Positions 1 to 64,000 of a stretch of DNA of 64,000 bases are shown in pieces. The stretch spans positions 1 through 64,000 of the forward strand of contig JALEOH010000039.1 of assembly GCA_022766605.1 (NCBI GenBank), given 5' to 3'. The position numbers and the translations under genes are program-made. The first letter of the stretch is position 1. Every line of letters begins with the position of its first letter. This DNA comes from Ezakiella sp. (GTDB taxonomy: Bacteria > Bacillota > Clostridia > Tissierellales > Peptoniphilaceae). Under the pieces are notes generated by a model. It was not told the DNA's origin. It searched no databases and was given only the letters and a program-made list of their open reading frames with translations.

Positions 1-120
1 GAAAGAGGAATGAGCGAATGGATCAACAGCCTTGATTCAAATGGCGACTACAACAACAAACTTGATAAGGATTTAAGATATAATATAAACGAAATCAAGT
101 TTCAACGCTATCCAAGATAA
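1..120 (+). CDS. 3' end of an unidentified gene (partial)
   Basis: An open frame runs in from the left edge and stops at TAA (118-120), leaving the last 39 residues. The tail is hydrophilic and rich in Asn, Asp and Lys, with no cysteine and no membrane segment, and ends in R-Y-P-R. A perfect terminator palindrome follows 10 bases after the stop, which supports this being a real gene end. I do not recognise the family; the asparagine/aspartate-rich stretch would suit a secreted or surface protein, but that is only an impression. Confidence 0.5.
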   Translation, partial: ERGMSEWINSLDSNGDYNNKLDKDLRYNINEIKFQRYPR

Positions 121-130
121 TTGGATATTA

Positions 131-150
131 AAGAGGGCAATTGCCCTCTT
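131..150 (+). terminator. Rho-independent terminator of the left-edge gene
   Basis: Perfect palindrome AAGAGGG-CAATTG-CCCTCTT, 10 bases after the stop of the partial gene. It is preceded by AT-rich sequence but not followed by a clear T-run on the plus strand. It most likely ends the left-edge transcript. Confidence 0.6.
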
Positions 151-180
151 ACATAATAAAAATGCTAGAATCAATTAAAA

Positions 181-204
181 AGCCACATATTTATAAATGT
201 GGCT
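181..204 (-). terminator. Terminator of rqcH
   Basis: Hairpin AGCCACAT-8 nt-ATGTGGCT just beyond the rqcH stop codon. Read on the minus strand it is followed by TTTTTAATT, the U-run expected of an intrinsic terminator. Confidence 0.75.
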
Positions 205-220
205 TACATATTATTTATTG

Positions 221-1942
221 CTATTTATCGAGTTTAATTGGTTCGACAGTGATTGTTTTAAAATTATAATAATTTACAAGTCCCGGCTTGGCGCCAGGGA
301 TTTTTTTTACATTTTTTACTATTGTATAGTCGACATCGCACTTGGTGGTTTTGTTGGAAAGAGTTGCAGCTATGCTTGCTGCATAGGTGATATCATCTTC
401 AGTATATTCGCTATCATGACTGGTAAGAATGACATGGCTTCCAGGCTCATTTCTTAGATGAAACCAGAGGTCGTCTTTGTGAGCAATTTTAAAGCTTAGT
501 TGATCATTTTGAATATTATTTCTACCGGCGAGTATTTTTATTCCACTTGGGGAGATATATTCACGCCATTCGAGCTTGGGATTTCTGATTTTATTGGAAT
601 TTTGCTCTTTTAAAAATCCCGATGAAATCAATTCATTTTTAATGGAGTTGATTTCTTCCGTGGTTGTTGCTTGCTCGAGATTGATTATTACCGATTTTAA
701 ATAATAGATTTCATTTTTGGTCTTGGGCAAGCGTTTTTCTAGTGCATGTTCGCGGGATTTTAATTTATTATATCTAGCATAATAGTGTTCGACATTTTGC
801 TTGGGAGATAGTTTTTCATCTAGTGGAATTTTTACTTCTTCGTTATTTTCACTATAGAAATTATTGACGACTATACTTGTGTCTCCACGATTGATTTTAT
901 AGATATTGGCTGCAAGTAGATCGGCTTTAATTTTTATATGTTCACGGTCGCGAGATTTTATTAAGTCTTCTTGCTGTATGGCGAGAGTTTTTTCTAGATT
1001 TGCTATTTTATTGTTGATTTTATGTCTTAATTCATAGATCCTAGAGTCGAGTATTTTCGCTGTTCCTTTGCTTTCAAAAAATTCACGTACGGCAAAATTC
1101 ATATTTTCATAGTGCTTTCCTTTATGATAAATTGGATCTAAGTTAAATGCAGATATTATCTTCGCTTTGCCATCTCTATAATATATATATGAATCGAGCT
1201 TGTAATCAATGATTTTATTAAATATATCTTTTATCGAATTTATTAGACTATTTTTTTCATTATCATCAAGTGAATTGTAATTACGATTATATTCGATATT
1301 GGCATTATATAATATAATCGATGCAATATCGGGGTTAAAGCCTTCTATATTTTTATAAATAGCTTGCTTTAGGCTTTGAAGTTCATTTTCTTCAAGAATA
1401 TTTAATACATTATTTATATTATTATCAAGTGGACATATGCCATTTCTCGGTGGCTCAATATACTGTTCTTTTGGCAAGACTAGACGAACAGAACTCATAT
1501 CGGGATATACTCTTATTAAAGAATCGATTATTTCTCCACTATCTTTATTAATCAATATTAAATTGGAGTATTTTCCCATAAGCTCGAATCTAATTTCTAT
1601 ATTTTTTATATCGTAAATTTCACTTGATGTTGTAAATTCAAGTGAAATTATGCGATCGAGTCCAATTTGTTTAATTGAATTTAATTTTGAGCCAATAAGA
1701 TATTTTCTTAAAAGCATACAAAACATCGGTGGCTCTTTGGGACTATCGAGTTTATTATCTGTTATATATAGTGCGGGGGAGTCTGCTGAAAAAGAAAAAT
1801 ACAATATTTGATTTTTTCCGCTAGCTCTAATTAACATATATACATCTTTATTTTCTTGATAGATTTTATCGACTCTACCATCGTGCAATTTATTATTTAG
1901 TTCATTTACAAGTAATCTTATACTTGGTCCATTTAATGACAT
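221..1942 (-). CDS. rqcH: Ribosome quality control protein RqcH (NFACT / Rqc2 homologue)
   Basis: 573-residue NFACT-family protein. In bacteria RqcH binds the obstructed 50S subunit carrying peptidyl-tRNA and directs C-terminal alanine tailing, marking stalled chains for degradation. The N-terminal NFACT-N domain (about 1-200) contains the family Asp-Arg pair in G-L-D-R (D96, R97), which RqcH needs for alanine tailing. The middle is coiled coil, and the C-terminal NFACT-R/DUF814 domain (about 445-560) carries D-D-L-W-F-H and P-G-S-H-V. Older databases call the family fibronectin-binding protein A. The ATG at 1942 has a GAGGTG ribosome-binding site and an extended -10 promoter upstream. It is transcribed divergently from gmk. 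With tmRNA also present, both the trans-translation and the RqcH rescue routes exist here. Confidence 0.93.
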   Translation of the reverse strand: MSLNGPSIRLLVNELNNKLHDGRVDKIYQENKDVYMLIRASGKNQILYFSFSADSPALYITDNKLDSPKEPPMFCMLLRKYLIGSKLNSIKQIGLDRIISLEFTTSSEIYDIKNIEIRFELMGKYSNLILINKDSGEIIDSLIRVYPDMSSVRLVLPKEQYIEPPRNGICPLDNNINNVLNILEENELQSLKQAIYKNIEGFNPDIASIILYNANIEYNRNYNSLDDNEKNSLINSIKDIFNKIIDYKLDSYIYYRDGKAKIISAFNLDPIYHKGKHYENMNFAVREFFESKGTAKILDSRIYELRHKINNKIANLEKTLAIQQEDLIKSRDREHIKIKADLLAANIYKINRGDTSIVVNNFYSENNEEVKIPLDEKLSPKQNVEHYYARYNKLKSREHALEKRLPKTKNEIYYLKSVIINLEQATTTEEINSIKNELISSGFLKEQNSNKIRNPKLEWREYISPSGIKILAGRNNIQNDQLSFKIAHKDDLWFHLRNEPGSHVILTSHDSEYTEDDITYAASIAATLSNKTTKCDVDYTIVKNVKKIPGAKPGLVNYYNFKTITVEPIKLDK

Positions 1943-1958
1943 TATTCACCTCAAATAT

Positions 1959-1967
1959 ATTATAACA
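1959..1967 (-). promoter_or_regulatory. Extended -10 promoter of rqcH
   Basis: On the minus strand TGTTATAAT, a consensus TATAAT with the TGn extension, lies 16 bases upstream of the rqcH start. No good -35 is seen at 17 bp, as is typical of extended -10 promoters. Confidence 0.6.
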
Positions 1968-2007
1968 TAGTTTGTTATGCAATTTGTTAAGTTTTCTTAA
2001 TTAAACA

Positions 2008-2036
2008 TTGATTATCCGAATGAAATTGGATAGAAT
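2008..2036 (+). promoter_or_regulatory. Sigma-A promoter of the gmk-thiN operon
   Basis: TTGATT, 17-base spacer, TAGAAT, about 28 bases upstream of the gmk start. It is divergent from rqcH. No terminator-like hairpin is seen before thiN, so this promoter probably serves thirteen genes. Confidence 0.7.
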
Positions 2037-2064
2037 ATAGTTAAAGATGCATGAAGGAGTATTT

Positions 2065-2691
2065 ATGAATAGGTGGTGGAATAATATGAGTAGAGGTTTT
2101 TTACTTGTCCTTTCAGGGCCGTCGGGTGCGGGAAAGGGCACGGTTTGTGATGCATTATTAAAAAAGAATAAAGGAGTGGTTTCCTCTGTGTCGGCGACAA
2201 CGAGGAAAAAAAGGCCAGGCGAGGTCGATGGCGAAAATTATTTTTTTGTAAGTGAAGAAAAATTTCAAGAGATGATTGACAATGGAGAGATGCTCGAATA
2301 TGCCCATGTACATGAAAATATGTACGGCACTCCAAAGAAATTTGCAATGGACAAGGTGGAAGAAGGAGAGATTGTGATTCTCGAAATAGATGTACAAGGA
2401 GCTCTTCAAATAAAAAAAGTATATAGTGATGCTATATTTATATTTTTGCTTCCTCCAAATATGGATGAATTAAAAAAGAGAATAGTTGGTAGAGCGACAG
2501 AGACAGAGCATTCAATCGAGATTAGATATAAAAATGCATTTCGTGAGCTAGATTTTGTTGAAGAATATGATTATTTTGTAGTTAATGACACAGTCGAGCA
2601 AGCTGTTAAAGATGTAGAGTCGATAATAGAAGCCGAAAAGCATAGAGTGAAAAGATTTAAATATATTAAAGAGAAAGTGATAGGTGAGTAG
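2065..2691 (+). CDS. gmk: Guanylate kinase
   Basis: 208-residue guanylate kinase, phosphorylating GMP to GDP with ATP. The P-loop S-G-P-S-G-A-G-K-G-T lies near the N-terminus, followed by T-T-R-x-x-R-x-G-E, the GMP-binding region and the lid. Start choice: the frame is open from 2047, but an AAGGAG ribosome-binding site sits five bases before the ATG at 2065; the ATG at 2086 (M-S-R-G) also matches the usual family start and has only a weaker AGGTGG in front. It is the first gene of a long plus-strand operon. The yicC and remA genes that often precede gmk in clostridia are absent, and rqcH is the divergent neighbour. Confidence 0.93.
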   Translation: MNRWWNNMSRGFLLVLSGPSGAGKGTVCDALLKKNKGVVSSVSATTRKKRPGEVDGENYFFVSEEKFQEMIDNGEMLEYAHVHENMYGTPKKFAMDKVEEGEIVILEIDVQGALQIKKVYSDAIFIFLLPPNMDELKKRIVGRATETEHSIEIRYKNAFRELDFVEEYDYFVVNDTVEQAVKDVESIIEAEKHRVKRFKYIKEKVIGE

Positions 2692-2883
2692 ATGTATAAT
2701 CCAAGTGAAAAGATTTTAGGAGAAAATGTTAGCAGATATACTTTGGTAATGGTAGTTGCAAAGCGTGCCAGACAAATCGTTCAAGGGTCAGCAATTAAAG
2801 TAGATATTGATGAAGAAAATCCAATTACAATTGCATTAAGAGAGGCAGAGGCTGGCAAATTAGAATATAAGGAAGCTGAATAA
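2692..2883 (+). CDS. rpoZ: RNA polymerase omega subunit
   Basis: 63-residue RpoZ, the small omega subunit that helps fold and stabilise beta-prime in RNA polymerase. It carries the conserved N-terminal helix core with S-R-Y-T-L-V and A-K-R-A-R-Q-I and the I-T-I-A-L-x-E-A motif. The start lies directly after the gmk stop, and the gene overlaps coaBC by one base (TAATG), so the three are translationally coupled. The position between gmk and coaBC is the standard firmicute arrangement. Confidence 0.93.
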   Translation: MYNPSEKILGENVSRYTLVMVVAKRARQIVQGSAIKVDIDEENPITIALREAEAGKLEYKEAE

Positions 2884-4064
2884 TGGATGATATTTTAAAA
2901 GATAAGCGCGTGCTTCTTGGAGTTACTGGTGGTATTGCCGCATATAAGGCAATTGAACTTGCAAGTAGATTAACTAAAGCTGGTGCATTGGTCGATGCTG
3001 TATTAAGCGAAAATGCACTTAATTTTGTCACGCCACTTTCTTTTAATAGCATTACAGGAAGGCATGTATATATCGATGCCTTTGATAATTATAATAATAA
3101 AATTTCTCACATTGATCTTGCAGGTGCTGATTTTGCGATAATTGCTCCAGCAACTAAGAATTTTATTGCAAAGCTAAGAGCTGGAATAGCCGATGACTTA
3201 CTTTTGGATGCTATTTCTGCATGTATTAACCCCGTTTTTATTGCTCCTGCAATGAATAGCAATATGTATTTAAATGAGACCAATATGGAGAATATAGCTT
3301 ATTTAAAATCAAAAGGATATAATATAATTGAGCCTGCAAGTGGGGTACTTGCTTGCAAGACGACTGGCATTGGAAGGCTGCCAGAACCAGTTGAAATTAT
3401 TAAATTAGTTCAAGATAAATTGTCAAAAGAATGTGATTTTGCTGGCAAAAAGATTATCGTAACAGCGGGTCCAACTATTAGCAAGCTTGATCCTGTAAGG
3501 ATATTCACCAATCGTTCAAGTGGAAAGATGGGTGAGGCAATAGCAAGTGTGCTTAAAAGTCGTGGAGCGGATGTGATTTATATTAGTCATATAATTCCAA
3601 AAGAGGATTATTATAGATATATAAGGGTCGATACTACCATGGATATGCTTGAAGCTGTCAAAGATAATCTTGGAGCTGATATTTTATTTATGAATGCTGC
3701 CCCACTTGACTATGAATTTTCTAGCTATAATGAAGAAAAGATAAAAAAGGCCGATGAACTTGAACTTAAGATGACTAGAACTCCCGATATCTTAAAATCG
3801 ATCAAGGAGATTAAAGGTGATTTAAAGGTATTTGGCTTTGCTGCAGAGAGTGAAAATCTAATTGAAAATGCAAAGAAAAAGATAGCCGACAAGGATATGG
3901 ATTTTATTTTTGTCAACAATATCAAAGGCGAGGACGGTACTTTTGGTAGCGATTATAATTCGGGGATATTGATTGATAAAAATGGATTCCAGATGGAGAT
4001 TGCTCGTGCAAGTAAAAGGGAGATTGCAAAGACTTTGATTGATTATGTGAAGGAGGCTCTATGA
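2883..4064 (+). CDS. coaBC: Bifunctional phosphopantothenoylcysteine decarboxylase / phosphopantothenate-cysteine ligase
   Basis: 393 residues with two domains acting in CoA synthesis. The N-terminal FMN decarboxylase (CoaC, about 1-180) shows G-V-T-G-G-I-A-A-Y-K, the P-A-M-N-x-x-M motif and the C-terminal-lid cysteine in L-A-C. The C-terminal ligase (CoaB, about 185-393) shows T-A-G-P-T, the N-R-S-S-G-K-M-G nucleotide motif and K-x-K-K-x in the later part. Length and order match the usual fused enzyme. The product feeds coaD at 20042. It overlaps priA by four bases (ATGA). Confidence 0.94.
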   Translation: MDDILKDKRVLLGVTGGIAAYKAIELASRLTKAGALVDAVLSENALNFVTPLSFNSITGRHVYIDAFDNYNNKISHIDLAGADFAIIAPATKNFIAKLRAGIADDLLLDAISACINPVFIAPAMNSNMYLNETNMENIAYLKSKGYNIIEPASGVLACKTTGIGRLPEPVEIIKLVQDKLSKECDFAGKKIIVTAGPTISKLDPVRIFTNRSSGKMGEAIASVLKSRGADVIYISHIIPKEDYYRYIRVDTTMDMLEAVKDNLGADILFMNAAPLDYEFSSYNEEKIKKADELELKMTRTPDILKSIKEIKGDLKVFGFAAESENLIENAKKKIADKDMDFIFVNNIKGEDGTFGSDYNSGILIDKNGFQMEIARASKREIAKTLIDYVKEAL

Positions 4065-6364
4065 TTGCACATGTTCTTATAAATAGGAACATCGATGAAT
4101 TAAATAGAGAATTTTCTTATATAATTCCAAGTAATATGGAGGTTGAAGTCGGCTCGCGTGTAATAGTTCCCTTTGGTAGGGGTGATTCTACTGTTTTTGC
4201 GATAGTGACGGATATTAGCTCCACAGACGATTTAAACGAAGAGGATAGATCAAAATTAAAAGAGATAAAAGAATTGGTCGATATTGAGCCTCTTATTGGT
4301 GTGGAAGAGCTTGAGATAGCTGATTATATTGCAAAATCGACTTTTAGCAATAAAATTGAGGCTATAAAGCTATTTTTACCACCGGCAAGCCTTGGTCAAA
4401 TCAAAAGAATTTTGGTCGATGCTAATAGTGGAGTAAGATTAAATGAGAATGATTATAGCAGAGAATATATAAAAGAGTCGATTAAGGATGGTAAATTTAA
4501 ATATATTTATAGCACAAGCGAACCAAAGACCTTTACCAAGGATATATTAGTTGCTGTTAATAGAGATGATATATTGACTAAAAAACAACTGGATGCATAT
4601 AATCTAATAAAATCGGGTCAATTTACCAAAAAAGAAATAATGATCAAGCTAAATATCAGCAACAGCCCAATTGACACTCTTATTAAAAAAGGTCTAGTAG
4701 AGATTAAGACGATAAAAGTAGATCATGAAATACAAAAAAAAGATATCTATAATAAACATGAATTGAATACTGAGCAAAAAAAAGTTAAAGATGGCATCCT
4801 TAGTGATTATAAAAGTGGTAAAAATAACAAATTTTTATTAAACGGAATAACTGGATCTGGAAAGACTGAGGTCTATCTACAAATAGTAGAAGAGATATTA
4901 AAGATGGGAAAATCCGCCATAATATTAGTGCCTGAAATTGGTCTTACTCCGCAGACAGTACAGAGATTCAAGGGGCGTTTTGAAGAAGAGATTGCTATTA
5001 TTCACTCAAGGCTTACTATGAAGGAAAGATATAATGAGTGGACTAAGATAAAAGATGGCGAGGTGAAGATCGTAGTTGGAGCTAGATCAGCGATATTTTC
5101 TCCTGTAAAGGACTTGGGAATAATAATAATCGATGAGGAGCATGATAACTCTTATGTATCGAGTAAGACTCCAAAATACAGAACTGTGGATATTGCAAGT
5201 TTTCGCGCTGATCAAACGGATGCAATGATGCTGCTTGGTTCAGCAACGCCTTCAATAGACAGCTATTATAAAGCCGAGATTGGAGAATATAAGTTATATG
5301 AGTTGAAGGAAAGGGCAAATATGATGCCTTTGCCAAAGATTGAGGTGGTCGATATGGCCAATGAACTAAAAAATGGCAATACGTCGATATTTTCTCTTCC
5401 ACTTTACGAGGCAATTAGAAAAAATTTAGAAGATGGCAAACAATCCATGATATTTTTAAATAGGCGTGGATTTTCTGGATTTATTTCTTGTAGAACTTGT
5501 GGAGAATCAATTAAATGCGAAGATTGTGATGTAAGCATGACTTATCATAGGCAAGAGGGCAGGCTTATATGTCATTATTGCGGACGAACCAAGATGATAC
5601 CGCAAAAATGTCCAATATGTGGTTCAACTAAAATAAAAGACTTTGGTATTGGCACCGAGCAAGTTGAATTAATTACAAGAAAATTATTTCCAATGGCGAG
5701 AATTGCACGCATGGATAGGGACACTACCTCAAAGCGAAATTCACACTATAAAATATGGAAGAGTATGAATGATGGAGATATAGATATATTAATCGGCACG
5801 CAGATGATAGCAAAGGGTTTGGATTTTAAAGACGTTACTCTCGTTGGAATACTAGCTGCGGATATGACATTAAAACTTCCAGATTTCCGCTCAACTGAAT
5901 GGACTTATTCCATCATTAGACAAGTTGCAGGTAGATCGGGTAGAGGAAATGATGCGGGTCGTGTAATACTACAGACTTATCAACCCCAACACTATGCGAT
6001 ACAATTTAGCGTCGATGGCAATTATGAGGATTTTTTCAAACGTGAATTAAGAATTAGACGTGAATTTATCTATCCGCCATTTTCTAAAATGATCCTAGTT
6101 CAAATAAAAAACAAGGAGAATATTGTGGCGTCTAGGGATTTAATCGAAGTTCATGACAAGCTGCAAGAATATATGCTTGAGAATAAAATGAAATCGATAG
6201 TATTATATCCCAATCCATCGCCCATTTCTAAGATAAAGAATGAATTTAGATGGCAATTTGTAATTAAAGCATTGGATAGTGAATGTGAAAATATAATATT
6301 ATTTTTAAAGAGATTTGAATCGAAGGAGCTAAATGTAAGCGTCGATCCAATCTCTATGATGTAG
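4061..6364 (+). CDS. priA: Primosomal protein N' (replication restart helicase PriA)
   Basis: 767-residue PriA, the 3'-5' helicase that recognises stalled forks and reloads the replisome. After the N-terminal DNA-binding and winged-helix parts come Walker A G-S-G-K-T in G-I-T-G-S-G-K-T-E-V-Y and the D-E-E-H box. Next are eight cysteines in paired C-x2-C units (C-R-T-C, C-E-D-C, C-H-Y-C, C-P-I-C) that bind two zinc ions, and then G-T-Q-M-I-A-K-G and Q-V-A-G-R-S-G-R. Length is normal. The start overlaps the coaBC stop. Confidence 0.95.
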   Translation: MIAHVLINRNIDELNREFSYIIPSNMEVEVGSRVIVPFGRGDSTVFAIVTDISSTDDLNEEDRSKLKEIKELVDIEPLIGVEELEIADYIAKSTFSNKIEAIKLFLPPASLGQIKRILVDANSGVRLNENDYSREYIKESIKDGKFKYIYSTSEPKTFTKDILVAVNRDDILTKKQLDAYNLIKSGQFTKKEIMIKLNISNSPIDTLIKKGLVEIKTIKVDHEIQKKDIYNKHELNTEQKKVKDGILSDYKSGKNNKFLLNGITGSGKTEVYLQIVEEILKMGKSAIILVPEIGLTPQTVQRFKGRFEEEIAIIHSRLTMKERYNEWTKIKDGEVKIVVGARSAIFSPVKDLGIIIIDEEHDNSYVSSKTPKYRTVDIASFRADQTDAMMLLGSATPSIDSYYKAEIGEYKLYELKERANMMPLPKIEVVDMANELKNGNTSIFSLPLYEAIRKNLEDGKQSMIFLNRRGFSGFISCRTCGESIKCEDCDVSMTYHRQEGRLICHYCGRTKMIPQKCPICGSTKIKDFGIGTEQVELITRKLFPMARIARMDRDTTSKRNSHYKIWKSMNDGDIDILIGTQMIAKGLDFKDVTLVGILAADMTLKLPDFRSTEWTYSIIRQVAGRSGRGNDAGRVILQTYQPQHYAIQFSVDGNYEDFFKRELRIRREFIYPPFSKMILVQIKNKENIVASRDLIEVHDKLQEYMLENKMKSIVLYPNPSPISKIKNEFRWQFVIKALDSECENIILFLKRFESKELNVSVDPISMM

Positions 6365-6372
6365 GAGGATAT

Positions 6373-6864
6373 ATGGCATTAAGAAAAGTTAGGACTATTG
6401 GAGATCCAATACTATATAAAAAATCTAAGGATATAAAAAATATTGATGAAAAGTTATTATCGCTTATTGAGGATATGAAGGAGACATTGATAAAGGAAAA
6501 TGGCGTTGGTCTCTCAGCAGTGCAAGTTGGCGTGCTTAAAAGAGTTATAGTTGTCCAACCCGAGGCTGATGGTGAAATAAAAGTATATTTAAATCCGACT
6601 ATCGTTCATGAATGTGGAAGTTCAATTATGAACGAGGGCTGTTTAAGCGTTCCAGGTGAGTATGGTCCAGTAGAAAGGCCAGAGAAGATCAAGCTAAAAT
6701 ATGTGGATGTAGATGGCAATGAATTAGAAAAAGAAATTGAGGGCTTTGAAGCTCGTATATGCTGCCATGAAATCGATCACACCAATGGCATTTTATATAC
6801 AATGAAACTATATGAAGGCGAATGGGATGATGAAAATGATAAAGAAATTGATGAGGAAATATAA
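6373..6864 (+). CDS. def: Peptide deformylase
   Basis: 163-residue type I deformylase, removing the formyl group from nascent N-terminal methionine. The three metal motifs are present: G-V-G-L-S-A-V-Q, E-G-C-L-S with the metal cysteine, and C-H-E-I-D-H. The C-terminus is a short acidic tail. A GGAGG site precedes the ATG, eight bases after priA. It forms the normal pair with fmt, which puts on the formyl group that Def later removes. Confidence 0.95.
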   Translation: MALRKVRTIGDPILYKKSKDIKNIDEKLLSLIEDMKETLIKENGVGLSAVQVGVLKRVIVVQPEADGEIKVYLNPTIVHECGSSIMNEGCLSVPGEYGPVERPEKIKLKYVDVDGNELEKEIEGFEARICCHEIDHTNGILYTMKLYEGEWDDENDKEIDEEI

Positions 6865-6869
6865 TTCTA

Positions 6870-7799
6870 ATGGATAAAATCGTATTCTTTAGCTCTACTC
6901 AATTTGGCGCTGGTATTTTAGCGACATTGCTTAATTCTAAATATGAGGTAGTGGCTGTTGTAACAAGAAGTGACAAGGTGCGTGGCAGGGGCAATAAAGT
7001 AGTCTCGACTCCTGTAAAAAGCCTTGCATTAGAGCATGATATCGACGTGCTTGAATATGACAAGGTTGGAGAAGATGAGGCGGAGATATTAAAAAAATAT
7101 AATGCAGATTTTTTTCTTGTTGTGGCATATGGTTGCATATTGCCTCAAATAATATTAGATATTCCAAAAGTTGACTCCATCAATATTCACGCGTCCTTGT
7201 TGCCACATCTAAGAGGGGCGAGTCCAATTGAGACTGCAATTAAACTCGGCGACAAAAATACAGGAATTAGCTATATTAAAATGATTAAATCACTTGATGC
7301 TGGAGATATATATATAAAACATGAGCTTGAAATCAATTGTGGCGAGACCTTTGACAGCCTTAATGATAAACTATTAGATCTATCTAAAAAGACGGTTATA
7401 GACGCGCTAGATGCGATTAAAGATGGGCTTGTTCCAAGACCGCAGGGTGAAGAATATAGCTATGCTGAAAAGATAACAAAAGAGTCGTGTGAAATCGATT
7501 TTGAAAACGATGCAATCGATATTGTCAATCACATTAATTCGCTCGATTCACATATTGGAGCATATGCCTTTAAGGATGATGAGAGATATAAATTATTTGG
7601 CGCTAGCTTGGGTAATTTAAAATTAAATATAGGAGAGGTTGATACTACTAACGGAATAGAAATAGGCGCTAAGAACGGTTCTGTTAAATTAGCAAGGATC
7701 CAAGCACCAGGGAAGAAGATTATGAATGTAGAGGATTTTCTAAGAGGAAATAAATTGGAGGGAAGTTTTGCAAAGAAAAAGCAGCAAGAAAATAAATAA
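6870..7799 (+). CDS. fmt: Methionyl-tRNA formyltransferase
   Basis: 309-residue Fmt, transferring formyl from 10-formyl-THF to initiator Met-tRNA. It has S-I-N-I-H-A-S-L-L-P with the catalytic Asn/His, L-R-G-A-S-P-I, and the conserved Asp in S-L-D-A-G-D, followed by the C-terminal OB-like tRNA-binding domain. The ATG lies five bases after def. The 3' end overlaps the rsmB start by 32 bases. Confidence 0.95.
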   Translation: MDKIVFFSSTQFGAGILATLLNSKYEVVAVVTRSDKVRGRGNKVVSTPVKSLALEHDIDVLEYDKVGEDEAEILKKYNADFFLVVAYGCILPQIILDIPKVDSINIHASLLPHLRGASPIETAIKLGDKNTGISYIKMIKSLDAGDIYIKHELEINCGETFDSLNDKLLDLSKKTVIDALDAIKDGLVPRPQGEEYSYAEKITKESCEIDFENDAIDIVNHINSLDSHIGAYAFKDDERYKLFGASLGNLKLNIGEVDTTNGIEIGAKNGSVKLARIQAPGKKIMNVEDFLRGNKLEGSFAKKKQQENK

Positions 7800-9009
7800 A
7801 AATAATCGCGAGATCGCCTTTGATTTATTATATAGAATTTTAATTGAAGATGCTTTTTCTAATATTGCATTGCAAAAAAAAGTGGATAATAGGCCTTTTA
7901 TTACTGAGCTTGTCTATGGTGTAATTGAAAGAAAACTAACATTAAATCATATTATGATGAAATATTCCAAACTAAAGGAAGATAAAATCCATGATAAGGC
8001 CAAGATCTTAATATACATGGCATTATATGAGTTATTGTATATGAAAAGTGAAGATTATGCTGTAATAAATGAGATAGTGGAGCTAGCAAAGAAAATGTTA
8101 AATACTGGTGCAGCTGGATTTATAAATGGCATATTGAGAAGTTGCCAAAGAGATCATGTCGTCTTAGATGAAATAGATAATTCAGATTTTGAGATTAAAT
8201 ATTCTATTGGCTCAGAACTACTTGATATGATAAAAAAATCATATAGAGGAAAATATATTCCAATACTTGAAAATGCATTTCAAAAGTCAAAAGTCCATAT
8301 CTATATTAGAAAAAATAGAGATGGTATACTAAATAGTCTTAAAAGCAACAAAATTGGATATAAAGAGCTTGAGGATTTTTTAATCCTTTCTAAATATGAT
8401 CATCATGCACTTGCTGATTATTTTAGAAGAGGTGAGTTTGCTATAATGGATTATTCAACATCTTCAATTAGGAAGCTCCTAAAAAACATTTTAAAAGTGG
8501 ATTCAATTATAGATTTATGTGCTGCTCCCGGTGGAAAGACACTTTTAGTGGCGGATACTTTTGTGGATGCAGATATTACTGCTTGCGATATCAATGAAAC
8601 TAGAGTAAAGCTTTTAAAAGAGAATATAGTTAGATGGGGATTAAAAAATGTAGATGTAAAAGTAAATGATGCAAGATTAAATGATGGAAATAAATATGAT
8701 TTAGCTATATGCGATGTTCCATGTAGTGGTTCGGGAGTGCTAAAAAGACGACCAGAGCTTAAATATAAGATCAACTATGAGATGATATCAGAGTTAAATA
8801 AAAAACAAAGGGCTATACTTCAAAATGCCATTAGTCAAGTGGACAGTGGTGGATATATAATATATTCTACTTGCTCGATTTTAAAAAATGAAAATGAGGA
8901 TATAGTTAGTGAATATATTGATGAAAGTGTAAAAATAGTCGATAAGACTTTGGTGTTGCCAAATGAAATTAATGAGGGATACTTCGCTTGTCTATTAAAG
9001 AAGATGTAA
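7768..9009 (+). CDS. rsmB: 16S rRNA m5C967 methyltransferase RsmB
   Basis: 413 residues. An N-terminal NusB-like RNA-binding domain (about 1-140) is followed by a Rossmann SAM methyltransferase. The latter has A-A-P-G-G-K-T (SAM binding), D-V-P-C-S-G-S-G (motif IV) and S-T-C-S (motif VI, catalytic cysteine). The start is a TTG inside the fmt frame, with a strong GGAGGG five bases upstream. No ATG start is available near the conserved N-terminus. The next gene, rlmN, again starts with TTG inside this frame. Confidence 0.92.
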   Translation: MQRKSSKKINKNNREIAFDLLYRILIEDAFSNIALQKKVDNRPFITELVYGVIERKLTLNHIMMKYSKLKEDKIHDKAKILIYMALYELLYMKSEDYAVINEIVELAKKMLNTGAAGFINGILRSCQRDHVVLDEIDNSDFEIKYSIGSELLDMIKKSYRGKYIPILENAFQKSKVHIYIRKNRDGILNSLKSNKIGYKELEDFLILSKYDHHALADYFRRGEFAIMDYSTSSIRKLLKNILKVDSIIDLCAAPGGKTLLVADTFVDADITACDINETRVKLLKENIVRWGLKNVDVKVNDARLNDGNKYDLAICDVPCSGSGVLKRRPELKYKINYEMISELNKKQRAILQNAISQVDSGGYIIYSTCSILKNENEDIVSEYIDESVKIVDKTLVLPNEINEGYFACLLKKM

Positions 9010-10055
9010 TAAAACTAGACAATTTAATATATGAGGAATTAACTCAATTAATTATTAAAGAAAATTTGCCTAAATTTCGAGCTGAGCAAATCTTTAGAGC
9101 AATTCATAAAGAGCATGTGACTTGCATTGAAGAAATTACTACACTTTCTAAGGATTTAAGGGAAAAACTTAGTAATGAATTTGCATTAAGTTCGGTAGAT
9201 ATGGTCTATCAAGTTAAAAGTAAAATTTCAAATGCATCTAAATATCTTTTTAAACTCGAAGATGGCAATTTAATTGAGACAGTCTTTATGGATTACAATT
9301 CACGAAGGTCTATTTGCATTTCATCTCAAGTGGGTTGCCGAATGGGTTGTGTATTTTGTGCATCAACAAAGGGCGGAAGAGCAAGAAATATCACAGCGGG
9401 AGAGATGTTAAGACAGATTTATGCTGTTGAGGAGTTAACTGGAGAATATATCAATAATATCGTAATAATGGGGCAGGGAGAGCCGCTTGATAACTTTGAT
9501 AATCTCGTGAAATTTTTAAATATCATTGGCGATGAAAGAGGTGCCAATAAAAGTTTGAGAAAAATAACGGTCTCGACCTGTGGTATAAGCGATAAGATTA
9601 AAGTGCTTGCCAATATGGATTTTCCAATTACACTAGCGATTTCACTTCATAGAACTAGTGATGAGGATAGATCAAAGTTGATGCCTATAAATGATAAATA
9701 TAATATAGAGGGCTTGATTAATGCCACACAATACTATTATAATATAACTGGTAGAAGACCAAGTTTTGAATATATGGTAATTGGTGGTGAGAATGATAGA
9801 GATATCGACGCACAAAGACTTAAGGAATTTGTGAACAAAACTCATGCTCATATAAATGTACTAGAGCTTAATCCAATTGAGGAATATTCAAATAGTGGCA
9901 AGATTGGAGCAGGACGCGAGTTTGCAAAAAAACTAAATGAAATGGGGCTAAATGCTACATTTAGAAATAGTATGGGGCAGGATATTGAGGGCGCCTGCGG
10001 TCAATTGCGTAGAAAATTTAAGGGTGATGATGATGACATATTATACTCGGACTGA
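8988..10055 (+). CDS. rlmN: Dual-specificity 23S rRNA / tRNA m2A methyltransferase RlmN (radical SAM)
   Basis: 355-residue radical SAM enzyme that methylates A2503 of 23S rRNA and A37 of some tRNAs. The iron-sulfur motif C-x3-C-x2-C is seen as C-R-M-G-C-V-F-C. G-Q-G-E-P-L-D-N follows, and the C-terminal cysteine that forms the covalent intermediate is in G-A-C-G-Q-L. The start is TTG at 8988, with TGAGGGA eight bases upstream and no ATG in the first conserved stretch. It overlaps rsmB by 22 bases. Confidence 0.92.
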   Translation: MSIKEDVIKLDNLIYEELTQLIIKENLPKFRAEQIFRAIHKEHVTCIEEITTLSKDLREKLSNEFALSSVDMVYQVKSKISNASKYLFKLEDGNLIETVFMDYNSRRSICISSQVGCRMGCVFCASTKGGRARNITAGEMLRQIYAVEELTGEYINNIVIMGQGEPLDNFDNLVKFLNIIGDERGANKSLRKITVSTCGISDKIKVLANMDFPITLAISLHRTSDEDRSKLMPINDKYNIEGLINATQYYYNITGRRPSFEYMVIGGENDRDIDAQRLKEFVNKTHAHINVLELNPIEEYSNSGKIGAGREFAKKLNEMGLNATFRNSMGQDIEGACGQLRRKFKGDDDDILYSD

Positions 10056-10749
10056 AATAGGCAATATAAGGGAGAATAACGAAGATTCCTTTTTGACGAA
10101 GGAATTAAACGGAGCGTTGTTACTCCTTATTTGTGATGGAATGGGTGGGCATAATTCTGGAGAGGTTGCAAGCCAAATGGCTGTTAAACTCACCGATGAA
10201 TGGAATTTTGAATTTAAAAATACAAAGCCTTCCGATATTAAAAAGGCAATAAAAAGACTTGTTGAAGATATCAATATTAAAATTTATTTAAAAAGCAAGA
10301 GTTCTGACAAATTAAGTGGCATGGGAACGACCTTTTCTATGGTTGTAATTTATGATAATTATCTTTATTATGCGCATGTTGGGGACTCTAGAATATATAT
10401 TTGCGATAAAAAATTAAAGCAGATCACAACGGATCATACCATAATGGAAGAGATGAGGAAAAAGGGCATTGAAATCGAGGATGATAGTAAATATGTTGGC
10501 TATATAACCCGGGCGGTTGGCTCATCTTCAATTGTGGTTGCCGATATCGATAAGATGAAATTAAAGGATACCTCAAGCGTACTACTTTGTTCAGACGGAA
10601 TTACAAAATATATATTTGATCATGAACTTGAGGAGATTATATTAAAAGGCATGGAAGAAAAGGAAACGGTCGATAGATTAGTGGAACTTAGCTTAGAAAG
10701 AGGCGGCAGGGATAATATTACCTGCATATTTGCCAAGATAGGAGAGTAA
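10033..10749 (+). CDS. prpC: PP2C-type serine/threonine protein phosphatase (Stp/PrpC)
   Basis: 238-residue PPM-family phosphatase, partner of the PASTA kinase that follows. Metal-binding motifs are D-G-M-G-G-H, G-M-G-T-T, G-D-S-R-I-Y, C-S-D-G-I-T and G-G-R-D-N-I. Three ATGs stand in a row at 10027, 10030 and 10033. An AAGGG site eight bases upstream and the family N-terminus (R-T-E-I-G-N-I-R-x-x-N-E-D) favour 10033. It overlaps the end of rlmN. Phosphatase then kinase is the usual firmicute order, controlling growth and cell-wall synthesis. Confidence 0.92.
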   Translation: MTYYTRTEIGNIRENNEDSFLTKELNGALLLLICDGMGGHNSGEVASQMAVKLTDEWNFEFKNTKPSDIKKAIKRLVEDINIKIYLKSKSSDKLSGMGTTFSMVVIYDNYLYYAHVGDSRIYICDKKLKQITTDHTIMEEMRKKGIEIEDDSKYVGYITRAVGSSSIVVADIDKMKLKDTSSVLLCSDGITKYIFDHELEEIILKGMEEKETVDRLVELSLERGGRDNITCIFAKIGE

Positions 10750-10750
10750 T

Positions 10751-12994
10751 ATGGAAATAGGAAGTATGTTACTAGATAGATATGAGATATTAGATGTAGT
10801 TGGCATCGGTGGAATGGCCACTGTATATAAAGCAAAATGCCATATACTGGATAGGCTTGTCGCTATCAAAGAACTAAAAAAAGAATATGCAGATGATGAA
10901 GAATTTGTAAAAAAATTCCAGCACGAATGTCTGGCTGCAGCCAAGCTCAATTATCCAAATATAGTAGGCATTTACGACTTTAGAGATGTTGAAGATGAGG
11001 ATGGCAGGAAGAATTATTATATTATAATGGAATATATCGATGGTAAAACCTTAAAGGATATTATCAGTGAGAAGGGTAAGTTGAGCGAAGAAGAGGCTCT
11101 TGTAATATCAACACAAGTTTTAGCAGCTCTTCAAGAGGCTCATAAAAATGGTGTAATTCATAGAGATATAAAGCCCCATAATATAATGATTACGGGAAGT
11201 GGAATTGTTAAGGTAACTGACTTTGGCATTGCAAGGGCGACTACAAGCCACACCATGACTACAACTATGGATGCAATTGGTTCTGTGCATTATTTTAGCC
11301 CAGAGCAAGCAAGAGGAGCATTTACCGATCAAAGAACTGATATATATTCTTTTGGTATAACTCTTTATGAAATGGTTACGGGAAAACGTCCATTTACTGG
11401 CGAAAATCCAGTAACAGTGGCTATGAAGCATATTGAAGAGGATATTATTCCACCTAGTGAGATAAATCCAGAAATTTCTGAGAGCATGGAAAATATAATA
11501 TTAAAATGCACTCAGAAAAAACAGACGGAAAGATATCAAAATGTTGGGGAGATAATTCACGATATCGAGACATTGCTAAATAACAAGCGTAGCTTTGTCT
11601 CCTCTGAAGAGATTGACGAGCAATTAGATAGAACTAGAATAATTCCGCGAGAAGAGATTGATGAAGTTTTAAAGAATAAGCCAAGCCTTGCAGATGCTTA
11701 TGATAATTCTGTGGATAAGCCCAAAAAGAAAAAGCCTCTGATTTTTTCTAAAAAGAGGGTTGAAGATGACTATGATGATGAAGACGATGACGACTATTAT
11801 GACGAAGATGACTATTACGATGATTATGACGATGATGATTATGATGACGATCATAATTATAACGAAAAGCATAGTGGACGAGCAAAGGGGATACTGCAGA
11901 TGGTTCTTGGCATACTTGCTGCCCTTGTTATTACAACAGGATTATATATTGGATTTACCAAAATCAAGGATCACAATGAGGCAAATAAAATAGTGGAAAT
12001 TAAAGCACCAAATATAGTTGGAATGAGTGTTGAAGATGCAAGGGCTGAACTTGCTCAATATAAGATCAATCTTGAAGTTGAAAGAACTATTCATGAAACT
12101 ACTAGAGAATATGGAATAATTATTCAAAGACCACAAGAGGGAATTGATATTAAGGAAGGGTCGACTATTTATGTTACTGTAAATGAACCGTCCGGCAAAG
12201 AAGACGTGACTACTACAGGTAAATTCATCGGCGATTATGTTGGCAAAAAACTTAAAGACGTAGGCGATGAGGTAGCTAAACTTGGCATTGGATATACTTT
12301 TGAATATGATGAAAATTCCGATAAGCCAAATGATGAAATTCTTGCACAAAGCCCAAAGGCTGGAACTGAAATAACTGAAGATACTGTTCTTGTGCTTACG
12401 ATTAGTGGTGCAGATGCTTTAAATAATTTAGTTAAAATTCCAAAACTAGTCGGATTAAATATTGAAGACGCCAAGGCATTACTCACCTCAAACAATCTTG
12501 CGGTTGGTCAAATTAGCTATGAAAAATCAGAAGAAGCGGAAAAAGATGTTGTAATAGCCCAGTCACATGAAGAGGGAGTAGAATTTACAACTGGCACATT
12601 TGTATCGCTTACAGTATCAAGCGGTACCGAAGAGGTAGAAGAGAATAAAGAAGGCGAAGAAGAGAATAACACTGAAGAAAATAATGAAAATACGGAAAAT
12701 AATGCTACTCAAGAAAATAATGAAAATAAGGATAACAATGCAAATAACGAAGCTCAAAGTGAATTGACCGATTTTGCAATTTCCTTTACTGTCCCTGATG
12801 ATAAGCCCGAAACGCATGTCCAAATTTATAATGATGTAGATGGAGTTAAGACTTTGATTTATGATTATGTATATTCAGCTGATAAAGGAGTTGAATTTTT
12901 AACCATAAATGGTCTAAAGGTCGGCTCTATTATAGAATTATATTTTGATGGACAAGCAAAGCAACAACTGATAGTTAATGCAAGGGATAATTAG
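10751..12994 (+). CDS. prkC: PASTA-domain serine/threonine protein kinase PrkC
   Basis: 747-residue membrane kinase. The cytoplasmic kinase domain (about 10-275) has glycine loop G-I-G-G-M-A-T-V, V-A-I-K (K40), H-R-D-I-K-P-H-N (D139) and D-F-G (157-159), with Thr-rich activation loop. A tract of almost only Asp and Tyr (about 338-370) precedes one membrane helix (about 380-402). Outside are three PASTA repeats (about 415-630) that in this family bind muropeptides, then a Glu/Asn-rich linker (about 630-670) and an extra domain of about 75 residues. AGGAGA precedes the ATG, one base after prpC. The Asp/Tyr tract and the C-terminal domain are unusual next to short homologues. Confidence 0.94.
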   Translation: MEIGSMLLDRYEILDVVGIGGMATVYKAKCHILDRLVAIKELKKEYADDEEFVKKFQHECLAAAKLNYPNIVGIYDFRDVEDEDGRKNYYIIMEYIDGKTLKDIISEKGKLSEEEALVISTQVLAALQEAHKNGVIHRDIKPHNIMITGSGIVKVTDFGIARATTSHTMTTTMDAIGSVHYFSPEQARGAFTDQRTDIYSFGITLYEMVTGKRPFTGENPVTVAMKHIEEDIIPPSEINPEISESMENIILKCTQKKQTERYQNVGEIIHDIETLLNNKRSFVSSEEIDEQLDRTRIIPREEIDEVLKNKPSLADAYDNSVDKPKKKKPLIFSKKRVEDDYDDEDDDDYYDEDDYYDDYDDDDYDDDHNYNEKHSGRAKGILQMVLGILAALVITTGLYIGFTKIKDHNEANKIVEIKAPNIVGMSVEDARAELAQYKINLEVERTIHETTREYGIIIQRPQEGIDIKEGSTIYVTVNEPSGKEDVTTTGKFIGDYVGKKLKDVGDEVAKLGIGYTFEYDENSDKPNDEILAQSPKAGTEITEDTVLVLTISGADALNNLVKIPKLVGLNIEDAKALLTSNNLAVGQISYEKSEEAEKDVVIAQSHEEGVEFTTGTFVSLTVSSGTEEVEENKEGEEENNTEENNENTENNATQENNENKDNNANNEAQSELTDFAISFTVPDDKPETHVQIYNDVDGVKTLIYDYVYSADKGVEFLTINGLKVGSIIELYFDGQAKQQLIVNARDN

Positions 12995-13835
12995 TAGAGT
13001 AGCAGGTGGCGTATTCATTGCTATAAGTAGTGGCAATAAATACCGTCTACACAGTCCTGGAAAGATCAAGTCAAGATCAAAGCTTGTAGTTGGTGATAGG
13101 GTTATATTTGAAAAAGAAGGCGAAGACTATGTAATCAAGGATATGCTTCCAAGAAAGAATACTTTTGAAAGACCACAAGCTGCCAATATTGATATATTTT
13201 TAATAGTAGCATCTATTAAAGAGCCTGATTTTGATGCAATATTAACTGACAAGATGACAGTTTATTCATATATGTCCAATACTGAGCCTGTTATTGTCTT
13301 TACTAAAGCCGATCTCGATAAAAATAAAGCAATAGAATTGGCTAGAGCCTATGACAATATTGGGATTAAGACATTTTTATCAAATTTAAATCAAGATGAT
13401 TATTCTGATATGGTGGATTATTTTAAAGATAAAATAGTGTTATCCGTTGGAAATAGTGGAGTTGGAAAAAGCACATTGTTAAATCAGATTAAAAATGAAA
13501 ATATACAAAAGACAAGTGAAATTAGTCAAAGTCTTGGAAGGGGCAAACATACAACAAGGCATGTTGAAATATTTAATATGGATGGATTTTATCTTATCGA
13601 TACTCCTGGCTTTGCATCATTGGAGCTTAATTTTCTAAACGAAGGAAAAAGATTAAGCGATTATTTTCCAGAATTTAGAAAATATAGTTGCAAATTCAAC
13701 ACATGTGAGCATATAAATGAACCGAACTGTGGAGTAAAAAAGGCATTAGTTAATGGTAATATTTTAGAATCGAGGTATAAGAGCTATCTACAATTAAAAG
13801 ATGAATTAAATAAATTGGAGGAGAGAAGATGGTAA
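12978..13835 (+). CDS. rsgA: Small-ribosomal-subunit GTPase RsgA
   Basis: 285-residue circularly permuted GTPase that helps mature the 30S subunit. An N-terminal OB fold is followed by the permuted GTPase order: T-K-A-D (G4), then G-N-S-G-V-G-K-S-T (G1), then D-T-P-G (G3). The C-terminal zinc knuckle has C-x4-C-x-H-x5-C. The ATG lies 17 bases inside the end of prkC. The rsgA-rpe-thiN run after prkC is the common firmicute order. Confidence 0.94.
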   Translation: MQGIISRVAGGVFIAISSGNKYRLHSPGKIKSRSKLVVGDRVIFEKEGEDYVIKDMLPRKNTFERPQAANIDIFLIVASIKEPDFDAILTDKMTVYSYMSNTEPVIVFTKADLDKNKAIELARAYDNIGIKTFLSNLNQDDYSDMVDYFKDKIVLSVGNSGVGKSTLLNQIKNENIQKTSEISQSLGRGKHTTRHVEIFNMDGFYLIDTPGFASLELNFLNEGKRLSDYFPEFRKYSCKFNTCEHINEPNCGVKKALVNGNILESRYKSYLQLKDELNKLEERRW

Positions 13836-14476
13836 GAATTGCACCAAGTGTGCTTAGTTGTGATTTTCTTAATTTAGAAGATGATATTAATATGATGAAA
13901 AATGCTGGCATAGACATTTTACACATGGATATTATGGATGGACTTTTTGTACCAAATATCAGTTATGGTCCTATGATACTCGAGGCTATTAGACGCAAGT
14001 TTGACATAGATATGGATGTACATTTGATGATAAAAGATCCCAACAGATATTTTGAGATTTATAGCAAAATTGGAGTTAGCTATCTTACAATTCACGAGGA
14101 GGCTTCTTTGCACTTAGAAAGAGACATTAGTCGCATCAAAGAACTTGGCATGAAAGCAGGGGTTGCGCTTAATCCGGCTACAAGTCCCGAAAACTTAAAA
14201 TATATTATAAAGGAATTGGATTTAGTGCTTGTAATGAGTGTCAATCCTGGATTTGGTGGACAAAAATTCCTAGAATCACAGTTAGATAAAGTTCGTGACA
14301 TTAGAGATATGATTGATAAAACTAACTCAAATGCAATTATCGAAATTGACGGAGGAATAACTGCAGATAATGTAAAACTCGTAGCGGGTGCAGGAGTTGA
14401 TATGGTTGTAAGTGGAAGCGGATTACTAAAGGGGAATTTTGAAGAAAATTTATCCAAAATGAGAAATATGCTATGA
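13829..14476 (+). CDS. rpe: Ribulose-phosphate 3-epimerase
   Basis: 215-residue TIM-barrel epimerase of the pentose phosphate pathway, interconverting ribulose 5-P and xylulose 5-P. Signature runs are A-P-S-V-L-S, H-M-D-I-M-D-G with the metal His and catalytic Asp, H-L-M-I, M-S-V-N-P-G-F-G-G-Q and E-I-D-G-G-I. GGAGGAG precedes the ATG, which overlaps the rsgA stop. The end overlaps thiN by four bases. Confidence 0.95.
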   Translation: MVRIAPSVLSCDFLNLEDDINMMKNAGIDILHMDIMDGLFVPNISYGPMILEAIRRKFDIDMDVHLMIKDPNRYFEIYSKIGVSYLTIHEEASLHLERDISRIKELGMKAGVALNPATSPENLKYIIKELDLVLVMSVNPGFGGQKFLESQLDKVRDIRDMIDKTNSNAIIEIDGGITADNVKLVAGAGVDMVVSGSGLLKGNFEENLSKMRNML

Positions 14477-15114
14477 AAACCGCATTGGTTGTAGGGGCTT
14501 CTAATTATAATATAAAATATATCGAAAGAATTGCAAGCCAATATGATTATATTGTAGCTTGTGATAAGGGTGCGGAGGCCTTTTTAAATGCAGAGCTAAC
14601 GCCAAATATTATAGTTGGTGACTTTGACTCGGTGGATCAATCTAAATTAGCCCAATTAAAAGAGAAGGGAATCTCAATAAAAGAATATGAAATAGAGAAG
14701 GACTTTTCTGATTTGGAGCTTGCTTTAATAGAAGTTAAAGATTATGATAAGATCGATTTTACAGGAGTTTTGGGAGGCTCAATTTCCCATGAACTTGTAA
14801 ATATCAATGTTATAAGTAGATTAAAGAGCATTGGTAAAAAGACCACGATTAGAGAAAATACCACGAGGATTGAATTTTTAAATGACGGGGAGGTAATAAA
14901 GCTTCCCAAAGGGTTAAAGGTCAGTATCGTTCCGTTTGAAGATTTAAAAAGCAATATCAGCTTGATCGGATTTAGATGGAATTTAGATAGGCATAATGTA
15001 AGTAAATACAGAAGCTTGACCCTTAGCAATTATACGGTAGATACTGCTTATATAAAAAATGAGGGCGCAATGATTATGGTTATAATTGAGCCCATTGGAT
15101 TAAAGACCAGATAG
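14473..15114 (+). CDS. thiN: Thiamine pyrophosphokinase
   Basis: 213 residues. The enzyme makes thiamine diphosphate from thiamine and ATP. It has the family motifs A-C-D-K-G-A-E, V-G-D-F-D-S-V and K-D-F-S-D-L-E-L-A, and a C-terminal beta domain. The start ATGA overlaps the rpe stop. It is the last gene of the operon that begins with gmk and is followed by a bidirectional terminator. Confidence 0.92.
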   Translation: MKTALVVGASNYNIKYIERIASQYDYIVACDKGAEAFLNAELTPNIIVGDFDSVDQSKLAQLKEKGISIKEYEIEKDFSDLELALIEVKDYDKIDFTGVLGGSISHELVNINVISRLKSIGKKTTIRENTTRIEFLNDGEVIKLPKGLKVSIVPFEDLKSNISLIGFRWNLDRHNVSKYRSLTLSNYTVDTAYIKNEGAMIMVIIEPIGLKTR

Positions 15115-15123
15115 CAAGAAAAA

Positions 15124-15139
15124 AAGAGCCTTAGCTCTT
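15124..15139. terminator. Bidirectional terminator between thiN and rpmB
   Basis: Hairpin AAGAGC-CTTA-GCTCTT. On the minus strand it is followed by TTTTTTTC, a good U-run for ending rpmB. On the plus strand it is followed by only moderately T-rich sequence and would end the gmk-thiN operon less well. Confidence 0.7.
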
Positions 15140-15180
15140 ATCTTCAGATTATTAGTATTTAATCACTTTTAATTTTAAGT

Positions 15181-15366
15181 CTAGTCCTCAAGATTCATCT
15201 TTCCTAAGCAGCTGGTGCAAATCTTCATTCTCTTTGGAGTGCCATCAACAGTGATGCGAACTCTTCTGAGGTTTGGAGCCCATGATCTGGGGGAATTTCT
15301 GTGGGAGTGACTGACTTTTTTTCCGAAAGTTCTGCCCTTACCGCAGACTTCACAAATTCGTGCCAT
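15181..15366 (-). CDS. rpmB: 50S ribosomal protein L28 (zinc-binding form)
   Basis: 61-residue L28. Two pairs of cysteines (C-E-V-C near the N-terminus, C-T-S-C near the C-terminus) make this the zinc-ribbon, C+ form rather than the zinc-free paralogue. The basic core has G-K-K-V-S-H-S-H-R. The frame is open 13 residues further upstream, but AGGAGG lies seven bases before the ATG at 15366 and M-A-R-I-C matches the family start. It is a single gene between two plus-strand operons, with its own promoter and terminator. Confidence 0.94.
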   Translation of the reverse strand: MARICEVCGKGRTFGKKVSHSHRNSPRSWAPNLRRVRITVDGTPKRMKICTSCLGKMNLED

Positions 15367-15395
15367 AGTAACACCTCCTCTTAAATAACAGATAT

Positions 15396-15424
15396 ATTTT
15401 ATCATTAATTAAGAGAAAAATCAA
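15396..15424 (-). promoter_or_regulatory. Sigma-A promoter of rpmB
   Basis: On the minus strand TTGATT, 17-base spacer, TAAAAT, ending about 30 bases upstream of the rpmB start. It is divergent from the asp23 promoter. Confidence 0.65.
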
Positions 15425-15441
15425 GCCTTAAACTTAAAATC

Positions 15442-15470
15442 TTGCTATATTTTTAAAAATAGTGTAAAAT
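15442..15470 (+). promoter_or_regulatory. Sigma-A promoter of the asp23-fakA-recG operon
   Basis: TTGCTA, 17-base spacer, TAAAAT, about 31 bases upstream of the asp23 start. The hexamers are identical to those of the efp promoter at 62295-62323, and the AT-rich spacers are also similar. Confidence 0.65.
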
Positions 15471-15501
15471 AGAATTATCAATAAATTTGAAGGAGAGTAA
15501 A

Positions 15502-15858
15502 ATGAGTGCAAAAATAATTAATAATAATGGCAAAATCCTTATCTCTGACAATGCAGTAGCAACTATTGCTGGAATATCTGCAATGGAGACATATGGGATT
15601 GTAGGTATGGCAGCTAAAAACGCCACTGATGGAATTTTTGAATTACTCAGTTTTAAAAATCTTACCAAGGGCATTAGAGTAAATTCTAATGAAAAAGGTG
15701 TAAATATAGATATTCACGTAATTATTCAATTTGGAATTAATATTTCAGTTGTTTCAGAAAATCTTATTGAAAAAGTAAGATTCAATGTTGAAAATCAAAC
15801 TGGATTAAAAGTACTGGACATCAACCTATTTGTTCAGGGAATTAGGGTGAACGAGTAG
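15502..15858 (+). CDS. Asp23/Gls24 family envelope stress protein (YloU-like)
   Basis: 118-residue Asp23-domain protein. The domain has an N-terminal A-x-I-A-G-x-x-x-x-E-x-x-G motif, a central V-N-I-D-I-H-V strand and a C-terminal N-V-E-x-x-T-G-L-K-V-x-D-I-N. In firmicutes one such gene nearly always sits before the DAK2 protein FakA/YloV, as here. AAGGAGA lies before the ATG at 15502; an in-frame ATG at 15487 lies upstream of that site and is unlikely. A second paralogue lies at 60966-61349. The molecular role is unclear; family members associate with the membrane and respond to envelope stress. Confidence 0.9.
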   Translation: MSAKIINNNGKILISDNAVATIAGISAMETYGIVGMAAKNATDGIFELLSFKNLTKGIRVNSNEKGVNIDIHVIIQFGINISVVSENLIEKVRFNVENQTGLKVLDINLFVQGIRVNE

Positions 15859-15866
15859 GAGGAGAT

Positions 15867-17492
15867 ATGTCAATAATTAATGCAAATTCATTTCGCAATG
15901 CAATCAAGAATGCTGTTGAAAGCCTTGATGCAAATAAGGAATATGTAAATTCACTAAATGTTTTTCCCGTACCAGATGGAGATACGGGCATCAATATGTT
16001 TTTAACGATTAAATCAGCTGGTAGTCATGCTCTTGTAGAAAAAGAGGATGACTGCTCTAAGATCGCAAAATCCTGGAGCAAGGGTGCTTTAATGGGCGCC
16101 CGTGGTAACTCTGGAGTTATATTATCTCAGATTATTCGTGGTTTTTCGCTAGGGTTGGATGATGCCAAGGATATTGATACGAAGACTTTGGCGCTTGCTC
16201 TTCAAAGTGCAAGGGATATCGCTTATAAAGCTGTTATGAAGCCAACAGAAGGCACAATACTAACTGTTATTCGTGAAATAGCAGAGTTTGTCGAGCAAAA
16301 TTATAGAAATTATGATAGTCCGGTTGATCTCTTAGAAGCTTGTATTGAGGTCGGCGATATTGCACTTGATAAAACTCCAGAATTACTTCCTGTTTTAAAA
16401 GAAGCTGGAGTAATCGACGCTGGCGGTAAAGGCTTGATGTTTATTCTTCGTGGTATGTTAGATGGATTCTTGGGTAGAGTTTCTAATTATCAATCGGAGG
16501 CTATACAAGCTGAATTTACTGAAGTAGATTTTGATGAATCCATTAAATATGGATATTGTACGGAGTTTATCGTCCATGTCTCTTGCGATATTGAAGTTGA
16601 CCTTGAGAGATTTAAAGCTAGATTGGCAGATCTTGGAGATTCTATCGTATGCGTTCAAACAGACGATATAATAAAAGTGCATGTGCATACAAATCATCCT
16701 GGACTAGCATTTGAGCTTGGTTTGGAGCATGGATATTTAACTGGCATAAAAGCGGATAATATGAGATTGCAAAATGCAGAAGTACGTGCAAAACACGATC
16801 AAGAAATTGAAGAAAAAGCGGAGGTTGATGAGCATAAAGAACATGGATTTATCTCTGTTGTTGCAGGAGAAGGTCTCAGTGATTTATTCAAAGATCTTGG
16901 AGCATCTAAAATAGTGCTCGGAGGTCAAACGATGAATCCAAGCGTTGAGGATCTACTTTCAGCAATCGATAAGACCAACGCAGATAATATATTTATTTTG
17001 CCCAACAACTCAAATATTATTTTGACCGCAGAAAACGCTGCCGATCTAACTGATAAAAATGTAATTGTCATTCCAACAAGAACTATTCCACAGGGCATTC
17101 AAGCCATGATAAATTTTGATGAGAATAGCGATCTTAATACCATAACTGAAACTATGACAAATTCGCTGGGCTCCGTTATAAGTGGATCCATAACTTATGC
17201 GGTTAGAGATACGGTAGTTGATGGCAAAGAAATTAAAACAGGTGACTTTATGGCTATTATCGATGGAAAGATCGTTGCAAATGGTGTCGATAGATACAGT
17301 GTGTTAGAAGAAGCCTTAAAGAATACAGTTGATTCCGACTGCTCGATTATCACTTTATATGCTGGCGAAGAAATATCGGACGATATTATGGAAGAAGACG
17401 CAGATAGATTAGAAGAGGAATTTAGCGATTTAGATATTGAGTATCTAAGAGGCGATCAACCAGTTTATTATTATCTATTTAGTATTGAATAA
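15867..17492 (+). CDS. fakA: Fatty acid kinase catalytic subunit FakA (DAK2-domain, YloV)
   Basis: 541 residues. The N-terminal DAK2 domain (about 1-200) has F-P-V-P-D-G-D-T-G, with the metal-binding aspartates, and G-A-R-G-N-S-G-V. The rest is the middle and DegV-like C-terminal region. FakA with a separate FakB phosphorylates free fatty acids so that they can enter phospholipid synthesis. No fakB is in the window; plsC is far away at 47888. AGGAGA precedes the ATG, and the end overlaps recG by one base. Confidence 0.9.
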   Translation: MSIINANSFRNAIKNAVESLDANKEYVNSLNVFPVPDGDTGINMFLTIKSAGSHALVEKEDDCSKIAKSWSKGALMGARGNSGVILSQIIRGFSLGLDDAKDIDTKTLALALQSARDIAYKAVMKPTEGTILTVIREIAEFVEQNYRNYDSPVDLLEACIEVGDIALDKTPELLPVLKEAGVIDAGGKGLMFILRGMLDGFLGRVSNYQSEAIQAEFTEVDFDESIKYGYCTEFIVHVSCDIEVDLERFKARLADLGDSIVCVQTDDIIKVHVHTNHPGLAFELGLEHGYLTGIKADNMRLQNAEVRAKHDQEIEEKAEVDEHKEHGFISVVAGEGLSDLFKDLGASKIVLGGQTMNPSVEDLLSAIDKTNADNIFILPNNSNIILTAENAADLTDKNVIVIPTRTIPQGIQAMINFDENSDLNTITETMTNSLGSVISGSITYAVRDTVVDGKEIKTGDFMAIIDGKIVANGVDRYSVLEEALKNTVDSDCSIITLYAGEEISDDIMEEDADRLEEEFSDLDIEYLRGDQPVYYYLFSIE

Positions 17493-19507
17493 TGGAATTA
17501 AAGGATATTAAAGGACTTGGTCCAAAGAAAATTGAATTATTAGAAAAACTCAATATAAAGACCATTAGCGACCTCGTCTTTTATGCTCCAAATTATTATG
17601 AGGATAGAAAGAAGGAGTATGCTCTTTCGGAGCTCGAAGACTCTGCCAATGCACTTATTAAGGTAAGGATTACGCAAGGTGGGGTCTTTATTCCTATTAA
17701 AGGAATGAAGGCGATTAAATTTAGGGCAAGCGACGGCGTTGGGGCAATTGATATAGTTTATTATAATCAAGTCTGGATGAAGAAAAATCTAAAAGTTGGT
17801 TCTTGGTATTATTTTTTTGGGAAAGTTAAAATATTTCGCGGGCAGATTTCTATGGCAAATCCAATATATTCTAGTACTAAAAGCGGTGAGCTTGGCGAAA
17901 TAGTTCCCGTATATCCGCTTACAAAAGATCTTTCCAATAAGGTCTTGAGAAATTTTATCAATGAGGCAATAAAGGAATATAAACCGGTTGATTTACTACC
18001 AATTGATTTAATAGACAGATATAAATTGCCAAGTTTAAAGGATATATTAAGACTTGTCCATCAACCAGATAGTATTGATGAGGGAAAAAAGGCAATTAAG
18101 ATTATGAGCTATATTGAGGCTTTTTTGATTCAAGTTGCTTCACATAAAGGAATTCATCTAAAGAAAAAGTATGATGGCAAAGTGATTAAAGACAATTTGA
18201 TAGAGAGGGAGTTTCTAGCAACCCTTCCTTTTAGATTGACGGGTGGACAAAAAAGTGCAATAGTTGAAATAAAGCAGGATTTAGAAAGTGACGAGGCTAT
18301 GAATAGATTGCTTCAAGGCGATGTCGGTAGCGGAAAGACAGTTGTTGGTCAATATGCTGCTATAAAATCGGTTGCAGCGGGATATCAAGTGGCATTTATG
18401 GCGCCTACTGCAATACTCGCGGAGCAAAATTATAAAAAAATTGATCAAGTCGCAAACAAATTTCATATGAAAGTTAAGCTACTTACATCTAGTGTGACAA
18501 GTGCTGAAAGAGCAGAGATAATTAATGAGCTTTTAAATGGAAATATAGATATAATTGTTGGAACTCATTCACTCTTAAATGAAGAAATTAAATTTAAAGC
18601 GCTCGGTCTTGTTATAATTGATGAGCAGCACCGATTCGGGGTCAAACAAAGAGCAGAATTAATAGAAAAAGAAGAAGGAGTCAATCTCTTGGTTATGAGT
18701 GCAACTCCAATTCCAAGATCACTCGCGCTTATATTATATGGAGAAATGGATATATCAGAAATTCGAGAACTCCCCGAAGGTAGGCAAAAGATAGATACAT
18801 TTGCGATGAGCAAGCATCAGTTTCAAACTGTAAATGAATTTGTTGAAAAAGAGCTTAAAAAGGGCAGACAAGCCTATTATGTATGTCCACTTATCGAAGA
18901 GAGTGAAAAGATGGATCTAACCTCGGCGACCGAATTATATAAAAGACTTATTCCGGTCTTTCCAGATTTTAATATTGCTATTGTAACTGGTCGCACTCCA
19001 GAGGATGAAAAAAATAATATTATGAGTGAATTTTACAATGGATCAATTGATATTCTTGTATCGACAACGGTAATAGAAGTTGGAATTGATGTTCCAAATG
19101 CAAGCACTATGGTAATTGTAAATGCAGAGAGATTTGGATTATCGCAACTTCATCAGTTAAGAGGGAGAGTAGGGCGTGGCAAATATAAATCATATTGCCT
19201 CCTTGTTTGTGACGATATGAGCGATGATACATTTACAAGAATAAAGACAATGGAAAGGTCCAATGATGGATTTGAAATAGCAAGTGAGGATTTGAGACTT
19301 AGAGGTCCTGGCGAGTTTTTGGGATTAAAGCAATCAGGAAGAGCTAGATTAAGATTTTTAAAATTTGACGAAGATATGGACATTATAATTAAGGCAAAAA
19401 AAGACTACGATGAGTGGATTAAAAATGCCAATACTGATGAAGTAAAAGTTTTGGAAGATAATACTAAGGATTTCCTTGGAGAATTTGAGATAGGAGTGCT
19501 AAATTAA
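17492..19507 (+). CDS. recG: ATP-dependent DNA helicase RecG
   Basis: 671-residue branch-migrating helicase that remodels stalled forks and Holliday junctions. An N-terminal helix-hairpin and OB-fold wedge domain is followed by helicase motifs Q-G-D-V-G-S-G-K-T, D-E-Q-H-R-F-G, S-A-T-P-I-P-R and V-I-E-V-G-I-D-V-P, then Q-L-R-G-R-V-G-R-G. Length is normal. Stop-start overlaps (TAATG) link it to fakA and rsmD. Confidence 0.95.
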   Translation: MELKDIKGLGPKKIELLEKLNIKTISDLVFYAPNYYEDRKKEYALSELEDSANALIKVRITQGGVFIPIKGMKAIKFRASDGVGAIDIVYYNQVWMKKNLKVGSWYYFFGKVKIFRGQISMANPIYSSTKSGELGEIVPVYPLTKDLSNKVLRNFINEAIKEYKPVDLLPIDLIDRYKLPSLKDILRLVHQPDSIDEGKKAIKIMSYIEAFLIQVASHKGIHLKKKYDGKVIKDNLIEREFLATLPFRLTGGQKSAIVEIKQDLESDEAMNRLLQGDVGSGKTVVGQYAAIKSVAAGYQVAFMAPTAILAEQNYKKIDQVANKFHMKVKLLTSSVTSAERAEIINELLNGNIDIIVGTHSLLNEEIKFKALGLVIIDEQHRFGVKQRAELIEKEEGVNLLVMSATPIPRSLALILYGEMDISEIRELPEGRQKIDTFAMSKHQFQTVNEFVEKELKKGRQAYYVCPLIEESEKMDLTSATELYKRLIPVFPDFNIAIVTGRTPEDEKNNIMSEFYNGSIDILVSTTVIEVGIDVPNASTMVIVNAERFGLSQLHQLRGRVGRGKYKSYCLLVCDDMSDDTFTRIKTMERSNDGFEIASEDLRLRGPGEFLGLKQSGRARLRFLKFDEDMDIIIKAKKDYDEWIKNANTDEVKVLEDNTKDFLGEFEIGVLN

Positions 19508-20064
19508 TGAGGGTAATTTCAGGTAAAAATCGTGGTACGAAATTAGTTGCCCCCAAGGGACTTAATACTCGTCCAACAGATGATCGTCTAAAGGAAAATA
19601 TATTTAATTTAATTGGTCCTATTGATAAAGATGCTTTTATACTTGATCTTTTTGCAGGAAGTGGTCAAATTGGAATTGAATTTTTAAGTAGAGGTGCAGC
19701 TCATGCTACATTTATTGAGAAGAATTTTAATGCAGTTAAAGTCATAAAAGATAATCTATTAAAGACTAAAAACAATGAGCAATCTGAAGTCTTTCAAGAG
19801 GATGCAATGGCTTATTTAAGAAGGAGTCATGATAAAAAATTTAAATATGTATATATAGATCCTCCATATGATGATAAAAAAATATTAACAGAAGTATTTA
19901 ATTTTATTAAAGAATCTGATATAATAGATATAGGCACGTGGATTATAATTGAAACTGTGGCTGATATGTCTTTTGATGATATTGATATTTACAAGGAACG
20001 TATTTATGGAGCTAGAAAGGTGATTATAGCAGAGGTGAATAATGAGAGCGATATATCCAGGTAG
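19507..20064 (+). CDS. rsmD: 16S rRNA m2G966 methyltransferase RsmD
   Basis: 185-residue SAM methyltransferase. Motifs are R-V-I-S-G at the N-terminus, T-R-P-T-x-D-R, D-L-F-A-G-S-G (SAM) and I-D-P-P-Y (catalytic N/D-P-P-Y). It overlaps recG by one base and coaD by 23 bases. Order recG-rsmD-coaD is standard in firmicutes. Confidence 0.94.
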   Translation: MRVISGKNRGTKLVAPKGLNTRPTDDRLKENIFNLIGPIDKDAFILDLFAGSGQIGIEFLSRGAAHATFIEKNFNAVKVIKDNLLKTKNNEQSEVFQEDAMAYLRRSHDKKFKYVYIDPPYDDKKILTEVFNFIKESDIIDIGTWIIIETVADMSFDDIDIYKERIYGARKVIIAEVNNESDISR

Positions 20065-20527
20065 TTTTGATCCAATTACAAATGGGCATATAGATATTAT
20101 CATAAGAGCATCTAAATTATTTGATGAACTGAGAATTGCTGTTGGTGGTAATATATTAAAAAATTCAGTTTTTTCAATCGATGAAAGAGTTGAGCTTATA
20201 GAAGCCAGCTTAAGATCTCAAGATGTCGATATAAGTAAGATTATAGTTGAAAAATTTGACAGCTTATTGATTGACTATGCAAAAAAAGTAAATGCGGATG
20301 TTATTATAAGAGGTCTGAGGGCTGTTAGTGACTATGAATATGAATTGCAAATGGCGCTTGCCAATAAGGAAATGAATGAAAATATAGAAACTATATTTTT
20401 AGTAAGTAGTGGAAAGTATTCATATCTAAGCTCTAGTTTGGTTAAAGAAATTGCATATTTTGAGGGCGACTTGGATAATTTTGTGCCAGATGTCGTCAAA
20501 AAAAATTTAAGAAATAAATTTCAGTAG
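20042..20527 (+). CDS. coaD: Phosphopantetheine adenylyltransferase
   Basis: 161 residues, the penultimate step of CoA synthesis (4'-phosphopantetheine plus ATP to dephospho-CoA). It has Y-P-G-S-F-D-P-I-T-N-G-H (nucleotidyltransferase G-H motif), I-I-R-G-L-R and the C-terminal S-S-x-V-K-E. GAGGTG precedes the ATG inside the rsmD frame. It completes the pathway whose earlier enzyme is CoaBC at 2883. Confidence 0.95.
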   Translation: MRAIYPGSFDPITNGHIDIIIRASKLFDELRIAVGGNILKNSVFSIDERVELIEASLRSQDVDISKIIVEKFDSLLIDYAKKVNADVIIRGLRAVSDYEYELQMALANKEMNENIETIFLVSSGKYSYLSSSLVKEIAYFEGDLDNFVPDVVKKNLRNKFQ

Positions 20528-20535
20528 GAGGAATT

Positions 20536-21006
20536 ATGGACGTATTAGAAATTTTAAATGAAATTGAAGATGTAGTTGAAGCATCAAAGCCTGCACTTTT
20601 TAGCAGTAAGATCGCAATCGACAAGGAAGAAATCCTTGACCTAGTTAGCGAACTTCGTCTTAAATTGCCTGATGACATTAAACAAGCTACATGGATTAAA
20701 GAAGAGAGAGATAGAATTTTAAACGAAGCTAAATTAGATGGACAAAAAGTGGTAAATGATGCTAAGGTGGAATTATCGCGCCTACTAAGTGAAGATTCAG
20801 TCATGATTGAGGCTCAAAAAAGAGCAGCGCAAATGCTTGCCGATGCAAAAAAACAAGCAGCTACCATAACTCTTGGCAGTATCGAATATTCGGATAAAAT
20901 GTTAACCGATACTCAAGAAAAATTAAAAAATATTATTGAAACATTAAATGACAACAGACGCCAATTAAATGATATGGCGGCCTCAGTAAAAAGAACTAAT
21001 CAGTAA
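20536..21006 (+). CDS. Coiled-coil protein downstream of coaD (ATPase subunit-like / DivIVA-like)
   Basis: 156 residues, mostly charged helix. No transmembrane segment, no catalytic motif. Helical heptads with many Ala, Lys and Glu run from about residue 55 to the end (A-Q-K-R-A-A-Q-M-L-A). Such proteins next to coaD in clostridia are usually labelled ATPase or V-type ATPase subunit H-like because of the coiled coil; I see nothing showing ATP hydrolysis. A strong AGGAGG site precedes the ATG. Its stop codon lies within an inverted repeat just before tmRNA. Confidence 0.75.
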   Translation: MDVLEILNEIEDVVEASKPALFSSKIAIDKEEILDLVSELRLKLPDDIKQATWIKEERDRILNEAKLDGQKVVNDAKVELSRLLSEDSVMIEAQKRAAQMLADAKKQAATITLGSIEYSDKMLTDTQEKLKNIIETLNDNRRQLNDMAASVKRTNQ

Positions 21007-21017
21007 TTTTTACTGAT
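20999..21017 (+). repeat. Inverted repeat at the tmRNA 5' boundary
   Basis: ATCAGTAA-TTT-TTACTGAT, an 8-bp stem with a 3-base loop. It contains the stop codon of the coiled-coil gene and ends two bases before the mature 5' end of tmRNA. It may be a processing site or weak terminator. No U-run follows. Confidence 0.5.
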
Positions 21018-21019
21018 AT

Positions 21020-21376
21020 GGGGGTGCACAGGTTTCGACGGGAATCTTGTTCTAGGAAAAAGCGAGCCGTTGTTCGCGAAACAACGCTAAAAAAGAGCAA
21101 CAAATTTAAATGCAGACGAAAACAGAAGTTTTGCACTAGCTGCTTAGTTTAACGCGGCGAATCCTCTCCACTATCTCTCGTGTGTGGAATAGGATCTAAT
21201 TTGACGAGTTGAATATCGTCGGATTGCTTTTTGCTGTCGATATTTATTTTAAAAAGCTATCCTTGAAATCCCTTTGTTAATTTAGGAATATAGGGAAATT
21301 TAGAAATTAACTGCGCTCGGAGATGTTTCTTAGAAGGGGTTTTCGGACGCGAGTTCGATTCTCGCCATCTCCACCA
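21020..21376 (+). ncRNA. ssrA: Transfer-messenger RNA (tmRNA)
   Basis: 357 bases. The 5' end GGGGGTG pairs with CATCTCC before A-CCA at the 3' end. The 3' T-arm has TTCGATT in its loop, and the 5' part has the conserved G-C-A-C-A-G-G-T-T-T-C-G-A-C. The tag reading frame resumes at GCA and reads A-T-N-L-N-A-D-E-N-R-S-F-A-L-A-A then TAG, with the normal A-L-A-A protease signal. The encoded CCA is present. It acts with SmpB to free stalled ribosomes. There is no clear dedicated promoter, so it may be processed from the asp23 operon transcript. A strong terminator follows. Confidence 0.96.
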
Positions 21377-21384
21377 TTATAAAG

Positions 21385-21420
21385 ACGTTCTTATATGCAA
21401 ATTCCATATAAGAACGTTTT
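21385..21420 (+). terminator. Terminator of ssrA
   Basis: 13-bp stem ACGTTCTTATATG / CATATAAGAACGT with a 7-base loop, followed by a T-rich stretch (TTTTACTATTTATT). It starts eight bases after the tmRNA CCA. Confidence 0.85.
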
Positions 21421-21444
21421 ACTATTTATTAAATAAAACTTTAC

Positions 21445-21473
21445 TTGACTTTTACATATATTTTACTTATAAT
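21445..21473 (+). promoter_or_regulatory. Promoter of the LTA-synthase-like gene
   Basis: TTGACT, 17-base spacer, perfect TATAAT. It is one of the best sigma-A matches in the window and is followed by GGAGGAAG and the ATG at 21490. Confidence 0.8.
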
Positions 21474-21489
21474 TTAATCGGAGGAAGAA

Positions 21490-24246
21490 ATGCTATTAAC
21501 TATATTATTGCTAATAAAGTTTATTTTATATACTATTTTTACTGATATTAGTTATGCTAAGTGGATAGTAGTAGCAATCGATATGCTATTTGTATTTGCA
21601 CTTAGCTTTATTTTTGTGTCTAAGAAAAAGTCTTTTAAAATTACAAGTGCTATAATTTATTCACTTATTAGCCTAATTATCTTTATTGATGTAGTATATT
21701 TTTCATACTTTAATCGTCTACCGGTTATACGAGAACTTGGCCATGCCGGGGTATTGGGCGGTGTAGTCGGAGCTTTCCTAGCTGTATTTAAATTAAGAAA
21801 TCTACTTTTTATAATCGATATCCCGATAAGTTTATATATTTACTTTAAAAGAGAGGCAATATTTAAGCATATCAATAAAAAAATAATTCCCACCATCGGC
21901 TTATTAACAAGTGTATTTGTCATTATATTTAATTTTAGCACTGCCAAAAAAATATATCATATGGCATTATTTCCATATCATGCCATAGATATTGCAGGTG
22001 GTGAAAAAAATACAATCGAAGCTGCTGATAATAATATTGCCGATGCTGGCAATCTAATTTCTAGTAATGAATATACTGGAGTTGCCAAAGGCAAGAATTT
22101 AATTGTTATTCAAGTAGAGAGTTTGAATAATTTTGTAATTGGACGTGAGTATAATGGAGAAGAGATTACTCCAAATTTAAATAAATTAATTGAAGACAAT
22201 GAATCGATTTATGCAAGTGATTATTTTGAGATGCTTGGAGCAGGTAATACCAGTGATGCAGAATTTGTTACTTTGCATTCGCTCTATCCATCTATGAAAA
22301 ATCCAAGCTATGAGGTTTATTTGGATAGCTATCTATATGGTCTGCCTAAGATATTAAAAGACCACGGTTATGACAATGCCGCATTTCATGGATATAAAAG
22401 AGACTTTTGGATAAGGGATAGAGCATATCCTCACATTGGATTTGATAAATTCTTTGCAGAAGACAACTATGAATTAGATGAAATAATTGGCATGGGACTT
22501 AGTGATATGAGTTTTTTTGAGCAATCCATGCCTAGAATCATGGAATTAAAAGAGCCTTTTTTTGCTTTCATGATTACTCTTAGCAATCATGTACCATATG
22601 ATTTACCGGAAGAGTTAAAAGAAATTGATATACTACCAGAAGATGAGGGCTCGTTTTACGGTAATTATATCAATACTGTCAGATATACAGATAGTGCAAT
22701 TGGAAAATTCATCGATAACTTAAAGGCTAATGAGCTATATGATAATACTATTATTGCAATATATGGCGACCATCATGGCATATCTGCTGGATTAAATCCA
22801 CGTGACGTACCAGGAGTAGAGGAATTAATTGGAGAAAAATTTGATTTTGATACTATGCTAAATGTTCCTCTAATAATGCATGTTCCAGGTCTTAGCGAGA
22901 ATATAAAGATAGATGATGTAAGAAGTCAAATCGATTTTTTACCAACTATTTTAAATCTCTATGGAATCGATAGCTCTAATCTTGTATTATTTGGCCACGA
23001 TATTTTAAGTGAGGATAATCCTGCAATTATTTATCCACAAAGTTATATGCTTAAAGGCTCATTTATAGATGATGATTATATTTATAATATACTTCGAGAC
23101 GGAATATTTGAAAATGGAATATTAAAAGACAGGCATACTAAAAAGCGAATGGATCCAAGCAGTCAAAAGGATAAATATATAAAAGCGATAAATGAAATCG
23201 AGACCTGTAAGAAAATACTCGAAAATGATATGATTGAAGAGCTTATGAATAGTCGTAGCAAAGACAATACATTAGAAATTGCAAATGATGAGCTGGGGGA
23301 TTTCATCTTTACAACCACTATGGAGGGACTGCAAGACGCTTATGAAGCAGGATATAATAATTTCTATATAGTGCTAAATAAAACCGCCGATGATTTTTTT
23401 ACAACAGAAGAAGCTGTGGACGATATATTGCTAGAAGAGGCAAGCGAGGGATATATTACCCTTGGAGATGCGGTTCATCTAAAGAAATATGGAGTTAATT
23501 TTATTATTAAATCTAAAAATATAATTGAAATTCGTGATATGATTAAAAAAATTCCCGGACTGCATGATAATATATATCTTGAGATAGACAATATCGATGA
23601 CTATATGAAAGTTGCAAATGAAAGCAATGGCTATAAAATAATATATTCGGGGAATGATATATCAAAGGACGAGCTGATTTCACTATCAATTAATAATAGC
23701 GATATGTTGTTTTTAAATATCGATATAGATGAGCTAAGTTCTAGAAATTATAATTATGGTGATGGAAAAAATAAAATAATTGATATTGCCAATTTAAAAC
23801 TTATTTCAAAGCGTCCTTTTGTAAAGGAAAATCTTGAAAAGATTATTATGAGGCAAGGAGAGTTTGAAAATAAAAGAGCACTTTATAATTATGATAAGCC
23901 GGAGCCTGTTGTTCTTGATTTTCAATATGATGAAGAAACTAAAAGAGTAAAAATGAGCTTTAAAAATGGCAAGGCTTTTAATGAAGGGGATTTAAAAGAA
24001 TTACTAGAGAGAAACAAGGATATAGTCGTTGGAATAAATGCGCCTGAATTTACAGTTGAAACACTAAGAGTAATAGCGGAAGCCCATCCCGATATGGATA
24101 GAATAATTCCAATATTATATTCAGAATATAGTGTATCTAGCATAAATCGCATGGGATATACTGAATTTGTCTATAATACTAATTATAGTGAAAGAAAGCT
24201 CGATGAGATTATAAAGTTATGGGGCGGCAACAAGATGGAGAAGTAG
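21490..24246 (+). CDS. LTA synthase-like membrane sulfatase-fold protein with C-terminal GDPD-like region
   Basis: 918 residues. About five membrane helices (1-150) are followed by an extracellular alkaline-phosphatase/sulfatase fold of the lipoteichoic acid synthase family (about 200-530). This fold has the metal glutamate in Q-V-E-S (E210), the catalytic threonine in G-N-T-S-D-A-E-F (T254) and G-D-H-H-G (D427, H428). Family members polymerise or transfer glycerophosphate outside the membrane. Unlike ordinary LtaS (about 600-650 residues), some 320 residues follow. Stretches such as E-G-L-Q-D-A-Y-E-A-G and T-L-R-V-I-A-E-A-H-P-D-x-D-R-I-I-P resemble parts of glycerophosphodiester phosphodiesterase barrels. 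The H-R-G and E-N-T metal and catalytic residues are missing. The sulfatase assignment is firm; the GDPD-like reading is inference. Confidence 0.85.
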   Translation: MLLTILLLIKFILYTIFTDISYAKWIVVAIDMLFVFALSFIFVSKKKSFKITSAIIYSLISLIIFIDVVYFSYFNRLPVIRELGHAGVLGGVVGAFLAVFKLRNLLFIIDIPISLYIYFKREAIFKHINKKIIPTIGLLTSVFVIIFNFSTAKKIYHMALFPYHAIDIAGGEKNTIEAADNNIADAGNLISSNEYTGVAKGKNLIVIQVESLNNFVIGREYNGEEITPNLNKLIEDNESIYASDYFEMLGAGNTSDAEFVTLHSLYPSMKNPSYEVYLDSYLYGLPKILKDHGYDNAAFHGYKRDFWIRDRAYPHIGFDKFFAEDNYELDEIIGMGLSDMSFFEQSMPRIMELKEPFFAFMITLSNHVPYDLPEELKEIDILPEDEGSFYGNYINTVRYTDSAIGKFIDNLKANELYDNTIIAIYGDHHGISAGLNPRDVPGVEELIGEKFDFDTMLNVPLIMHVPGLSENIKIDDVRSQIDFLPTILNLYGIDSSNLVLFGHDILSEDNPAIIYPQSYMLKGSFIDDDYIYNILRDGIFENGILKDRHTKKRMDPSSQKDKYIKAINEIETCKKILENDMIEELMNSRSKDNTLEIANDELGDFIFTTTMEGLQDAYEAGYNNFYIVLNKTADDFFTTEEAVDDILLEEASEGYITLGDAVHLKKYGVNFIIKSKNIIEIRDMIKKIPGLHDNIYLEIDNIDDYMKVANESNGYKIIYSGNDISKDELISLSINNSDMLFLNIDIDELSSRNYNYGDGKNKIIDIANLKLISKRPFVKENLEKIIMRQGEFENKRALYNYDKPEPVVLDFQYDEETKRVKMSFKNGKAFNEGDLKELLERNKDIVVGINAPEFTVETLRVIAEAHPDMDRIIPILYSEYSVSSINRMGYTEFVYNTNYSERKLDEIIKLWGGNKMEK

Positions 24247-24268
24247 GTCAAGCTTGCTTGATTTACTT
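24241..24268 (+). terminator. Stem-loop at the end of the LTA-synthase-like gene
   Basis: AAGTA-GG-TCAAGC / GCTTGA-TT-TACTT: 11 Watson-Crick pairs and two G-U pairs with a 2-base gap, overlapping the stop codon. There is no proper U-run, so it is a weak terminator at best. It overlaps the -35 box of the selC promoter. Confidence 0.45.
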
Positions 24269-24286
24269 CTCTAATTATGATATAAT
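24258..24286 (+). promoter_or_regulatory. Promoter of selC
   Basis: TTGATT, 17-base spacer, perfect TATAAT, ending 11 bases before the mature 5' end of the selenocysteine tRNA. The -35 box lies in the 3' arm of the preceding hairpin. Confidence 0.7.
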
Positions 24287-24297
24287 AACTATTGTAT

Positions 24298-24394
24298 GGG
24301 GGTAGATGGGTCCTGGTGGGCCCTCTGGTCTTCAAAACCAGCGAATGGGGTTCGGAGCCTCATTGGTGTGTTCGATTCGCACGTGCTCCCGCCA
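24298..24394 (+). tRNA. selC: Selenocysteine tRNA, anticodon UCA
   Basis: 97 bases with encoded CCA. The anticodon stem CTGGT/ACCAG holds loop CTTCAAA, anticodon TCA at 24332-24334, which reads UGA. A long variable arm (24344-24364) pairs AATGGGGT with GCCTCATT by 8 bp including wobbles. The T-arm is GTGTG-TTCGATT-CGCAC. The acceptor is GGGGGTAG against GTGCTCCC: seven pairs, with a G-G mismatch at the eighth position where bacterial tRNA-Sec normally has eight. The size, UCA anticodon, extra-long variable arm and G discriminator identify it. It has its own promoter and terminator. No selA, selB or selD is in the window. Confidence 0.93.
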
Positions 24395-24398
24395 AAAT

Positions 24399-24441
24399 GC
24401 CACGAGGCATCACATGATTGTGGTGATAAGTGGCTATTTTT
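24399..24441 (+). terminator. Terminator of selC
   Basis: Two-part stem GCCAC...ATCAC / GTGAT..GTGGC with internal bulges, followed by TATTTTTAT. It starts five bases after the selC CCA and ends before the ribosome-binding site of the phosphoglucomutase gene. Confidence 0.6.
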
Positions 24442-24454
24442 ATAAGGAGGAGCT

Positions 24455-26095
24455 ATGATTGACGATATTAAAAATTGGAAAGAATCTTCAGCATTTGATA
24501 GAGATACCAGAAATGAAGTCAATAATATGAATGAAGAGGAGCTTTATTCTGCATTTCAATCGGATCTTAAATTCGGAACAGCGGGCCTAAGAGGAATATT
24601 AGGTGCTGGTACCAATAGAATGAATATATATACCGTTGCACGTGCTGCCATTGCAATTTGTCAGTGGGTAATAGATAGCGATAGCGTTGATCCAACTGCT
24701 ATAATTGGCTATGATATTAGACATATGTCAAAGGAGTTTGCTTATCTTACTGCAAAAATAATGGATGCATTTAATATTAGATATTTAATTACTGAAGATC
24801 CAATCTCTACTCCTGAACTTGCTTTTTTGACGCGTGATATCGATGCAGAGTGCGGTATTATGGTTACTGCATCGCATAATCCTAGGGAGTACAATGGCTA
24901 TAAAGTATATAAAAAGGGAGGAAGTCAAATATTAGATGATGATGCCAATTATATAGAGAATATAATGAAAGAGATATCATTTGAGGATATATATGATTAT
25001 ATTTCTAAAGAAGATATTTTTGAGGTTAATCTTAATCCCGAGCTAGATCGCTATATAAATGAAAATCTAAGCTCATCTTTACTAGATTTAAATGAAAAAA
25101 AAGATTTAAATATCGTCTATACTCCATTTAATGGTTGTGGATTAAATCCAGTTACAAGGCTATTTGACCTTGCTGGATATAAATATCAGATCCCAAAGAA
25201 GCACGGTAGATTTGATCCTGATTTCACAACTATTCCATATCCTAATCCAGAAGTGGCACAGACATTTGAAATTCCAATAGAACTTGCAAAAGAAATCGAC
25301 GCCGATATTATTATTGCAACTGATCCCGATGCGGACAGGATGAATATTGCCGTTAAAGATGATAATATCTATAGAGTATTTAATGGCAACGAGGTTGGAG
25401 CATTATTGACTTATTGGATATGCTTAAGACGAAAAGAAAAGGGCTTAAATCCTGGCGTGATCGTAAAGACAATAGTTACAGATGACTTCGGAAAGACAAT
25501 TGCAGAAAGTTTTGGATATAAAGTTGTGGAGACCTTAACTGGATTTAAACATATTTCAAGAATTGCTACTCAGTTAGAGAATAGTGATGATGAATTTGTG
25601 ATGGGCTATGAAGAATCCATTGGATATGAAATAAGCGATATCGTAAGGGATAAAGATGGTATTATTGCCAGCTTATATATTGCAGACTTGGCACAGTATT
25701 TTAAAAATAGGGGCAAATCTTTAATAGATCTGCTAGATGATTTATATGATAAATATGGCTATTTTAGCTCAAATAATTTTTCGATTACATTTGAGGGTGC
25801 ATCTGCAACTGAGCAAATGAATAATATTATGAATAAACTAAGAAATGATGTTGATGTATTCTCCGAGTTTAAAATTCTAAATAAAGTAGATTATCTAAAT
25901 TCCAAAGATGAGTACATGAGGACAAACGCCATAGTATTTAATTTTATAGATGCAAAACTTGCTATTAGACCTTCAGGCACTGAGCCTAAGATCAAAATTT
26001 ATATATATGCAAATGGAAATGATAAGATAAAAACAGACGATTTAACTAATAAGATAGGTGATAAAACAAGATGGATAATGAAAAATATAGATTAG
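24455..26095 (+). CDS. pgcA: Phosphoglucomutase / phosphomannomutase (alpha-D-phosphohexomutase)
   Basis: 546-residue phosphohexomutase, interconverting hexose 1- and 6-phosphates. Motifs in order: F-G-T-A-G-L-R-G near the N-terminus, T-A-S-H-N-P with the phosphoserine, metal loop D-P-D-A-D-R, sugar-binding G-Y-E-E-S-I-G and the C-terminal phosphate loop R-P-S-G-T-E-P-K. Length fits the PGM2-like group. AAGGAGG precedes the ATG. The product would supply glucose 1-phosphate for cell-envelope sugars. The last 25 bases overlap the MATE gene. Confidence 0.92.
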   Translation: MIDDIKNWKESSAFDRDTRNEVNNMNEEELYSAFQSDLKFGTAGLRGILGAGTNRMNIYTVARAAIAICQWVIDSDSVDPTAIIGYDIRHMSKEFAYLTAKIMDAFNIRYLITEDPISTPELAFLTRDIDAECGIMVTASHNPREYNGYKVYKKGGSQILDDDANYIENIMKEISFEDIYDYISKEDIFEVNLNPELDRYINENLSSSLLDLNEKKDLNIVYTPFNGCGLNPVTRLFDLAGYKYQIPKKHGRFDPDFTTIPYPNPEVAQTFEIPIELAKEIDADIIIATDPDADRMNIAVKDDNIYRVFNGNEVGALLTYWICLRRKEKGLNPGVIVKTIVTDDFGKTIAESFGYKVVETLTGFKHISRIATQLENSDDEFVMGYEESIGYEISDIVRDKDGIIASLYIADLAQYFKNRGKSLIDLLDDLYDKYGYFSSNNFSITFEGASATEQMNNIMNKLRNDVDVFSEFKILNKVDYLNSKDEYMRTNAIVFNFIDAKLAIRPSGTEPKIKIYIYANGNDKIKTDDLTNKIGDKTRWIMKNID

Positions 26096-27492
26096 ATGAT
26101 ATCAATATAGATAAATTAAATGATGAAGAAAGAAAAATAGTAGATAAGCGAATTAAAAATAGAGTTCTTACCAATGCAACGCCAGTTTTTATAGAACTTG
26201 TAGTTGGTTCACTTTTTGGCATGGTAGATATGATGATGCTTGGAAATATAAAAGGGGATATGGTTGGTGCTGCATCGCTATCAAGTGTGGGCATCACCAA
26301 TCAGTTGGTATTTCTTGGACTATCGTTGGTTCAAGCGCTTTGCATCGGTGGAACTACTATGATTGCAAGATATCTTGGAGCTCATGAAGAAGATAGAATG
26401 GGAGATGTTGTTAAGCATGTTATTATAATGGCGGTTCTTTTTGTAGGCATACCAGTTGTATTGCTAAGCCAACTCTTAACTGTTCCAGTAATGAAATTTG
26501 TTGGAGCAACGCCTGAAGTTCTTCAATATGGTCAAAATTATTTTAAAATAATATGCGGTGGATTTATATTTCAATGCATAAATGTGTCACTGTTTTCAGC
26601 GCTCCGTGGGGTTCAAAACACCAAAGCTCCAATGTTTATAAATTTAATTGCTAATGCAATTAATGTAATTGGCAATTATATACTGATATATGGTAAATTA
26701 GGAGTGCCTGCACTTGGAGCAACAGGAGCGGCAATATCGACAATTACTTCGCAAGCACTTGCAAGTATAATGGTAATAATATATTTTATAAAATTTGAAG
26801 ATAGATTAAATGTCAATTTTAAAAAGAAATTTAAATTTAATCCAACTACTATGAGCAATCTAGTAAAAATTGGAGTGCCGGCATCTCTAGAGCAATTGGC
26901 ATTAAGAGGTGGCTTATTCCTATTTATAAGGCTTGTAACAAGTCTTGGCACTCTTACCCATGCCGCACACCAAATCTGTATAAATATACTAAGTCTTAGC
27001 TTTACAACTGGTCAATCGCTTGGCATTAGCACTTCTGCATTAGTTGGACATGCGCTAGGAGAAAAAAGACCCGATAGAGCAAAGGAATATATGATGATAA
27101 CTAAAAAAATTGGATTTACCATATCATTATTTATAGGCATGCTTTTATTTTTCTTTGGTAAATATGCAGTTGCTCTATATACAAATGAGGCAGCTATTAT
27201 TGAAATGAGTGGAGATGTATTAAAGATCATTGCTCTTGTTCAGCCATTCCAAACAGTTCAATTATTGACAGCTGGAGGCCTTAGAGGAGCAGGGGATACG
27301 GTCTTTCCTTTAATCGCAACGACAATTGGCATATTATTTATTAGAACCATAGTTGGATATAGTTTTGTATATTTCTTTAATATGGGTCTAGTGGGTGCAT
27401 GGATTGGGGTTGTGGTCGACCAATTGACTCGATTTTTTGTAATAGAAAAGAGATCTCGTGGAGATGAATGGCTTAAAGTAAAAATAAAATAA
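26071..27492 (+). CDS. MATE family efflux transporter
   Basis: 473 residues with about twelve membrane helices in two pseudo-repeats, typical of the NorM/DinF-type MATE exporters that expel cations or drugs using an ion gradient. The N-terminal 40 residues are charged and cytoplasmic, followed by P-V-F-I-E and M-V-D-M-M-M-L-G. The second half has the G-I-P/V-A-S-L-E-Q motif (here G-V-P-A-S-L-E-Q) and G-A-G-D-T. The start overlaps the upstream gene, with only AGGTGA ten bases before it. Substrate cannot be told from sequence. Confidence 0.88.
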   Translation: MDNEKYRLDDINIDKLNDEERKIVDKRIKNRVLTNATPVFIELVVGSLFGMVDMMMLGNIKGDMVGAASLSSVGITNQLVFLGLSLVQALCIGGTTMIARYLGAHEEDRMGDVVKHVIIMAVLFVGIPVVLLSQLLTVPVMKFVGATPEVLQYGQNYFKIICGGFIFQCINVSLFSALRGVQNTKAPMFINLIANAINVIGNYILIYGKLGVPALGATGAAISTITSQALASIMVIIYFIKFEDRLNVNFKKKFKFNPTTMSNLVKIGVPASLEQLALRGGLFLFIRLVTSLGTLTHAAHQICINILSLSFTTGQSLGISTSALVGHALGEKRPDRAKEYMMITKKIGFTISLFIGMLLFFFGKYAVALYTNEAAIIEMSGDVLKIIALVQPFQTVQLLTAGGLRGAGDTVFPLIATTIGILFIRTIVGYSFVYFFNMGLVGAWIGVVVDQLTRFFVIEKRSRGDEWLKVKIK

Positions 27493-27505
27493 TTAAATTA
27501 AATAC

Positions 27506-27539
27506 AAAAGCACATCAGGCAATTTGTCGATATGCTTTT
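27506..27539. terminator. Bidirectional terminator between the MATE gene and sdaAA
   Basis: AAAAGCACATC / GATATGCTTTT, an 11-base stem with one mismatch and a 12-base loop, between the two converging genes. T-rich sequence follows on the plus strand. Confidence 0.6.
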
Positions 27540-27548
27540 ACATATGAT

Positions 27549-28433
27549 TTATTTTTTATTTATCTGCAGTTGAGCTTGTCTTAGTTCTTCTAATTTTCGT
27601 GCAGTTGGAGTATCTGCAATTCCACCCAGAGCTGTTTCACGTAAAGCTTCAGGCATGCTAGCCCCAACTTGACGCATTGAGTCGATAGTTTCATCTAGTG
27701 GAATAAGGCATGCAACTCCACTCATTGCGAGATCTGCGGATATTATTGCATTTACAACTCCACTTGCATTTCTTAGATTGCATGGATATTCTACTAGTCC
27801 ACAGACTGGGTCACAGACTAAGCCCAATATGTTTTTTATTGCAAAGGCAGAAGCGGCAAACATTATATCCGGCTCATATCCACGAAGATAGCATATTGCA
27901 GCGGCTCCCATTGCTGCTGCAGATCCACATTCTGCTTGGCATCCTCCTTCAGCTCCTGATATGCTTGCATTTTGTGCAATTATTTCTCCAATTACACCAG
28001 CAGTTATCATTGCTTTTACTAGTTCATCGTCACTATAATCATATTTCTCTTGCATAGTAAAGAGCACAGCCGGGATGATTCCACTGGCCCCTGCTGTTGG
28101 AGCAGCAACAATCCTTCCCATTGCAGCATTTACTTCAGAGACAGATAGTGCCATTGCCATTGCTCTTGCAATAATCGGTCCACCAACTGAATCGTCTTTA
28201 AAGGCGTTCATTTTTACAGCATTGCCTCCAGTAAAACCCGAAAGACTAATTATTGCTTTATCAAGTCCTTTATATGCAGAGTCCTTCATAACAGCAAGGG
28301 TTTCACGCATCTTATTAAACATGTCATCTTTTGCAATTCCAATATTTTCCTCGTCTTTCATAAGGGCTATTTCCCATATGTCTTTACCTGTAGTCTTATA
28401 TATTTCATATATTTCGCTTGCTTTATTATACAT
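27549..28433 (-). CDS. sdaAA: L-serine dehydratase, iron-sulfur dependent, alpha subunit
   Basis: 294-residue alpha subunit of the two-subunit L-serine deaminase of anaerobes, giving pyruvate and ammonia. Cysteines for the [4Fe-4S] cluster are seen in G-C-Q-A-E-C-G-S-A and V-C-D-P-V-C-G-L-V-E-Y-P-C. Glycine/alanine-rich stretches such as A-A-P-T-A-G-A-S-G-I are typical. The ATG overlaps the sdaAB stop by one base (TAATG), with GGAG upstream. Serine catabolism suits an amino-acid fermenter. Confidence 0.94.
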   Translation of the reverse strand: MYNKASEIYEIYKTTGKDIWEIALMKDEENIGIAKDDMFNKMRETLAVMKDSAYKGLDKAIISLSGFTGGNAVKMNAFKDDSVGGPIIARAMAMALSVSEVNAAMGRIVAAPTAGASGIIPAVLFTMQEKYDYSDDELVKAMITAGVIGEIIAQNASISGAEGGCQAECGSAAAMGAAAICYLRGYEPDIMFAASAFAIKNILGLVCDPVCGLVEYPCNLRNASGVVNAIISADLAMSGVACLIPLDETIDSMRQVGASMPEALRETALGGIADTPTARKLEELRQAQLQINKK

Positions 28434-29104
28434 TAATTATTTTCTCCAATCTCAATAAAAGTTATAAAAGTAAATTCATCAATGCGATTTAAATCGTCGA
28501 TTATTGACGAGTCAATATCTCCGTCAAATTCACAAATTAGAGTTGCCGTTCTACCATTTCTAACCACATTCATATTGGCTATATTAAATCCAGAAACGGC
28601 AAAAAGCGAAGTTACACGAGAGATTATTCCTTTCTTATCGATATATTTTGCAATTATAGTTGGTCTTTCTCCTCTAAATTCAATTTCGGTGCCATTTATA
28701 TTTGTGATCAATATATTTCCGCCACCAATGGAAGAGCCCTGAACTACAAAATCAGGTCTATCCTCAAAATGAAAAGTCATTTTAACAGTATTGGGATGCA
28801 CGAAGCCAAGATCGGCCTCGATGAATTTAAAATTGAGCCCTTTTTCTCGGGCAATATTAAAAGAGTCCCTTATTCTTTCATCAGCAGGGGAGAAGCCCAT
28901 CACTCCTGCTAGTAGCGCTTTGTCGGTACCGTGACCACTGTGAGTTTTTGCAAATGAGCCATGCAATTCAAAGTCAACGCTTTTAAAACCGTTGCCTACA
29001 ATTGTAGCAGCAATTCTGCCAAGCCTTGCAGCTCCAGCAGTGTGAGAGCTAGATGGTCCAATCATTATTGGTCCTAATATTTCAAGTAAACTAAAGTCTT
29101 TCAT
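28433..29104 (-). CDS. sdaAB: L-serine dehydratase, iron-sulfur dependent, beta subunit
   Basis: 223 residues. The N-terminal part has I-G-P-S-S-S-H-T-A-G-A, the serine-binding and dimer motif, and the C-terminal 70 residues form an ACT domain (G-I-I-S-R-V-T-S-L-F) that could bind an amino acid. AAGGA precedes the ATG. The gene begins two bases after the stop of the surface amidohydrolase-like gene and is clearly co-transcribed with it. Confidence 0.94.
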   Translation of the reverse strand: MKDFSLLEILGPIMIGPSSSHTAGAARLGRIAATIVGNGFKSVDFELHGSFAKTHSGHGTDKALLAGVMGFSPADERIRDSFNIAREKGLNFKFIEADLGFVHPNTVKMTFHFEDRPDFVVQGSSIGGGNILITNINGTEIEFRGERPTIIAKYIDKKGIISRVTSLFAVSGFNIANMNVVRNGRTATLICEFDGDIDSSIIDDLNRIDEFTFITFIEIGENN

Positions 29105-29106
29105 CG

Positions 29107-30924
29107 TTATTCCTTTCTGTTAGCCTTTGATTTATTCTTATTATAATTTAAAAACAATATAAATACAACTATTAATCCAATGGATAATATATAGCTCAAT
29201 AAAATATTCGTTGTATTGGTGTTTACATTCATGTTACTAGAGGGAGTACTTGAATCTAAAAGAGAATATTTATCTCCATTTTTAAAACTTATTTTATTTT
29301 CTTCTATTTCGATTTCAAAAAAATCACGCAATAATGATTTTAAACTATTTTCTTCTAGATATATACCGCCATTTATCAATACTAGCCCTTCGGCTATCTC
29401 ATTTTTAGTAGTGCCGACCGAATAGTAGTTTGAGCCAATATCCATTTTAATTAAATTGCCAATAGTTACATGTCCACCATCTTCAGCATATAGAATGTTG
29501 AGATATTGCGAGATATCATATAATGATAAATAATTTTTATTTTTAAATTTAACTGCATTTAGTTCAGCCGCTTTTTTATGCTTAGTCTTTATACTAAAGT
29601 CATTTAAAAATTCATATGGCAAGTGATTTCTTTTAATCCATCTTGCCTTTGGAGCAGATGGCACAAATTCTCTATCATTTATTATTAGCATTCCCTCACG
29701 AATTACATGGGTTACTCCATGGCTTGGATGGACCTGCTCTGTCATTGAAGAGTGCGGAGTAATTGAGCTGGGGTCAATGATAACTATATCTGCATCTGCA
29801 CCAAATTCTATTTTACCCTTGTTGATTAATGGTGAATCAACCGATTTAAAATTAGCAATAGGATTAATTGTGAGAGCTTTAAATGGCAATTGTTCCTTTT
29901 TATCATATCCTTTTTTAAAAAGGGAGATAAATGTATTTGCATCAGCAGTAGACATAACCGAACCAGGGTATAGGTCAAAACTCTCAGGCACAAAGCCATT
30001 TGATCCTATCATCTTTTCAATTGTATCCTCACTGTTTAATCCTGTTACGGCAAGAGTGTCTTCGTAGTTGATATAGCTATTGTCGAAATCAAAGATATTG
30101 CCTGTTTTTTGATCAATGGTGGTTTTTCCAATAAATTGTTCTTTGCGATATTCTTGCTCTAGATTGGGCTTTATATTTATATAGCTAAATATATGTCCAC
30201 CAAAAGTAAATAATTCATCTGCTTCACTGAAGCTAATTATATCATCGATTATATTAAAATAATAATTACTCGCAAGTAAATGAATTGGTCTTGGATTTTT
30301 TTCTCTATCACGATAAGCTTTGATATAATTAATTATTTCAATTTCATCTATATTTGAAAGATCAAGATATAGTGGATAGTCGGAGCTGAGAAAATTAAGA
30401 TCTAATTCAAAACTTGTATTAGTGGGCTTATAATATATTCCTGCATAGCCGTCAGCTATGCTTTTCATAATCAATTCCTCAAATGATTTAATATCATCCT
30501 TATCATCACTAGGGAGCTTTTTTGAAATATCATAGATCAAAATGCGATTTATATATGAAATATTTTCGCTATTATTTGCAAGGAATGTGTTATAATCTTC
30601 ATCACTTGTAAAAATAGAGGTAGTTACGCCATCTTTTATTCTAAAGCCGTCAAATACACTTCCAAAATGTCTTTGAAATGAGTCAATAAAACTTGGCATA
30701 ATAATCCTATTTGTTGCATCTATTATATTGGAGCCTGTAATATCATCACGAGTGATTATCTCGATTTTATCACTCAATATTCCAATATTGTATCCCTCGA
30801 GAAATTTATCGCTTTGAGGGTCGTAAACAACACCATTTTTAATGACTATATCATAATTGACAGAAGCATTTACAATGCTGGTCATAAGCAATATAATTAA
30901 TATTAAAAAAATTATCTTCTTCAT
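29107..30924 (-). CDS. Surface-anchored amidohydrolase-like protein with degenerate metal site
   Basis: 605 residues. A signal peptide (about 1-20) is followed by an amidohydrolase-superfamily fold like D-aminoacylase/dihydroorotase: V-I-K-N-G-x-V-Y-D-P near the start and G-A-D-A-D-I-V-I-I-D-P with V-I-R-E-G near the end of the barrel. The strand-1 motif that should read F-I-D-x-H-x-H reads F-I-D-S-F-Q-R-H, so the first metal ligands are lost, and other expected histidines and the late aspartate are not evident. After the barrel come about 120 residues resembling the copper-amine-oxidase-like stalk domain (L-I-N-G-G-I-Y-L) and a C-terminal membrane helix (about 577-597) with a Lys/Arg tail. 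Probably not an active hydrolase. It leads the sdaAB-sdaAA operon. Confidence 0.75.
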   Translation of the reverse strand: MKKIIFLILIILLMTSIVNASVNYDIVIKNGVVYDPQSDKFLEGYNIGILSDKIEIITRDDITGSNIIDATNRIIMPSFIDSFQRHFGSVFDGFRIKDGVTTSIFTSDEDYNTFLANNSENISYINRILIYDISKKLPSDDKDDIKSFEELIMKSIADGYAGIYYKPTNTSFELDLNFLSSDYPLYLDLSNIDEIEIINYIKAYRDREKNPRPIHLLASNYYFNIIDDIISFSEADELFTFGGHIFSYINIKPNLEQEYRKEQFIGKTTIDQKTGNIFDFDNSYINYEDTLAVTGLNSEDTIEKMIGSNGFVPESFDLYPGSVMSTADANTFISLFKKGYDKKEQLPFKALTINPIANFKSVDSPLINKGKIEFGADADIVIIDPSSITPHSSMTEQVHPSHGVTHVIREGMLIINDREFVPSAPKARWIKRNHLPYEFLNDFSIKTKHKKAAELNAVKFKNKNYLSLYDISQYLNILYAEDGGHVTIGNLIKMDIGSNYYSVGTTKNEIAEGLVLINGGIYLEENSLKSLLRDFFEIEIEENKISFKNGDKYSLLDSSTPSSNMNVNTNTTNILLSYILSIGLIVVFILFLNYNKNKSKANRKE

Positions 30925-30940
30925 ATCATCACCTAAAGAT

Positions 30941-30969
30941 ATTATACTATATTATGTAAAAAAATTAAA
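30941..30969 (-). promoter_or_regulatory. Promoter of the amidohydrolase-like/sda operon
   Basis: On the minus strand a perfect TATAAT (30941-30946) with a weak -35 TTTAAT 17 bases upstream, followed by AGGTGA and the ATG. It is divergent from the promoter at 30999. Confidence 0.5.
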
Positions 30970-30995
30970 GATGATAGCTAAATGAGGACATCTTG

Positions 30996-31004
30996 TGGTA
31001 TAAT
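30996..31004 (+). promoter_or_regulatory. Extended -10 promoter of the PfkB-like gene cluster
   Basis: TGGTATAAT, a perfect -10 with TGn extension, 17 bases before the ATG at 31022, with AGGAGG between. There is no recognisable -35. Confidence 0.6.
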
Positions 31005-31021
31005 AGACATAGGAGGAAATT

Positions 31022-31861
31022 ATGGCATTATTGGTAGAACTCGCACCTAAGCTATTTTTAAAATTCAAAGGTAATCAGCTGCAAAAAAGCGTTAATTTTA
31101 ACTCGGGTAGTTTAATTAAAATCGCTAAAAATTACAATGAAGAAATTAAATTGTTAATAGCCGCAGGTGGTCCTATTGGAATGGAGATTGAAAAGCTTGT
31201 TTGCGATATGAAAGTTGACTATAGAAGAATTGATATAAAAGATGACGCTTCGATAGATGTATTAATTGAGGATAAATACAATAGATCTAGTGCTAGTGGT
31301 GCTATTCATAGATTGACATTTGACGATATACAAAAGATAAAATCTGCTTATATCTCTGGTATATATCAGGAAAAATCTATTGTCCTTCCAATAAATGAAA
31401 TTGAAGATGAGCTTGCCAATGAATTTTTAAAAAAGGCAAGCGACTATTATAAATCGACTATTATCTTTGGCGATAAGGCAATATATCATTTAAACAAAAA
31501 TCCAAATATTGCTTTTATTAAAGAGAATTCAGTTATAGAGGAAGCGCCATTTAAGATAGTCAGCGAATATGAGCTTATAAAATATTCCTTCAGTCTAGTT
31601 GAAGATAGAAAGACATATATGATAATTCCAAAAGAAAATGGTATATTGTTTTTTAGAGATAATATTTGTGAAAGTGTAGAAGTTAATAGCGTTAATAGTG
31701 ATATGTTGCTATTTGGAGCATTATTTGTAATTGAGAATAATATTTCGATGGATAATTGGGCAAGATTGCTTGCTTCATTTGCTGAGGCAAGTATAAAAGA
31801 GCGCATTGGAGAAATAAGTGAAAGATCTAAAAAATATAGAATAGGAGTAAGCCATAGATGA
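31022..31861 (+). CDS. Degenerate PfkB/ribokinase-like protein
   Basis: 279 residues. The overall pattern recalls 1-phosphofructokinase-type PfkB kinases: A-A-G-G-P-I-G-x-x-I-E (about 48-58), a short V-D-Y-R-R-I-D-I strand, I-V-L-P-I-N-E in place of the usual V-D-x-S-G region, and S-D-M-L-L-F-G-A-L-F (about 225-234) where kinases have G-A-G-D-S-x-x-A-G. The aspartate is kept but the anion-hole glycines are not, so activity is doubtful. AGGAGG precedes the ATG. The stop overlaps the next gene (ATGA). The family match is by eye and uncertain. It is clustered with an SbcD-like nuclease and an SbcC-like ATPase. Confidence 0.55.
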   Translation: MALLVELAPKLFLKFKGNQLQKSVNFNSGSLIKIAKNYNEEIKLLIAAGGPIGMEIEKLVCDMKVDYRRIDIKDDASIDVLIEDKYNRSSASGAIHRLTFDDIQKIKSAYISGIYQEKSIVLPINEIEDELANEFLKKASDYYKSTIIFGDKAIYHLNKNPNIAFIKENSVIEEAPFKIVSEYELIKYSFSLVEDRKTYMIIPKENGILFFRDNICESVEVNSVNSDMLLFGALFVIENNISMDNWARLLASFAEASIKERIGEISERSKKYRIGVSHR

Positions 31862-32871
31862 TCAGCTTTCTTCATATATCGGATTTTCACTTGGTTGACA
31901 ATACCCATTCGGACAGTTTTTACTTTGATGAGAAAAGGGAGAACGCTTGGAGAGCTCTTAACAATGCAATAGATTTTGCCAATGAAAATAAAATAAAATA
32001 TATATTAGTAACTGGCGATATGTACGAAAGGCGTTATTTTAATGATAGTCATGTTAAGCGACTAAAGTCTATTTTTAAAAGATTTAATGGTAGAGTAGTC
32101 ATTATCGCCGGTAATCATGATTATTTTGCTAATAAAAGTGAGGCAACAAGACTATCTTATGACAATATATTTGTCTTTTACGATGAAAATAGACTTGTAT
32201 TCCCTGATGACGAGCTTACAATATATGGATATAGTTGGAAAGATGAGATATATAAGGATAATATAGATTTAAGTGAAGTTCATACTAGTAGCAAATATAA
32301 TATAGTCATGCTCCATTCTGGAACTGAAATTGATGAGGCATACTTACCGCTAGATATATCAGTTTTTGATGATAATATCGATTATATCGCTCTTGGACAT
32401 ATTCATAAGCCTATAAGCTTGAGCGAAAAAGCAGCATATGCCGGAAGCATAGAGCCACTTAATATAAAGGAAACTGGTATACATGGCGGAATATATGGAA
32501 CGATCAACGATAGATTGGATTTAAAATATATTCGCTTTCAAGAAACAGAATATTTGGATATTTCTATGGATATTACGGATTTGACAGTTGATGATATAGT
32601 TTTTAAACTAAAAGAGAGAGTAAATGATTTAGATCAAATCCTAAGATTGAGTATCAAAGGGATGATGAATGCGCTTGATCCAGTTGATATTAGGCTTGCT
32701 TTAAGTAAATATTTTAAGATAGTTAAAATTATAGATAATAGAACTGTTTTAAAAGAAAATATGGTTGGCGATGAATTTAATTATATTTTTGAGAAGATAT
32801 CCGAGTTAGATAAAAATATACAAGAAGATGTAAAAAGGCAGATATTTAAGCTGTTAAATGAATTCGGCTAA
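31858..32871 (+). CDS. Metallophosphoesterase, SbcD/YhaO-like exonuclease subunit
   Basis: 337 residues. The Mre11/SbcD-type dinuclear metal site is intact: H-I-S-D-F-H near the N-terminus, V-T-G-D-M, A-G-N-H-D-Y, M-L-H-S-G and G-H-I-H-K-P. The C-terminal 130 residues would be the capping and ATPase-binding part. It forms a pair with the following SbcC/YhaN-like ATPase, as in B. subtilis yhaO-yhaN. Likely a DNA end-processing nuclease. The start overlaps the PfkB-like gene by four bases. Confidence 0.82.
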   Translation: MISFLHISDFHLVDNTHSDSFYFDEKRENAWRALNNAIDFANENKIKYILVTGDMYERRYFNDSHVKRLKSIFKRFNGRVVIIAGNHDYFANKSEATRLSYDNIFVFYDENRLVFPDDELTIYGYSWKDEIYKDNIDLSEVHTSSKYNIVMLHSGTEIDEAYLPLDISVFDDNIDYIALGHIHKPISLSEKAAYAGSIEPLNIKETGIHGGIYGTINDRLDLKYIRFQETEYLDISMDITDLTVDDIVFKLKERVNDLDQILRLSIKGMMNALDPVDIRLALSKYFKIVKIIDNRTVLKENMVGDEFNYIFEKISELDKNIQEDVKRQIFKLLNEFG

Positions 32872-32898
32872 CATAGTTTAGGGTAATATAGATATAAT

Positions 32899-34338
32899 AT
32901 GAAAATAAAAAAACTAATTTTAAACGAATTTGGCGCAATAAAATCGAGTGCAATTGATTTTGATCCAGGTATAAATCTCATTAGTGCACCCAACGAGAGT
33001 GGAAAAACCACCTCGCGAAAAGCCATTGAGGCTGCGCTATATGGTTTTACTAATACAGATAGCAGAATTAAAAAGTTTACCAATGATTATGAAGTCTATA
33101 AAGGCGGTTATTATTCAGTTATTCTTGAAATAATAGATGATAATGAATATTTTATTATTGAGAGGAATTTAAATAATAATGACATTCGCGTTTTGGATAC
33201 AAATAATAGAGATATTACAAATAGTTTTAGATCTATTAATAAAATAATCGTGCCAGGGCAAGATATATTTGGCGTCTCATCTCAAATTTATGCTGAATTT
33301 GTAGACATTGATACATTTTCAAAAACCAATTCGGATATAGCCAATATAATGCTAAACTTAAAGGCCAATAACAATTTATTTAAAGAGGCCTCTGACTTAG
33401 CAAGTATAAAGATGAATGATATAGGCGTAATAAAATACAGTAATAAGAAGCGTGGAATGCTAAATAATCAAATTCACGAACTCAAGATAAAGATAGCTAC
33501 ACTTGAAGATTCAATTAAAGAAACTAGCTTATTGCGCGAAAAGCTCGATATTATTAAAGACAATAAGGCTGATGAGCCAAAAGATTATAAAGTAATAAAA
33601 TCCATTTTCTTTTCATTAATAGGTGGATTGTTAGGCTATATTATTCCAATAGATATATTTAATGAATTTATGAGAGCCGGCATATTTGCATTAGTATTTT
33701 TTATATTTTCTTACAGCATATTAAAGTCAAGTGTGAAATCACATAGTGAAAGAAGAGAAGAAGATGTGGACGAGAAAGATGATCTAATAAAAAATGCTAT
33801 TTCACAAATTGATGCAAATACCGATAGTTTAGTTTGTATGAAAGATGAGCTTATAAAATTGGAGGCTAATCTTGCTGAAATAGAGCACGAATATCTAATA
33901 TTAGAAAATAGTAGATATATTTTAAATTTGGCGGCTGATTATGTAAAAGAAGAGCCAGTAAATAATATAATGGACAGAGCAGGGGAGAATTATAGTAAAA
34001 TCATTGGAAAAAATGAGCTATTGGTTAGCCCTGATTTAAATGTATATTTAAGAAAAGACAGGATATTAAATGCTAGCAAGATATCTAAAGGCACAAAAGA
34101 AGTTATAGATTTTTCCATTAAGCTTGCATTTAATGAATTATTTATCGCTAAAAAATTTTTTATAGTTGACGATGCATTTTCATTTGTGGATGATAATAGA
34201 CTCTCTAATATTGCTAAATTACTAGGCGACCTACAAGAAGATGGTTATCAGATAATTATTTTCTCTTCAAATAATAGAATAAATATGGCGCTTAAATCCA
34301 ATAATATAGTTTTTAAAAATTTGAATTTAAATGACTAA
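32899..34338 (+). CDS. Small SbcC/YhaN-like AAA ATPase with a transmembrane hairpin
   Basis: 479 residues. The N-terminal Rad50/SMC half has K-L-I-L-N-E-F-G and Walker A A-P-N-E-S-G-K-T-T (30-38). A short coiled coil (about 175-225) leads into two membrane helices (about 232-252 and 257-277) with a tight turn, then a second coiled coil (about 290-350). The C-terminal half has an ABC signature-like S-K-G-T-K-E (about 394) and Walker B F-F-I-V-D-D-A (about 418). The membrane hairpin stands where SbcC/Rad50 has its zinc hook. B. subtilis YhaN is a related membrane-linked form but about twice as long. Partner of the SbcD-like protein upstream. Confidence 0.78.
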   Translation: MKIKKLILNEFGAIKSSAIDFDPGINLISAPNESGKTTSRKAIEAALYGFTNTDSRIKKFTNDYEVYKGGYYSVILEIIDDNEYFIIERNLNNNDIRVLDTNNRDITNSFRSINKIIVPGQDIFGVSSQIYAEFVDIDTFSKTNSDIANIMLNLKANNNLFKEASDLASIKMNDIGVIKYSNKKRGMLNNQIHELKIKIATLEDSIKETSLLREKLDIIKDNKADEPKDYKVIKSIFFSLIGGLLGYIIPIDIFNEFMRAGIFALVFFIFSYSILKSSVKSHSERREEDVDEKDDLIKNAISQIDANTDSLVCMKDELIKLEANLAEIEHEYLILENSRYILNLAADYVKEEPVNNIMDRAGENYSKIIGKNELLVSPDLNVYLRKDRILNASKISKGTKEVIDFSIKLAFNELFIAKKFFIVDDAFSFVDDNRLSNIAKLLGDLQEDGYQIIIFSSNNRINMALKSNNIVFKNLNLND

Positions 34339-34345
34339 AGAAATA

Positions 34346-34375
34346 TTGACAAAATATTTTAAAAAATTATATAAT
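34346..34375 (+). promoter_or_regulatory. Promoter of the metallophosphoesterase-nagB-CYTH operon
   Basis: Perfect TTGACA, 18-base spacer, perfect TATAAT, 19 bases before the ATG at 34395, with GTAGGAG between. Confidence 0.8.
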
Positions 34376-34394
34376 ATACAGGTAGGAGATATAG

Positions 34395-35078
34395 ATGATA
34401 TTTGCAATTTCCGATACTCATTTTGATGGAAGGCAAAATAAACCAATGGATGTATTTTCCGAAGTATGGGAAAATCATATGGAAAAAATTAAATTAAATT
34501 GGACTAGACTTATCAGTGAGAACGATACAGTTTTGATGGCAGGTGATATTAGCTGGGCATTAAAACTTGAAGATGCTTATGATGATTTAAAATTTATTGA
34601 TGAGCTACCAGGTAATAAGATTATAAGCCGTGGTAATCACGACTATTGGTGGCATAGCCTTAAAAAGATGAATGAAATGGGCTTTAAATCGATAAGATTT
34701 CTACAAAATGATGCACACTCAGCTGAAAATTTTGAAGTCGCCGGGACTAGAGGTTGGACAGATTCAAGCTCAAAAGAATTTAAAGAGGGCGATGAAAAGT
34801 TCATAAATCGAGAGCTTATCAGGCTAGAGCTTAGTTTACGAGCTGCGAAGAAGAATAGGCCAATTATTACTATGCTTCATTATCCACCATTTGACAACGA
34901 TAAAAAGCCTAATGTTTTTCACAATATGATGAAAAAATACAATGTAGAGATTTGTGTGTATGCTCATCTGCACGGAAAAGGGCATGACAAAGCAGTAGAA
35001 GGAGATATTGATGGAATTAAGTATTTTCTATCATCTTCAGATTATATTGATTTTACGCCAATTATAGTGGCGGAATAG
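34395..35078 (+). CDS. Calcineurin-like metallophosphoesterase
   Basis: 227 residues with the full metal-site set: I-S-D-T-H-F at the N-terminus, A-G-D-I-S-W, S-R-G-N-H-D-Y-W-W, M-L-H-Y-P-P and A-H-L-H-G near the C-terminus. Single-domain and soluble. Family members include phosphatases and phosphodiesterases; the substrate is not evident. It has a strong promoter and is followed nine bases later by nagB, which starts behind GGAGG. Confidence 0.82.
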   Translation: MIFAISDTHFDGRQNKPMDVFSEVWENHMEKIKLNWTRLISENDTVLMAGDISWALKLEDAYDDLKFIDELPGNKIISRGNHDYWWHSLKKMNEMGFKSIRFLQNDAHSAENFEVAGTRGWTDSSSKEFKEGDEKFINRELIRLELSLRAAKKNRPIITMLHYPPFDNDKKPNVFHNMMKKYNVEICVYAHLHGKGHDKAVEGDIDGIKYFLSSSDYIDFTPIIVAE

Positions 35079-35087
35079 GAGGTAAAT

Positions 35088-35810
35088 ATGAAAGTTATTA
35101 TTTCAAAAGACTATGATGAATTAAGCAAAAAGGCTGCGGATTTTTTCGAAGAGAGATTCGATAAAATAAAAGTACTAGGCCTCGCAACAGGAAGCACTCC
35201 AATTGGATTATATAAACAATTAATAAAAAGAGTAGAGGATGGAAAGATTTCATTTAAGGATAAATATTCAGTCAATCTGGACGAATATATCGGTCTACCC
35301 ATTGGCCATAAGGAAAGTTATCGTGAGTTTATGAATGACAATCTCTTTAATCATGTCGATATCGATATAAAAAATACAAATGTACCATTTGCAAAAGATG
35401 TCGATGATATTAGCGCATGTGAAAAATATGACTCTATTATCGATGGACTTGGCGGAGTAGATGTTCAGGTATTGGGTGTTGGAGAAAATGGCCATATTGC
35501 ATTTAATGAGCCAGATAGCGAGCTTAATTATAATACATCCATTATAAAATTGACTGATTCTACTATAAATGCCAATTCGAGATTTTTCGATTCATATGAC
35601 GATGTCCCCAAATATGCAATAAGTATGGGCGTAGGTAAAATCATGGAGGCAAAGGAAATAATACTGTTGGCAAATGGAAAGAAAAAAGCAGATGCAATAA
35701 GATCGCTATTAGAAGGAGATAAGATCACTTGTAACTCGCCGGTAACACTATTAAAATTGCATCCAAATGTAACTGTATTTATCGATGAAGAATTGAATAA
35801 TGCATTATGA
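35088..35810 (+). CDS. nagB: Glucosamine-6-phosphate deaminase
   Basis: 240 residues. Converts glucosamine 6-phosphate to fructose 6-phosphate and ammonia. It has the sugar-phosphate loop A-T-G-S-T-P, N-L-D-E-Y with the catalytic Asp, and G-V-G-E-N-G-H-I-A-F-N-E-P with the catalytic His. Length matches the short firmicute form. No nagA lies beside it. The stop overlaps the CYTH gene by four bases. Confidence 0.95.
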   Translation: MKVIISKDYDELSKKAADFFEERFDKIKVLGLATGSTPIGLYKQLIKRVEDGKISFKDKYSVNLDEYIGLPIGHKESYREFMNDNLFNHVDIDIKNTNVPFAKDVDDISACEKYDSIIDGLGGVDVQVLGVGENGHIAFNEPDSELNYNTSIIKLTDSTINANSRFFDSYDDVPKYAISMGVGKIMEAKEIILLANGKKKADAIRSLLEGDKITCNSPVTLLKLHPNVTVFIDEELNNAL

Positions 35811-36322
35811 TCGAAAAGGAAATTGAAATAAAAGTACTAAACCATAGTGTCAATGAATATATAGAAATGCTTGAGAAAATTGGTGCTAGTAAAGTAGGGG
35901 AAGAATATCAAAAGAATTATCTTATCAATTCCAATCTCGATTATAATAAAAGCTATATAAGACTAAGAGTTTTAGATGATAGAGCTGAATTTACACTTAA
36001 AGAACGGATGGATGAGAATAATTTTAAGATTAATAAAGAAACTACAACTACTGTGGATGATCCAGAGAGTCTACTTTATATACTAAAGGCGCTTGGCTTT
36101 GATTATAAATTAGAATGCAAGCATAGAATAAAATATGCCTTTAAAGACTATATATTTGATATAGATCAGTGGGCTGAGGATGTATATCCAATGCCATATA
36201 TGGAAATTGAAGCAAGGGATGCTAGTAAGTTGGATGATATAATCGATTTACTAAATATTAGATCTGATATAACCACTAAAACAATTCATCAACTAAAAGA
36301 AGAATATAAAAATTCAAAATAG
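35807..36322 (+). CDS. CYTH domain protein (triphosphate tunnel metalloenzyme)
   Basis: 171 residues. The diagnostic E-x-E-x-K motif is at the N-terminus (E-K-E-I-E-I-K-V), followed by alternating charged strands such as Y-I-R-L-R-V, F-T-L-K-E-R and Y-M-E-I-E-A that line the tunnel. Members hydrolyse triphosphates (inorganic triphosphate, ThTP) or make cAMP; the actual substrate is unknown. With thiN elsewhere in the window, thiamine triphosphate is possible but unproven. A terminator follows. Confidence 0.85.
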   Translation: MIEKEIEIKVLNHSVNEYIEMLEKIGASKVGEEYQKNYLINSNLDYNKSYIRLRVLDDRAEFTLKERMDENNFKINKETTTTVDDPESLLYILKALGFDYKLECKHRIKYAFKDYIFDIDQWAEDVYPMPYMEIEARDASKLDDIIDLLNIRSDITTKTIHQLKEEYKNSK

Positions 36323-36328
36323 AAAATG

Positions 36329-36358
36329 TCCTCGCTAAATTGCGAGGATTTATTTTTA
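36329..36358 (+). terminator. Terminator of the nagB-CYTH operon
   Basis: TCCTCGC-TAAATT-GCGAGGA followed by TTTATTTTT. A clean intrinsic terminator seven bases after the CYTH stop. Confidence 0.85.
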
Positions 36359-36378
36359 ACTATTATATTTAAATTTAC

Positions 36379-36407
36379 TTGACATAGGGGAGAAGATATG
36401 ATAAAAT
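36379..36407 (+). promoter_or_regulatory. Promoter of the tyrosine recombinase gene
   Basis: Perfect TTGACA, 17-base spacer, TAAAAT. The expected transcript start falls near 36414, just before a 32-base palindrome. The leader is about 120 bases. Confidence 0.75.
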
Positions 36408-36417
36408 GAAATAAAAA

Positions 36418-36449
36418 TAACAGTACAAAATAACTATTTTGTACTGTTA
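36418..36449 (+). repeat. 32-bp perfect palindrome at the recombinase transcript start
   Basis: Two 15-base arms, TAACAGTACAAAATA and TATTTTGTACTGTTA, separated by AC. It lies 10 bases after the -10 box, a position suited to an operator or to a 5'-end RNA hairpin. The minus-strand reading is followed by TTTTTATTTC, so it could also stop antisense transcription. Confidence 0.7.
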
Positions 36450-36469
36450 CAACACAAATAAGCCAAAAT

Positions 36470-36503
36470 GGCTAAAATATGCGCTCTTATGGATATTTTA
36501 GCT
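36470..36503 (+). promoter_or_regulatory. Second leader hairpin before the recombinase gene
   Basis: GGCTAAAATAT / ATATTTTAGCT, 11 bp with one G-U and a 12-base loop. A competing small hairpin AGCC-AAAAT-GGCT shares its 5' arm. This leaves the GGAGG at 36528-36532 free. The rest of the gap 36323-36537 holds no open frame that I can support. Confidence 0.45.
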
Positions 36504-36537
36504 AATAAATCGAGTTAAATTAATTATGGAGGTTTTT

Positions 36538-37572
36538 ATGGATAAATATAATATGGATCAATTCATTGATGATAATGAGATTATTTTGCCCACTATACTT
36601 GAGGATTTTCTATCCTATTTGCTTACTATGAAAAATCATAGTCCAAATACAATTCGAGAATATAAATATGATTTAATCATCTTTTTGAGATTTATTAAGA
36701 TAAGAAAATTTAAATTGAGAAATATTGCTTTTGATGAGGTCGATATCTCAGATATCGATACTAATCTATTAAATAAGGTCGATATTCGTGATTTAGATGC
36801 TTTTCTTGCATTTGCAAGTAATAATGGTAAAACTAAAGCAACTACAAGATACCGTAAGATTGCATCTTTAAGAACATTTTTTAAATATCTATATGAAAGA
36901 CTTGGCGTAATCGATGACAATCCGACGCTTAAGCTGGAATATCCTAAAATTGATTCAAGGCTGCCGATATATTTAACTCTTAATGACACATATAAATTAC
37001 TTCTAACATGCGAAGATGTCGAAGGACAAAATGCACGCGATAAATATTTAAATGCACGTGACTATGCGATTTTAATGGTGTTTTTGAATTGTGGTTTAAG
37101 ACTAAGCGAACTTGTCAGTCTTGATATCGACTCGATTAACGAGGATAATTCAATTAATATAATCGGTAAAGGAAATAAAGAGCGCATAGTATTTTTAAAT
37201 GCATCGACTCGTGATGCAATCGATCGATACCTTAAGATAAGACGCGCTAAAATAGATAATAACATTGAAGAAAAAGCGTTGTTTATATCGAATAAACAAA
37301 ATAGACTCAGTAAATCAGCTGTGCAAGAGATGGTAAAAAAGAGAATTAAAATGGCTGGGCTTGATCCCAATAAATACTCAGTTCATAAATTAAGACACAC
37401 AGCCGCGACACTTATGTACAAATACGGTGACGTTGACATATTGACTATCAAAGAGGTTCTAGGGCATTCCAATGTTGCAACCACTCAAATTTACACCCAT
37501 CTTGATACAGATATAGTTAAGACAGCAACCGAAAAAAATCCTCTGAGCCATTTTGACCCAGAGGAACATTAG
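36538..37572 (+). CDS. Tyrosine recombinase (XerC/XerD family)
   Basis: 344 residues. An N-terminal SAM-like core-binding domain (about 15-125) is followed by the catalytic domain, with R in G-L-R-L-S-E-L, K in G-K-G-N-K-E-R, H-K-L-R-H-T-A, the second His in L-G-H-S and the nucleophile Tyr in Q-I-Y-T-H. All catalytic residues are present. The core resembles chromosomal XerC/XerD more than phage integrases, and no att sites or phage genes are nearby. The in-frame ATG at 36526 would put the GGAGG site inside the coding region, so 36538 is chosen. No other Xer is in the window. It may serve in chromosome dimer resolution. Confidence 0.88.
   Translation: MDKYNMDQFIDDNEIILPTILEDFLSYLLTMKNHSPNTIREYKYDLIIFLRFIKIRKFKLRNIAFDEVDISDIDTNLLNKVDIRDLDAFLAFASNNGKTKATTRYRKIASLRTFFKYLYERLGVIDDNPTLKLEYPKIDSRLPIYLTLNDTYKLLLTCEDVEGQNARDKYLNARDYAILMVFLNCGLRLSELVSLDIDSINEDNSINIIGKGNKERIVFLNASTRDAIDRYLKIRRAKIDNNIEEKALFISNKQNRLSKSAVQEMVKKRIKMAGLDPNKYSVHKLRHTAATLMYKYGDVDILTIKEVLGHSNVATTQIYTHLDTDIVKTATEKNPLSHFDPEEH
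37532..37565 (-). terminator. Terminator of the minus-strand operon, inside the recombinase gene
   Basis: Read on the minus strand: a 7-bp stem (TCCTCTG / CAGAGGA arms, 13-base loop) followed by TTTTTTTC. It lies within the last codons of the recombinase gene, just past the stop of the converging YnbB-like gene, with no intergenic space. Confidence 0.7.
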
Positions 37573-38817
37573 TTATGGATATAATTTATCCAGCACTTCA
37601 ATTATTGCAATCTTTATTTGTTCGTAAGTTAGTCCGCCTTGAAAATATGCGGCATATGGTTCTCTCATGGGTGCATCTGCTGAAAGCTCGATGCTCGAAC
37701 CATCGATAAATGAAGGGCTAGCCATTATAACTTGATCTTCATAGCCTGGCATATCCCATGCTGTTGGGATCGCCTTACTATCAACTGCCCCCGCTTCTTG
37801 TATTGCAATGGCATATTTTTTTAACAGCTCGGGATCTTTAAAGATTATAGTTTGCACTATATCACTTCTTTTATCCCCGATTTTTGGTATAGTATCAAAT
37901 CCGAGATTGCTAAAAACCCTTTGCATTAAATATGCACCTTTTAGAGCTTCTTTTACTATATGAGGAGCAAGAAAAAGTCCTTGAAGAGTTAGTCTTGTAG
38001 TATTAAAAGATAGACCAACCTCTTTGCCTATTCCCGGTGCAGTTAATTCATTGGCACACTTTTCTATCAGATCTTTTCTTCCAACTATATATCCACCACT
38101 AATTGCTATGCCGCCACCTGGATTTTTTATAAGCGAACCAGCTACAATATCAGCGCCTGCATCACTTGGCTCACGTTTGGAGGTAAATTCTCCATAGCAA
38201 TTGTCGACAAATATTATTATATTTGAATCAATTGATTTTACATATTTTATTATATCCTCTATCTCTTCTGTGGTAAAAGCATTTCTTAAAGAATAGCCGG
38301 TTGACCTTTGGATGGCAACGACTTTTGTCTTGTTGCTAATAAGTTTCTTAATCTCATCTTTTTGCATTTTCCCTTTATCATCTAGTGGAGCGATTTTAAT
38401 ATCTACTCCCCTTTCTTTTAAGCTTCCTACCTCATTTCCGATAATACCCGTTGCCTTTTGCATAGTGTCGTATGGAAGATCACTTGCAAAAATCAATTCG
38501 TCACCATAATTTAAAATGGATTTTAAAGATAGATAAATGGCATGTGTGCCAGATGCGATACTCGGTCTTACAAGTGCATCTTCAGTATGAAAAATATTTC
38601 TATATATAGCCTCTACTTTTTCACGACCAATATCACCATAGCCATATCCTGTTGGCGAAAAAAAATCGGTTGAGCTGAGATATTCAGCCTGCATCGATTT
38701 GATTACTTTATATTGATTTATAAGAGCTAGTTCATCTAGATTATTGAAGTCCCCCACTAACTCCTTTTCAGCATCTAATACCAATTTATAATGTTTTGAA
38801 TTAAAAAGTTCAATCAT
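37573..38817 (-). CDS. Methionine gamma-lyase family PLP enzyme (YnbB / aluminium-resistance-like)
   Basis: 414 residues of the YnbB group of fold-type I PLP enzymes. It has the tell-tale F-x-P-T-G-Y-G-Y-x-D-x-G-R-E-x-x-E, R-P-S-I-A-S-G-T-H-A, and the likely PLP lysine in G-S-L-I-K-N-P-G-G-G. True substrate is not established for the family; the names methionine gamma-lyase and aluminium resistance are historical. AAGGAGA precedes the ATG, which overlaps miaA. Association with miaA-mutL-mutS is common in clostridia; hfq, often placed here, is absent. Confidence 0.85.
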   Translation of the reverse strand: MIELFNSKHYKLVLDAEKELVGDFNNLDELALINQYKVIKSMQAEYLSSTDFFSPTGYGYGDIGREKVEAIYRNIFHTEDALVRPSIASGTHAIYLSLKSILNYGDELIFASDLPYDTMQKATGIIGNEVGSLKERGVDIKIAPLDDKGKMQKDEIKKLISNKTKVVAIQRSTGYSLRNAFTTEEIEDIIKYVKSIDSNIIIFVDNCYGEFTSKREPSDAGADIVAGSLIKNPGGGIAISGGYIVGRKDLIEKCANELTAPGIGKEVGLSFNTTRLTLQGLFLAPHIVKEALKGAYLMQRVFSNLGFDTIPKIGDKRSDIVQTIIFKDPELLKKYAIAIQEAGAVDSKAIPTAWDMPGYEDQVIMASPSFIDGSSIELSADAPMREPYAAYFQGGLTYEQIKIAIIEVLDKLYP

Positions 38818-39730
38818 TTTCTCTCCTTATCATATTTAAAATATCATTTATTTCATTTTCTTCTACATCGATGAACTTTGCATTGGGATCATTTCTAAAC
38901 CATGTTAGCTGTCTTTTAGCATAGTTTCTACTATGTTGTTTAATCTTTTCAACAGCAAATTCATAGTCCCATTCATTGTTCAAATATTTTATAAGTTCAC
39001 TGTATCCAATTGCCTGCATAGATTGAGCATTTGGATCAACACCTAATGCCAATATGCCTTTTAATTCGTCTAAAAGACCATTTTTAAGCATTATATCCAC
39101 TCGCCTATTGATTATATCATATAAATGCTTTCTATCTCTTATTAAGGCATATAATTTCCAATTGTATTTTGAATTATCTTTTCTAAATTGATTTTCTCTT
39201 AATGAAAAAGCCTTGCCAGTACATAAATAATACTCGAGCGCTCTTATATTTCTCTTAATATCATTTTCATGAATTCTATCATATGAAAGTGGGTCTACTC
39301 TTTTTATTTCAGATCTAATATATTGAATGCCATATTTATCCAGCTTATTATAAAGTTCTTTTTTTATATCTTCATTTGAATTATTCGAATCTAAATCGAG
39401 TCCATATATGATTGAATTGATATATAGTCCTGTGCCACCTACCATTATCGGAATTTTATTTCTATTATATATTTCTTGAATGATTTCTTCAGCCATGATT
39501 TTATATTCTTTAACCGAAAAGCTCTCGCTTGGATCTACGATATCTATCATATGATGAGTTATGCCATCCATTTCATCACTTTTAATCTTAGCTGTCCCAA
39601 TATCCATATGCCTATAGATTTGCATGCTATCACAAGAGATAATTTCACCATCTAGCATTTTTGCAAGTTCGATGCTTAATTGACTTTTGCCAACGCCAGT
39701 TGGACCTGAAATTATAATTAATTTATTCAT
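38810..39730 (-). CDS. miaA: tRNA dimethylallyltransferase MiaA
   Basis: 306 residues. Adds dimethylallyl to A37 of tRNAs that read UNN codons. P-loop G-P-T-G-V-G-K-S, D-S-M-Q-I-Y-R and D-I-G-T-A-K are clear, with W-F-R-N-D near the C-terminus. The frame opens at a GTG at 39739, but AGGTGG five bases before the ATG at 39730 and the ATGA overlap with mutL decide the start. Its product is the substrate of MiaB at 44185. The dimethylallyl donor comes from IspH farther up the same strand. Confidence 0.94.
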   Translation of the reverse strand: MNKLIIISGPTGVGKSQLSIELAKMLDGEIISCDSMQIYRHMDIGTAKIKSDEMDGITHHMIDIVDPSESFSVKEYKIMAEEIIQEIYNRNKIPIMVGGTGLYINSIIYGLDLDSNNSNEDIKKELYNKLDKYGIQYIRSEIKRVDPLSYDRIHENDIKRNIRALEYYLCTGKAFSLRENQFRKDNSKYNWKLYALIRDRKHLYDIINRRVDIMLKNGLLDELKGILALGVDPNAQSMQAIGYSELIKYLNNEWDYEFAVEKIKQHSRNYAKRQLTWFRNDPNAKFIDVEENEINDILNMIRREND

Positions 39731-41607
39731 GATATCCACCTTGTAAATTCTTCTTTAGTAATAACGCTAAATATTACCCTGCCAGTAGGCGAAGTATATG
39801 GATTGTCTGTTGACATTAAAGCTGCAAAAATATTTTTTGCATTAATATCATTATAGAATCTATTAGCATGACTTGAAATTTGAACTATTGATTTAATCAA
39901 ATTGGGAACTAAAAGGCTCTCTTTATTATTTAATTTAATATTATCCAGCAAATCCATTAGATACTCTTCTTTAAATACTTCAGTTAAAGACATCGGGATC
40001 GCCCTTAATACTATTATATCCTCGCCAAGAGTAGTAATATCAAATCCAAGTTGAGAAAATAAATCCTTCGCATTTAAGAATTTTTCATATTCGTCATAAT
40101 TGAGTTTATATTTAATTGGTTCAATTAAAGTTTGAACCGCAAGTTTATTTTTTCTAATATCCTCAGTGTAGCTAGAATATAATATTCTATTTGAGGCTTC
40201 TTTTAAATCAACTACTGACAATAAGTCGTGCGGACGATTTTCAATCAGATAATATCTATTAAATATGACACCTATTGGCTTATTATAAGTCCATAAGCTA
40301 TTTTGTGGAAATAGTTCATATAGATTATAATCGAAGTTAAAATCTGGTTTATTTTCATCGAATTCTAAAGTAATATCTGGAAGATCGATATTTAACTCCG
40401 TTTGCATTGAGTTGAGAGACGATTTAGTAGGTGCTGGTTCGTTTTTTACATAAATATCGCTTGCTCTATAATATGTGGAAATATTTTCTTTAACCCTATT
40501 AAAGCATTTGTCATTGCTATCTTTTATTGTATCGAAATTATATAGCTTATCATCTTCGACATTAAATTCAATATCAGCAATATCATAAGCTTTATTTTCA
40601 GTTATATTTTTAGTAATAATAGACTGATTTATAGCTAATGCATTTACTATATTATTATAAATAAAATCGAGAACTTCTTCTTCATAAATAAATGAAATAT
40701 ATTTTTTTGTTGGATGAATATTAACGTCTATCTCATCTGCTGCAATGTCTAAAAATAAAAAGAATATTGGGCGTTTACCAGCCGGTAATTTATTATTGTA
40801 AGCATTTTCAACTATTTTATATAATTCTGGATTATCCACTAAGCGACCATTTATAAAAAACATTTGATGAACTTTATTATTTCTATAAATTCTATTGTTG
40901 CCAACAAATCCACTTAACTTATATTTATCATCATTATTTATTTCAATTAGATCATTTACTATATCTAGACCATATAATTCAAATATAGTCTCTTTAAGAT
41001 CGCTACTTCCACTTGTATTTAATAAAACTCTTGAGTTGGCTATTAATTTAAAAGATATATCGGGATTGCAGATAGAAAATCTTTCCATTAAATATCTTAT
41101 ACGATTTTCTTCAGTCTTGTCGCTGGCAAGCATATTGAGCCTTACTGGCATGTTTTTAAACAAATCTTTTGCAATCAAAGTCGTGCCAACATTACCAGCG
41201 GCTATTTCCATCGATTTAAACTCACCATAATCATAGTTGATACTATTTGCTATATCACTATCCTTGGTTTTGCTAATGAGATTTACAGAGCTTACATTTT
41301 GTATGGAGTTAAGAGCCTCGCCTCGAAAACCGCGCGTAGTCAATCTATAAATATCATTGAAGTCAATTATCTTTGAAGTATAGTGTTTTTTAAAAGCATT
41401 TTTTAGATCTTCTTTTGCAATACCACTGCCGTTATCTGTAATTCTTATATAGCTTTTACCGCCGGCCATGATATCGACAATTATTGTATTTGCACCCGCA
41501 TCAATAGAATTTTCAACAGCTTCTTTTACTATGGATTCAGGTCGCAAAATGACTTCACCGGCGGCAATTTTTTCAATAGTAATTTGATCTAATTCCTTAA
41601 TCTTCAT
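39727..41607 (-). CDS. mutL: DNA mismatch repair protein MutL with degenerate endonuclease domain
   Basis: 626 residues. The N-terminal GHKL ATPase is intact: K-E-A-V-E-N-S-I-D-A-G-A (E29, N33), D-N-G-S-G-I and T-R-G-F-R-G-E-A-L. A variable linker (about 320-440) precedes the dimerisation domain. Where firmicute MutL has the endonuclease motif D-Q-H-A-x2-E-x4-E, this one reads D-L-K-E-A-S-N-R-I-L-Y-S (from D467). The C-terminal C-P-H-G-R-P is S-P-T-G-R-V (606-611), and the A-C-x-x-S-I-K-A strand is also replaced. The nicking activity is therefore likely lost. GGAGAG precedes the ATG; it overlaps mutS by 11 bases and miaA by four. Confidence 0.92.
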   Translation of the reverse strand: MKIKELDQITIEKIAAGEVILRPESIVKEAVENSIDAGANTIIVDIMAGGKSYIRITDNGSGIAKEDLKNAFKKHYTSKIIDFNDIYRLTTRGFRGEALNSIQNVSSVNLISKTKDSDIANSINYDYGEFKSMEIAAGNVGTTLIAKDLFKNMPVRLNMLASDKTEENRIRYLMERFSICNPDISFKLIANSRVLLNTSGSSDLKETIFELYGLDIVNDLIEINNDDKYKLSGFVGNNRIYRNNKVHQMFFINGRLVDNPELYKIVENAYNNKLPAGKRPIFFLFLDIAADEIDVNIHPTKKYISFIYEEEVLDFIYNNIVNALAINQSIITKNITENKAYDIADIEFNVEDDKLYNFDTIKDSNDKCFNRVKENISTYYRASDIYVKNEPAPTKSSLNSMQTELNIDLPDITLEFDENKPDFNFDYNLYELFPQNSLWTYNKPIGVIFNRYYLIENRPHDLLSVVDLKEASNRILYSSYTEDIRKNKLAVQTLIEPIKYKLNYDEYEKFLNAKDLFSQLGFDITTLGEDIIVLRAIPMSLTEVFKEEYLMDLLDNIKLNNKESLLVPNLIKSIVQISSHANRFYNDINAKNIFAALMSTDNPYTSPTGRVIFSVITKEEFTRWIS

Positions 41608-44185
41608 TACGTATTCTCTCCTTTAGATCATATAAAAAATCAAGTGCTTCCCTTGGACTTAAGCTATCTATATCTAATATTTCTATCTTGTCAATCAATT
41701 CGGAATTCCTATTATCTTTTTCAAGAAAATTGTACTGCATATTTACACTATTTTCACCAACTGATTCCATGATTTTATCCTGATAATTTAACGCTTCTTC
41801 AATTACAACTTCGGGAAGTCCAGCTAGTTTTGCCACATGTATACCATAGCTTTTACTTGTTATTCCCCTTATGACTTTTCTTAAAAAAACTATATCATTG
41901 TTTTGTTCTCTTATAGCGAGAGTTATATTAAATACTCCCTCTAGTTCGCCTTCGAGCTTAGAGAGTTCTTGATAATGCGTCGAAAAAATAGTTTTAGCTT
42001 TTATATTTTTCGCAACATATTCTATTATAGAAAAGGCTATTGCCATTCCGTCATAGGTGCTGGTGCCCCTGCCCACCTCATCAAAAATAATCAGTGAATC
42101 TTTAGTTGCATTATTTAATATCTCTGCTACTTCAGTCATTTCTATCATAAAAGTAGATTTGCCTCGACTAAGCGCATCACTAGCCCCAATTCTTGTAAAT
42201 ATTTTATCTACAATAGACAAATCGGCATAACTAGCTGGAACAAAAGATCCAATTTGAGCCATTAATTGATTTATAGCAATCGTCCTCATATAGGTGGATT
42301 TACCACTCATATTAGGACCTGTTATTATAGCAAATCTATTATTATCATCAAAGATGGCATCATTTGGAATAAAGGATTCTAAATTATTATTTAGTTCAAC
42401 CGTAGGATGTCTTGCATCTTTTAATTCAAGTTTACTATTACTATTAAAATTAGGTCTAATATAATTATTTAATCTTGCCGTCTCAGCTAATGACAATAGT
42501 ACATCGAGCCGTGCAAGATTGTATGCAAGATCCTTTAAACTATTTATATATTCGCTACATTTTAACAATATATCTTTGAATAGATTTTTTTCTAACTCTA
42601 AAACCAATTTTGAGGTATTTAAGACTTTATACTCTATTTCTGATAACTTAGCGGTTGTATATCTTTCAACATTCTTAAGAGTTTGGGTTCTCTTAAATGT
42701 TTCAGGCACCTTATCTATCTGACCTTTTGATATCTCGATGAAATATCCTGCAATTTTATTGTATTTTAGACGTAGAGTTTTTATTTGTGTAATTTCTTTT
42801 AATTCCTTTTCATAGCTTATCAAAATGTCGCTAATATGGCTTGCATCATATCTCAGTTTATCTAGATCTTCATTATATCCTGATCTGATAACATTGCCAT
42901 CACTTAAAAAAACTGGTGCATCGTCATTGATCGCATTAAAGAGTAGATTATATAAATCCAGATGTGGCTCTAGTATAATTTTAGCCATAATTCTATTTGA
43001 GTCATTTTTAAAACTCTCTAATAACTTACTAATAATAGGCACTTTTTCAAGCGAAGCTCTTAGATTTAAAAGATCCCTTGGGCCTGCAATGCCAGAAGCT
43101 ATTTTGGATAAAATTCGTTCGATATCAAAAGTATATTTCAATTCGTTTTTTACAAGCTCGGAATTGATAGAATCCCTATAAAATGATTCAACTAGATCAA
43201 GTCTTTCATTTATTTTATCCATATCTAATAATGGCTTTTCTACTACGATTTTTAATAGTCTTTTGCCCTTTGGAGTTGAAGTATGATCTAAAATATCAAT
43301 TAGCGAGCCTCTTCTCGTTCCATCTATTATGGTCTTAGTAAGCTCTAAATTTTTAATTGTATTTTCTCCAAGATACATATATTCATCGATATTATTAAAA
43401 CTAATTCTATCAAAATGGGATAAATTAAAATTTTTATTATCGACTAGATATTTAAAAAGCAGATATAGATTAGTTACTTGGATTTTATTGAGCTTATCTA
43501 TACTAAAATCAGCCTTAATATTTGCAAGCAAATTCTCTAAAGAGTCTTTATCAATATTATCATCGGCATCTATCACATTTATATTATAATTTTCATTTTT
43601 CAAGATATTATTTATAATGACATGATTAGTAATAATTTCACTTGGTTCAATCAAATTAAGCTCGTCAATTAATTGTATATCATTTTCAGTTGCAAAATCA
43701 TCATTTACTATAAGCTCGCCTGTGGAAATATCACATGATATAAGCGATATAGCTTCTAATTGCGGATTGTAATATAAAGAACTAATATAATTATTTCCAT
43801 CATTATCTAAAAATTCATCGTCAATTATCGTTCCAGGAGTATAGACTTTTACAATCCCACGCTCTACCAAGGACTTACCTTTACTTGGTTCTTCCAGTTG
43901 TTCGCATATAGTTACTTTATATCCATCGTTTAAGAGCCTTTTTATATATTGATTAGCAGCATGAAAAGGCACTCCACACATAGGAGCTCTCTCATCTAAA
44001 CCACAATCTCTACCTGTTAAAGCTAGTCCCAATGATTTCGAAGCTTTTATCGCATCATCAAAGAACATCTCATAGAAATCACCCAATCTATACATCAAAA
44101 TAGAATCCAACGCAGTGGATTTTATATTATAATATTGTTTCATCATTGGCGTAAGATCATCTTTTTTTATATCTTTAAATAGCAT
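41597..44185 (-). CDS. mutS: DNA mismatch repair protein MutS
   Basis: 862 residues, full-length MutS. The N-terminal mismatch motif G-D-F-Y-E-M-F carries the Phe-x-Glu wedge. The C-terminal ATPase has G-P-N-M-S-G-K-S-T, D-E-V-G-R-G-T-S-T-Y-D-G and T-H-Y-Q-E-L. Close to the end is Q-Y-N-F-L, which may be a beta-clamp binding motif. It overlaps miaB by one base (TAATG) and runs into mutL. Confidence 0.95.
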   Translation of the reverse strand: MLFKDIKKDDLTPMMKQYYNIKSTALDSILMYRLGDFYEMFFDDAIKASKSLGLALTGRDCGLDERAPMCGVPFHAANQYIKRLLNDGYKVTICEQLEEPSKGKSLVERGIVKVYTPGTIIDDEFLDNDGNNYISSLYYNPQLEAISLISCDISTGELIVNDDFATENDIQLIDELNLIEPSEIITNHVIINNILKNENYNINVIDADDNIDKDSLENLLANIKADFSIDKLNKIQVTNLYLLFKYLVDNKNFNLSHFDRISFNNIDEYMYLGENTIKNLELTKTIIDGTRRGSLIDILDHTSTPKGKRLLKIVVEKPLLDMDKINERLDLVESFYRDSINSELVKNELKYTFDIERILSKIASGIAGPRDLLNLRASLEKVPIISKLLESFKNDSNRIMAKIILEPHLDLYNLLFNAINDDAPVFLSDGNVIRSGYNEDLDKLRYDASHISDILISYEKELKEITQIKTLRLKYNKIAGYFIEISKGQIDKVPETFKRTQTLKNVERYTTAKLSEIEYKVLNTSKLVLELEKNLFKDILLKCSEYINSLKDLAYNLARLDVLLSLAETARLNNYIRPNFNSNSKLELKDARHPTVELNNNLESFIPNDAIFDDNNRFAIITGPNMSGKSTYMRTIAINQLMAQIGSFVPASYADLSIVDKIFTRIGASDALSRGKSTFMIEMTEVAEILNNATKDSLIIFDEVGRGTSTYDGMAIAFSIIEYVAKNIKAKTIFSTHYQELSKLEGELEGVFNITLAIREQNNDIVFLRKVIRGITSKSYGIHVAKLAGLPEVVIEEALNYQDKIMESVGENSVNMQYNFLEKDNRNSELIDKIEILDIDSLSPREALDFLYDLKERIRNED

Positions 44186-45495
44186 TATTCTATTTGCTCT
44201 CCATAACTAGTAAAAGTATTAATATTATTAATCCTCGTAGTAATTATTTTTCCTATATCATCTTTATTCCCGCTAGCAACCACGAGTCTACCATATTCGT
44301 TTCTGCCCTCTATGGTATTTGCCTTAGCATCATATGACTCATATAAAACTTCAAAATTTTTCCCAATGGTATCGATTTGATTGTCATATTGAATCTGGTT
44401 CATTATTTCAGTCAATCGATTAAATCTATCTTTAACAATTTCATCAGGCAATGGTTTTAAATTGGCAGCTGGTGTATGCGGACGTGGCGAAAAAATAAAT
44501 GTGAAACTAGTATCAAACTTTACATTTTTCACCAAATCAAGTGTATCTTCAAAGTCCTCTTCAGTCTCTGTTGGATATCCGACTATGATATCAGTACTAA
44601 ATGAAATATCTGGTCTAATTTTACGAGCCTTTTCGACTATTTTGTAATATTTATCAGTGTCATAATGTCTATTCATATCTTTTAAAACCTTATCAGAACC
44701 CGATTGCACAGGCAAATGTAGCTGTGGCATAAGTCTATCCAATTCACCATAACATTCTAAAAATTCATCTGTAATATCTCTTGGATGAGGGGTCATAAAT
44801 CTGATTCTTTTAAGTTCTCTAATCGAATTTAACTCTTTTAATAGTCCAGCAAAATTAGTGCCGTCCTTTAAGGCCTTTCCATAAGAATTTACATTCTGCC
44901 CTAGCAACATTATTTCCTTAACCCCATCATTTGTCAAATATTTTACTTCATCGACTATATCCTTTTGAAGTCTACTTCTTTCCCTGCCTCTGGTATATGG
45001 GACGATACAAAAAGTACAAAAGTTATTGCAGCCATAAGTTATATTGACAAATGATTTAAATTCATAAGGTCTAATTGCATTAAAAGTCTTTTCAGTGTAG
45101 CTATTTTGATCTTTAATATCTACAACTGTTTTGCCAGTGCGTTTGTATTCATCAATATACTCTCCAAGTTTATCTATATTATTGGTGCCGAAAATAATAT
45201 TAACATTCTCAAAAGTTTTTAAAATATAATTTCTAATCTCTTCCGATTGCATCATGCAACCACATACACAAATTATTTTATCTTTAAAGTGTGGATCCCC
45301 TTTAAGCCAACCTAAATTTCCATATACTTTATTTTCCGCATTTTTTCTAACAGCACATGTATTATATATTATTAAATCTGCATCTTTTAATTCTGTTGTT
45401 TTTGAATATCCCATCGATTCCAATGTATAAGAAAGAATCTCAGAATCATGCTCATTCATCTGACAACCATATGTTTTAATTATATATTTTGACAT
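44185..45495 (-). CDS. miaB: tRNA-2-methylthio-N6-dimethylallyladenosine synthase MiaB
   Basis: 436-residue radical SAM methylthiotransferase acting on the i6A37 made by MiaA. The N-terminal UPF0004 domain has Y-G-C-Q-M-N-x-x-D-S-E with cluster cysteines and C-A-V-R; the radical SAM motif is C-N-N-F-C-T-F-C, then R-G-R-E-R-S-R, with a C-terminal TRAM domain. The ATG at 45507 contains the GAGGAG ribosome-binding site of the ATG at 45495, so the latter is chosen. It stands after a strong stem-loop that separates it from ispH-rpsA. Confidence 0.95.
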   Translation of the reverse strand: MSKYIIKTYGCQMNEHDSEILSYTLESMGYSKTTELKDADLIIYNTCAVRKNAENKVYGNLGWLKGDPHFKDKIICVCGCMMQSEEIRNYILKTFENVNIIFGTNNIDKLGEYIDEYKRTGKTVVDIKDQNSYTEKTFNAIRPYEFKSFVNITYGCNNFCTFCIVPYTRGRERSRLQKDIVDEVKYLTNDGVKEIMLLGQNVNSYGKALKDGTNFAGLLKELNSIRELKRIRFMTPHPRDITDEFLECYGELDRLMPQLHLPVQSGSDKVLKDMNRHYDTDKYYKIVEKARKIRPDISFSTDIIVGYPTETEEDFEDTLDLVKNVKFDTSFTFIFSPRPHTPAANLKPLPDEIVKDRFNRLTEIMNQIQYDNQIDTIGKNFEVLYESYDAKANTIEGRNEYGRLVVASGNKDDIGKIITTRINNINTFTSYGEQIE

Positions 45496-45521
45496 AAAAC
45501 TCCTCATGATTAATATTTTTA

Positions 45522-45560
45522 TATTTAAAGAAAGCTGCCATAGGCAGCTAACTTTAAATA
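45522..45560 (-). terminator. Stem-loop between ispH-rpsA and miaB
   Basis: TATTTAAAG-aa-AGCTGCC-ATA-GGCAGCT-aa-CTTTAAATA: 7 bp plus 9 bp separated by a symmetric A-A internal loop. No good U-run on either strand, so it may be an mRNA end-protecting or processing hairpin rather than a full stop. Confidence 0.55.
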
Positions 45561-45570
45561 TAGATGTTTA

Positions 45571-47898
45571 TTAATTCTCTTCTGATCCTGTATCTTCTGT
45601 TATATCAAGATCAAGAGCCATTTTCTTTAATTCTCCTAAAATATCACTGTCAATTAATGGATTATCAATTGGCGTTGAGTCCTCTTTTTCTTTTTTAGGA
45701 CCATCTTCAGCTTTTCTTTCTCTTCTTGGACGACGTTCCCTTTCTGGTTTTTCTGGTGCAGTAAGTGCCTTAATGCTTAGAGAAACTCTTTGATCATCTC
45801 TAATATCAGTAATCTTTGCTGAAACTTCTTGGCCTAAATTTAAGACATCTGATGGTTTTTCAATATGCTCATCACAAATTTGCGAGATATGGATAAGACC
45901 ATCAACTCCTTCAATAATATTCACAAATGCTCCAAAATCAGGTAGTGAAACAACCTTTCCAGTTACAGTATCTCCTACCTTATAATTTTCGGTAAATACT
46001 TTCCAAGGATCTTCTTTTAGTTGCTTAATACCTAGTGAAATTCTTTCTTGTTCGCGATCAAAGCTTAAAACTTTGACTTCTATTTCTTCGCCGACTTTTA
46101 AGAAATTCTTAGGATTTCTTACTTTGTTCCAAGAATAGTCAGTTACGTGTACAAGACCATCATAAGCCCCAAGATTAATAAATGCACCAAAGTCGACAAT
46201 TCTTGCAACTGTGCCCTTTATAACCTTGCCCTCTTCAATGTTTGCCCAAAACTCTTCAGTTTCCTTAGCAATTCTCTCACGCTCAAGTCTTCTTCTAGAA
46301 ATAATTGCTTTTCTTCTAGATTTGTCAAAGTCGATTAATTCAACTTCTACAGTCTCACCTACTAGACCTGATAGATTTCTTCTAAATCTGTCATAAGCAT
46401 GACTTGCTGGCATGAAAAGTCTTGCACCTTCATAGTCCGCTACTAAGCCTTTGTTAACTTCTTCTTTGATAGTGGCTTGGAAAGTCTCGTTATTTTCAAA
46501 TTTTTTCTCTAGATCTTCCCAAACTTGAACGTCTTTAATTCTTCTTAGACTCAATACAACATTACCTTCACCATCATCGATTTTAACAATATAAACATCG
46601 ATTTCATCATCTTTCTTAAAATGTTCTCTAGGATCAGTAATGCCTTCTGGTAGCTCATCACGATCTACAATTCCATCTGATCTGAAGCCAATATTTACCA
46701 TGATTTGGTTTTCAGTCACATATAGAATCTTTCCAGGAACAATTTGTCCCCTTCTGATACGTGTGAAAGTTTCTTCCATCATCTCCTGCATTGTGGCATG
46801 TCCAGGTTCTGTAGTTTCGACTGCAGTGTTTGACAATTCTTGTTCTGAAACGTTATTTACGTTTTCTCCATTTGAAACATTTGTTTCTAGTTCGTTTGTG
46901 TTCATAGTGGTATCTCCTTCATTCTCTTGATTAGATTCTGTTACTGTGTCAGTTGGCATATAGCCATCATTCAACTTATCAGTTGGTTCATCCAACCTGT
47001 AACTATCTTGAAGTAATGAATCAAAAACGCCTACTCCACTTGGATTAGAATTGATTTTTTCTTCAATGTTTCCGTCATCGTTGTCCATGTCGTTTAACAC
47101 TCTAACAGCCTCCTCGATTATCCACGATGGAGTTGACGCCCCAGCAGATAATCCAACTATATTATACCTTTTTATTAAGGATAAATCAAGTGAATTTATA
47201 TCTTTTATTAAATAATGTGGAAATTTTCTTTCCAATAATAAGTTTGACAACTCTTTTGTGTTGTTGGAGTTCTCTCCACCAAAAATCAATATGCAGTCAA
47301 CTTCCTTGCTAAGGTCTTCAATTGCTTCTCGTCTATTTCGCGAGGCAGAGCAAATTGTATTTTTTATGATATATTTATCCTTATCCAATGTATCTTTTAT
47401 CTTTAATACAATTTCTTCAGCCTTATTATCATTTAATGTTGTTTGCATTGTAAAAAATAATCTTTTATCTTTGGGCAATAAATCAATATCATCGAGATTA
47501 AAAACAATAAATGCATTATCAACTTGGGATTTTGTGGCCATTACTTCTGGATGATTTGGATCTCCTATAATTACATTTAAGTATCCATCCAATTCATATT
47601 TTTGCATTTGTTTATAAATATTTAATAGCACAGGGCAAGTTGTATCGATTAAGTTATATTTTTTAGATAATTCTTCTTTATATTTTTTATCGGTTCCATG
47701 CGATCTTAAAATTAAATTATCAACTTTAATATCCTTTTTAAAATCTATTATTCCTTTATCATAAAGTGAATCTTGTACATCTTTATTATGAACAAGTTCA
47801 CCCATTATTGCCGTGCTAATATTTGATTTACTCGCCAAATCATATGCTCTTTTTACACCAAAGCAGAACCCCATCTCCTTTGCAAGTTTAACTTTCAT
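45571..47898 (-). CDS. ispH: IspH (HMBPP reductase) fused to ribosomal protein S1
   Basis: 775 residues. Part 1 (about 1-275) is IspH, the last MEP-pathway enzyme. It has cluster cysteines in G-F-C-F-G-V (C12), D-T-T-C-P-V (C88) and I-C-S-A-S-R (C193), histidines in E-L-V-H-N and D-P-N-H-P-E, and S-A-G-A-S-T-P. Part 2 (about 385-715) has four S1 RNA-binding repeats, each with an F-G-A-F-like or equivalent strand, then a Lys/Arg/Glu-rich tail. Between them is an Asn/Glu-rich linker. IspH-S1 fusions are known in clostridia. The start is ATG 47898 with AAGGG nine bases upstream; a TTG at 47904 has poor spacing. An internal ATG at 46905 with its own ribosome-binding site could give free S1. Confidence 0.93.
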   Translation of the reverse strand: MKVKLAKEMGFCFGVKRAYDLASKSNISTAIMGELVHNKDVQDSLYDKGIIDFKKDIKVDNLILRSHGTDKKYKEELSKKYNLIDTTCPVLLNIYKQMQKYELDGYLNVIIGDPNHPEVMATKSQVDNAFIVFNLDDIDLLPKDKRLFFTMQTTLNDNKAEEIVLKIKDTLDKDKYIIKNTICSASRNRREAIEDLSKEVDCILIFGGENSNNTKELSNLLLERKFPHYLIKDINSLDLSLIKRYNIVGLSAGASTPSWIIEEAVRVLNDMDNDDGNIEEKINSNPSGVGVFDSLLQDSYRLDEPTDKLNDGYMPTDTVTESNQENEGDTTMNTNELETNVSNGENVNNVSEQELSNTAVETTEPGHATMQEMMEETFTRIRRGQIVPGKILYVTENQIMVNIGFRSDGIVDRDELPEGITDPREHFKKDDEIDVYIVKIDDGEGNVVLSLRRIKDVQVWEDLEKKFENNETFQATIKEEVNKGLVADYEGARLFMPASHAYDRFRRNLSGLVGETVEVELIDFDKSRRKAIISRRRLERERIAKETEEFWANIEEGKVIKGTVARIVDFGAFINLGAYDGLVHVTDYSWNKVRNPKNFLKVGEEIEVKVLSFDREQERISLGIKQLKEDPWKVFTENYKVGDTVTGKVVSLPDFGAFVNIIEGVDGLIHISQICDEHIEKPSDVLNLGQEVSAKITDIRDDQRVSLSIKALTAPEKPERERRPRRERKAEDGPKKEKEDSTPIDNPLIDSDILGELKKMALDLDITEDTGSEEN
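46905..46919 (-). promoter_or_regulatory. Internal ribosome-binding site and ATG for free S1
   Basis: Within the linker of the fusion, minus strand AAGGAG (46914-46919), 8-base spacer, then in-frame ATG at 46903-46905. Starting here (codon 332 of the 775-residue frame) gives 444 residues holding all four S1 domains and none of IspH. Confidence 0.6.
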
Positions 47899-48463
47899 TT
47901 CCAATATCCCTTATTCGCTGCATGATTAGCTTGCTGAATTTATCATATTTTATTTTTGTGTTTTCATCTTGAATTTCATTTGGATATATCAGATCACCAA
48001 AAATTAATTCAACTTTAGAGAAGAGTTTATAACTCGATCTAATATAAACTGGCGATATAGGTGCATTTGCTTTATAAGCAATTAAGCTTACTCCTGACTT
48101 GCCATCCTCATCTTCTATAGAAGACTTTCTCGTACCTTGCGGAAAAATTCCAAGCGCACCTTCTTCATTTAATACTTTTATACACTGCTTAATAGTGCTT
48201 AATTCCGTAGAGCTTCTATCAACTGGAATCATTTTTATTTTTTTTAGAAACCAACTTACTATTGGATTTTTAAATAGTTCTTTTTTAGACATAAAACTAA
48301 CCTCTCTTGGCAGATTTAAAAACAAAATTATCGGTTCCCAGAAACTTCTGTGATTTGCACATAAAATAACTCTTCCTGTATTTGGGAATTTTTCAAGATT
48401 GATAAATTTAATGTTAAATAAAATATTTGTAAAAAATTTAGCTATGCTTAATATGATTTTCAT
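47888..48463 (-). CDS. plsC: 1-acyl-sn-glycerol-3-phosphate acyltransferase (PlsC) family
   Basis: 191 residues with an N-terminal hydrophobic stretch. It carries the acyltransferase blocks N-H-R-S-F-W-E, V-S-F-M-S-K-K-E-L-F and F-P-Q-G-T-R. The first block is H-x4-E instead of the family H-x4-D, and the third has Q for the usual E. The overall fold and position between cmk and ispH-rpsA, the standard clostridial place, support the assignment, but activity may differ. AAGAGG precedes the ATG inside the cmk end; it overlaps ispH by 11 bases. Confidence 0.85.
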   Translation of the reverse strand: MKIILSIAKFFTNILFNIKFINLEKFPNTGRVILCANHRSFWEPIILFLNLPREVSFMSKKELFKNPIVSWFLKKIKMIPVDRSSTELSTIKQCIKVLNEEGALGIFPQGTRKSSIEDEDGKSGVSLIAYKANAPISPVYIRSSYKLFSKVELIFGDLIYPNEIQDENTKIKYDKFSKLIMQRIRDIGNES

Positions 48464-49103
48464 TATTACCTCTTATGATTTGATTAATTTGTTTAATACT
48501 ATCTTTAATTTTTTTATCTGAAGTATTAATAATAAAAGCTCCATCAGGAATTGTCAGTGGATCTAATTTCCTTGACATATCCCTTTTATCCCTTTGTTCT
48601 ATCTCACTATAGATTTCATTAAACGATTTATTATTTAATATATTCTTTCTTCTCATCTGATTTAATCTACGTCTAGCTCTTTTTTCAATAGAGGCATCTA
48701 TATAAAATTTATAGTCTGCATTTGGTAAAACCACCGAGCCAATATCTCTTCCATCTACAACTACCGAAGTTTTATTTGCAATTGCCCTTATTATATTATT
48801 GACTTTATCCCTTATTTCAGGTATTGCACTTATTTTACTCGCAAGTTCAGTAATTTCCGATGTCCTTATTTCATTTTTTAATAATTTACCATCAAGCGTA
48901 ACTCCATTTTTTTTATAAAAAATGTCAATATCATCTAATGAATTTATATATTGATCTTTTGATAGCTTATTTTTATTAAAATAATATGCAATTGTTCTAT
49001 AAATAGCTCCAGAATCAATATGGATCAAGCCATATTCTTTTGCAATTTGTTTAGATAAGGTGCTTTTTCCTGAGCCAGATGGTCCATCTAGTGTTATTAT
49101 CAT
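48438..49103 (-). CDS. cmk: Cytidylate kinase
   Basis: 221 residues. Phosphorylates CMP and dCMP. It has P-loop G-P-S-G-S-G-K-S-T, D-S-G-A-I-Y-R, D-G-R-D-I-G and R-A-x-R-R, all family motifs. The ATG overlaps the aroH stop (ATGA); the end overlaps plsC by 26 bases. Confidence 0.95.
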   Translation of the reverse strand: MIITLDGPSGSGKSTLSKQIAKEYGLIHIDSGAIYRTIAYYFNKNKLSKDQYINSLDDIDIFYKKNGVTLDGKLLKNEIRTSEITELASKISAIPEIRDKVNNIIRAIANKTSVVVDGRDIGSVVLPNADYKFYIDASIEKRARRRLNQMRRKNILNNKSFNEIYSEIEQRDKRDMSRKLDPLTIPDGAFIINTSDKKIKDSIKQINQIIRGNNENHIKHS

Positions 49104-49453
49104 AATTCATCTCCATAAATATCAGGACGAAGTCGTCTCGCTTCTCCAACATAGACATTACTGATTTTTCTATCATCCTTAATATGAATTAAAAGTCTAA
49201 TACATTTTTTTAAAGAGTCTTTTACATATTGTTCTTGCAGGCAGATAATTGGAACATCAAAACCAGATAGCCTTATCCCATCGCCTGGGTAGGAGCTATC
49301 TAAATCCTTTGTCGCTGTAGTTATTATTGAAACAATATCATCTTTATCGAGTTTATTTAATTTTTTTATTTCTTCCATTAAAAAATGAGTCGCTTCAATA
49401 ATCTCTTCTTTTTTATTTTCTTTAACCGTGATTGCTCCTCTAATTGCCTTCAA
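49100..49453 (-). CDS. aroH: Chorismate mutase (AroH type)
   Basis: 117-residue trimeric AroH-fold chorismate mutase, chorismate to prephenate. It has R-G-A-I-T at the N-terminus (catalytic Arg), the C-L-Q-E strand, I-R-L-L-I-H and V-Y-V-G-E-A-R-R-L-R-P-D. The start is TTG, with a strong AGGAGG seven bases upstream inside the preceding flavoprotein gene. Other shikimate genes are not in the window. Confidence 0.9.
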   Translation of the reverse strand: MKAIRGAITVKENKKEEIIEATHFLMEEIKKLNKLDKDDIVSIITTATKDLDSSYPGDGIRLSGFDVPIICLQEQYVKDSLKKCIRLLIHIKDDRKISNVYVGEARRLRPDIYGDEL

Positions 49454-50648
49454 TTAATCGCCTCCTGATTGACATAAATGCTTTATGCGCTGTAGAAAAT
49501 GCTATTTGTAAATTAAATCCACCCGTGTTTGCTGCAACATCAAGTAATTCACCGACTACATATAGATTTGAAACTATTTTTGATTCCATCGTCTTTGGAT
49601 CTATCTCTTTTATGTCCACCCCACCGTCTGTAATTACTGCCTCATTAAAATTACGCCTGCTATCCACTTTAAAATCTTGATTTTTTAGTTGATTGACAAT
49701 GCTCTTTCTTTCCTCTTTAGATATTTGATTGGACTTCTTATTTGGTGAAAACTGTAATTTAGCTATAAAAAATTCAATCATTGACTTGGGCATTAGATGT
49801 TCAAGTATTTTCGAAATATCTTTATTTGGATTTTGATCAAATTCTCTTAATAGTCTGTCGTCCAATTGCTTATAATCAAGTGCTGGTTTTAAATCGATGG
49901 ATATCATATCACCGTGATCTATAAATGGGCTCAATCTTAAGATTGTAGGACCTGAAAAGCCATAGTGAGTAAATAATAATTCTCCAAACTCAGAAATATT
50001 TTTATTTTTTATGATAACATTAACATTTTTTAAACTCAGCCCCATCAATTGATTGTTATATTTAAAGTCCGAATTTAATCCAACAAGAGCAGGTCTTGCT
50101 GGAATAATCTTATGGCCAAAATCTTTAAGAAACCTATATCCATCACCAGTAGATCCGGTTAGTGGATAACTTAATCCACCAGTAGCAAGTATTAAATATC
50201 TTGAATTATAGCAATCTTTTTTGGTAATTACATTAAAAAGATCTCCGTTTTTTTTAATATCGATAACTTCACTATTAAATGAATAGAGTGCCTTGCTCTT
50301 ATCATAAAAAGCATTAGTAATATCTCTTGCCTTATCGCTAATTGGAAAAATCCTTTGTCCTCTCTCTTCTTTTAACATCACTCCTAAATTCTCAACATAT
50401 TCTATTAAATCTTTATTGTCAAACTCTCTAAGCGAAGAGTATAAAAATTTAGGATTGGTAAATACTTCCTTAATGAAGTTATCTATCTCCCTAGCATTCG
50501 TTAGATTACATCTACCCTTACCAGTAATATTTAATTTTTTTCCTGGATAACTATTTTTTTCTAATATTAAAACATTTTCATCTGATACAAGGGAGCCAAT
50601 CATCAAACCAGCAGCACCAGATCCAACTACAATTATATCATAAATCAT
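49440..50648 (-). CDS. NAD(P)/FAD-dependent oxidoreductase, HI0933 family
   Basis: 402 residues. The N-terminal FAD motif is I-I-V-V-G-S-G-A-A-G-L-M. G-K-G-R-C-N-L-T-N and G-G-L-S-Y-P-L-T-G-S-T-G-D-G-Y, hallmarks of the HI0933/YhiN family, follow, with N-T-G-G-F-N-L-Q-I-A near the C-terminus. Some relatives (BaiN) reduce bile-acid intermediates, but most have no known substrate. The ATG at 50648 gives the family N-terminus; a TTG nine bases earlier is possible. It overlaps aroH and rpiR neighbours. Confidence 0.88.
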   Translation of the reverse strand: MIYDIIVVGSGAAGLMIGSLVSDENVLILEKNSYPGKKLNITGKGRCNLTNAREIDNFIKEVFTNPKFLYSSLREFDNKDLIEYVENLGVMLKEERGQRIFPISDKARDITNAFYDKSKALYSFNSEVIDIKKNGDLFNVITKKDCYNSRYLILATGGLSYPLTGSTGDGYRFLKDFGHKIIPARPALVGLNSDFKYNNQLMGLSLKNVNVIIKNKNISEFGELLFTHYGFSGPTILRLSPFIDHGDMISIDLKPALDYKQLDDRLLREFDQNPNKDISKILEHLMPKSMIEFFIAKLQFSPNKKSNQISKEERKSIVNQLKNQDFKVDSRRNFNEAVITDGGVDIKEIDPKTMESKIVSNLYVVGELLDVAANTGGFNLQIAFSTAHKAFMSIRRRLIEGN

Positions 50649-51498
50649 CCAAATCAAATATCTCGAATTTTTCCCAGATATCCTCCATTTCAGTTAGCCT
50701 TTCTTTTGCTCTGTCCTTGTTAACTAGACTAATATCTATAATCAATGAGTTTAGAACTGCCATAGGGCCTGAGAGTGAGTCAATAAAATAAATTAAATTA
50801 TTACTGGTCAATATAGTGATGTCAGAGTTTTTGGCAAGTGTATTATTTTCTTTATCAGTAAGAGAGATTATCTTAGTATTTCTATTTTTAGCAAATCTAA
50901 CAGCATCCAATATTTCCTTAGCATATCTTGGAAAAGAAACTACAAAAATGAGATCTTCTTCACTCATATTTATCAATTCTTCAACTAGTGTGGATTCACT
51001 TTCTCCCAATAAATATACATTTGGTTTAATCATATTTAGATAAAAGTAAAAATAGCCCGCAAGAAAATGTGACGATCTAGCTCCCATAATAAAGACTCTT
51101 TTTGCATTGTCGATTAATCTTGCAGCCTCTGCAAGTTTATCACGATCTATATTGTCGATAATATGCTTAAAATTATTGATCTCAGAATTTATCGCCTGAT
51201 TGATAAAAGTCTTGTGGTTCTTGATATCAGTCATGATACTCAATCTTTCCACTGAAGTAGAATAACTCTTGGTTTCAGAAATTATATATTCCTGTAACTC
51301 CTTATATCCAGATAGACCAATTTCCTGGGCAAATCTAACAACCGTTGATTCACTTAGCTCTAATTTATCCGCAAGTTCTTTTGCAGTAAGGTCAATCGAT
51401 TGATGAGGAGATTTAATTATAAAATCAGCAATCTTTTTTTGACCTTTACTCATAATATCATAATATCTATTTATAGTACTTTTAAGAGATTCTACCAT
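50638..51498 (-). CDS. MurR/RpiR family transcriptional regulator
   Basis: 286 residues. An N-terminal RpiR helix-turn-helix (about 1-80) has A-K-E-L-A-D-K-L-E-L-S-E-S-T-V-V-R-F. The C-terminal SIS domain (about 115-260) has M-G-A-R-S-S and V-V-S-F-P-R-Y and would sense a phosphosugar. The frame is open 13 residues further, but GGAG six bases before the ATG at 51498 sets the start, one base after the rluB stop. It is unusual to find such a regulator buried between rluB and a flavoprotein gene; its target is unknown. Confidence 0.88.
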   Translation of the reverse strand: MVESLKSTINRYYDIMSKGQKKIADFIIKSPHQSIDLTAKELADKLELSESTVVRFAQEIGLSGYKELQEYIISETKSYSTSVERLSIMTDIKNHKTFINQAINSEINNFKHIIDNIDRDKLAEAARLIDNAKRVFIMGARSSHFLAGYFYFYLNMIKPNVYLLGESESTLVEELINMSEEDLIFVVSFPRYAKEILDAVRFAKNRNTKIISLTDKENNTLAKNSDITILTSNNLIYFIDSLSGPMAVLNSLIIDISLVNKDRAKERLTEMEDIWEKFEIFDLDDL

Positions 51499-51499
51499 A

Positions 51500-52222
51500 T
51501 TATTCTCCATCAAACTGCGCTTTAACTCTTCTGACATAGTCTAGTTCATTTTTAGTAAATTGCCTGCTTTTTCCAATTGGCAATTCGCCCAATTCTATCT
51601 CTCCATGGCATAGCCTTTTTAGTCCAGTTACATTATATCCAACAGCCTCAAACATTTTTCTAATTTGTCTATTACGACCTTCGCTTATAATAATTTCAAT
51701 TTTAGTGTTTTTGGATTCTCGCCTTTTAAGTTTTATCTTGCATCTATTAGTTATAACTCCATCTATTACGACACCATTTTCAACCTCTTTTAATTTCTCA
51801 TCAGGAATATATTCATTGAAACTAACTAAATATTTTTTTGTAATCTCAAAAGATGGATGAGTCATAATATTGGTAAAAATGCCATCGTTTGTATAGATCA
51901 TAAGACCTTCACTGTCCATATCAAGTCTACCAATTGAATTTAGTTTTCCATTATAATTGATTAAATCTCTTGCAAGTAGCTCATGATGTGGATCTTTATT
52001 GGAAGACAAATAATTTACAGGCTTATTTAGCACAAAATAGACATTGCCTTCAACGAGTTTTATATTTTTACCATTCACTTTTACATAATCCTCATCTGTA
52101 ACTTCATGGCCGATATTTGTTATAATATCACCATTAACTGAAACGGCTCCACTTTTGATTAATTCATCGGCATGTCTTCTTGAACAAAGACCTGAATGTG
52201 CAATATATTTATTTAGTCTCAT
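51500..52222 (-). CDS. rluB: Pseudouridine synthase, RluB/RsuA family
   Basis: 240 residues. An S4 RNA-binding domain at the N-terminus (R-L-N-K-Y-I-A-x-x-G-x-C-S-R-R) is followed by the synthase domain with G-R-L-D-M-D-S-E-G-L (catalytic Asp) and E-G-R-N-R-Q-I-R-K-M. It would modify 23S rRNA near position 2605. It overlaps scpB by 14 bases, the usual neighbour. Confidence 0.93.
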   Translation of the reverse strand: MRLNKYIAHSGLCSRRHADELIKSGAVSVNGDIITNIGHEVTDEDYVKVNGKNIKLVEGNVYFVLNKPVNYLSSNKDPHHELLARDLINYNGKLNSIGRLDMDSEGLMIYTNDGIFTNIMTHPSFEITKKYLVSFNEYIPDEKLKEVENGVVIDGVITNRCKIKLKRRESKNTKIEIIISEGRNRQIRKMFEAVGYNVTGLKRLCHGEIELGELPIGKSRQFTKNELDYVRRVKAQFDGE

Positions 52223-52814
52223 ATTCTACTTCTGCCTCCTCCGATAACTCTTCATAGTCTTCAAAATCTATTTCGGTTATTTTTAATATCTTTTTTATTT
52301 CTTCACGATCAAGTTGATCAGGCAATTGGGCAAGAGAGGAAATTTCAAATAATCTTAAAAATTCATCAGTTGTCCTATATACTATTGGCTTGCCCGGTTG
52401 ATTGAGTTTGCCGGCTTCTTTAATCAGATTTTTTTCTAAAAGATTTTGCACCATGCCATCTACTTTTACCCCACGGATTTTCTCAATAATCTGCTTGGTT
52501 GTCGGTTGAAGATATGCGATAATGCCAAGAGTCTCCATAGCTGCATTAGATAGATTCTTTTTCTTTTGCTTAACTCCAAATGAACTAATAATATCCCCAT
52601 ATATCGGATTGGTGCTTATCTGACAAGTATTACCAGATATTGTTAGTCTTATGCCTCGCGAAGAGTATTCATATTCCAATGTCCTAAGAATTTCGTTCAT
52701 TTCTAACTTAGTGCAATCAAAAAATCGCATCAATTCACTTATTTCCATGGGCTCCCCCCACGCAAATAACAATGCTTCAACTTCATTCTTGATTTTTAAT
52801 ATTTCTCTTTCCAT
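52209..52814 (-). CDS. scpB: Segregation and condensation protein B
   Basis: 201 residues with two winged-helix domains. ScpB dimers bind ScpA and the SMC complex in chromosome condensation. Family motifs are V-E-A-L-L-F-A near the N-terminus, A-A-M-E-T-L-G-I-I-A-Y-x-Q-P-x-T, R-G-V-K-V-D and P-G-K-P-I-V-Y-R-T-T. The C-terminal tail is acidic. AGGTGA precedes the ATG, 12 bases after scpA. Confidence 0.93.
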   Translation of the reverse strand: MEREILKIKNEVEALLFAWGEPMEISELMRFFDCTKLEMNEILRTLEYEYSSRGIRLTISGNTCQISTNPIYGDIISSFGVKQKKKNLSNAAMETLGIIAYLQPTTKQIIEKIRGVKVDGMVQNLLEKNLIKEAGKLNQPGKPIVYRTTDEFLRLFEISSLAQLPDQLDREEIKKILKITEIDFEDYEELSEEAEVEYETK

Positions 52815-52826
52815 ATTATCACCTAA

Positions 52827-53531
52827 TTAAACAATGTTGATGTAAATATCATCGAATAAATTATTTTGACTGTAAACTATCTTCTCCGAATTTAATAGAT
52901 CGAGTATTGATAAGAATGCAGTAATTAAAAACTCCTTATCTCTATCTTTAGATAATTCTCTAAGACTGGTCTTGCCAAGTATATTTACCCTTTCTACTAT
53001 ATAATTTGATAGTTCTTCGATAGTGTATTTATCACTTATAATAGCTTCTTCTTCAAAATCTTCTCTAGATATAAAGTTCTTTATGATATTGTTGGTTATA
53101 CTACTCAATCGATCTAAATTATACTGAATGATATATATTGATTCATTAGAAAATAAATCAGCGCTCATAAGTCTATCGTATGACTTGAGGTTGTAATTAT
53201 ATCTATTGGATAGCTCATCTGCTGCATATTTAAATCTACTATATACTATTAACTGATCTACGAGATTGGTACGAGGATCGTCATCCTCTATATCTTCCTT
53301 TTTTGGAAGTAACATCTTAGTCTTGATGTTTAAAAGTGTTGCAGCAAGATAAAGAAATTCGACTTGGACTTCTATGCCTCTAATGGTGTTTTCTCTAATT
53401 GCATTTAAATATTCTTTAGTTATAAAGTTGATTGGAATATCATAGATATCTATTTCATTTTTTTTTATTAAATCAAGCAATAAATCAAGTGGACCATTGT
53501 ATTGATCTAGATTCACTAAGATATCTGTCAT
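52827..53531 (-). CDS. scpA: Segregation and condensation protein A
   Basis: 234-residue kleisin of the SMC-ScpAB complex. It has Y-N-G-P-L-D-L-L-L near the N-terminus, the I-P-I-N-x-I-T-x-E-Y-L segment, T-K-M-L-L-P and a C-terminal winged helix. An ATGA overlap with the M50 gene at 53531 favours this start over an ATG four codons upstream. No smc is in the window. Confidence 0.92.
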   Translation of the reverse strand: MTDILVNLDQYNGPLDLLLDLIKKNEIDIYDIPINFITKEYLNAIRENTIRGIEVQVEFLYLAATLLNIKTKMLLPKKEDIEDDDPRTNLVDQLIVYSRFKYAADELSNRYNYNLKSYDRLMSADLFSNESIYIIQYNLDRLSSITNNIIKNFISREDFEEEAIISDKYTIEELSNYIVERVNILGKTSLRELSKDRDKEFLITAFLSILDLLNSEKIVYSQNNLFDDIYINIV

Positions 53532-54115
53532 TTTAATATCCATTCAAATATTGGCCAAATCACTAAATTCATTATTTTAGATACAGAGCCAGAGACTATC
53601 AAAATTAGTAATACTAATGATGAATATCTCGAGTATTTTGAGACTTCATAGGCTGTTCTCCTGCTAAAGAATGACAATAATATATTCGATCCATCAAGAG
53701 GTGGTATTGGAATAAGATTAAATACAGCCAAATTGAGATTTATTATCATTAAATAAACCAATAGATCAATGATGAAAGTGGAATTGATACTGGCATATTT
53801 TAATATTTTGCCAAATATAAATGCAAATAAGAAATTTGTAGCTATTCCTGCAATACTAACAAAGAACATACCTACATTGTAATTCTTTAAATTATTACTA
53901 TTTACTGGCACGGGCTTAGCCCATCCAAATTTAAATATAAATAAACTCATAACGCCAAGTGGATCAAGATGCTTGAATGGATTTAGTGAAAGTCTTCCTT
54001 CATTTTTAGCACTATTATCACCAAAAAGCATTGCCACAAATCCGTGCGCAAACTCGTGAACTACTATTGCAAAAGTAACAGCAATTACTTGAATTATTAT
54101 AGTTTTAAAATCCAT
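53528..54115 (-). CDS. Site-2 protease family zinc metalloprotease (M50, rhomboid-free)
   Basis: 195 residues, about five or six membrane helices. Zinc motif H-E-F-A-H in the first helix and the third ligand in N-L-I-P-I-P-P-L-D-G. It belongs to the short clostridial M50 group without PDZ domains. Its usual position before scpA is kept. TAATG overlaps with the phosphorylase gene. Substrate unknown. Confidence 0.9.
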   Translation of the reverse strand: MDFKTIIIQVIAVTFAIVVHEFAHGFVAMLFGDNSAKNEGRLSLNPFKHLDPLGVMSLFIFKFGWAKPVPVNSNNLKNYNVGMFFVSIAGIATNFLFAFIFGKILKYASINSTFIIDLLVYLMIINLNLAVFNLIPIPPLDGSNILLSFFSRRTAYEVSKYSRYSSLVLLILIVSGSVSKIMNLVIWPIFEWILK

Positions 54116-55404
54116 TATATTACCTCTATTATTCTATTCTTTTTCGTTGAAATATCTAACAAATTATAAGAACTCTTAATTAAATCATCTATATCAGATA
54201 AGTTTTTATTTGTGTAGATGTTATAAATTACATCACCCTCATTAACAAAATCTCCCCAAACTTTATTGAAATATATTCCCGCTCCAAAATCAATCTTATC
54301 TTCTTTCTTTTCTCGTCCTGCCCCAGATAATAGTGAGAGTTGACCAATCAGATTGGCATCATAGTCAATAAATCCATCTCCACACGCTTTTATTTCTATT
54401 TGATTTTTAGCTAAACTAAATTTATTGATATCTTTTATGAAGCTAATATCACCACCTTGATATGAGACCATTTGCTCAAATTTATTTAGTGCTGAGCCAT
54501 CATCAATCACTTCTCTACATTGAGCTTTTATGTCATTGATATTTTCATTTGGTCTAATCAATTTAACAGCATGAGCGGAAAAATCAACTGCCATTTGATA
54601 CACATCTTCTTTTAAGTCGCCTTTTAAGACATCTACAACTTCAATAATCTCAAGAGTATTTCCAACAGATCTTCCAATTGGATTATTCATATCGCTAAGA
54701 ACTATATTAATTTCTCGTCCATTTTTATAAGCAATATATTTCATAATGCTAGCTAGTTCTCTAGCCTGTTCAATATTCTTCATAAAAGCACCTTTTCCAA
54801 CCTTTAGGTCAATGGATAAAGCCTTATTTTTTATTGCAAGCTTTTTACTCATAATTGAAGATGCGATTAGAGAAATATTATCAACTGTTGCAGTAACATC
54901 TCGAAGTTCATAAAGTATTTTATCTGCTGGAGCCAATTCCTTTGTTTGTGCTGAGATTACAATGCCAATTTCACGAGCTTGTTTTTCAATTTTATTTTTA
55001 CTTAGATATACATTAAACTGAGGTATACTCTCTAGTTTATCAAGAGTTCCACCTGTTATTCCCAGTCCGCGACCACTCATTTTTATAATCGGTACTCCAA
55101 GTGCTGACAATATTGGCGCAATAACCAAAGTTAATTTATCACCTACACCACCTGTTGAATGCTTATCTATTGAATGCTCGCTAATACCACTAATATATTC
55201 TGTTTCACCTGTTTCAACCATAGCCATCGTAAGATCATAAGTTTCATCAACAGTCAATTTATTCAAATATATCGCCATTAATAAAGCAGATATCTGATAA
55301 TCGGGCACAACGCCTTCTACAATTGATTTTATTGCAAAATATATTTCTTCATGAGATAATTCAAATTTATCTCTCTTTTTTTCAATAATGTCTAAGAATC
55401 TCAT
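54115..55404 (-). CDS. pdp: Pyrimidine-nucleoside phosphorylase
   Basis: 429 residues. Phosphorolysis of uridine, thymidine or deoxyuridine. It has the signature K-H-S-T-G-G-V-G-D-K, S-G-R-G-L-G-x-T-G-G-T-L-D-K-L-E and A-P-A-D-K. The C-terminal alpha/beta domain is present and the length is normal. It overlaps nudF by four bases (ATGA). In clostridia this gene commonly stands near nudF and deoB; deoB is not here. Confidence 0.93.
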   Translation of the reverse strand: MRFLDIIEKKRDKFELSHEEIYFAIKSIVEGVVPDYQISALLMAIYLNKLTVDETYDLTMAMVETGETEYISGISEHSIDKHSTGGVGDKLTLVIAPILSALGVPIIKMSGRGLGITGGTLDKLESIPQFNVYLSKNKIEKQAREIGIVISAQTKELAPADKILYELRDVTATVDNISLIASSIMSKKLAIKNKALSIDLKVGKGAFMKNIEQARELASIMKYIAYKNGREINIVLSDMNNPIGRSVGNTLEIIEVVDVLKGDLKEDVYQMAVDFSAHAVKLIRPNENINDIKAQCREVIDDGSALNKFEQMVSYQGGDISFIKDINKFSLAKNQIEIKACGDGFIDYDANLIGQLSLLSGAGREKKEDKIDFGAGIYFNKVWGDFVNEGDVIYNIYTNKNLSDIDDLIKSSYNLLDISTKKNRIIEVI

Positions 55405-55925
55405 TTTATTAAATCTTTAGCGATATTATATGCAATAACCGTCTTCATATCAGTAATATCCAGATCGTCAATCATCTGTCCAATTTTTTCAATATCATAA
55501 TAAGCAAAATCCAAATTTTCCTTTTGCTCTCCAATGTTTTTAGGATCTATAACATAAAAAAAGTTTATTTTCTCTGTAGAATATCCCGGAGAGCTATAAA
55601 GAGCCATTACAAATTCAGGATTTGGCTCTATGATTCCAGTTTCCTCCTCAAGCTCGCGAGAAGCTGCCTCTAGCGGAGTTTCTCCCTTATCTATTATTCC
55701 TGCTGGAATTTCAAGAAGTTCCTTATTAATCGCCTTTCTATAGTGGTTTAATAGTAGTAATTCCCTACCCTTTATTACAACAATAGCTACTGTACCATCG
55801 TGTTCAACAATCTCACGCTTAGAGTATTTTCTATCAGGTAACTCTACTGAATCAACTCTAAGATTAATAATCTTTCCTTCATAAACTTTATCGCTTTTTA
55901 TTGTGGTCTCAATATTATTATTCAT
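55401..55925 (-). CDS. nudF: Nudix hydrolase, ADP-ribose pyrophosphatase type
   Basis: 174 residues. The Nudix box G-x5-E-x7-R-E-L-x-E-E-T-G is complete (G-I-I-D-K-G-E-T-P to R-E-L-E-E-E-T-G), and E-I-P-A-G-I-I-D before it fits ADP-ribose hydrolases. A G-Y-S-T-E-K motif follows the box. AGAGGA precedes the ATG, next to recN. Confidence 0.9.
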   Translation of the reverse strand: MNNNIETTIKSDKVYEGKIINLRVDSVELPDRKYSKREIVEHDGTVAIVVIKGRELLLLNHYRKAINKELLEIPAGIIDKGETPLEAASRELEEETGIIEPNPEFVMALYSSPGYSTEKINFFYVIDPKNIGEQKENLDFAYYDIEKIGQMIDDLDITDMKTVIAYNIAKDLIK

Positions 55926-55926
55926 A

Positions 55927-57588
55927 TTATCCTCTCTTTTCCTCTAGCAAATCTCGAGCATTTTGAAGCGTTGAATCATTTATTTTTTCACCACTTAATA
56001 GCCTTGCTAGCTCCTTTACCCTTTCCTCAAAATCCAATTCTTTTACATTAGAAATAGTTTCATCATTTTCGTCATGCTTTTCTATTTTAAAATGAGTGTC
56101 GGCTTTTGCTATAATCTGTGGTAAATGCGAAATCAATATTACTTGACAATTTTTTGAAAGTTCGCTTAATCTATTTCCAACTGCATTTGCCACTTTCCCA
56201 CTTAGCCCAGCATCAATCTCATCAAATACCAAAGTTTTATCACTATCATCTGCATAAATCTTCTTAAGTGCTAACATAAATCTACTCATCTCCCCGCCAG
56301 AAATAATATCTCTTAATGGCAATAGATCAGATCCTTTATTTGTTGCTGCTAAAAATTCAACATTATCTATTCCAGTAGATGAAGGTGACGAATTTTTAAA
56401 ATCAATTTGAAATCTAATATTTAGCATATCAAGCTCTTTTAACTCAATCGTTAGTCTCTTTTCAATTTTTTCGGCAAACTGTTTACGCATATTACTTAAT
56501 TCATTAGCTCTATCCATATAAAGTGAATTAGCCACCTCTAGCTCATTTGTTTTTTCATTTATTAAATATTCAATGTTTTTTAGTCTATCTAATTCCGATT
56601 GAAATTCTAGTTTTTTATCTAAAATCCCATCGATATCTAGAGAATATTTTTTCTTTAAGCTCTGAATCTTTGCAAGTCTTGAGTTAATATCCTCAAGTCT
56701 TAATTCATCATAATCATCCTCAGTAAAATTTGCAAGCTCCATATTTATATCTTCTATCTCATAAAGTGAGCTTTCTAGTCTCTTTCTCAATTCGAGAAAA
56801 CCATCATCATATTCTTCAATTTTATTCATATAGCTGATTGCTTCAGATAAGTTGGTTATGACGCCATTATTATAATCATCTCCACTTAATAAACTCTTGG
56901 TTTTATATATCGAATTATTAATAAGTTGAAAGTTTTCAAGCCTCAAAAGCTCTTCCTGCAATTCATCATCTTCACTAGGCCTTAAATTCATATTTTCAAT
57001 CTCATTTATTTGAAAATCCAAATAATCGATTTCATTATCCAAATTTTTAGATTTATCTTGCAAATTATTTAATTCATTTTTTATATTCTGATATTGCTTA
57101 AAAGCATTTTGAACTTCTATAAGCCTAGAACTGATTTCATCATCAAAAGAATCGATTAACGGTAGATAATTTTCAGGATTTAATAGCAGCTGATGCTCAT
57201 ATTGACCGTATATATCACAGAGATCTTTTGTTAACATTTTAAGATCATTTAATGTGACAGAAAAGCCATTTACTCTTGAGATAGATGGATAATTGGTATA
57301 AAGATCTCGTCTTATTAGAATCGATTCCTCTTCATTTGAAAGCCCGAGCTTTTTCAATTTTTCTTCAATTAAATCTGTATTTAAAAATCGAACCTCAATT
57401 ATAGAATGCTCTTCTCCCGATTTAATCATAGATTTAGATGCTCGCTCTCCCAAGCAAACTCCAAGCGCTTCGAATACAATTGATTTACCAGCACCAGTTT
57501 CACCACTAATAATATTTAAGCCTTTATTAAATTGGATGAACGAATCCTTAATCAATGCAAAATTGCGGATTCTAATATCTAAAATCAT
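55927..57588 (-). CDS. recN: DNA repair protein RecN
   Basis: 553-residue SMC-like ATPase in double-strand break repair. It has L-x-I-R-N-F-A-L-I at the N-terminus, Walker A S-G-E-T-G-A-G-K-S, coiled-coil arms (about 150-340), S-G-G-E-M-S-R-F and Walker B L-V-F-D-E-I-D-A-G-L-S-G. TAATG overlap with tlyA. No argR or sporulation gene flanks it. Confidence 0.95.
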   Translation of the reverse strand: MILDIRIRNFALIKDSFIQFNKGLNIISGETGAGKSIVFEALGVCLGERASKSMIKSGEEHSIIEVRFLNTDLIEEKLKKLGLSNEEESILIRRDLYTNYPSISRVNGFSVTLNDLKMLTKDLCDIYGQYEHQLLLNPENYLPLIDSFDDEISSRLIEVQNAFKQYQNIKNELNNLQDKSKNLDNEIDYLDFQINEIENMNLRPSEDDELQEELLRLENFQLINNSIYKTKSLLSGDDYNNGVITNLSEAISYMNKIEEYDDGFLELRKRLESSLYEIEDINMELANFTEDDYDELRLEDINSRLAKIQSLKKKYSLDIDGILDKKLEFQSELDRLKNIEYLINEKTNELEVANSLYMDRANELSNMRKQFAEKIEKRLTIELKELDMLNIRFQIDFKNSSPSSTGIDNVEFLAATNKGSDLLPLRDIISGGEMSRFMLALKKIYADDSDKTLVFDEIDAGLSGKVANAVGNRLSELSKNCQVILISHLPQIIAKADTHFKIEKHDENDETISNVKELDFEERVKELARLLSGEKINDSTLQNARDLLEEKRG

Positions 57589-58304
57589 TAATCCTCCATA
57601 TATTTAAAATATACTAAATACTCAATATTGCCCGCTTTGCCTAAAATTGGGGATTTGTCATAATCTATCATCTGAAATCCTTCTCTTTTAAATTCCAAAA
57701 TAATATTCTCAAGTATTTTCTCTCTTAAAATATTATCTTTAACAACACCTGATTTCCCTATATTCTCTTCTCCTACTTCAAATTGTGGCTTAATTAAAGC
57801 TATTAGACTTGAACCATTATAAACAGAGCTCTTTATAGAAGACAATATCTTCAATATTGAAATAAAACTTACATCAACTGTCACCACATCGTATTTATAC
57901 CCATTATTGACAAATTCTCTTATATCAGTATTTTCAAATACTCTTATTTTTCTATTATTACGTAGAGAGTTATCAAGTTGGTCACTTCCAACATCGACAC
58001 AGTCAATGCTCTTAGCTCCATATTTTAACAAAATCTGTGTAAATCCACCAGTCGATGATCCAATGTCAAGTGCAGTTTTATAATCTATATCTATATTAAA
58101 TTTCTCAATGGCATATCTAAGTTTATGAGCAGCTCTTCCTACATATATCTCTTCTTCAATTAAATCCACGACATCGCCTTCTATTTTATAACCGGTCTTG
58201 GTAATAGTTATATCATTAACCTTTACCTTACCTGATTTTATTAAATCTTGAGCTTTGGAGCGTGATATATTATATTGATTTGATAAAAAAATATCCAATC
58301 TCAA
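57588..58304 (-). CDS. tlyA: TlyA family rRNA 2'-O-methyltransferase
   Basis: 238 residues. An S4 domain at the N-terminus (R-S-K-A-Q-D-L-I-K-S-G) is fused to an FtsJ-like SAM methyltransferase with D-I-G-S-S-T-G-G-F-T and D-V-S-F-I-S. Some members also act as hemolysins, but the enzyme role is the safer one. The start is TTG with GAGGA nine bases upstream; the gene overlaps ispA by four bases. Position between ispA and recN is classical. Confidence 0.9.
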   Translation of the reverse strand: MRLDIFLSNQYNISRSKAQDLIKSGKVKVNDITITKTGYKIEGDVVDLIEEEIYVGRAAHKLRYAIEKFNIDIDYKTALDIGSSTGGFTQILLKYGAKSIDCVDVGSDQLDNSLRNNRKIRVFENTDIREFVNNGYKYDVVTVDVSFISILKILSSIKSSVYNGSSLIALIKPQFEVGEENIGKSGVVKDNILREKILENIILEFKREGFQMIDYDKSPILGKAGNIEYLVYFKYMED

Positions 58305-59131
58305 TTTTCATATTCCTCATCAAAAAGATATAGTATAAGTCCATTGAGCTCACTGGTGTCATAGCCCGCATTTCTTAATTCATCTATAATATTGTGTATT
58401 TCATTTTTATAATAAATTATAAATTCATCAGCCTTAGTTTTATTAATTTTATAAATTCCATCGCCATCACTTCTATCGTCAATTATTTGGAATAATAAAC
58501 CCATATACTTTCCTAAATCATTCAATTTCTTACAAATTTCATCCTCGCAATTAAAATATAAAGCTGGACAAGTAGTAGCTGCCATAATTAATTTAGCGGT
58601 CTTATTTAAAATAATATTAAAATATGTGTTTAAATCTTGTGTACTGGTCTCACATTCTAAGGACTGGCCTCCTATCATGCCCATATGTCCGGAGCATTCA
58701 AATAAATACTTATATGCCTTTATTGTATTTAAGTCGTTATTTATCTGTAATTCGTTAATAGCATTCTCAAAAGACATATTTAGAAGCGCGTCCCCAGATA
58801 GAAGAGCAATATCCTCCCCATATTTTTTATGGACAGTTAGCATCCCTCTTCGATAGTTATCGTTGTCCATGCATTCCATGTCATCGTGAATTAGTGAAAA
58901 CTCATGTATCAATTCCAGTGAAATACCAAGATTGTATATTTCCTTAATATCTTTCCCTAGCATTTTAGTTATAAGTATCAAAATCAGCGGACGCAACCTC
59001 TTGCCCCCGCTTTGAACTGAATATATGCAAGCATTTTTTAATTCATCGCTCAGATAATTTTTACTTGTTATATATCCGTTTAAATATGATTCAAAATCAC
59101 TTAGAATATCCTTAAAAGGGAATATCCTCAT
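58301..59131 (-). CDS. ispA: Polyprenyl (farnesyl/geranyl) diphosphate synthase
   Basis: 276-residue trans-prenyltransferase. First Asp-rich motif D-D-M-E-C-M-D with R-R-G after it, G-G-Q-S-L-E, and second motif D-D-R-S-D. G-G-K-R-L-R-P is near the N-terminus. The frame is open 49 codons upstream through xseB, but AGGA seven bases before the second of two adjacent ATGs sets 59131. It builds on the C5 units made by IspH. dxs, often next to it in firmicutes, is absent from this spot. Confidence 0.92.
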   Translation of the reverse strand: MRIFPFKDILSDFESYLNGYITSKNYLSDELKNACIYSVQSGGKRLRPLILILITKMLGKDIKEIYNLGISLELIHEFSLIHDDMECMDNDNYRRGMLTVHKKYGEDIALLSGDALLNMSFENAINELQINNDLNTIKAYKYLFECSGHMGMIGGQSLECETSTQDLNTYFNIILNKTAKLIMAATTCPALYFNCEDEICKKLNDLGKYMGLLFQIIDDRSDGDGIYKINKTKADEFIIYYKNEIHNIIDELRNAGYDTSELNGLILYLFDEEYEN

Positions 59132-59342
59132 CATGATTTCCTGCTTCTCTATCATCGAAATTATCCTCAACCAAGATATTAAACTCAGCTTGTTTTTTAT
59201 CGAGATATTTCTCACATTCTTCCATAAGTTTCTTTGCTTCTGCAAATAATTCAAAGCTCTTTTCCATTTCAATATCATCCGATTCTAAAAGTTTTGTTAT
59301 CTCTTTGATTCTATTTACAGCTTTTTCATATGAAAATTCCAT
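59112..59342 (-). CDS. xseB: Exodeoxyribonuclease VII small subunit
   Basis: 76 residues, two helices. It has F-S-Y-E-K-A-V-N-R-I-x-E-I and L-F-x-E-A-K-K-L, the conserved family pattern. The C-terminal half is acidic. It overlaps ispA by 20 bases and lies two bases after xseA, its partner. Confidence 0.92.
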   Translation of the reverse strand: MEFSYEKAVNRIKEITKLLESDDIEMEKSFELFAEAKKLMEECEKYLDKKQAEFNILVEDNFDDREAGNHDEDIPF

Positions 59343-59344
59343 AA

Positions 59345-60538
59345 TTACTCCTTTACATCCTTTATAATTGAAATTACTTTACCGCCTTCATATACCGTTT
59401 TTAACAATTTACCTTCTTTGACTAAATTGGAAATTGAAATAGGCCTTCCGTCCTCTCCAATGGTTATAGTATAGCCTTTACTTAAAATAGCATCTTTATC
59501 AAAAGGCATAATTTTTTTATATAATCTTGTTAAAGACAATTTTTCATTGGAAACAATACGAAATATCTCTGACGAAATCTTATTATATATTAAATTAAGC
59601 TCATCTCTAAGTCTATTATATTTTTTAAATGGTGATAGATATTCTAACATTCGCTTATAATTATCCAATTCATCCCCTGCATAAACAATTGCATTATTGA
59701 TTTTATATAATGAATTAGTCAAATCATAATTAAGCTGTTCAAATTCAGCAAATAAATCAGGCGAGATCAATTCAGCAGCCGCAGTTGGTGTGGCAGCCCT
59801 AAGATCCGCAACAAAATCTGTAATTAAATAATCCGGCTCATGTCCAATTGCTGAGACCGTTGGATGAATCGATTCTGATAATTTTCTTGCGATTTTTTCA
59901 TTGTTAAAAACAGCAAGCTCTTCATAGCTTCCCCCACCACGCGTCAATACAACCAAATCTACTTCAATTTTATTAAAATAATCAATTGCACTACATACTT
60001 CATTTATAGTTTCAACACCTTGAACGTGGACTGGATACAATATCAATTCCATTGTAGGAAATCGTCTTCTAATTACTGCACAAAAGTCATTTATTGCAGC
60101 TCCTGTAGGAGAAGTAATAATACCAACTATATTTGGTCTTTCTGGAAGAGTTCTTTTAGTTTTTTCAAATAAACCTTCTTTATCTAATTTCTCTTTAAGT
60201 TCGAGAAATTTTATATATAACTCTCCAAGACCTTCAACTTTTACCGAGCTGACGATGAATTGATAAGTTCCTGCTTTCTCATATAGATCAATTCTACCCT
60301 CAAGTATGATATGATCTCCTTCTTTAAATGGCAACTCGGCATATTGTTTAACAGCATTAAATATTACGCATTTAATTCTCGCATCCTCATCTTTTAATTC
60401 AAAATAAAGATGACCTCCTCGGGACGGCTCTTTAAATGGACATACCTCCCCCTCTAATTGAACTGATTTTAAGTTTATATCTGAGGTGATGATCCTTTTT
60501 ATATAATTATTTATACCTGATACGCTAAACTCAAGCAT
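59345..60538 (-). CDS. xseA: Exodeoxyribonuclease VII large subunit
   Basis: 397 residues. An N-terminal OB fold (V-S-G-I-N-N-Y-I, G-H-L-Y-F-x-L-K-D) is followed by the catalytic region with G-I-I-T-S-P-T-G-A-A, T-R-G-G-G-S and A-I-G-H-E-P-D. The tail K-G-Y-T-I is typical. It overlaps nusB by eight bases. Confidence 0.95.
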   Translation of the reverse strand: MLEFSVSGINNYIKRIITSDINLKSVQLEGEVCPFKEPSRGGHLYFELKDEDARIKCVIFNAVKQYAELPFKEGDHIILEGRIDLYEKAGTYQFIVSSVKVEGLGELYIKFLELKEKLDKEGLFEKTKRTLPERPNIVGIITSPTGAAINDFCAVIRRRFPTMELILYPVHVQGVETINEVCSAIDYFNKIEVDLVVLTRGGGSYEELAVFNNEKIARKLSESIHPTVSAIGHEPDYLITDFVADLRAATPTAAAELISPDLFAEFEQLNYDLTNSLYKINNAIVYAGDELDNYKRMLEYLSPFKKYNRLRDELNLIYNKISSEIFRIVSNEKLSLTRLYKKIMPFDKDAILSKGYTITIGEDGRPISISNLVKEGKLLKTVYEGGKVISIIKDVKE

Positions 60539-60938
60539 GCTTTCTCACTATATCCCCTAGAAAAGCATTTATAACCTTATACTGATCTGTTGCTGAAAAT
60601 CTTTTGGAGAGTAGAACTGCCTCGTTGATCGCAATACTATCAATAGTATTCATTTGAAATATTTCAGTTAAAGCAACCCTAATAATCGATAAATCAATAG
60701 CAGATAGCCTTGCGCCTCTAAAGTCGGACATATTCTCATCTATCATTCCATCGATTTCGTCCTTGTGTTCAACAAAAGTAGCAACAATTGTTAGATAATA
60801 TTTATAATTACTATTGCTAAAACCATTATCATCTATGAAATCATATGCAAGAGATTTACTAAATTCATCCCTAATTTCCATTGAATATAAAGTTTTAAAA
60901 GCTTCTTCTCGTTGTTCTTTTCTATTTTCTTTGCTCAT
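60531..60938 (-). CDS. nusB: Transcription antitermination factor NusB
   Basis: 135 residues, all-helical. It has R-x-E-A-F-K-T-L-Y near the N-terminus, and D-L-S-I-I-R-V-A-L-T-E-I and A-I-N-E-A-V-x-L-S-K-R-F. It joins NusE at boxA in rRNA transcription. The ATG has no ribosome-binding site: a hairpin overlapping the asp23 stop lies directly upstream. Confidence 0.92.
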   Translation of the reverse strand: MSKENRKEQREEAFKTLYSMEIRDEFSKSLAYDFIDDNGFSNSNYKYYLTIVATFVEHKDEIDGMIDENMSDFRGARLSAIDLSIIRVALTEIFQMNTIDSIAINEAVLLSKRFSATDQYKVINAFLGDIVRKHA

Positions 60939-60950
60939 TATTATTTTAAA

Positions 60951-60967
60951 AAGCCCATATAGGGCTT
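60951..60967 (-). terminator. Hairpin between asp23 and nusB
   Basis: AAGCCC-TATAT-GGGCTT on the minus strand, followed by TTTAAAA. The stem covers the asp23 stop codon and ends 12 bases before the nusB ATG. It could reduce read-through or be an attenuator. Confidence 0.5.
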
Positions 60968-61349
60968 AGGCTTTATTTTCTTCAAGTGGATTCTTTTTAA
61001 TAAAGAGCCCAGAAACTAAGACATTTACTTCTTTGACCATTAAGCCGGTCATCGTTTCTATTGAAGATTTTACATTTAATTGAACTTTGGATGCAACTTC
61101 AGATATGTTAACACCATATACTAGCTCAACCGAGAGATCGATTATAACCTCGTTGTTATTTGTTTCAACTTTAACTCCCATATTTGGCTGTTTAGAGAAA
61201 ATATCTGTAATAGTTGCTGTAACAGATTTAGTAATTTTATTTACTCCATCTATTTCTTCTGCTGCTATCTTAGCAATATTAGCTATAACATTTTCGCTGA
61301 TGTTTACATTGCCATCAGTTAAATGAATATTTTCGTTTTCGTTTTTCAT
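60966..61349 (-). CDS. Asp23/Gls24 family envelope stress protein (YqhY-like)
   Basis: 127 residues. The Asp23 domain has V-I-A-N-I-A-x-x-A-A-E-E-I-D-G-V, V-E-T-x-x-x-E-V-I-I-D-L-S-V-E-L-V-Y-G and S-I-E-x-M-T-G-L-x-V-x-E-V-N-V. This is the paralogue normally found before nusB, as yqhY is in B. subtilis. AGGAGG precedes the ATG. The first paralogue is at 15502. Confidence 0.9.
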   Translation of the reverse strand: MKNENENIHLTDGNVNISENVIANIAKIAAEEIDGVNKITKSVTATITDIFSKQPNMGVKVETNNNEVIIDLSVELVYGVNISEVASKVQLNVKSSIETMTGLMVKEVNVLVSGLFIKKNPLEENKA

Positions 61350-61373
61350 AATTTCCTCCTATGACAAAGTCAA

Positions 61374-61706
61374 TTATTCGTCTTCGTCCTCAACTTCATC
61401 TTCGTCAATTTCTTCAAAATCGTAATCATCGTCGAAATCGCTATCCCAATCGACATCTCCCCAATCGTCATAATCATAGTCCTCATCATCTAGCATTGAT
61501 TCAAATTCTGCTAAATCTTCATCGACTAGTTCTACATAATTTTCTAGATTGTGAAAATCTTCATTTAGCATATCAATTTCATCTGCAACTAGCCCTAGGC
61601 AATCTATAATTCCTAAGATAACTTTTTGATTATTATCATCCATAGTATAGCCAAATCCCTCAGCTAGACCTTTTAAATAAGCTACTTTATTGCTAATTAA
61701 ATCCAT
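61374..61706 (-). CDS. Small acidic protein of the clostridial CD1247 type
   Basis: 110 residues. The N-terminal 60 residues have K-V-A-Y-L-K-G-L-A-E-G and I-I-D-C-L-G-L-V-A-D-E-I, a conserved helix pair in small clostridial proteins next to efp and asp23 (called CD1247 N-terminal domain). The rest is almost only Asp, Glu and Tyr. GGAGG precedes the ATG. Function unknown. Confidence 0.75.
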   Translation of the reverse strand: MDLISNKVAYLKGLAEGFGYTMDDNNQKVILGIIDCLGLVADEIDMLNEDFHNLENYVELVDEDLAEFESMLDDEDYDYDDWGDVDWDSDFDDDYDFEEIDEDEVEDEDE

Positions 61707-61715
61707 TGTAACCTC

Positions 61716-62273
61716 CTATACTCTTGATAGATATTCCCCAGTTCTGGTATCGATTTTTAGTACATCTCCATTTTCTACAAATAGTGGAACTTGTAAAGTA
61801 AAGCCCGTTTCTACAGTCGCTGGCTTAGATGCAGAGCCTGAGGTATCACCCTTTAACCCAACTTCAGTATGAGTTACTTCTAATTCAACAAAATTAGGAG
61901 CCAATACTTCAAAAGCTTTGCCTTCAAACATCCTTACTGTTGCAGTATCGTTTTCACGCATAAACTGCATTGCTTCTTCGACAATATCCTTACCAATTGG
62001 CATTTGCTCGTAAGTATCATTGTCCATAAAATAATAGAGTTCACCATCATTATAGAGATATTGCATATCTCTTGTAACTATTTGAGCTTCTTCATATCTT
62101 TCTGAAGGATTGAAATTGATTTCTCTAATTCCACCTTTTACTACATTTCTAATCTTAGTACTAACAAATGCTGCACCTTTGCCTGGCTTAACATGTTGAA
62201 AGTCAAGTACTTGATATACTTCACCATCCATGATGAAAGTTACACCTTTACGGAATTCACTTGCTGATATCAT
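61716..62273 (-). CDS. efp: Elongation factor P
   Basis: 185 residues. EF-P helps ribosomes through polyproline. It has the KOW-like N-terminal domain with V-K-P-G-K-G-A-A-F (the lysine at the modification loop) and two OB domains ending in [17 protein letters not shown] precedes the ATG and a promoter lies just upstream. Confidence 0.95.
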
Positions 62274-62294
62274 AGACTACCTCCTTATGTTCTA

Positions 62295-62323
62295 ATTTTA
62301 TCATATTTTTTAAAAAATAGCAA
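62295..62323 (-). promoter_or_regulatory. Promoter of efp
   Basis: On the minus strand TTGCTA, 17-base spacer (TTTTTTAAAAAATATGA), TAAAAT. It starts immediately after the stop of the upstream pilus-type gene. It probably drives efp, the CD1247-type gene, asp23, nusB and genes beyond. Confidence 0.7.
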
Positions 62324-63250
62324 TTATCTTTTAATTGAAACAGATCTTAAATCATTATTTTTTTTAAATAGAATCGCTAATCTATTCCCACCATTTTTAC
62401 TAGTAAACTTTGTCCTAGTATCTGTTTGATTACATATTAATTTTCCATCTATCATTATCTTACCACGTCCTTCAATCGACTTTACAGTTAAGTTGCCTCT
62501 AATTGCCATAAAGGCATTTAATTTTATATTACCAAAGGCAACATCGCCTGAACTAATAAGATAAAGCTCATTTATTCGATTTATTGCATCTGAAAATTCT
62601 ATTTTTGATCCTGTTTTATTTATTACAACTATCTTTTTATCGATGAAATGATTTAGCCTACTTATCTCCCAATTATTATTTTTGTCTTTTAATACAAGAT
62701 CAAATCCATCAATATCAAATAGATAGTCCCCTTCCTCATTGATTTCAAATAAATCAATATCTGTGGTAAATTGCATGCTACTATCATTTATGAGCATATC
62801 TATTTGAGCATTCTTTTGATTTTGAAAACGATTATCACCCTCGTTATCAATAATTGAGGGAGTTTCAACTAAAATGTCTTTTAATGTCTTTACTACTACA
62901 GATATAGATGGCTTTATATTATTTGTATCCCTTATTAAAATATTAAAATTTGTATTTTTAATCACCGGAATTTTCACAATATAATCTTCACCAAATGTTT
63001 CAACTATATAGTCAGTGTTATTATATAAATCCTTGTTATTTTGATAAACAGTTTCCAATAGTTTTTCTTTATTATCAATTAAAAAATGCAAATAAATAGA
63101 TTCTGCGTTAAATTGAGCTTGTCTGGTCTCATGTAGATCATTTACAAGCGATATATTCTTGCTATATCCATCTACAATATAAAATAAGATAGTTGAAATA
63201 ATAAGAATTGTAAGAACTATCCAAATCAATATGCTTGCTTTACTTTTCAT
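62324..63250 (-). CDS. PilX/ComGG-like type IV pilus assembly-type protein
   Basis: 308 residues. One N-terminal membrane helix (about 7-27, S-I-L-I-W-I-V-L-T-I-L-I-I) is followed by a helix with A-E-S-I-Y, as in PilX-like minor pilus proteins, but it lacks the G-F-x3-E prepilin cleavage motif. The C-terminal half has short strands such as G-N-I-K-L-N-A-F-M-A-I and G-N-L-T-V, reminiscent of bactofilin-type beta helices. It lies directly after a prepilin gene and overlaps it by 11 bases. The assignment rests on context plus the N-terminus and is tentative. Confidence 0.55.
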   Translation of the reverse strand: MKSKASILIWIVLTILIISTILFYIVDGYSKNISLVNDLHETRQAQFNAESIYLHFLIDNKEKLLETVYQNNKDLYNNTDYIVETFGEDYIVKIPVIKNTNFNILIRDTNNIKPSISVVVKTLKDILVETPSIIDNEGDNRFQNQKNAQIDMLINDSSMQFTTDIDLFEINEEGDYLFDIDGFDLVLKDKNNNWEISRLNHFIDKKIVVINKTGSKIEFSDAINRINELYLISSGDVAFGNIKLNAFMAIRGNLTVKSIEGRGKIMIDGKLICNQTDTRTKFTSKNGGNRLAILFKKNNDLRSVSIKR

Positions 63251-63806
63251 ATTTCAGCACCTCTACAAGCACGCAAAAATCCCTCTTGTTGCCGTTATTA
63301 TCCTCAATTTTTATTTCAAAATATCCATCTTTAAGTTCAATCATAAATTCTTTAAGACCTGTAATTATTGTATTGTTACCGCCAAAACTACGTGCAAATA
63401 TAGATTCTGGGTCAAAAATAGAAGAGTCGGGTTTTATTACATTTCTACTTGCTAAATAAGCCAATCTACTACCATCTTTATAAAATGTATATAGACCATT
63501 ATTTCTGCTAGATATATCATTATAAAAAAACACATATTTAGATTTTTTTAGTTTATAATTGTTTTTCCAGCTATTGATTTCCTCTACGACGATAAAACTA
63601 TCAGCTTTATTAATTTGAATTTCAAGATATCTAGCCAGTTCATCAATGGTTTTTAATTCACTAATCTTTTCATAGCGATGCTCAAGTTTATCAATGGCAT
63701 TACTTTTAAAGCTATATAATGACAAAACTAATATAGAAATTATTATCATTGCAATAATAACTTCAAGCAAAGAAAATCCTTTAATTTTTTTTGATGGTAT
63801 ATTCAT
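63240..63806 (-). CDS. Prepilin-type protein with N-terminal methylation/cleavage motif
   Basis: 188 residues. The N-terminus K-K-I-K-G-F-S-L-L-E-V-I-I-A-M-I is a textbook type IV prepilin signal, with cleavage between Gly and Phe and Glu at +5. The C-terminal half has alternating strands, and E-L-K-D-G-Y-F-E-I-K-I fits a minor pilin/pseudopilin of the ComGF/GspJ type. It overlaps neighbours on both sides. Pilus clusters upstream of efp are common in clostridia. The operon continues past the window edge. Confidence 0.82.
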   Translation of the reverse strand: MNIPSKKIKGFSLLEVIIAMIIISILVLSLYSFKSNAIDKLEHRYEKISELKTIDELARYLEIQINKADSFIVVEEINSWKNNYKLKKSKYVFFYNDISSRNNGLYTFYKDGSRLAYLASRNVIKPDSSIFDPESIFARSFGGNNTIITGLKEFMIELKDGYFEIKIEDNNGNKRDFCVLVEVLKYEK

Positions 63807-64000
63807 AACTAATCTCTCTTTCTGATGAAATAATTTTAAAAATCGACTTTACACCTACTAAATCATCCTTAACTCTCTTTTCGACATTAGTAACCTCAAA
63901 AATTTTTGATTCCTCTTCAGTTAATCGATAGAATTCACCACCTGCTTTTGTTTTAACAATATAGTCATTTGCAAAATTCTCCAGCAGTCTTATCTCCGAT
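63781..64000 (-). CDS. Pilus-cluster gene, C-terminal part (cut by the window edge)
   Basis: An open minus-strand frame enters from the right edge and ends with TAA at 63781-63783, overlapping the prepilin start by 26 bases. The visible 72 residues are hydrophilic and strand-rich (Y-I-V-K-T-K-A-G-G-E-F, I-S-Y-E-Y-T-I). The start is outside the window. It is probably another minor pilin, judged from position only. Confidence 0.5.
   Translation of the reverse strand, partial: SEIRLLENFANDYIVKTKAGGEFYRLTEEESKIFEVTNVEKRVKDDLVGVKSIFKIISSEREISYEYTIKKN

Follow-up and report, generated by a model that had tools for sequence, protein, structure and literature searches.

The window analyzed here is a 64,000-nucleotide stretch of DNA from the anaerobic bacterium Ezakiella (genus code g1), whose genome (G000) comprises 1.33 Mb in 41 contigs and is 99% complete. 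Within it, mutL lies between mutS and miaA in a run transcribed in the order mutS, mutL, miaA. This order is common to genera that have lost the MutL nuclease motifs and to those that retain them (hereafter lost and intact genera), and no added gene was found in the run in either group. The features relevant to this study are as follows:

38810..39739, minus strand: miaA, lying downstream in the conserved mutS-mutL-miaA run
39727..41607, minus strand: mutL, 626 amino acids, nuclease motifs lost
41597..44185, minus strand: mutS, intact (TIGR01070, 850 bits)
40633..41607, minus strand: N-terminal GHKL ATPase half of MutL, residues 1-325, intact
39730..40287, minus strand: C-terminal domain of MutL, residues 441-626, predicted to keep the MutL fold (AlphaFold2, Foldseek, VIA)
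40174..40209, minus strand: former DQHAx2Ex4E motif, now DLKEASNRILYS, residues 467-478; D467 is all that is kept of the site
40117..40134, minus strand: QTLIEP, predicted beta-clamp-binding motif (QxLxxP), residues 492-497, kept
39859..39888, minus strand: former ACxxxxK motif, now IVQISSHANR, residues 574-583
39775..39792, minus strand: former CPHGRP motif, now SPTGRV, residues 606-611; R610 kept

The mutL product belongs to the MutL family of GHKL mismatch-repair ATPases: it scores 452 bits against TIGR00585 (cut-off 180), matches Pfam DNA_mis_repair and MutL_C, and contains E29, N33 and DNGSGI, in line with an earlier, sequence-only reading of this locus that had called the ATPase half canonical. 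The same reading had described the neighboring MutS as intact, and its mismatch-binding FxE motif, Walker A and Walker B are indeed all present. Elsewhere in the window, a 777-residue frame directly upstream of miaB (45571-47904, minus strand) encodes IspH/LytB fused to ribosomal protein S1-like repeats.

The nuclease site of the window MutL

Three motifs hold the metal ions in active MutL proteins, in which the Asp and Arg residues are critical for cutting; changing the active-site Arg to Lys leaves a weaker activity (PMC10366529). We aligned the window MutL with B. subtilis MutL (PDB 3GAB) and with its relatives, and found none of the three motifs that characterize the B. subtilis-type endonuclease, i.e., DQHAx2Ex4E, ACxxxxK (ACR) and CPHGRP. 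In the first, DQHAAQERIKYE aligns to DLKEASNRILYS; residues 465-477 read VVDLKEASNRILY and the metal-site residues are reduced to Asp467, as the sequence-only reading had stated. In the second, the motif aligns without gaps to IVQISSHANR, in which Val575 stands in place of Cys and His580 in place of Lys. This strand had been described as gone; both key residues are replaced, but the stretch is not deleted and forms a helix in the predicted model. In the third, CPHGRP has become SPTGRV, again as described, with P607, G609 and the catalytic R610 retained. The alignment thus bears out the loss, and all three motifs are altered, with slightly more remaining than the earlier statement that every endonuclease motif had been replaced would imply. 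All His and Cys residues of the site are gone, and Asp467 and Arg610 are the sole catalytic residues left.

These changes go far beyond chance, since 29 other genera of the family, like the 23 out-group genomes, show little or no variation in these columns. Nor do they reflect an assembly error, given that the same loss occurs in five further species of Ezakiella.

Distribution and number of losses

We extended the alignment to MutL proteins from 117 genomes of the family and 23 genomes of other families in the order, which served as the out-group. The motifs were lost in 50 genomes belonging to eight genera (g1, i.e., Ezakiella, with six of six genomes, and g4, g11, g13, g21, g24, g30 and g56); all motifs were retained in the other 67 family genomes, which represent 29 genera, and in 23 of 23 out-group genomes. 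No half-way form was seen in either set. Among the intact genera the active-site columns vary little, if at all, and Q468, H469, C575, C606 and H608 are never jointly the consensus in any lost clade. Across the lost species, Asp467 is replaced by Asn in some and the Arg mostly by Lys; A471, Q492, P497, G521 and P538 are retained. The sequence-only reading, which considered one gene, could not have seen that the loss is common to eight genera and seemingly reflects several events.

No full loss of the motifs was found outside the family in a class sample of 393 genomes. Of the sampled genomes outside the family, sixteen lacked the DQHA pattern: ten had no MutL match, one had a truncated protein and five carried substitutions. 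We do not count these last five (L167-L171) as further losses, as the DQHA pattern differs only at its Gln, and in some of them at its Ala, and the other motifs are largely kept; they come from other families of the class and include the variants DKHAC, DVHAA and DTHAS. A literature search returned no paper on this MutL loss, the MutL-motif survey of Banasik and Sachadyn (2014; cited in PMC9159922) lying outside its reach.

Damage to repair genes, or their outright loss, also occurs elsewhere in the family, in other genera. In G103, mutL (L147) is broken by stops and mutS is broken too; in G117 (L135) and G120 (L140), mutL is split between frames; and G107, which is 98% complete, contains no mutL match.

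Two trees were used to count the losses, one inferred from the MutL ATPase half alone and the other from MutS, the MutL ATPase half and MiaA. Both require four changes, i.e., in g1, in g24+g56+g11, in g21 and in g4+g13+g30; the well-supported branches alone force three. The position of g1 differs between the two trees. A single clade of all lost sequences, a group defined after the first tree had been seen, was rejected by an AU test (lnL difference 119, p = 0.0075). On these sequence-based trees, the nuclease site has apparently been lost several times independently in the family; for some of these events, transfer of mutS-mutL between the bacteria could produce the same picture.

Retained features of the protein

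The remaining parts of the lost MutL proteins are well conserved. Columns of the ATPase half that are more than 95% conserved in intact relatives are nearly all unchanged in all lost genera, with exceptions at A37, R242, Y270 and H298. The predicted beta-clamp-binding motif is kept across the lost genera (Q 0.88, L 0.92, P 0.97) about as often as in intact genera. For the C-terminal domain, the AlphaFold2 model (pLDDT 93.7) matched 3kdg (E = 1.6e-12), 3gab, 3ncv and 1x9z in Foldseek, with VIA Z scores of 15-17; both methods group it with the B. subtilis, Neisseria and E. coli MutL proteins. The domain is therefore predicted to have the dimerization and regulatory subdomain fold of MutL, the model being evidence neither for nor against activity.

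We also asked how strongly this domain is constrained. Between close lost pairs, the C-terminal dN/dS ranged from 0.06 to 0.36 (n = 12) with a median of 0.10, lower than in the linker (0.35); the value for intact pairs was 0.045, i.e., about half. The C-terminal domain of the lost proteins is under purifying selection with an omega of about 0.1, and such low values indicate that the domain is needed. In the g24/g56/g11 proteins (e.g., L072 and L080), the old nuclease site carries a new conserved and partly basic pattern (LDhRRAD, FRKGD, YDGK) that is more conserved than the remaining domain, which suggests a new use for the site in this lineage; in Ezakiella, the corresponding region does not exceed the residues around it in conservation.

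To gauge whether repair still works, we compared mutation spectra from fourfold-degenerate differences between species pairs over 80 kb regions. In a mutS-defective Pseudomonas, the spectrum shifted to 97.5% transitions and 0.3% A:T to T:A changes (PMC4316635). In the three lost pairs, transitions made up 35%, 49% and 41% of the differences and A-T exchanges 51%, 31% and 39%; in two intact pairs, transitions made up 59% and 52%. The sites are AT-rich and of old divergence, selection or composition may mask the spectrum there, and the A+T content of the lost genomes is far above that of the intact genomes compared. The three lost pairs showed no excess of transitions at neutral sites, and the same held in a smaller version of the analysis. 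This argues, if indirectly, against a long-standing repair deficiency, and mismatch repair probably still works in the lost lineages.

Possible initiation of repair without the MutL nuclease

Searches for enzymes that might substitute for the MutL nuclease gave no match in G000 to MutH (PF02976, with which an E. coli control does match), Vsr, NucS or EndoV, and G000 contains a single MutL with no second copy. None of these families tracks the loss among genomes. MutH-domain matches above the cut-off occur in only three lost genomes (G025, G133 and G068), each with two adjacent MutH domains; we infer that these are Sau3AI-like restriction enzymes. Matches to NucS_C were likewise set aside, being mostly 40 residues long, in frames mostly of 114-152 amino acids, and found in lost and intact genomes alike. 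MutS2 is nearly universal, and the distribution of MutS2/Smr does not track the loss. D12 (Dam-type) methyltransferases are sporadic in both groups, also without tracking; a strong D12 adenine methyltransferase in G000, outside the window (contig C23:81949-82755), is probably part of a restriction system. MutS, MutS2, RecJ and PcrA are all present. The search covered named families, so a nicking enzyme of another kind would escape detection.

The window MutL has lost the metal-site motifs of its nuclease, and we consider it reasonably probable that it keeps its other functions, coupling MutS to the beta clamp while the nick comes from elsewhere. MutS would load MutL at a mismatch; MutL would then act as a clamp that is driven by ATP and anchored to the beta clamp on freshly replicated DNA, and would recruit a helicase (PcrA/UvrD) and an exonuclease (RecJ) to a break not of its own making. 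That break would most likely be a replication discontinuity, such as an Okazaki end or a ribonucleotide site cut by RNase HII, or else be made by an as yet unrecognized enzyme. The protein would thus behave as E. coli MutL does, as a matchmaker without nuclease, here also without MutH. For bacteria without MutH, natural nicks have been proposed as the starting points of repair (PMC8744996). In Thermus, however, nuclease-dead MutL fails to restore repair in vivo (PMC10366529), so natural nicks alone are insufficient there and something else must differ in the lost lineages. The sequence-only reading had offered three options, i.e., a different nickase, repair that needs none, or a MutL reduced to a clamp-like coupler. 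The coupler is supported by purifying selection on the C-terminal domain, the ATPase and beta-clamp motifs, and the lack of a mutator signature; as to the others, the usual substitutes were not found in G000, and the data do not separate another nickase from pre-existing nicks. Extended to the family, the proposal that the MutL nuclease was repeatedly turned into a pure coupler, with incision by a MutL-recruited nickase or excision from replication discontinuities alone, seems to us evenly poised.

Other explanations must be weighed against this coupler role. It is rather unlikely that the work of the MutL nuclease has passed to an unrecognized nickase brought in by MutL, in the way that it passed to MutH in E. 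coli: that precedent indicates that MutL may lose its nuclease once another enzyme takes over, and the g24/g56/g11 pattern at the old site could be a binding surface, but the known candidates Vsr and EndoV are absent, the MutH-domain and NucS_C matches are discounted, the mutS-mutL run has gained no gene, and the enzyme would have to have been acquired four separate times or been present in the ancestor. A different view is that mismatch repair is decaying in the family and that MutL is functionless and on its way out, for which one could cite the broken genes of G103, the missing mutL of G107 and a C-terminal omega about twice as high in lost as in intact pairs. We regard this as improbable: the fifty lost genomes, from four lineages, have full-length open frames (one interrupted where its contig ends), their omega remains close to 0.1, the ATPase and MutS motifs are unchanged and the beta-clamp motif is kept, neutral sites have no transition excess, and neither G103 nor G107 belongs to the lost genera.

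Continued cutting of DNA by the C-terminal domain through a rearranged active site is very improbable. The window MutL keeps Asp467 and Arg610, two residues that matter for cutting in active MutL proteins (PMC10366529), and weak activity by another metal arrangement is thereby formally possible. Against this, the His and Cys ligands are all gone, Asp467 and the Arg are themselves replaced in other lost species, and the lost clades share no other conserved set of Asp, Glu, His or Cys. The aligned C-terminal domains contain no His or Cys that is conserved within any lost clade, so that a metal site of this kind is unlikely to have moved elsewhere in the domain.

Two types of bacterial mismatch repair are usually distinguished, the MutH type and the MutL-nuclease type. 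Here, sister genera of one family differ in whether the nuclease site is intact or lost; the losses are several, apparently independent of one another and not accompanied by MutH, and they raise the question of how repair starts in the lost lineages. The family thereby makes a long-standing question testable, namely whether nicks in new DNA suffice to direct repair or which other enzyme nicks, and the repeated loss provides a natural experiment for finding compensating genes.

Compared with the B. subtilis-type MutL endonuclease (PDB 3GAB, 3KDG, 3KDK), to which the intact sister genera belong exactly, the window MutL has the same domain order, predicted C-terminal fold, beta-clamp motif position and neighboring MutS, but lacks all three metal-site motifs and shares 21% identity over the C-terminal domain. 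E. coli MutL (PDB 1X9Z, 6E8E) is a nuclease-free coupler, with MutH as the cutter; it resembles the window protein in its GHKL ATPase, its kept beta-clamp motif and a C-terminal domain without nuclease motifs, and the window MutL is likely a matchmaker too. In contrast to E. coli, G000 has no MutH match, Dam-type methyltransferases are sporadic instead of lineage-wide, and the loss is independent and lies inside Bacillota. In eukaryotes, MLH1 is a MutL homologue kept without nuclease motifs, as the non-nuclease subunit of MutL-alpha, and the window MutL is likewise retained without them; however, MLH1 pairs with a nuclease subunit (PMS2/Pms1), whereas in G000 the window MutL was found with no second MutL beside it.
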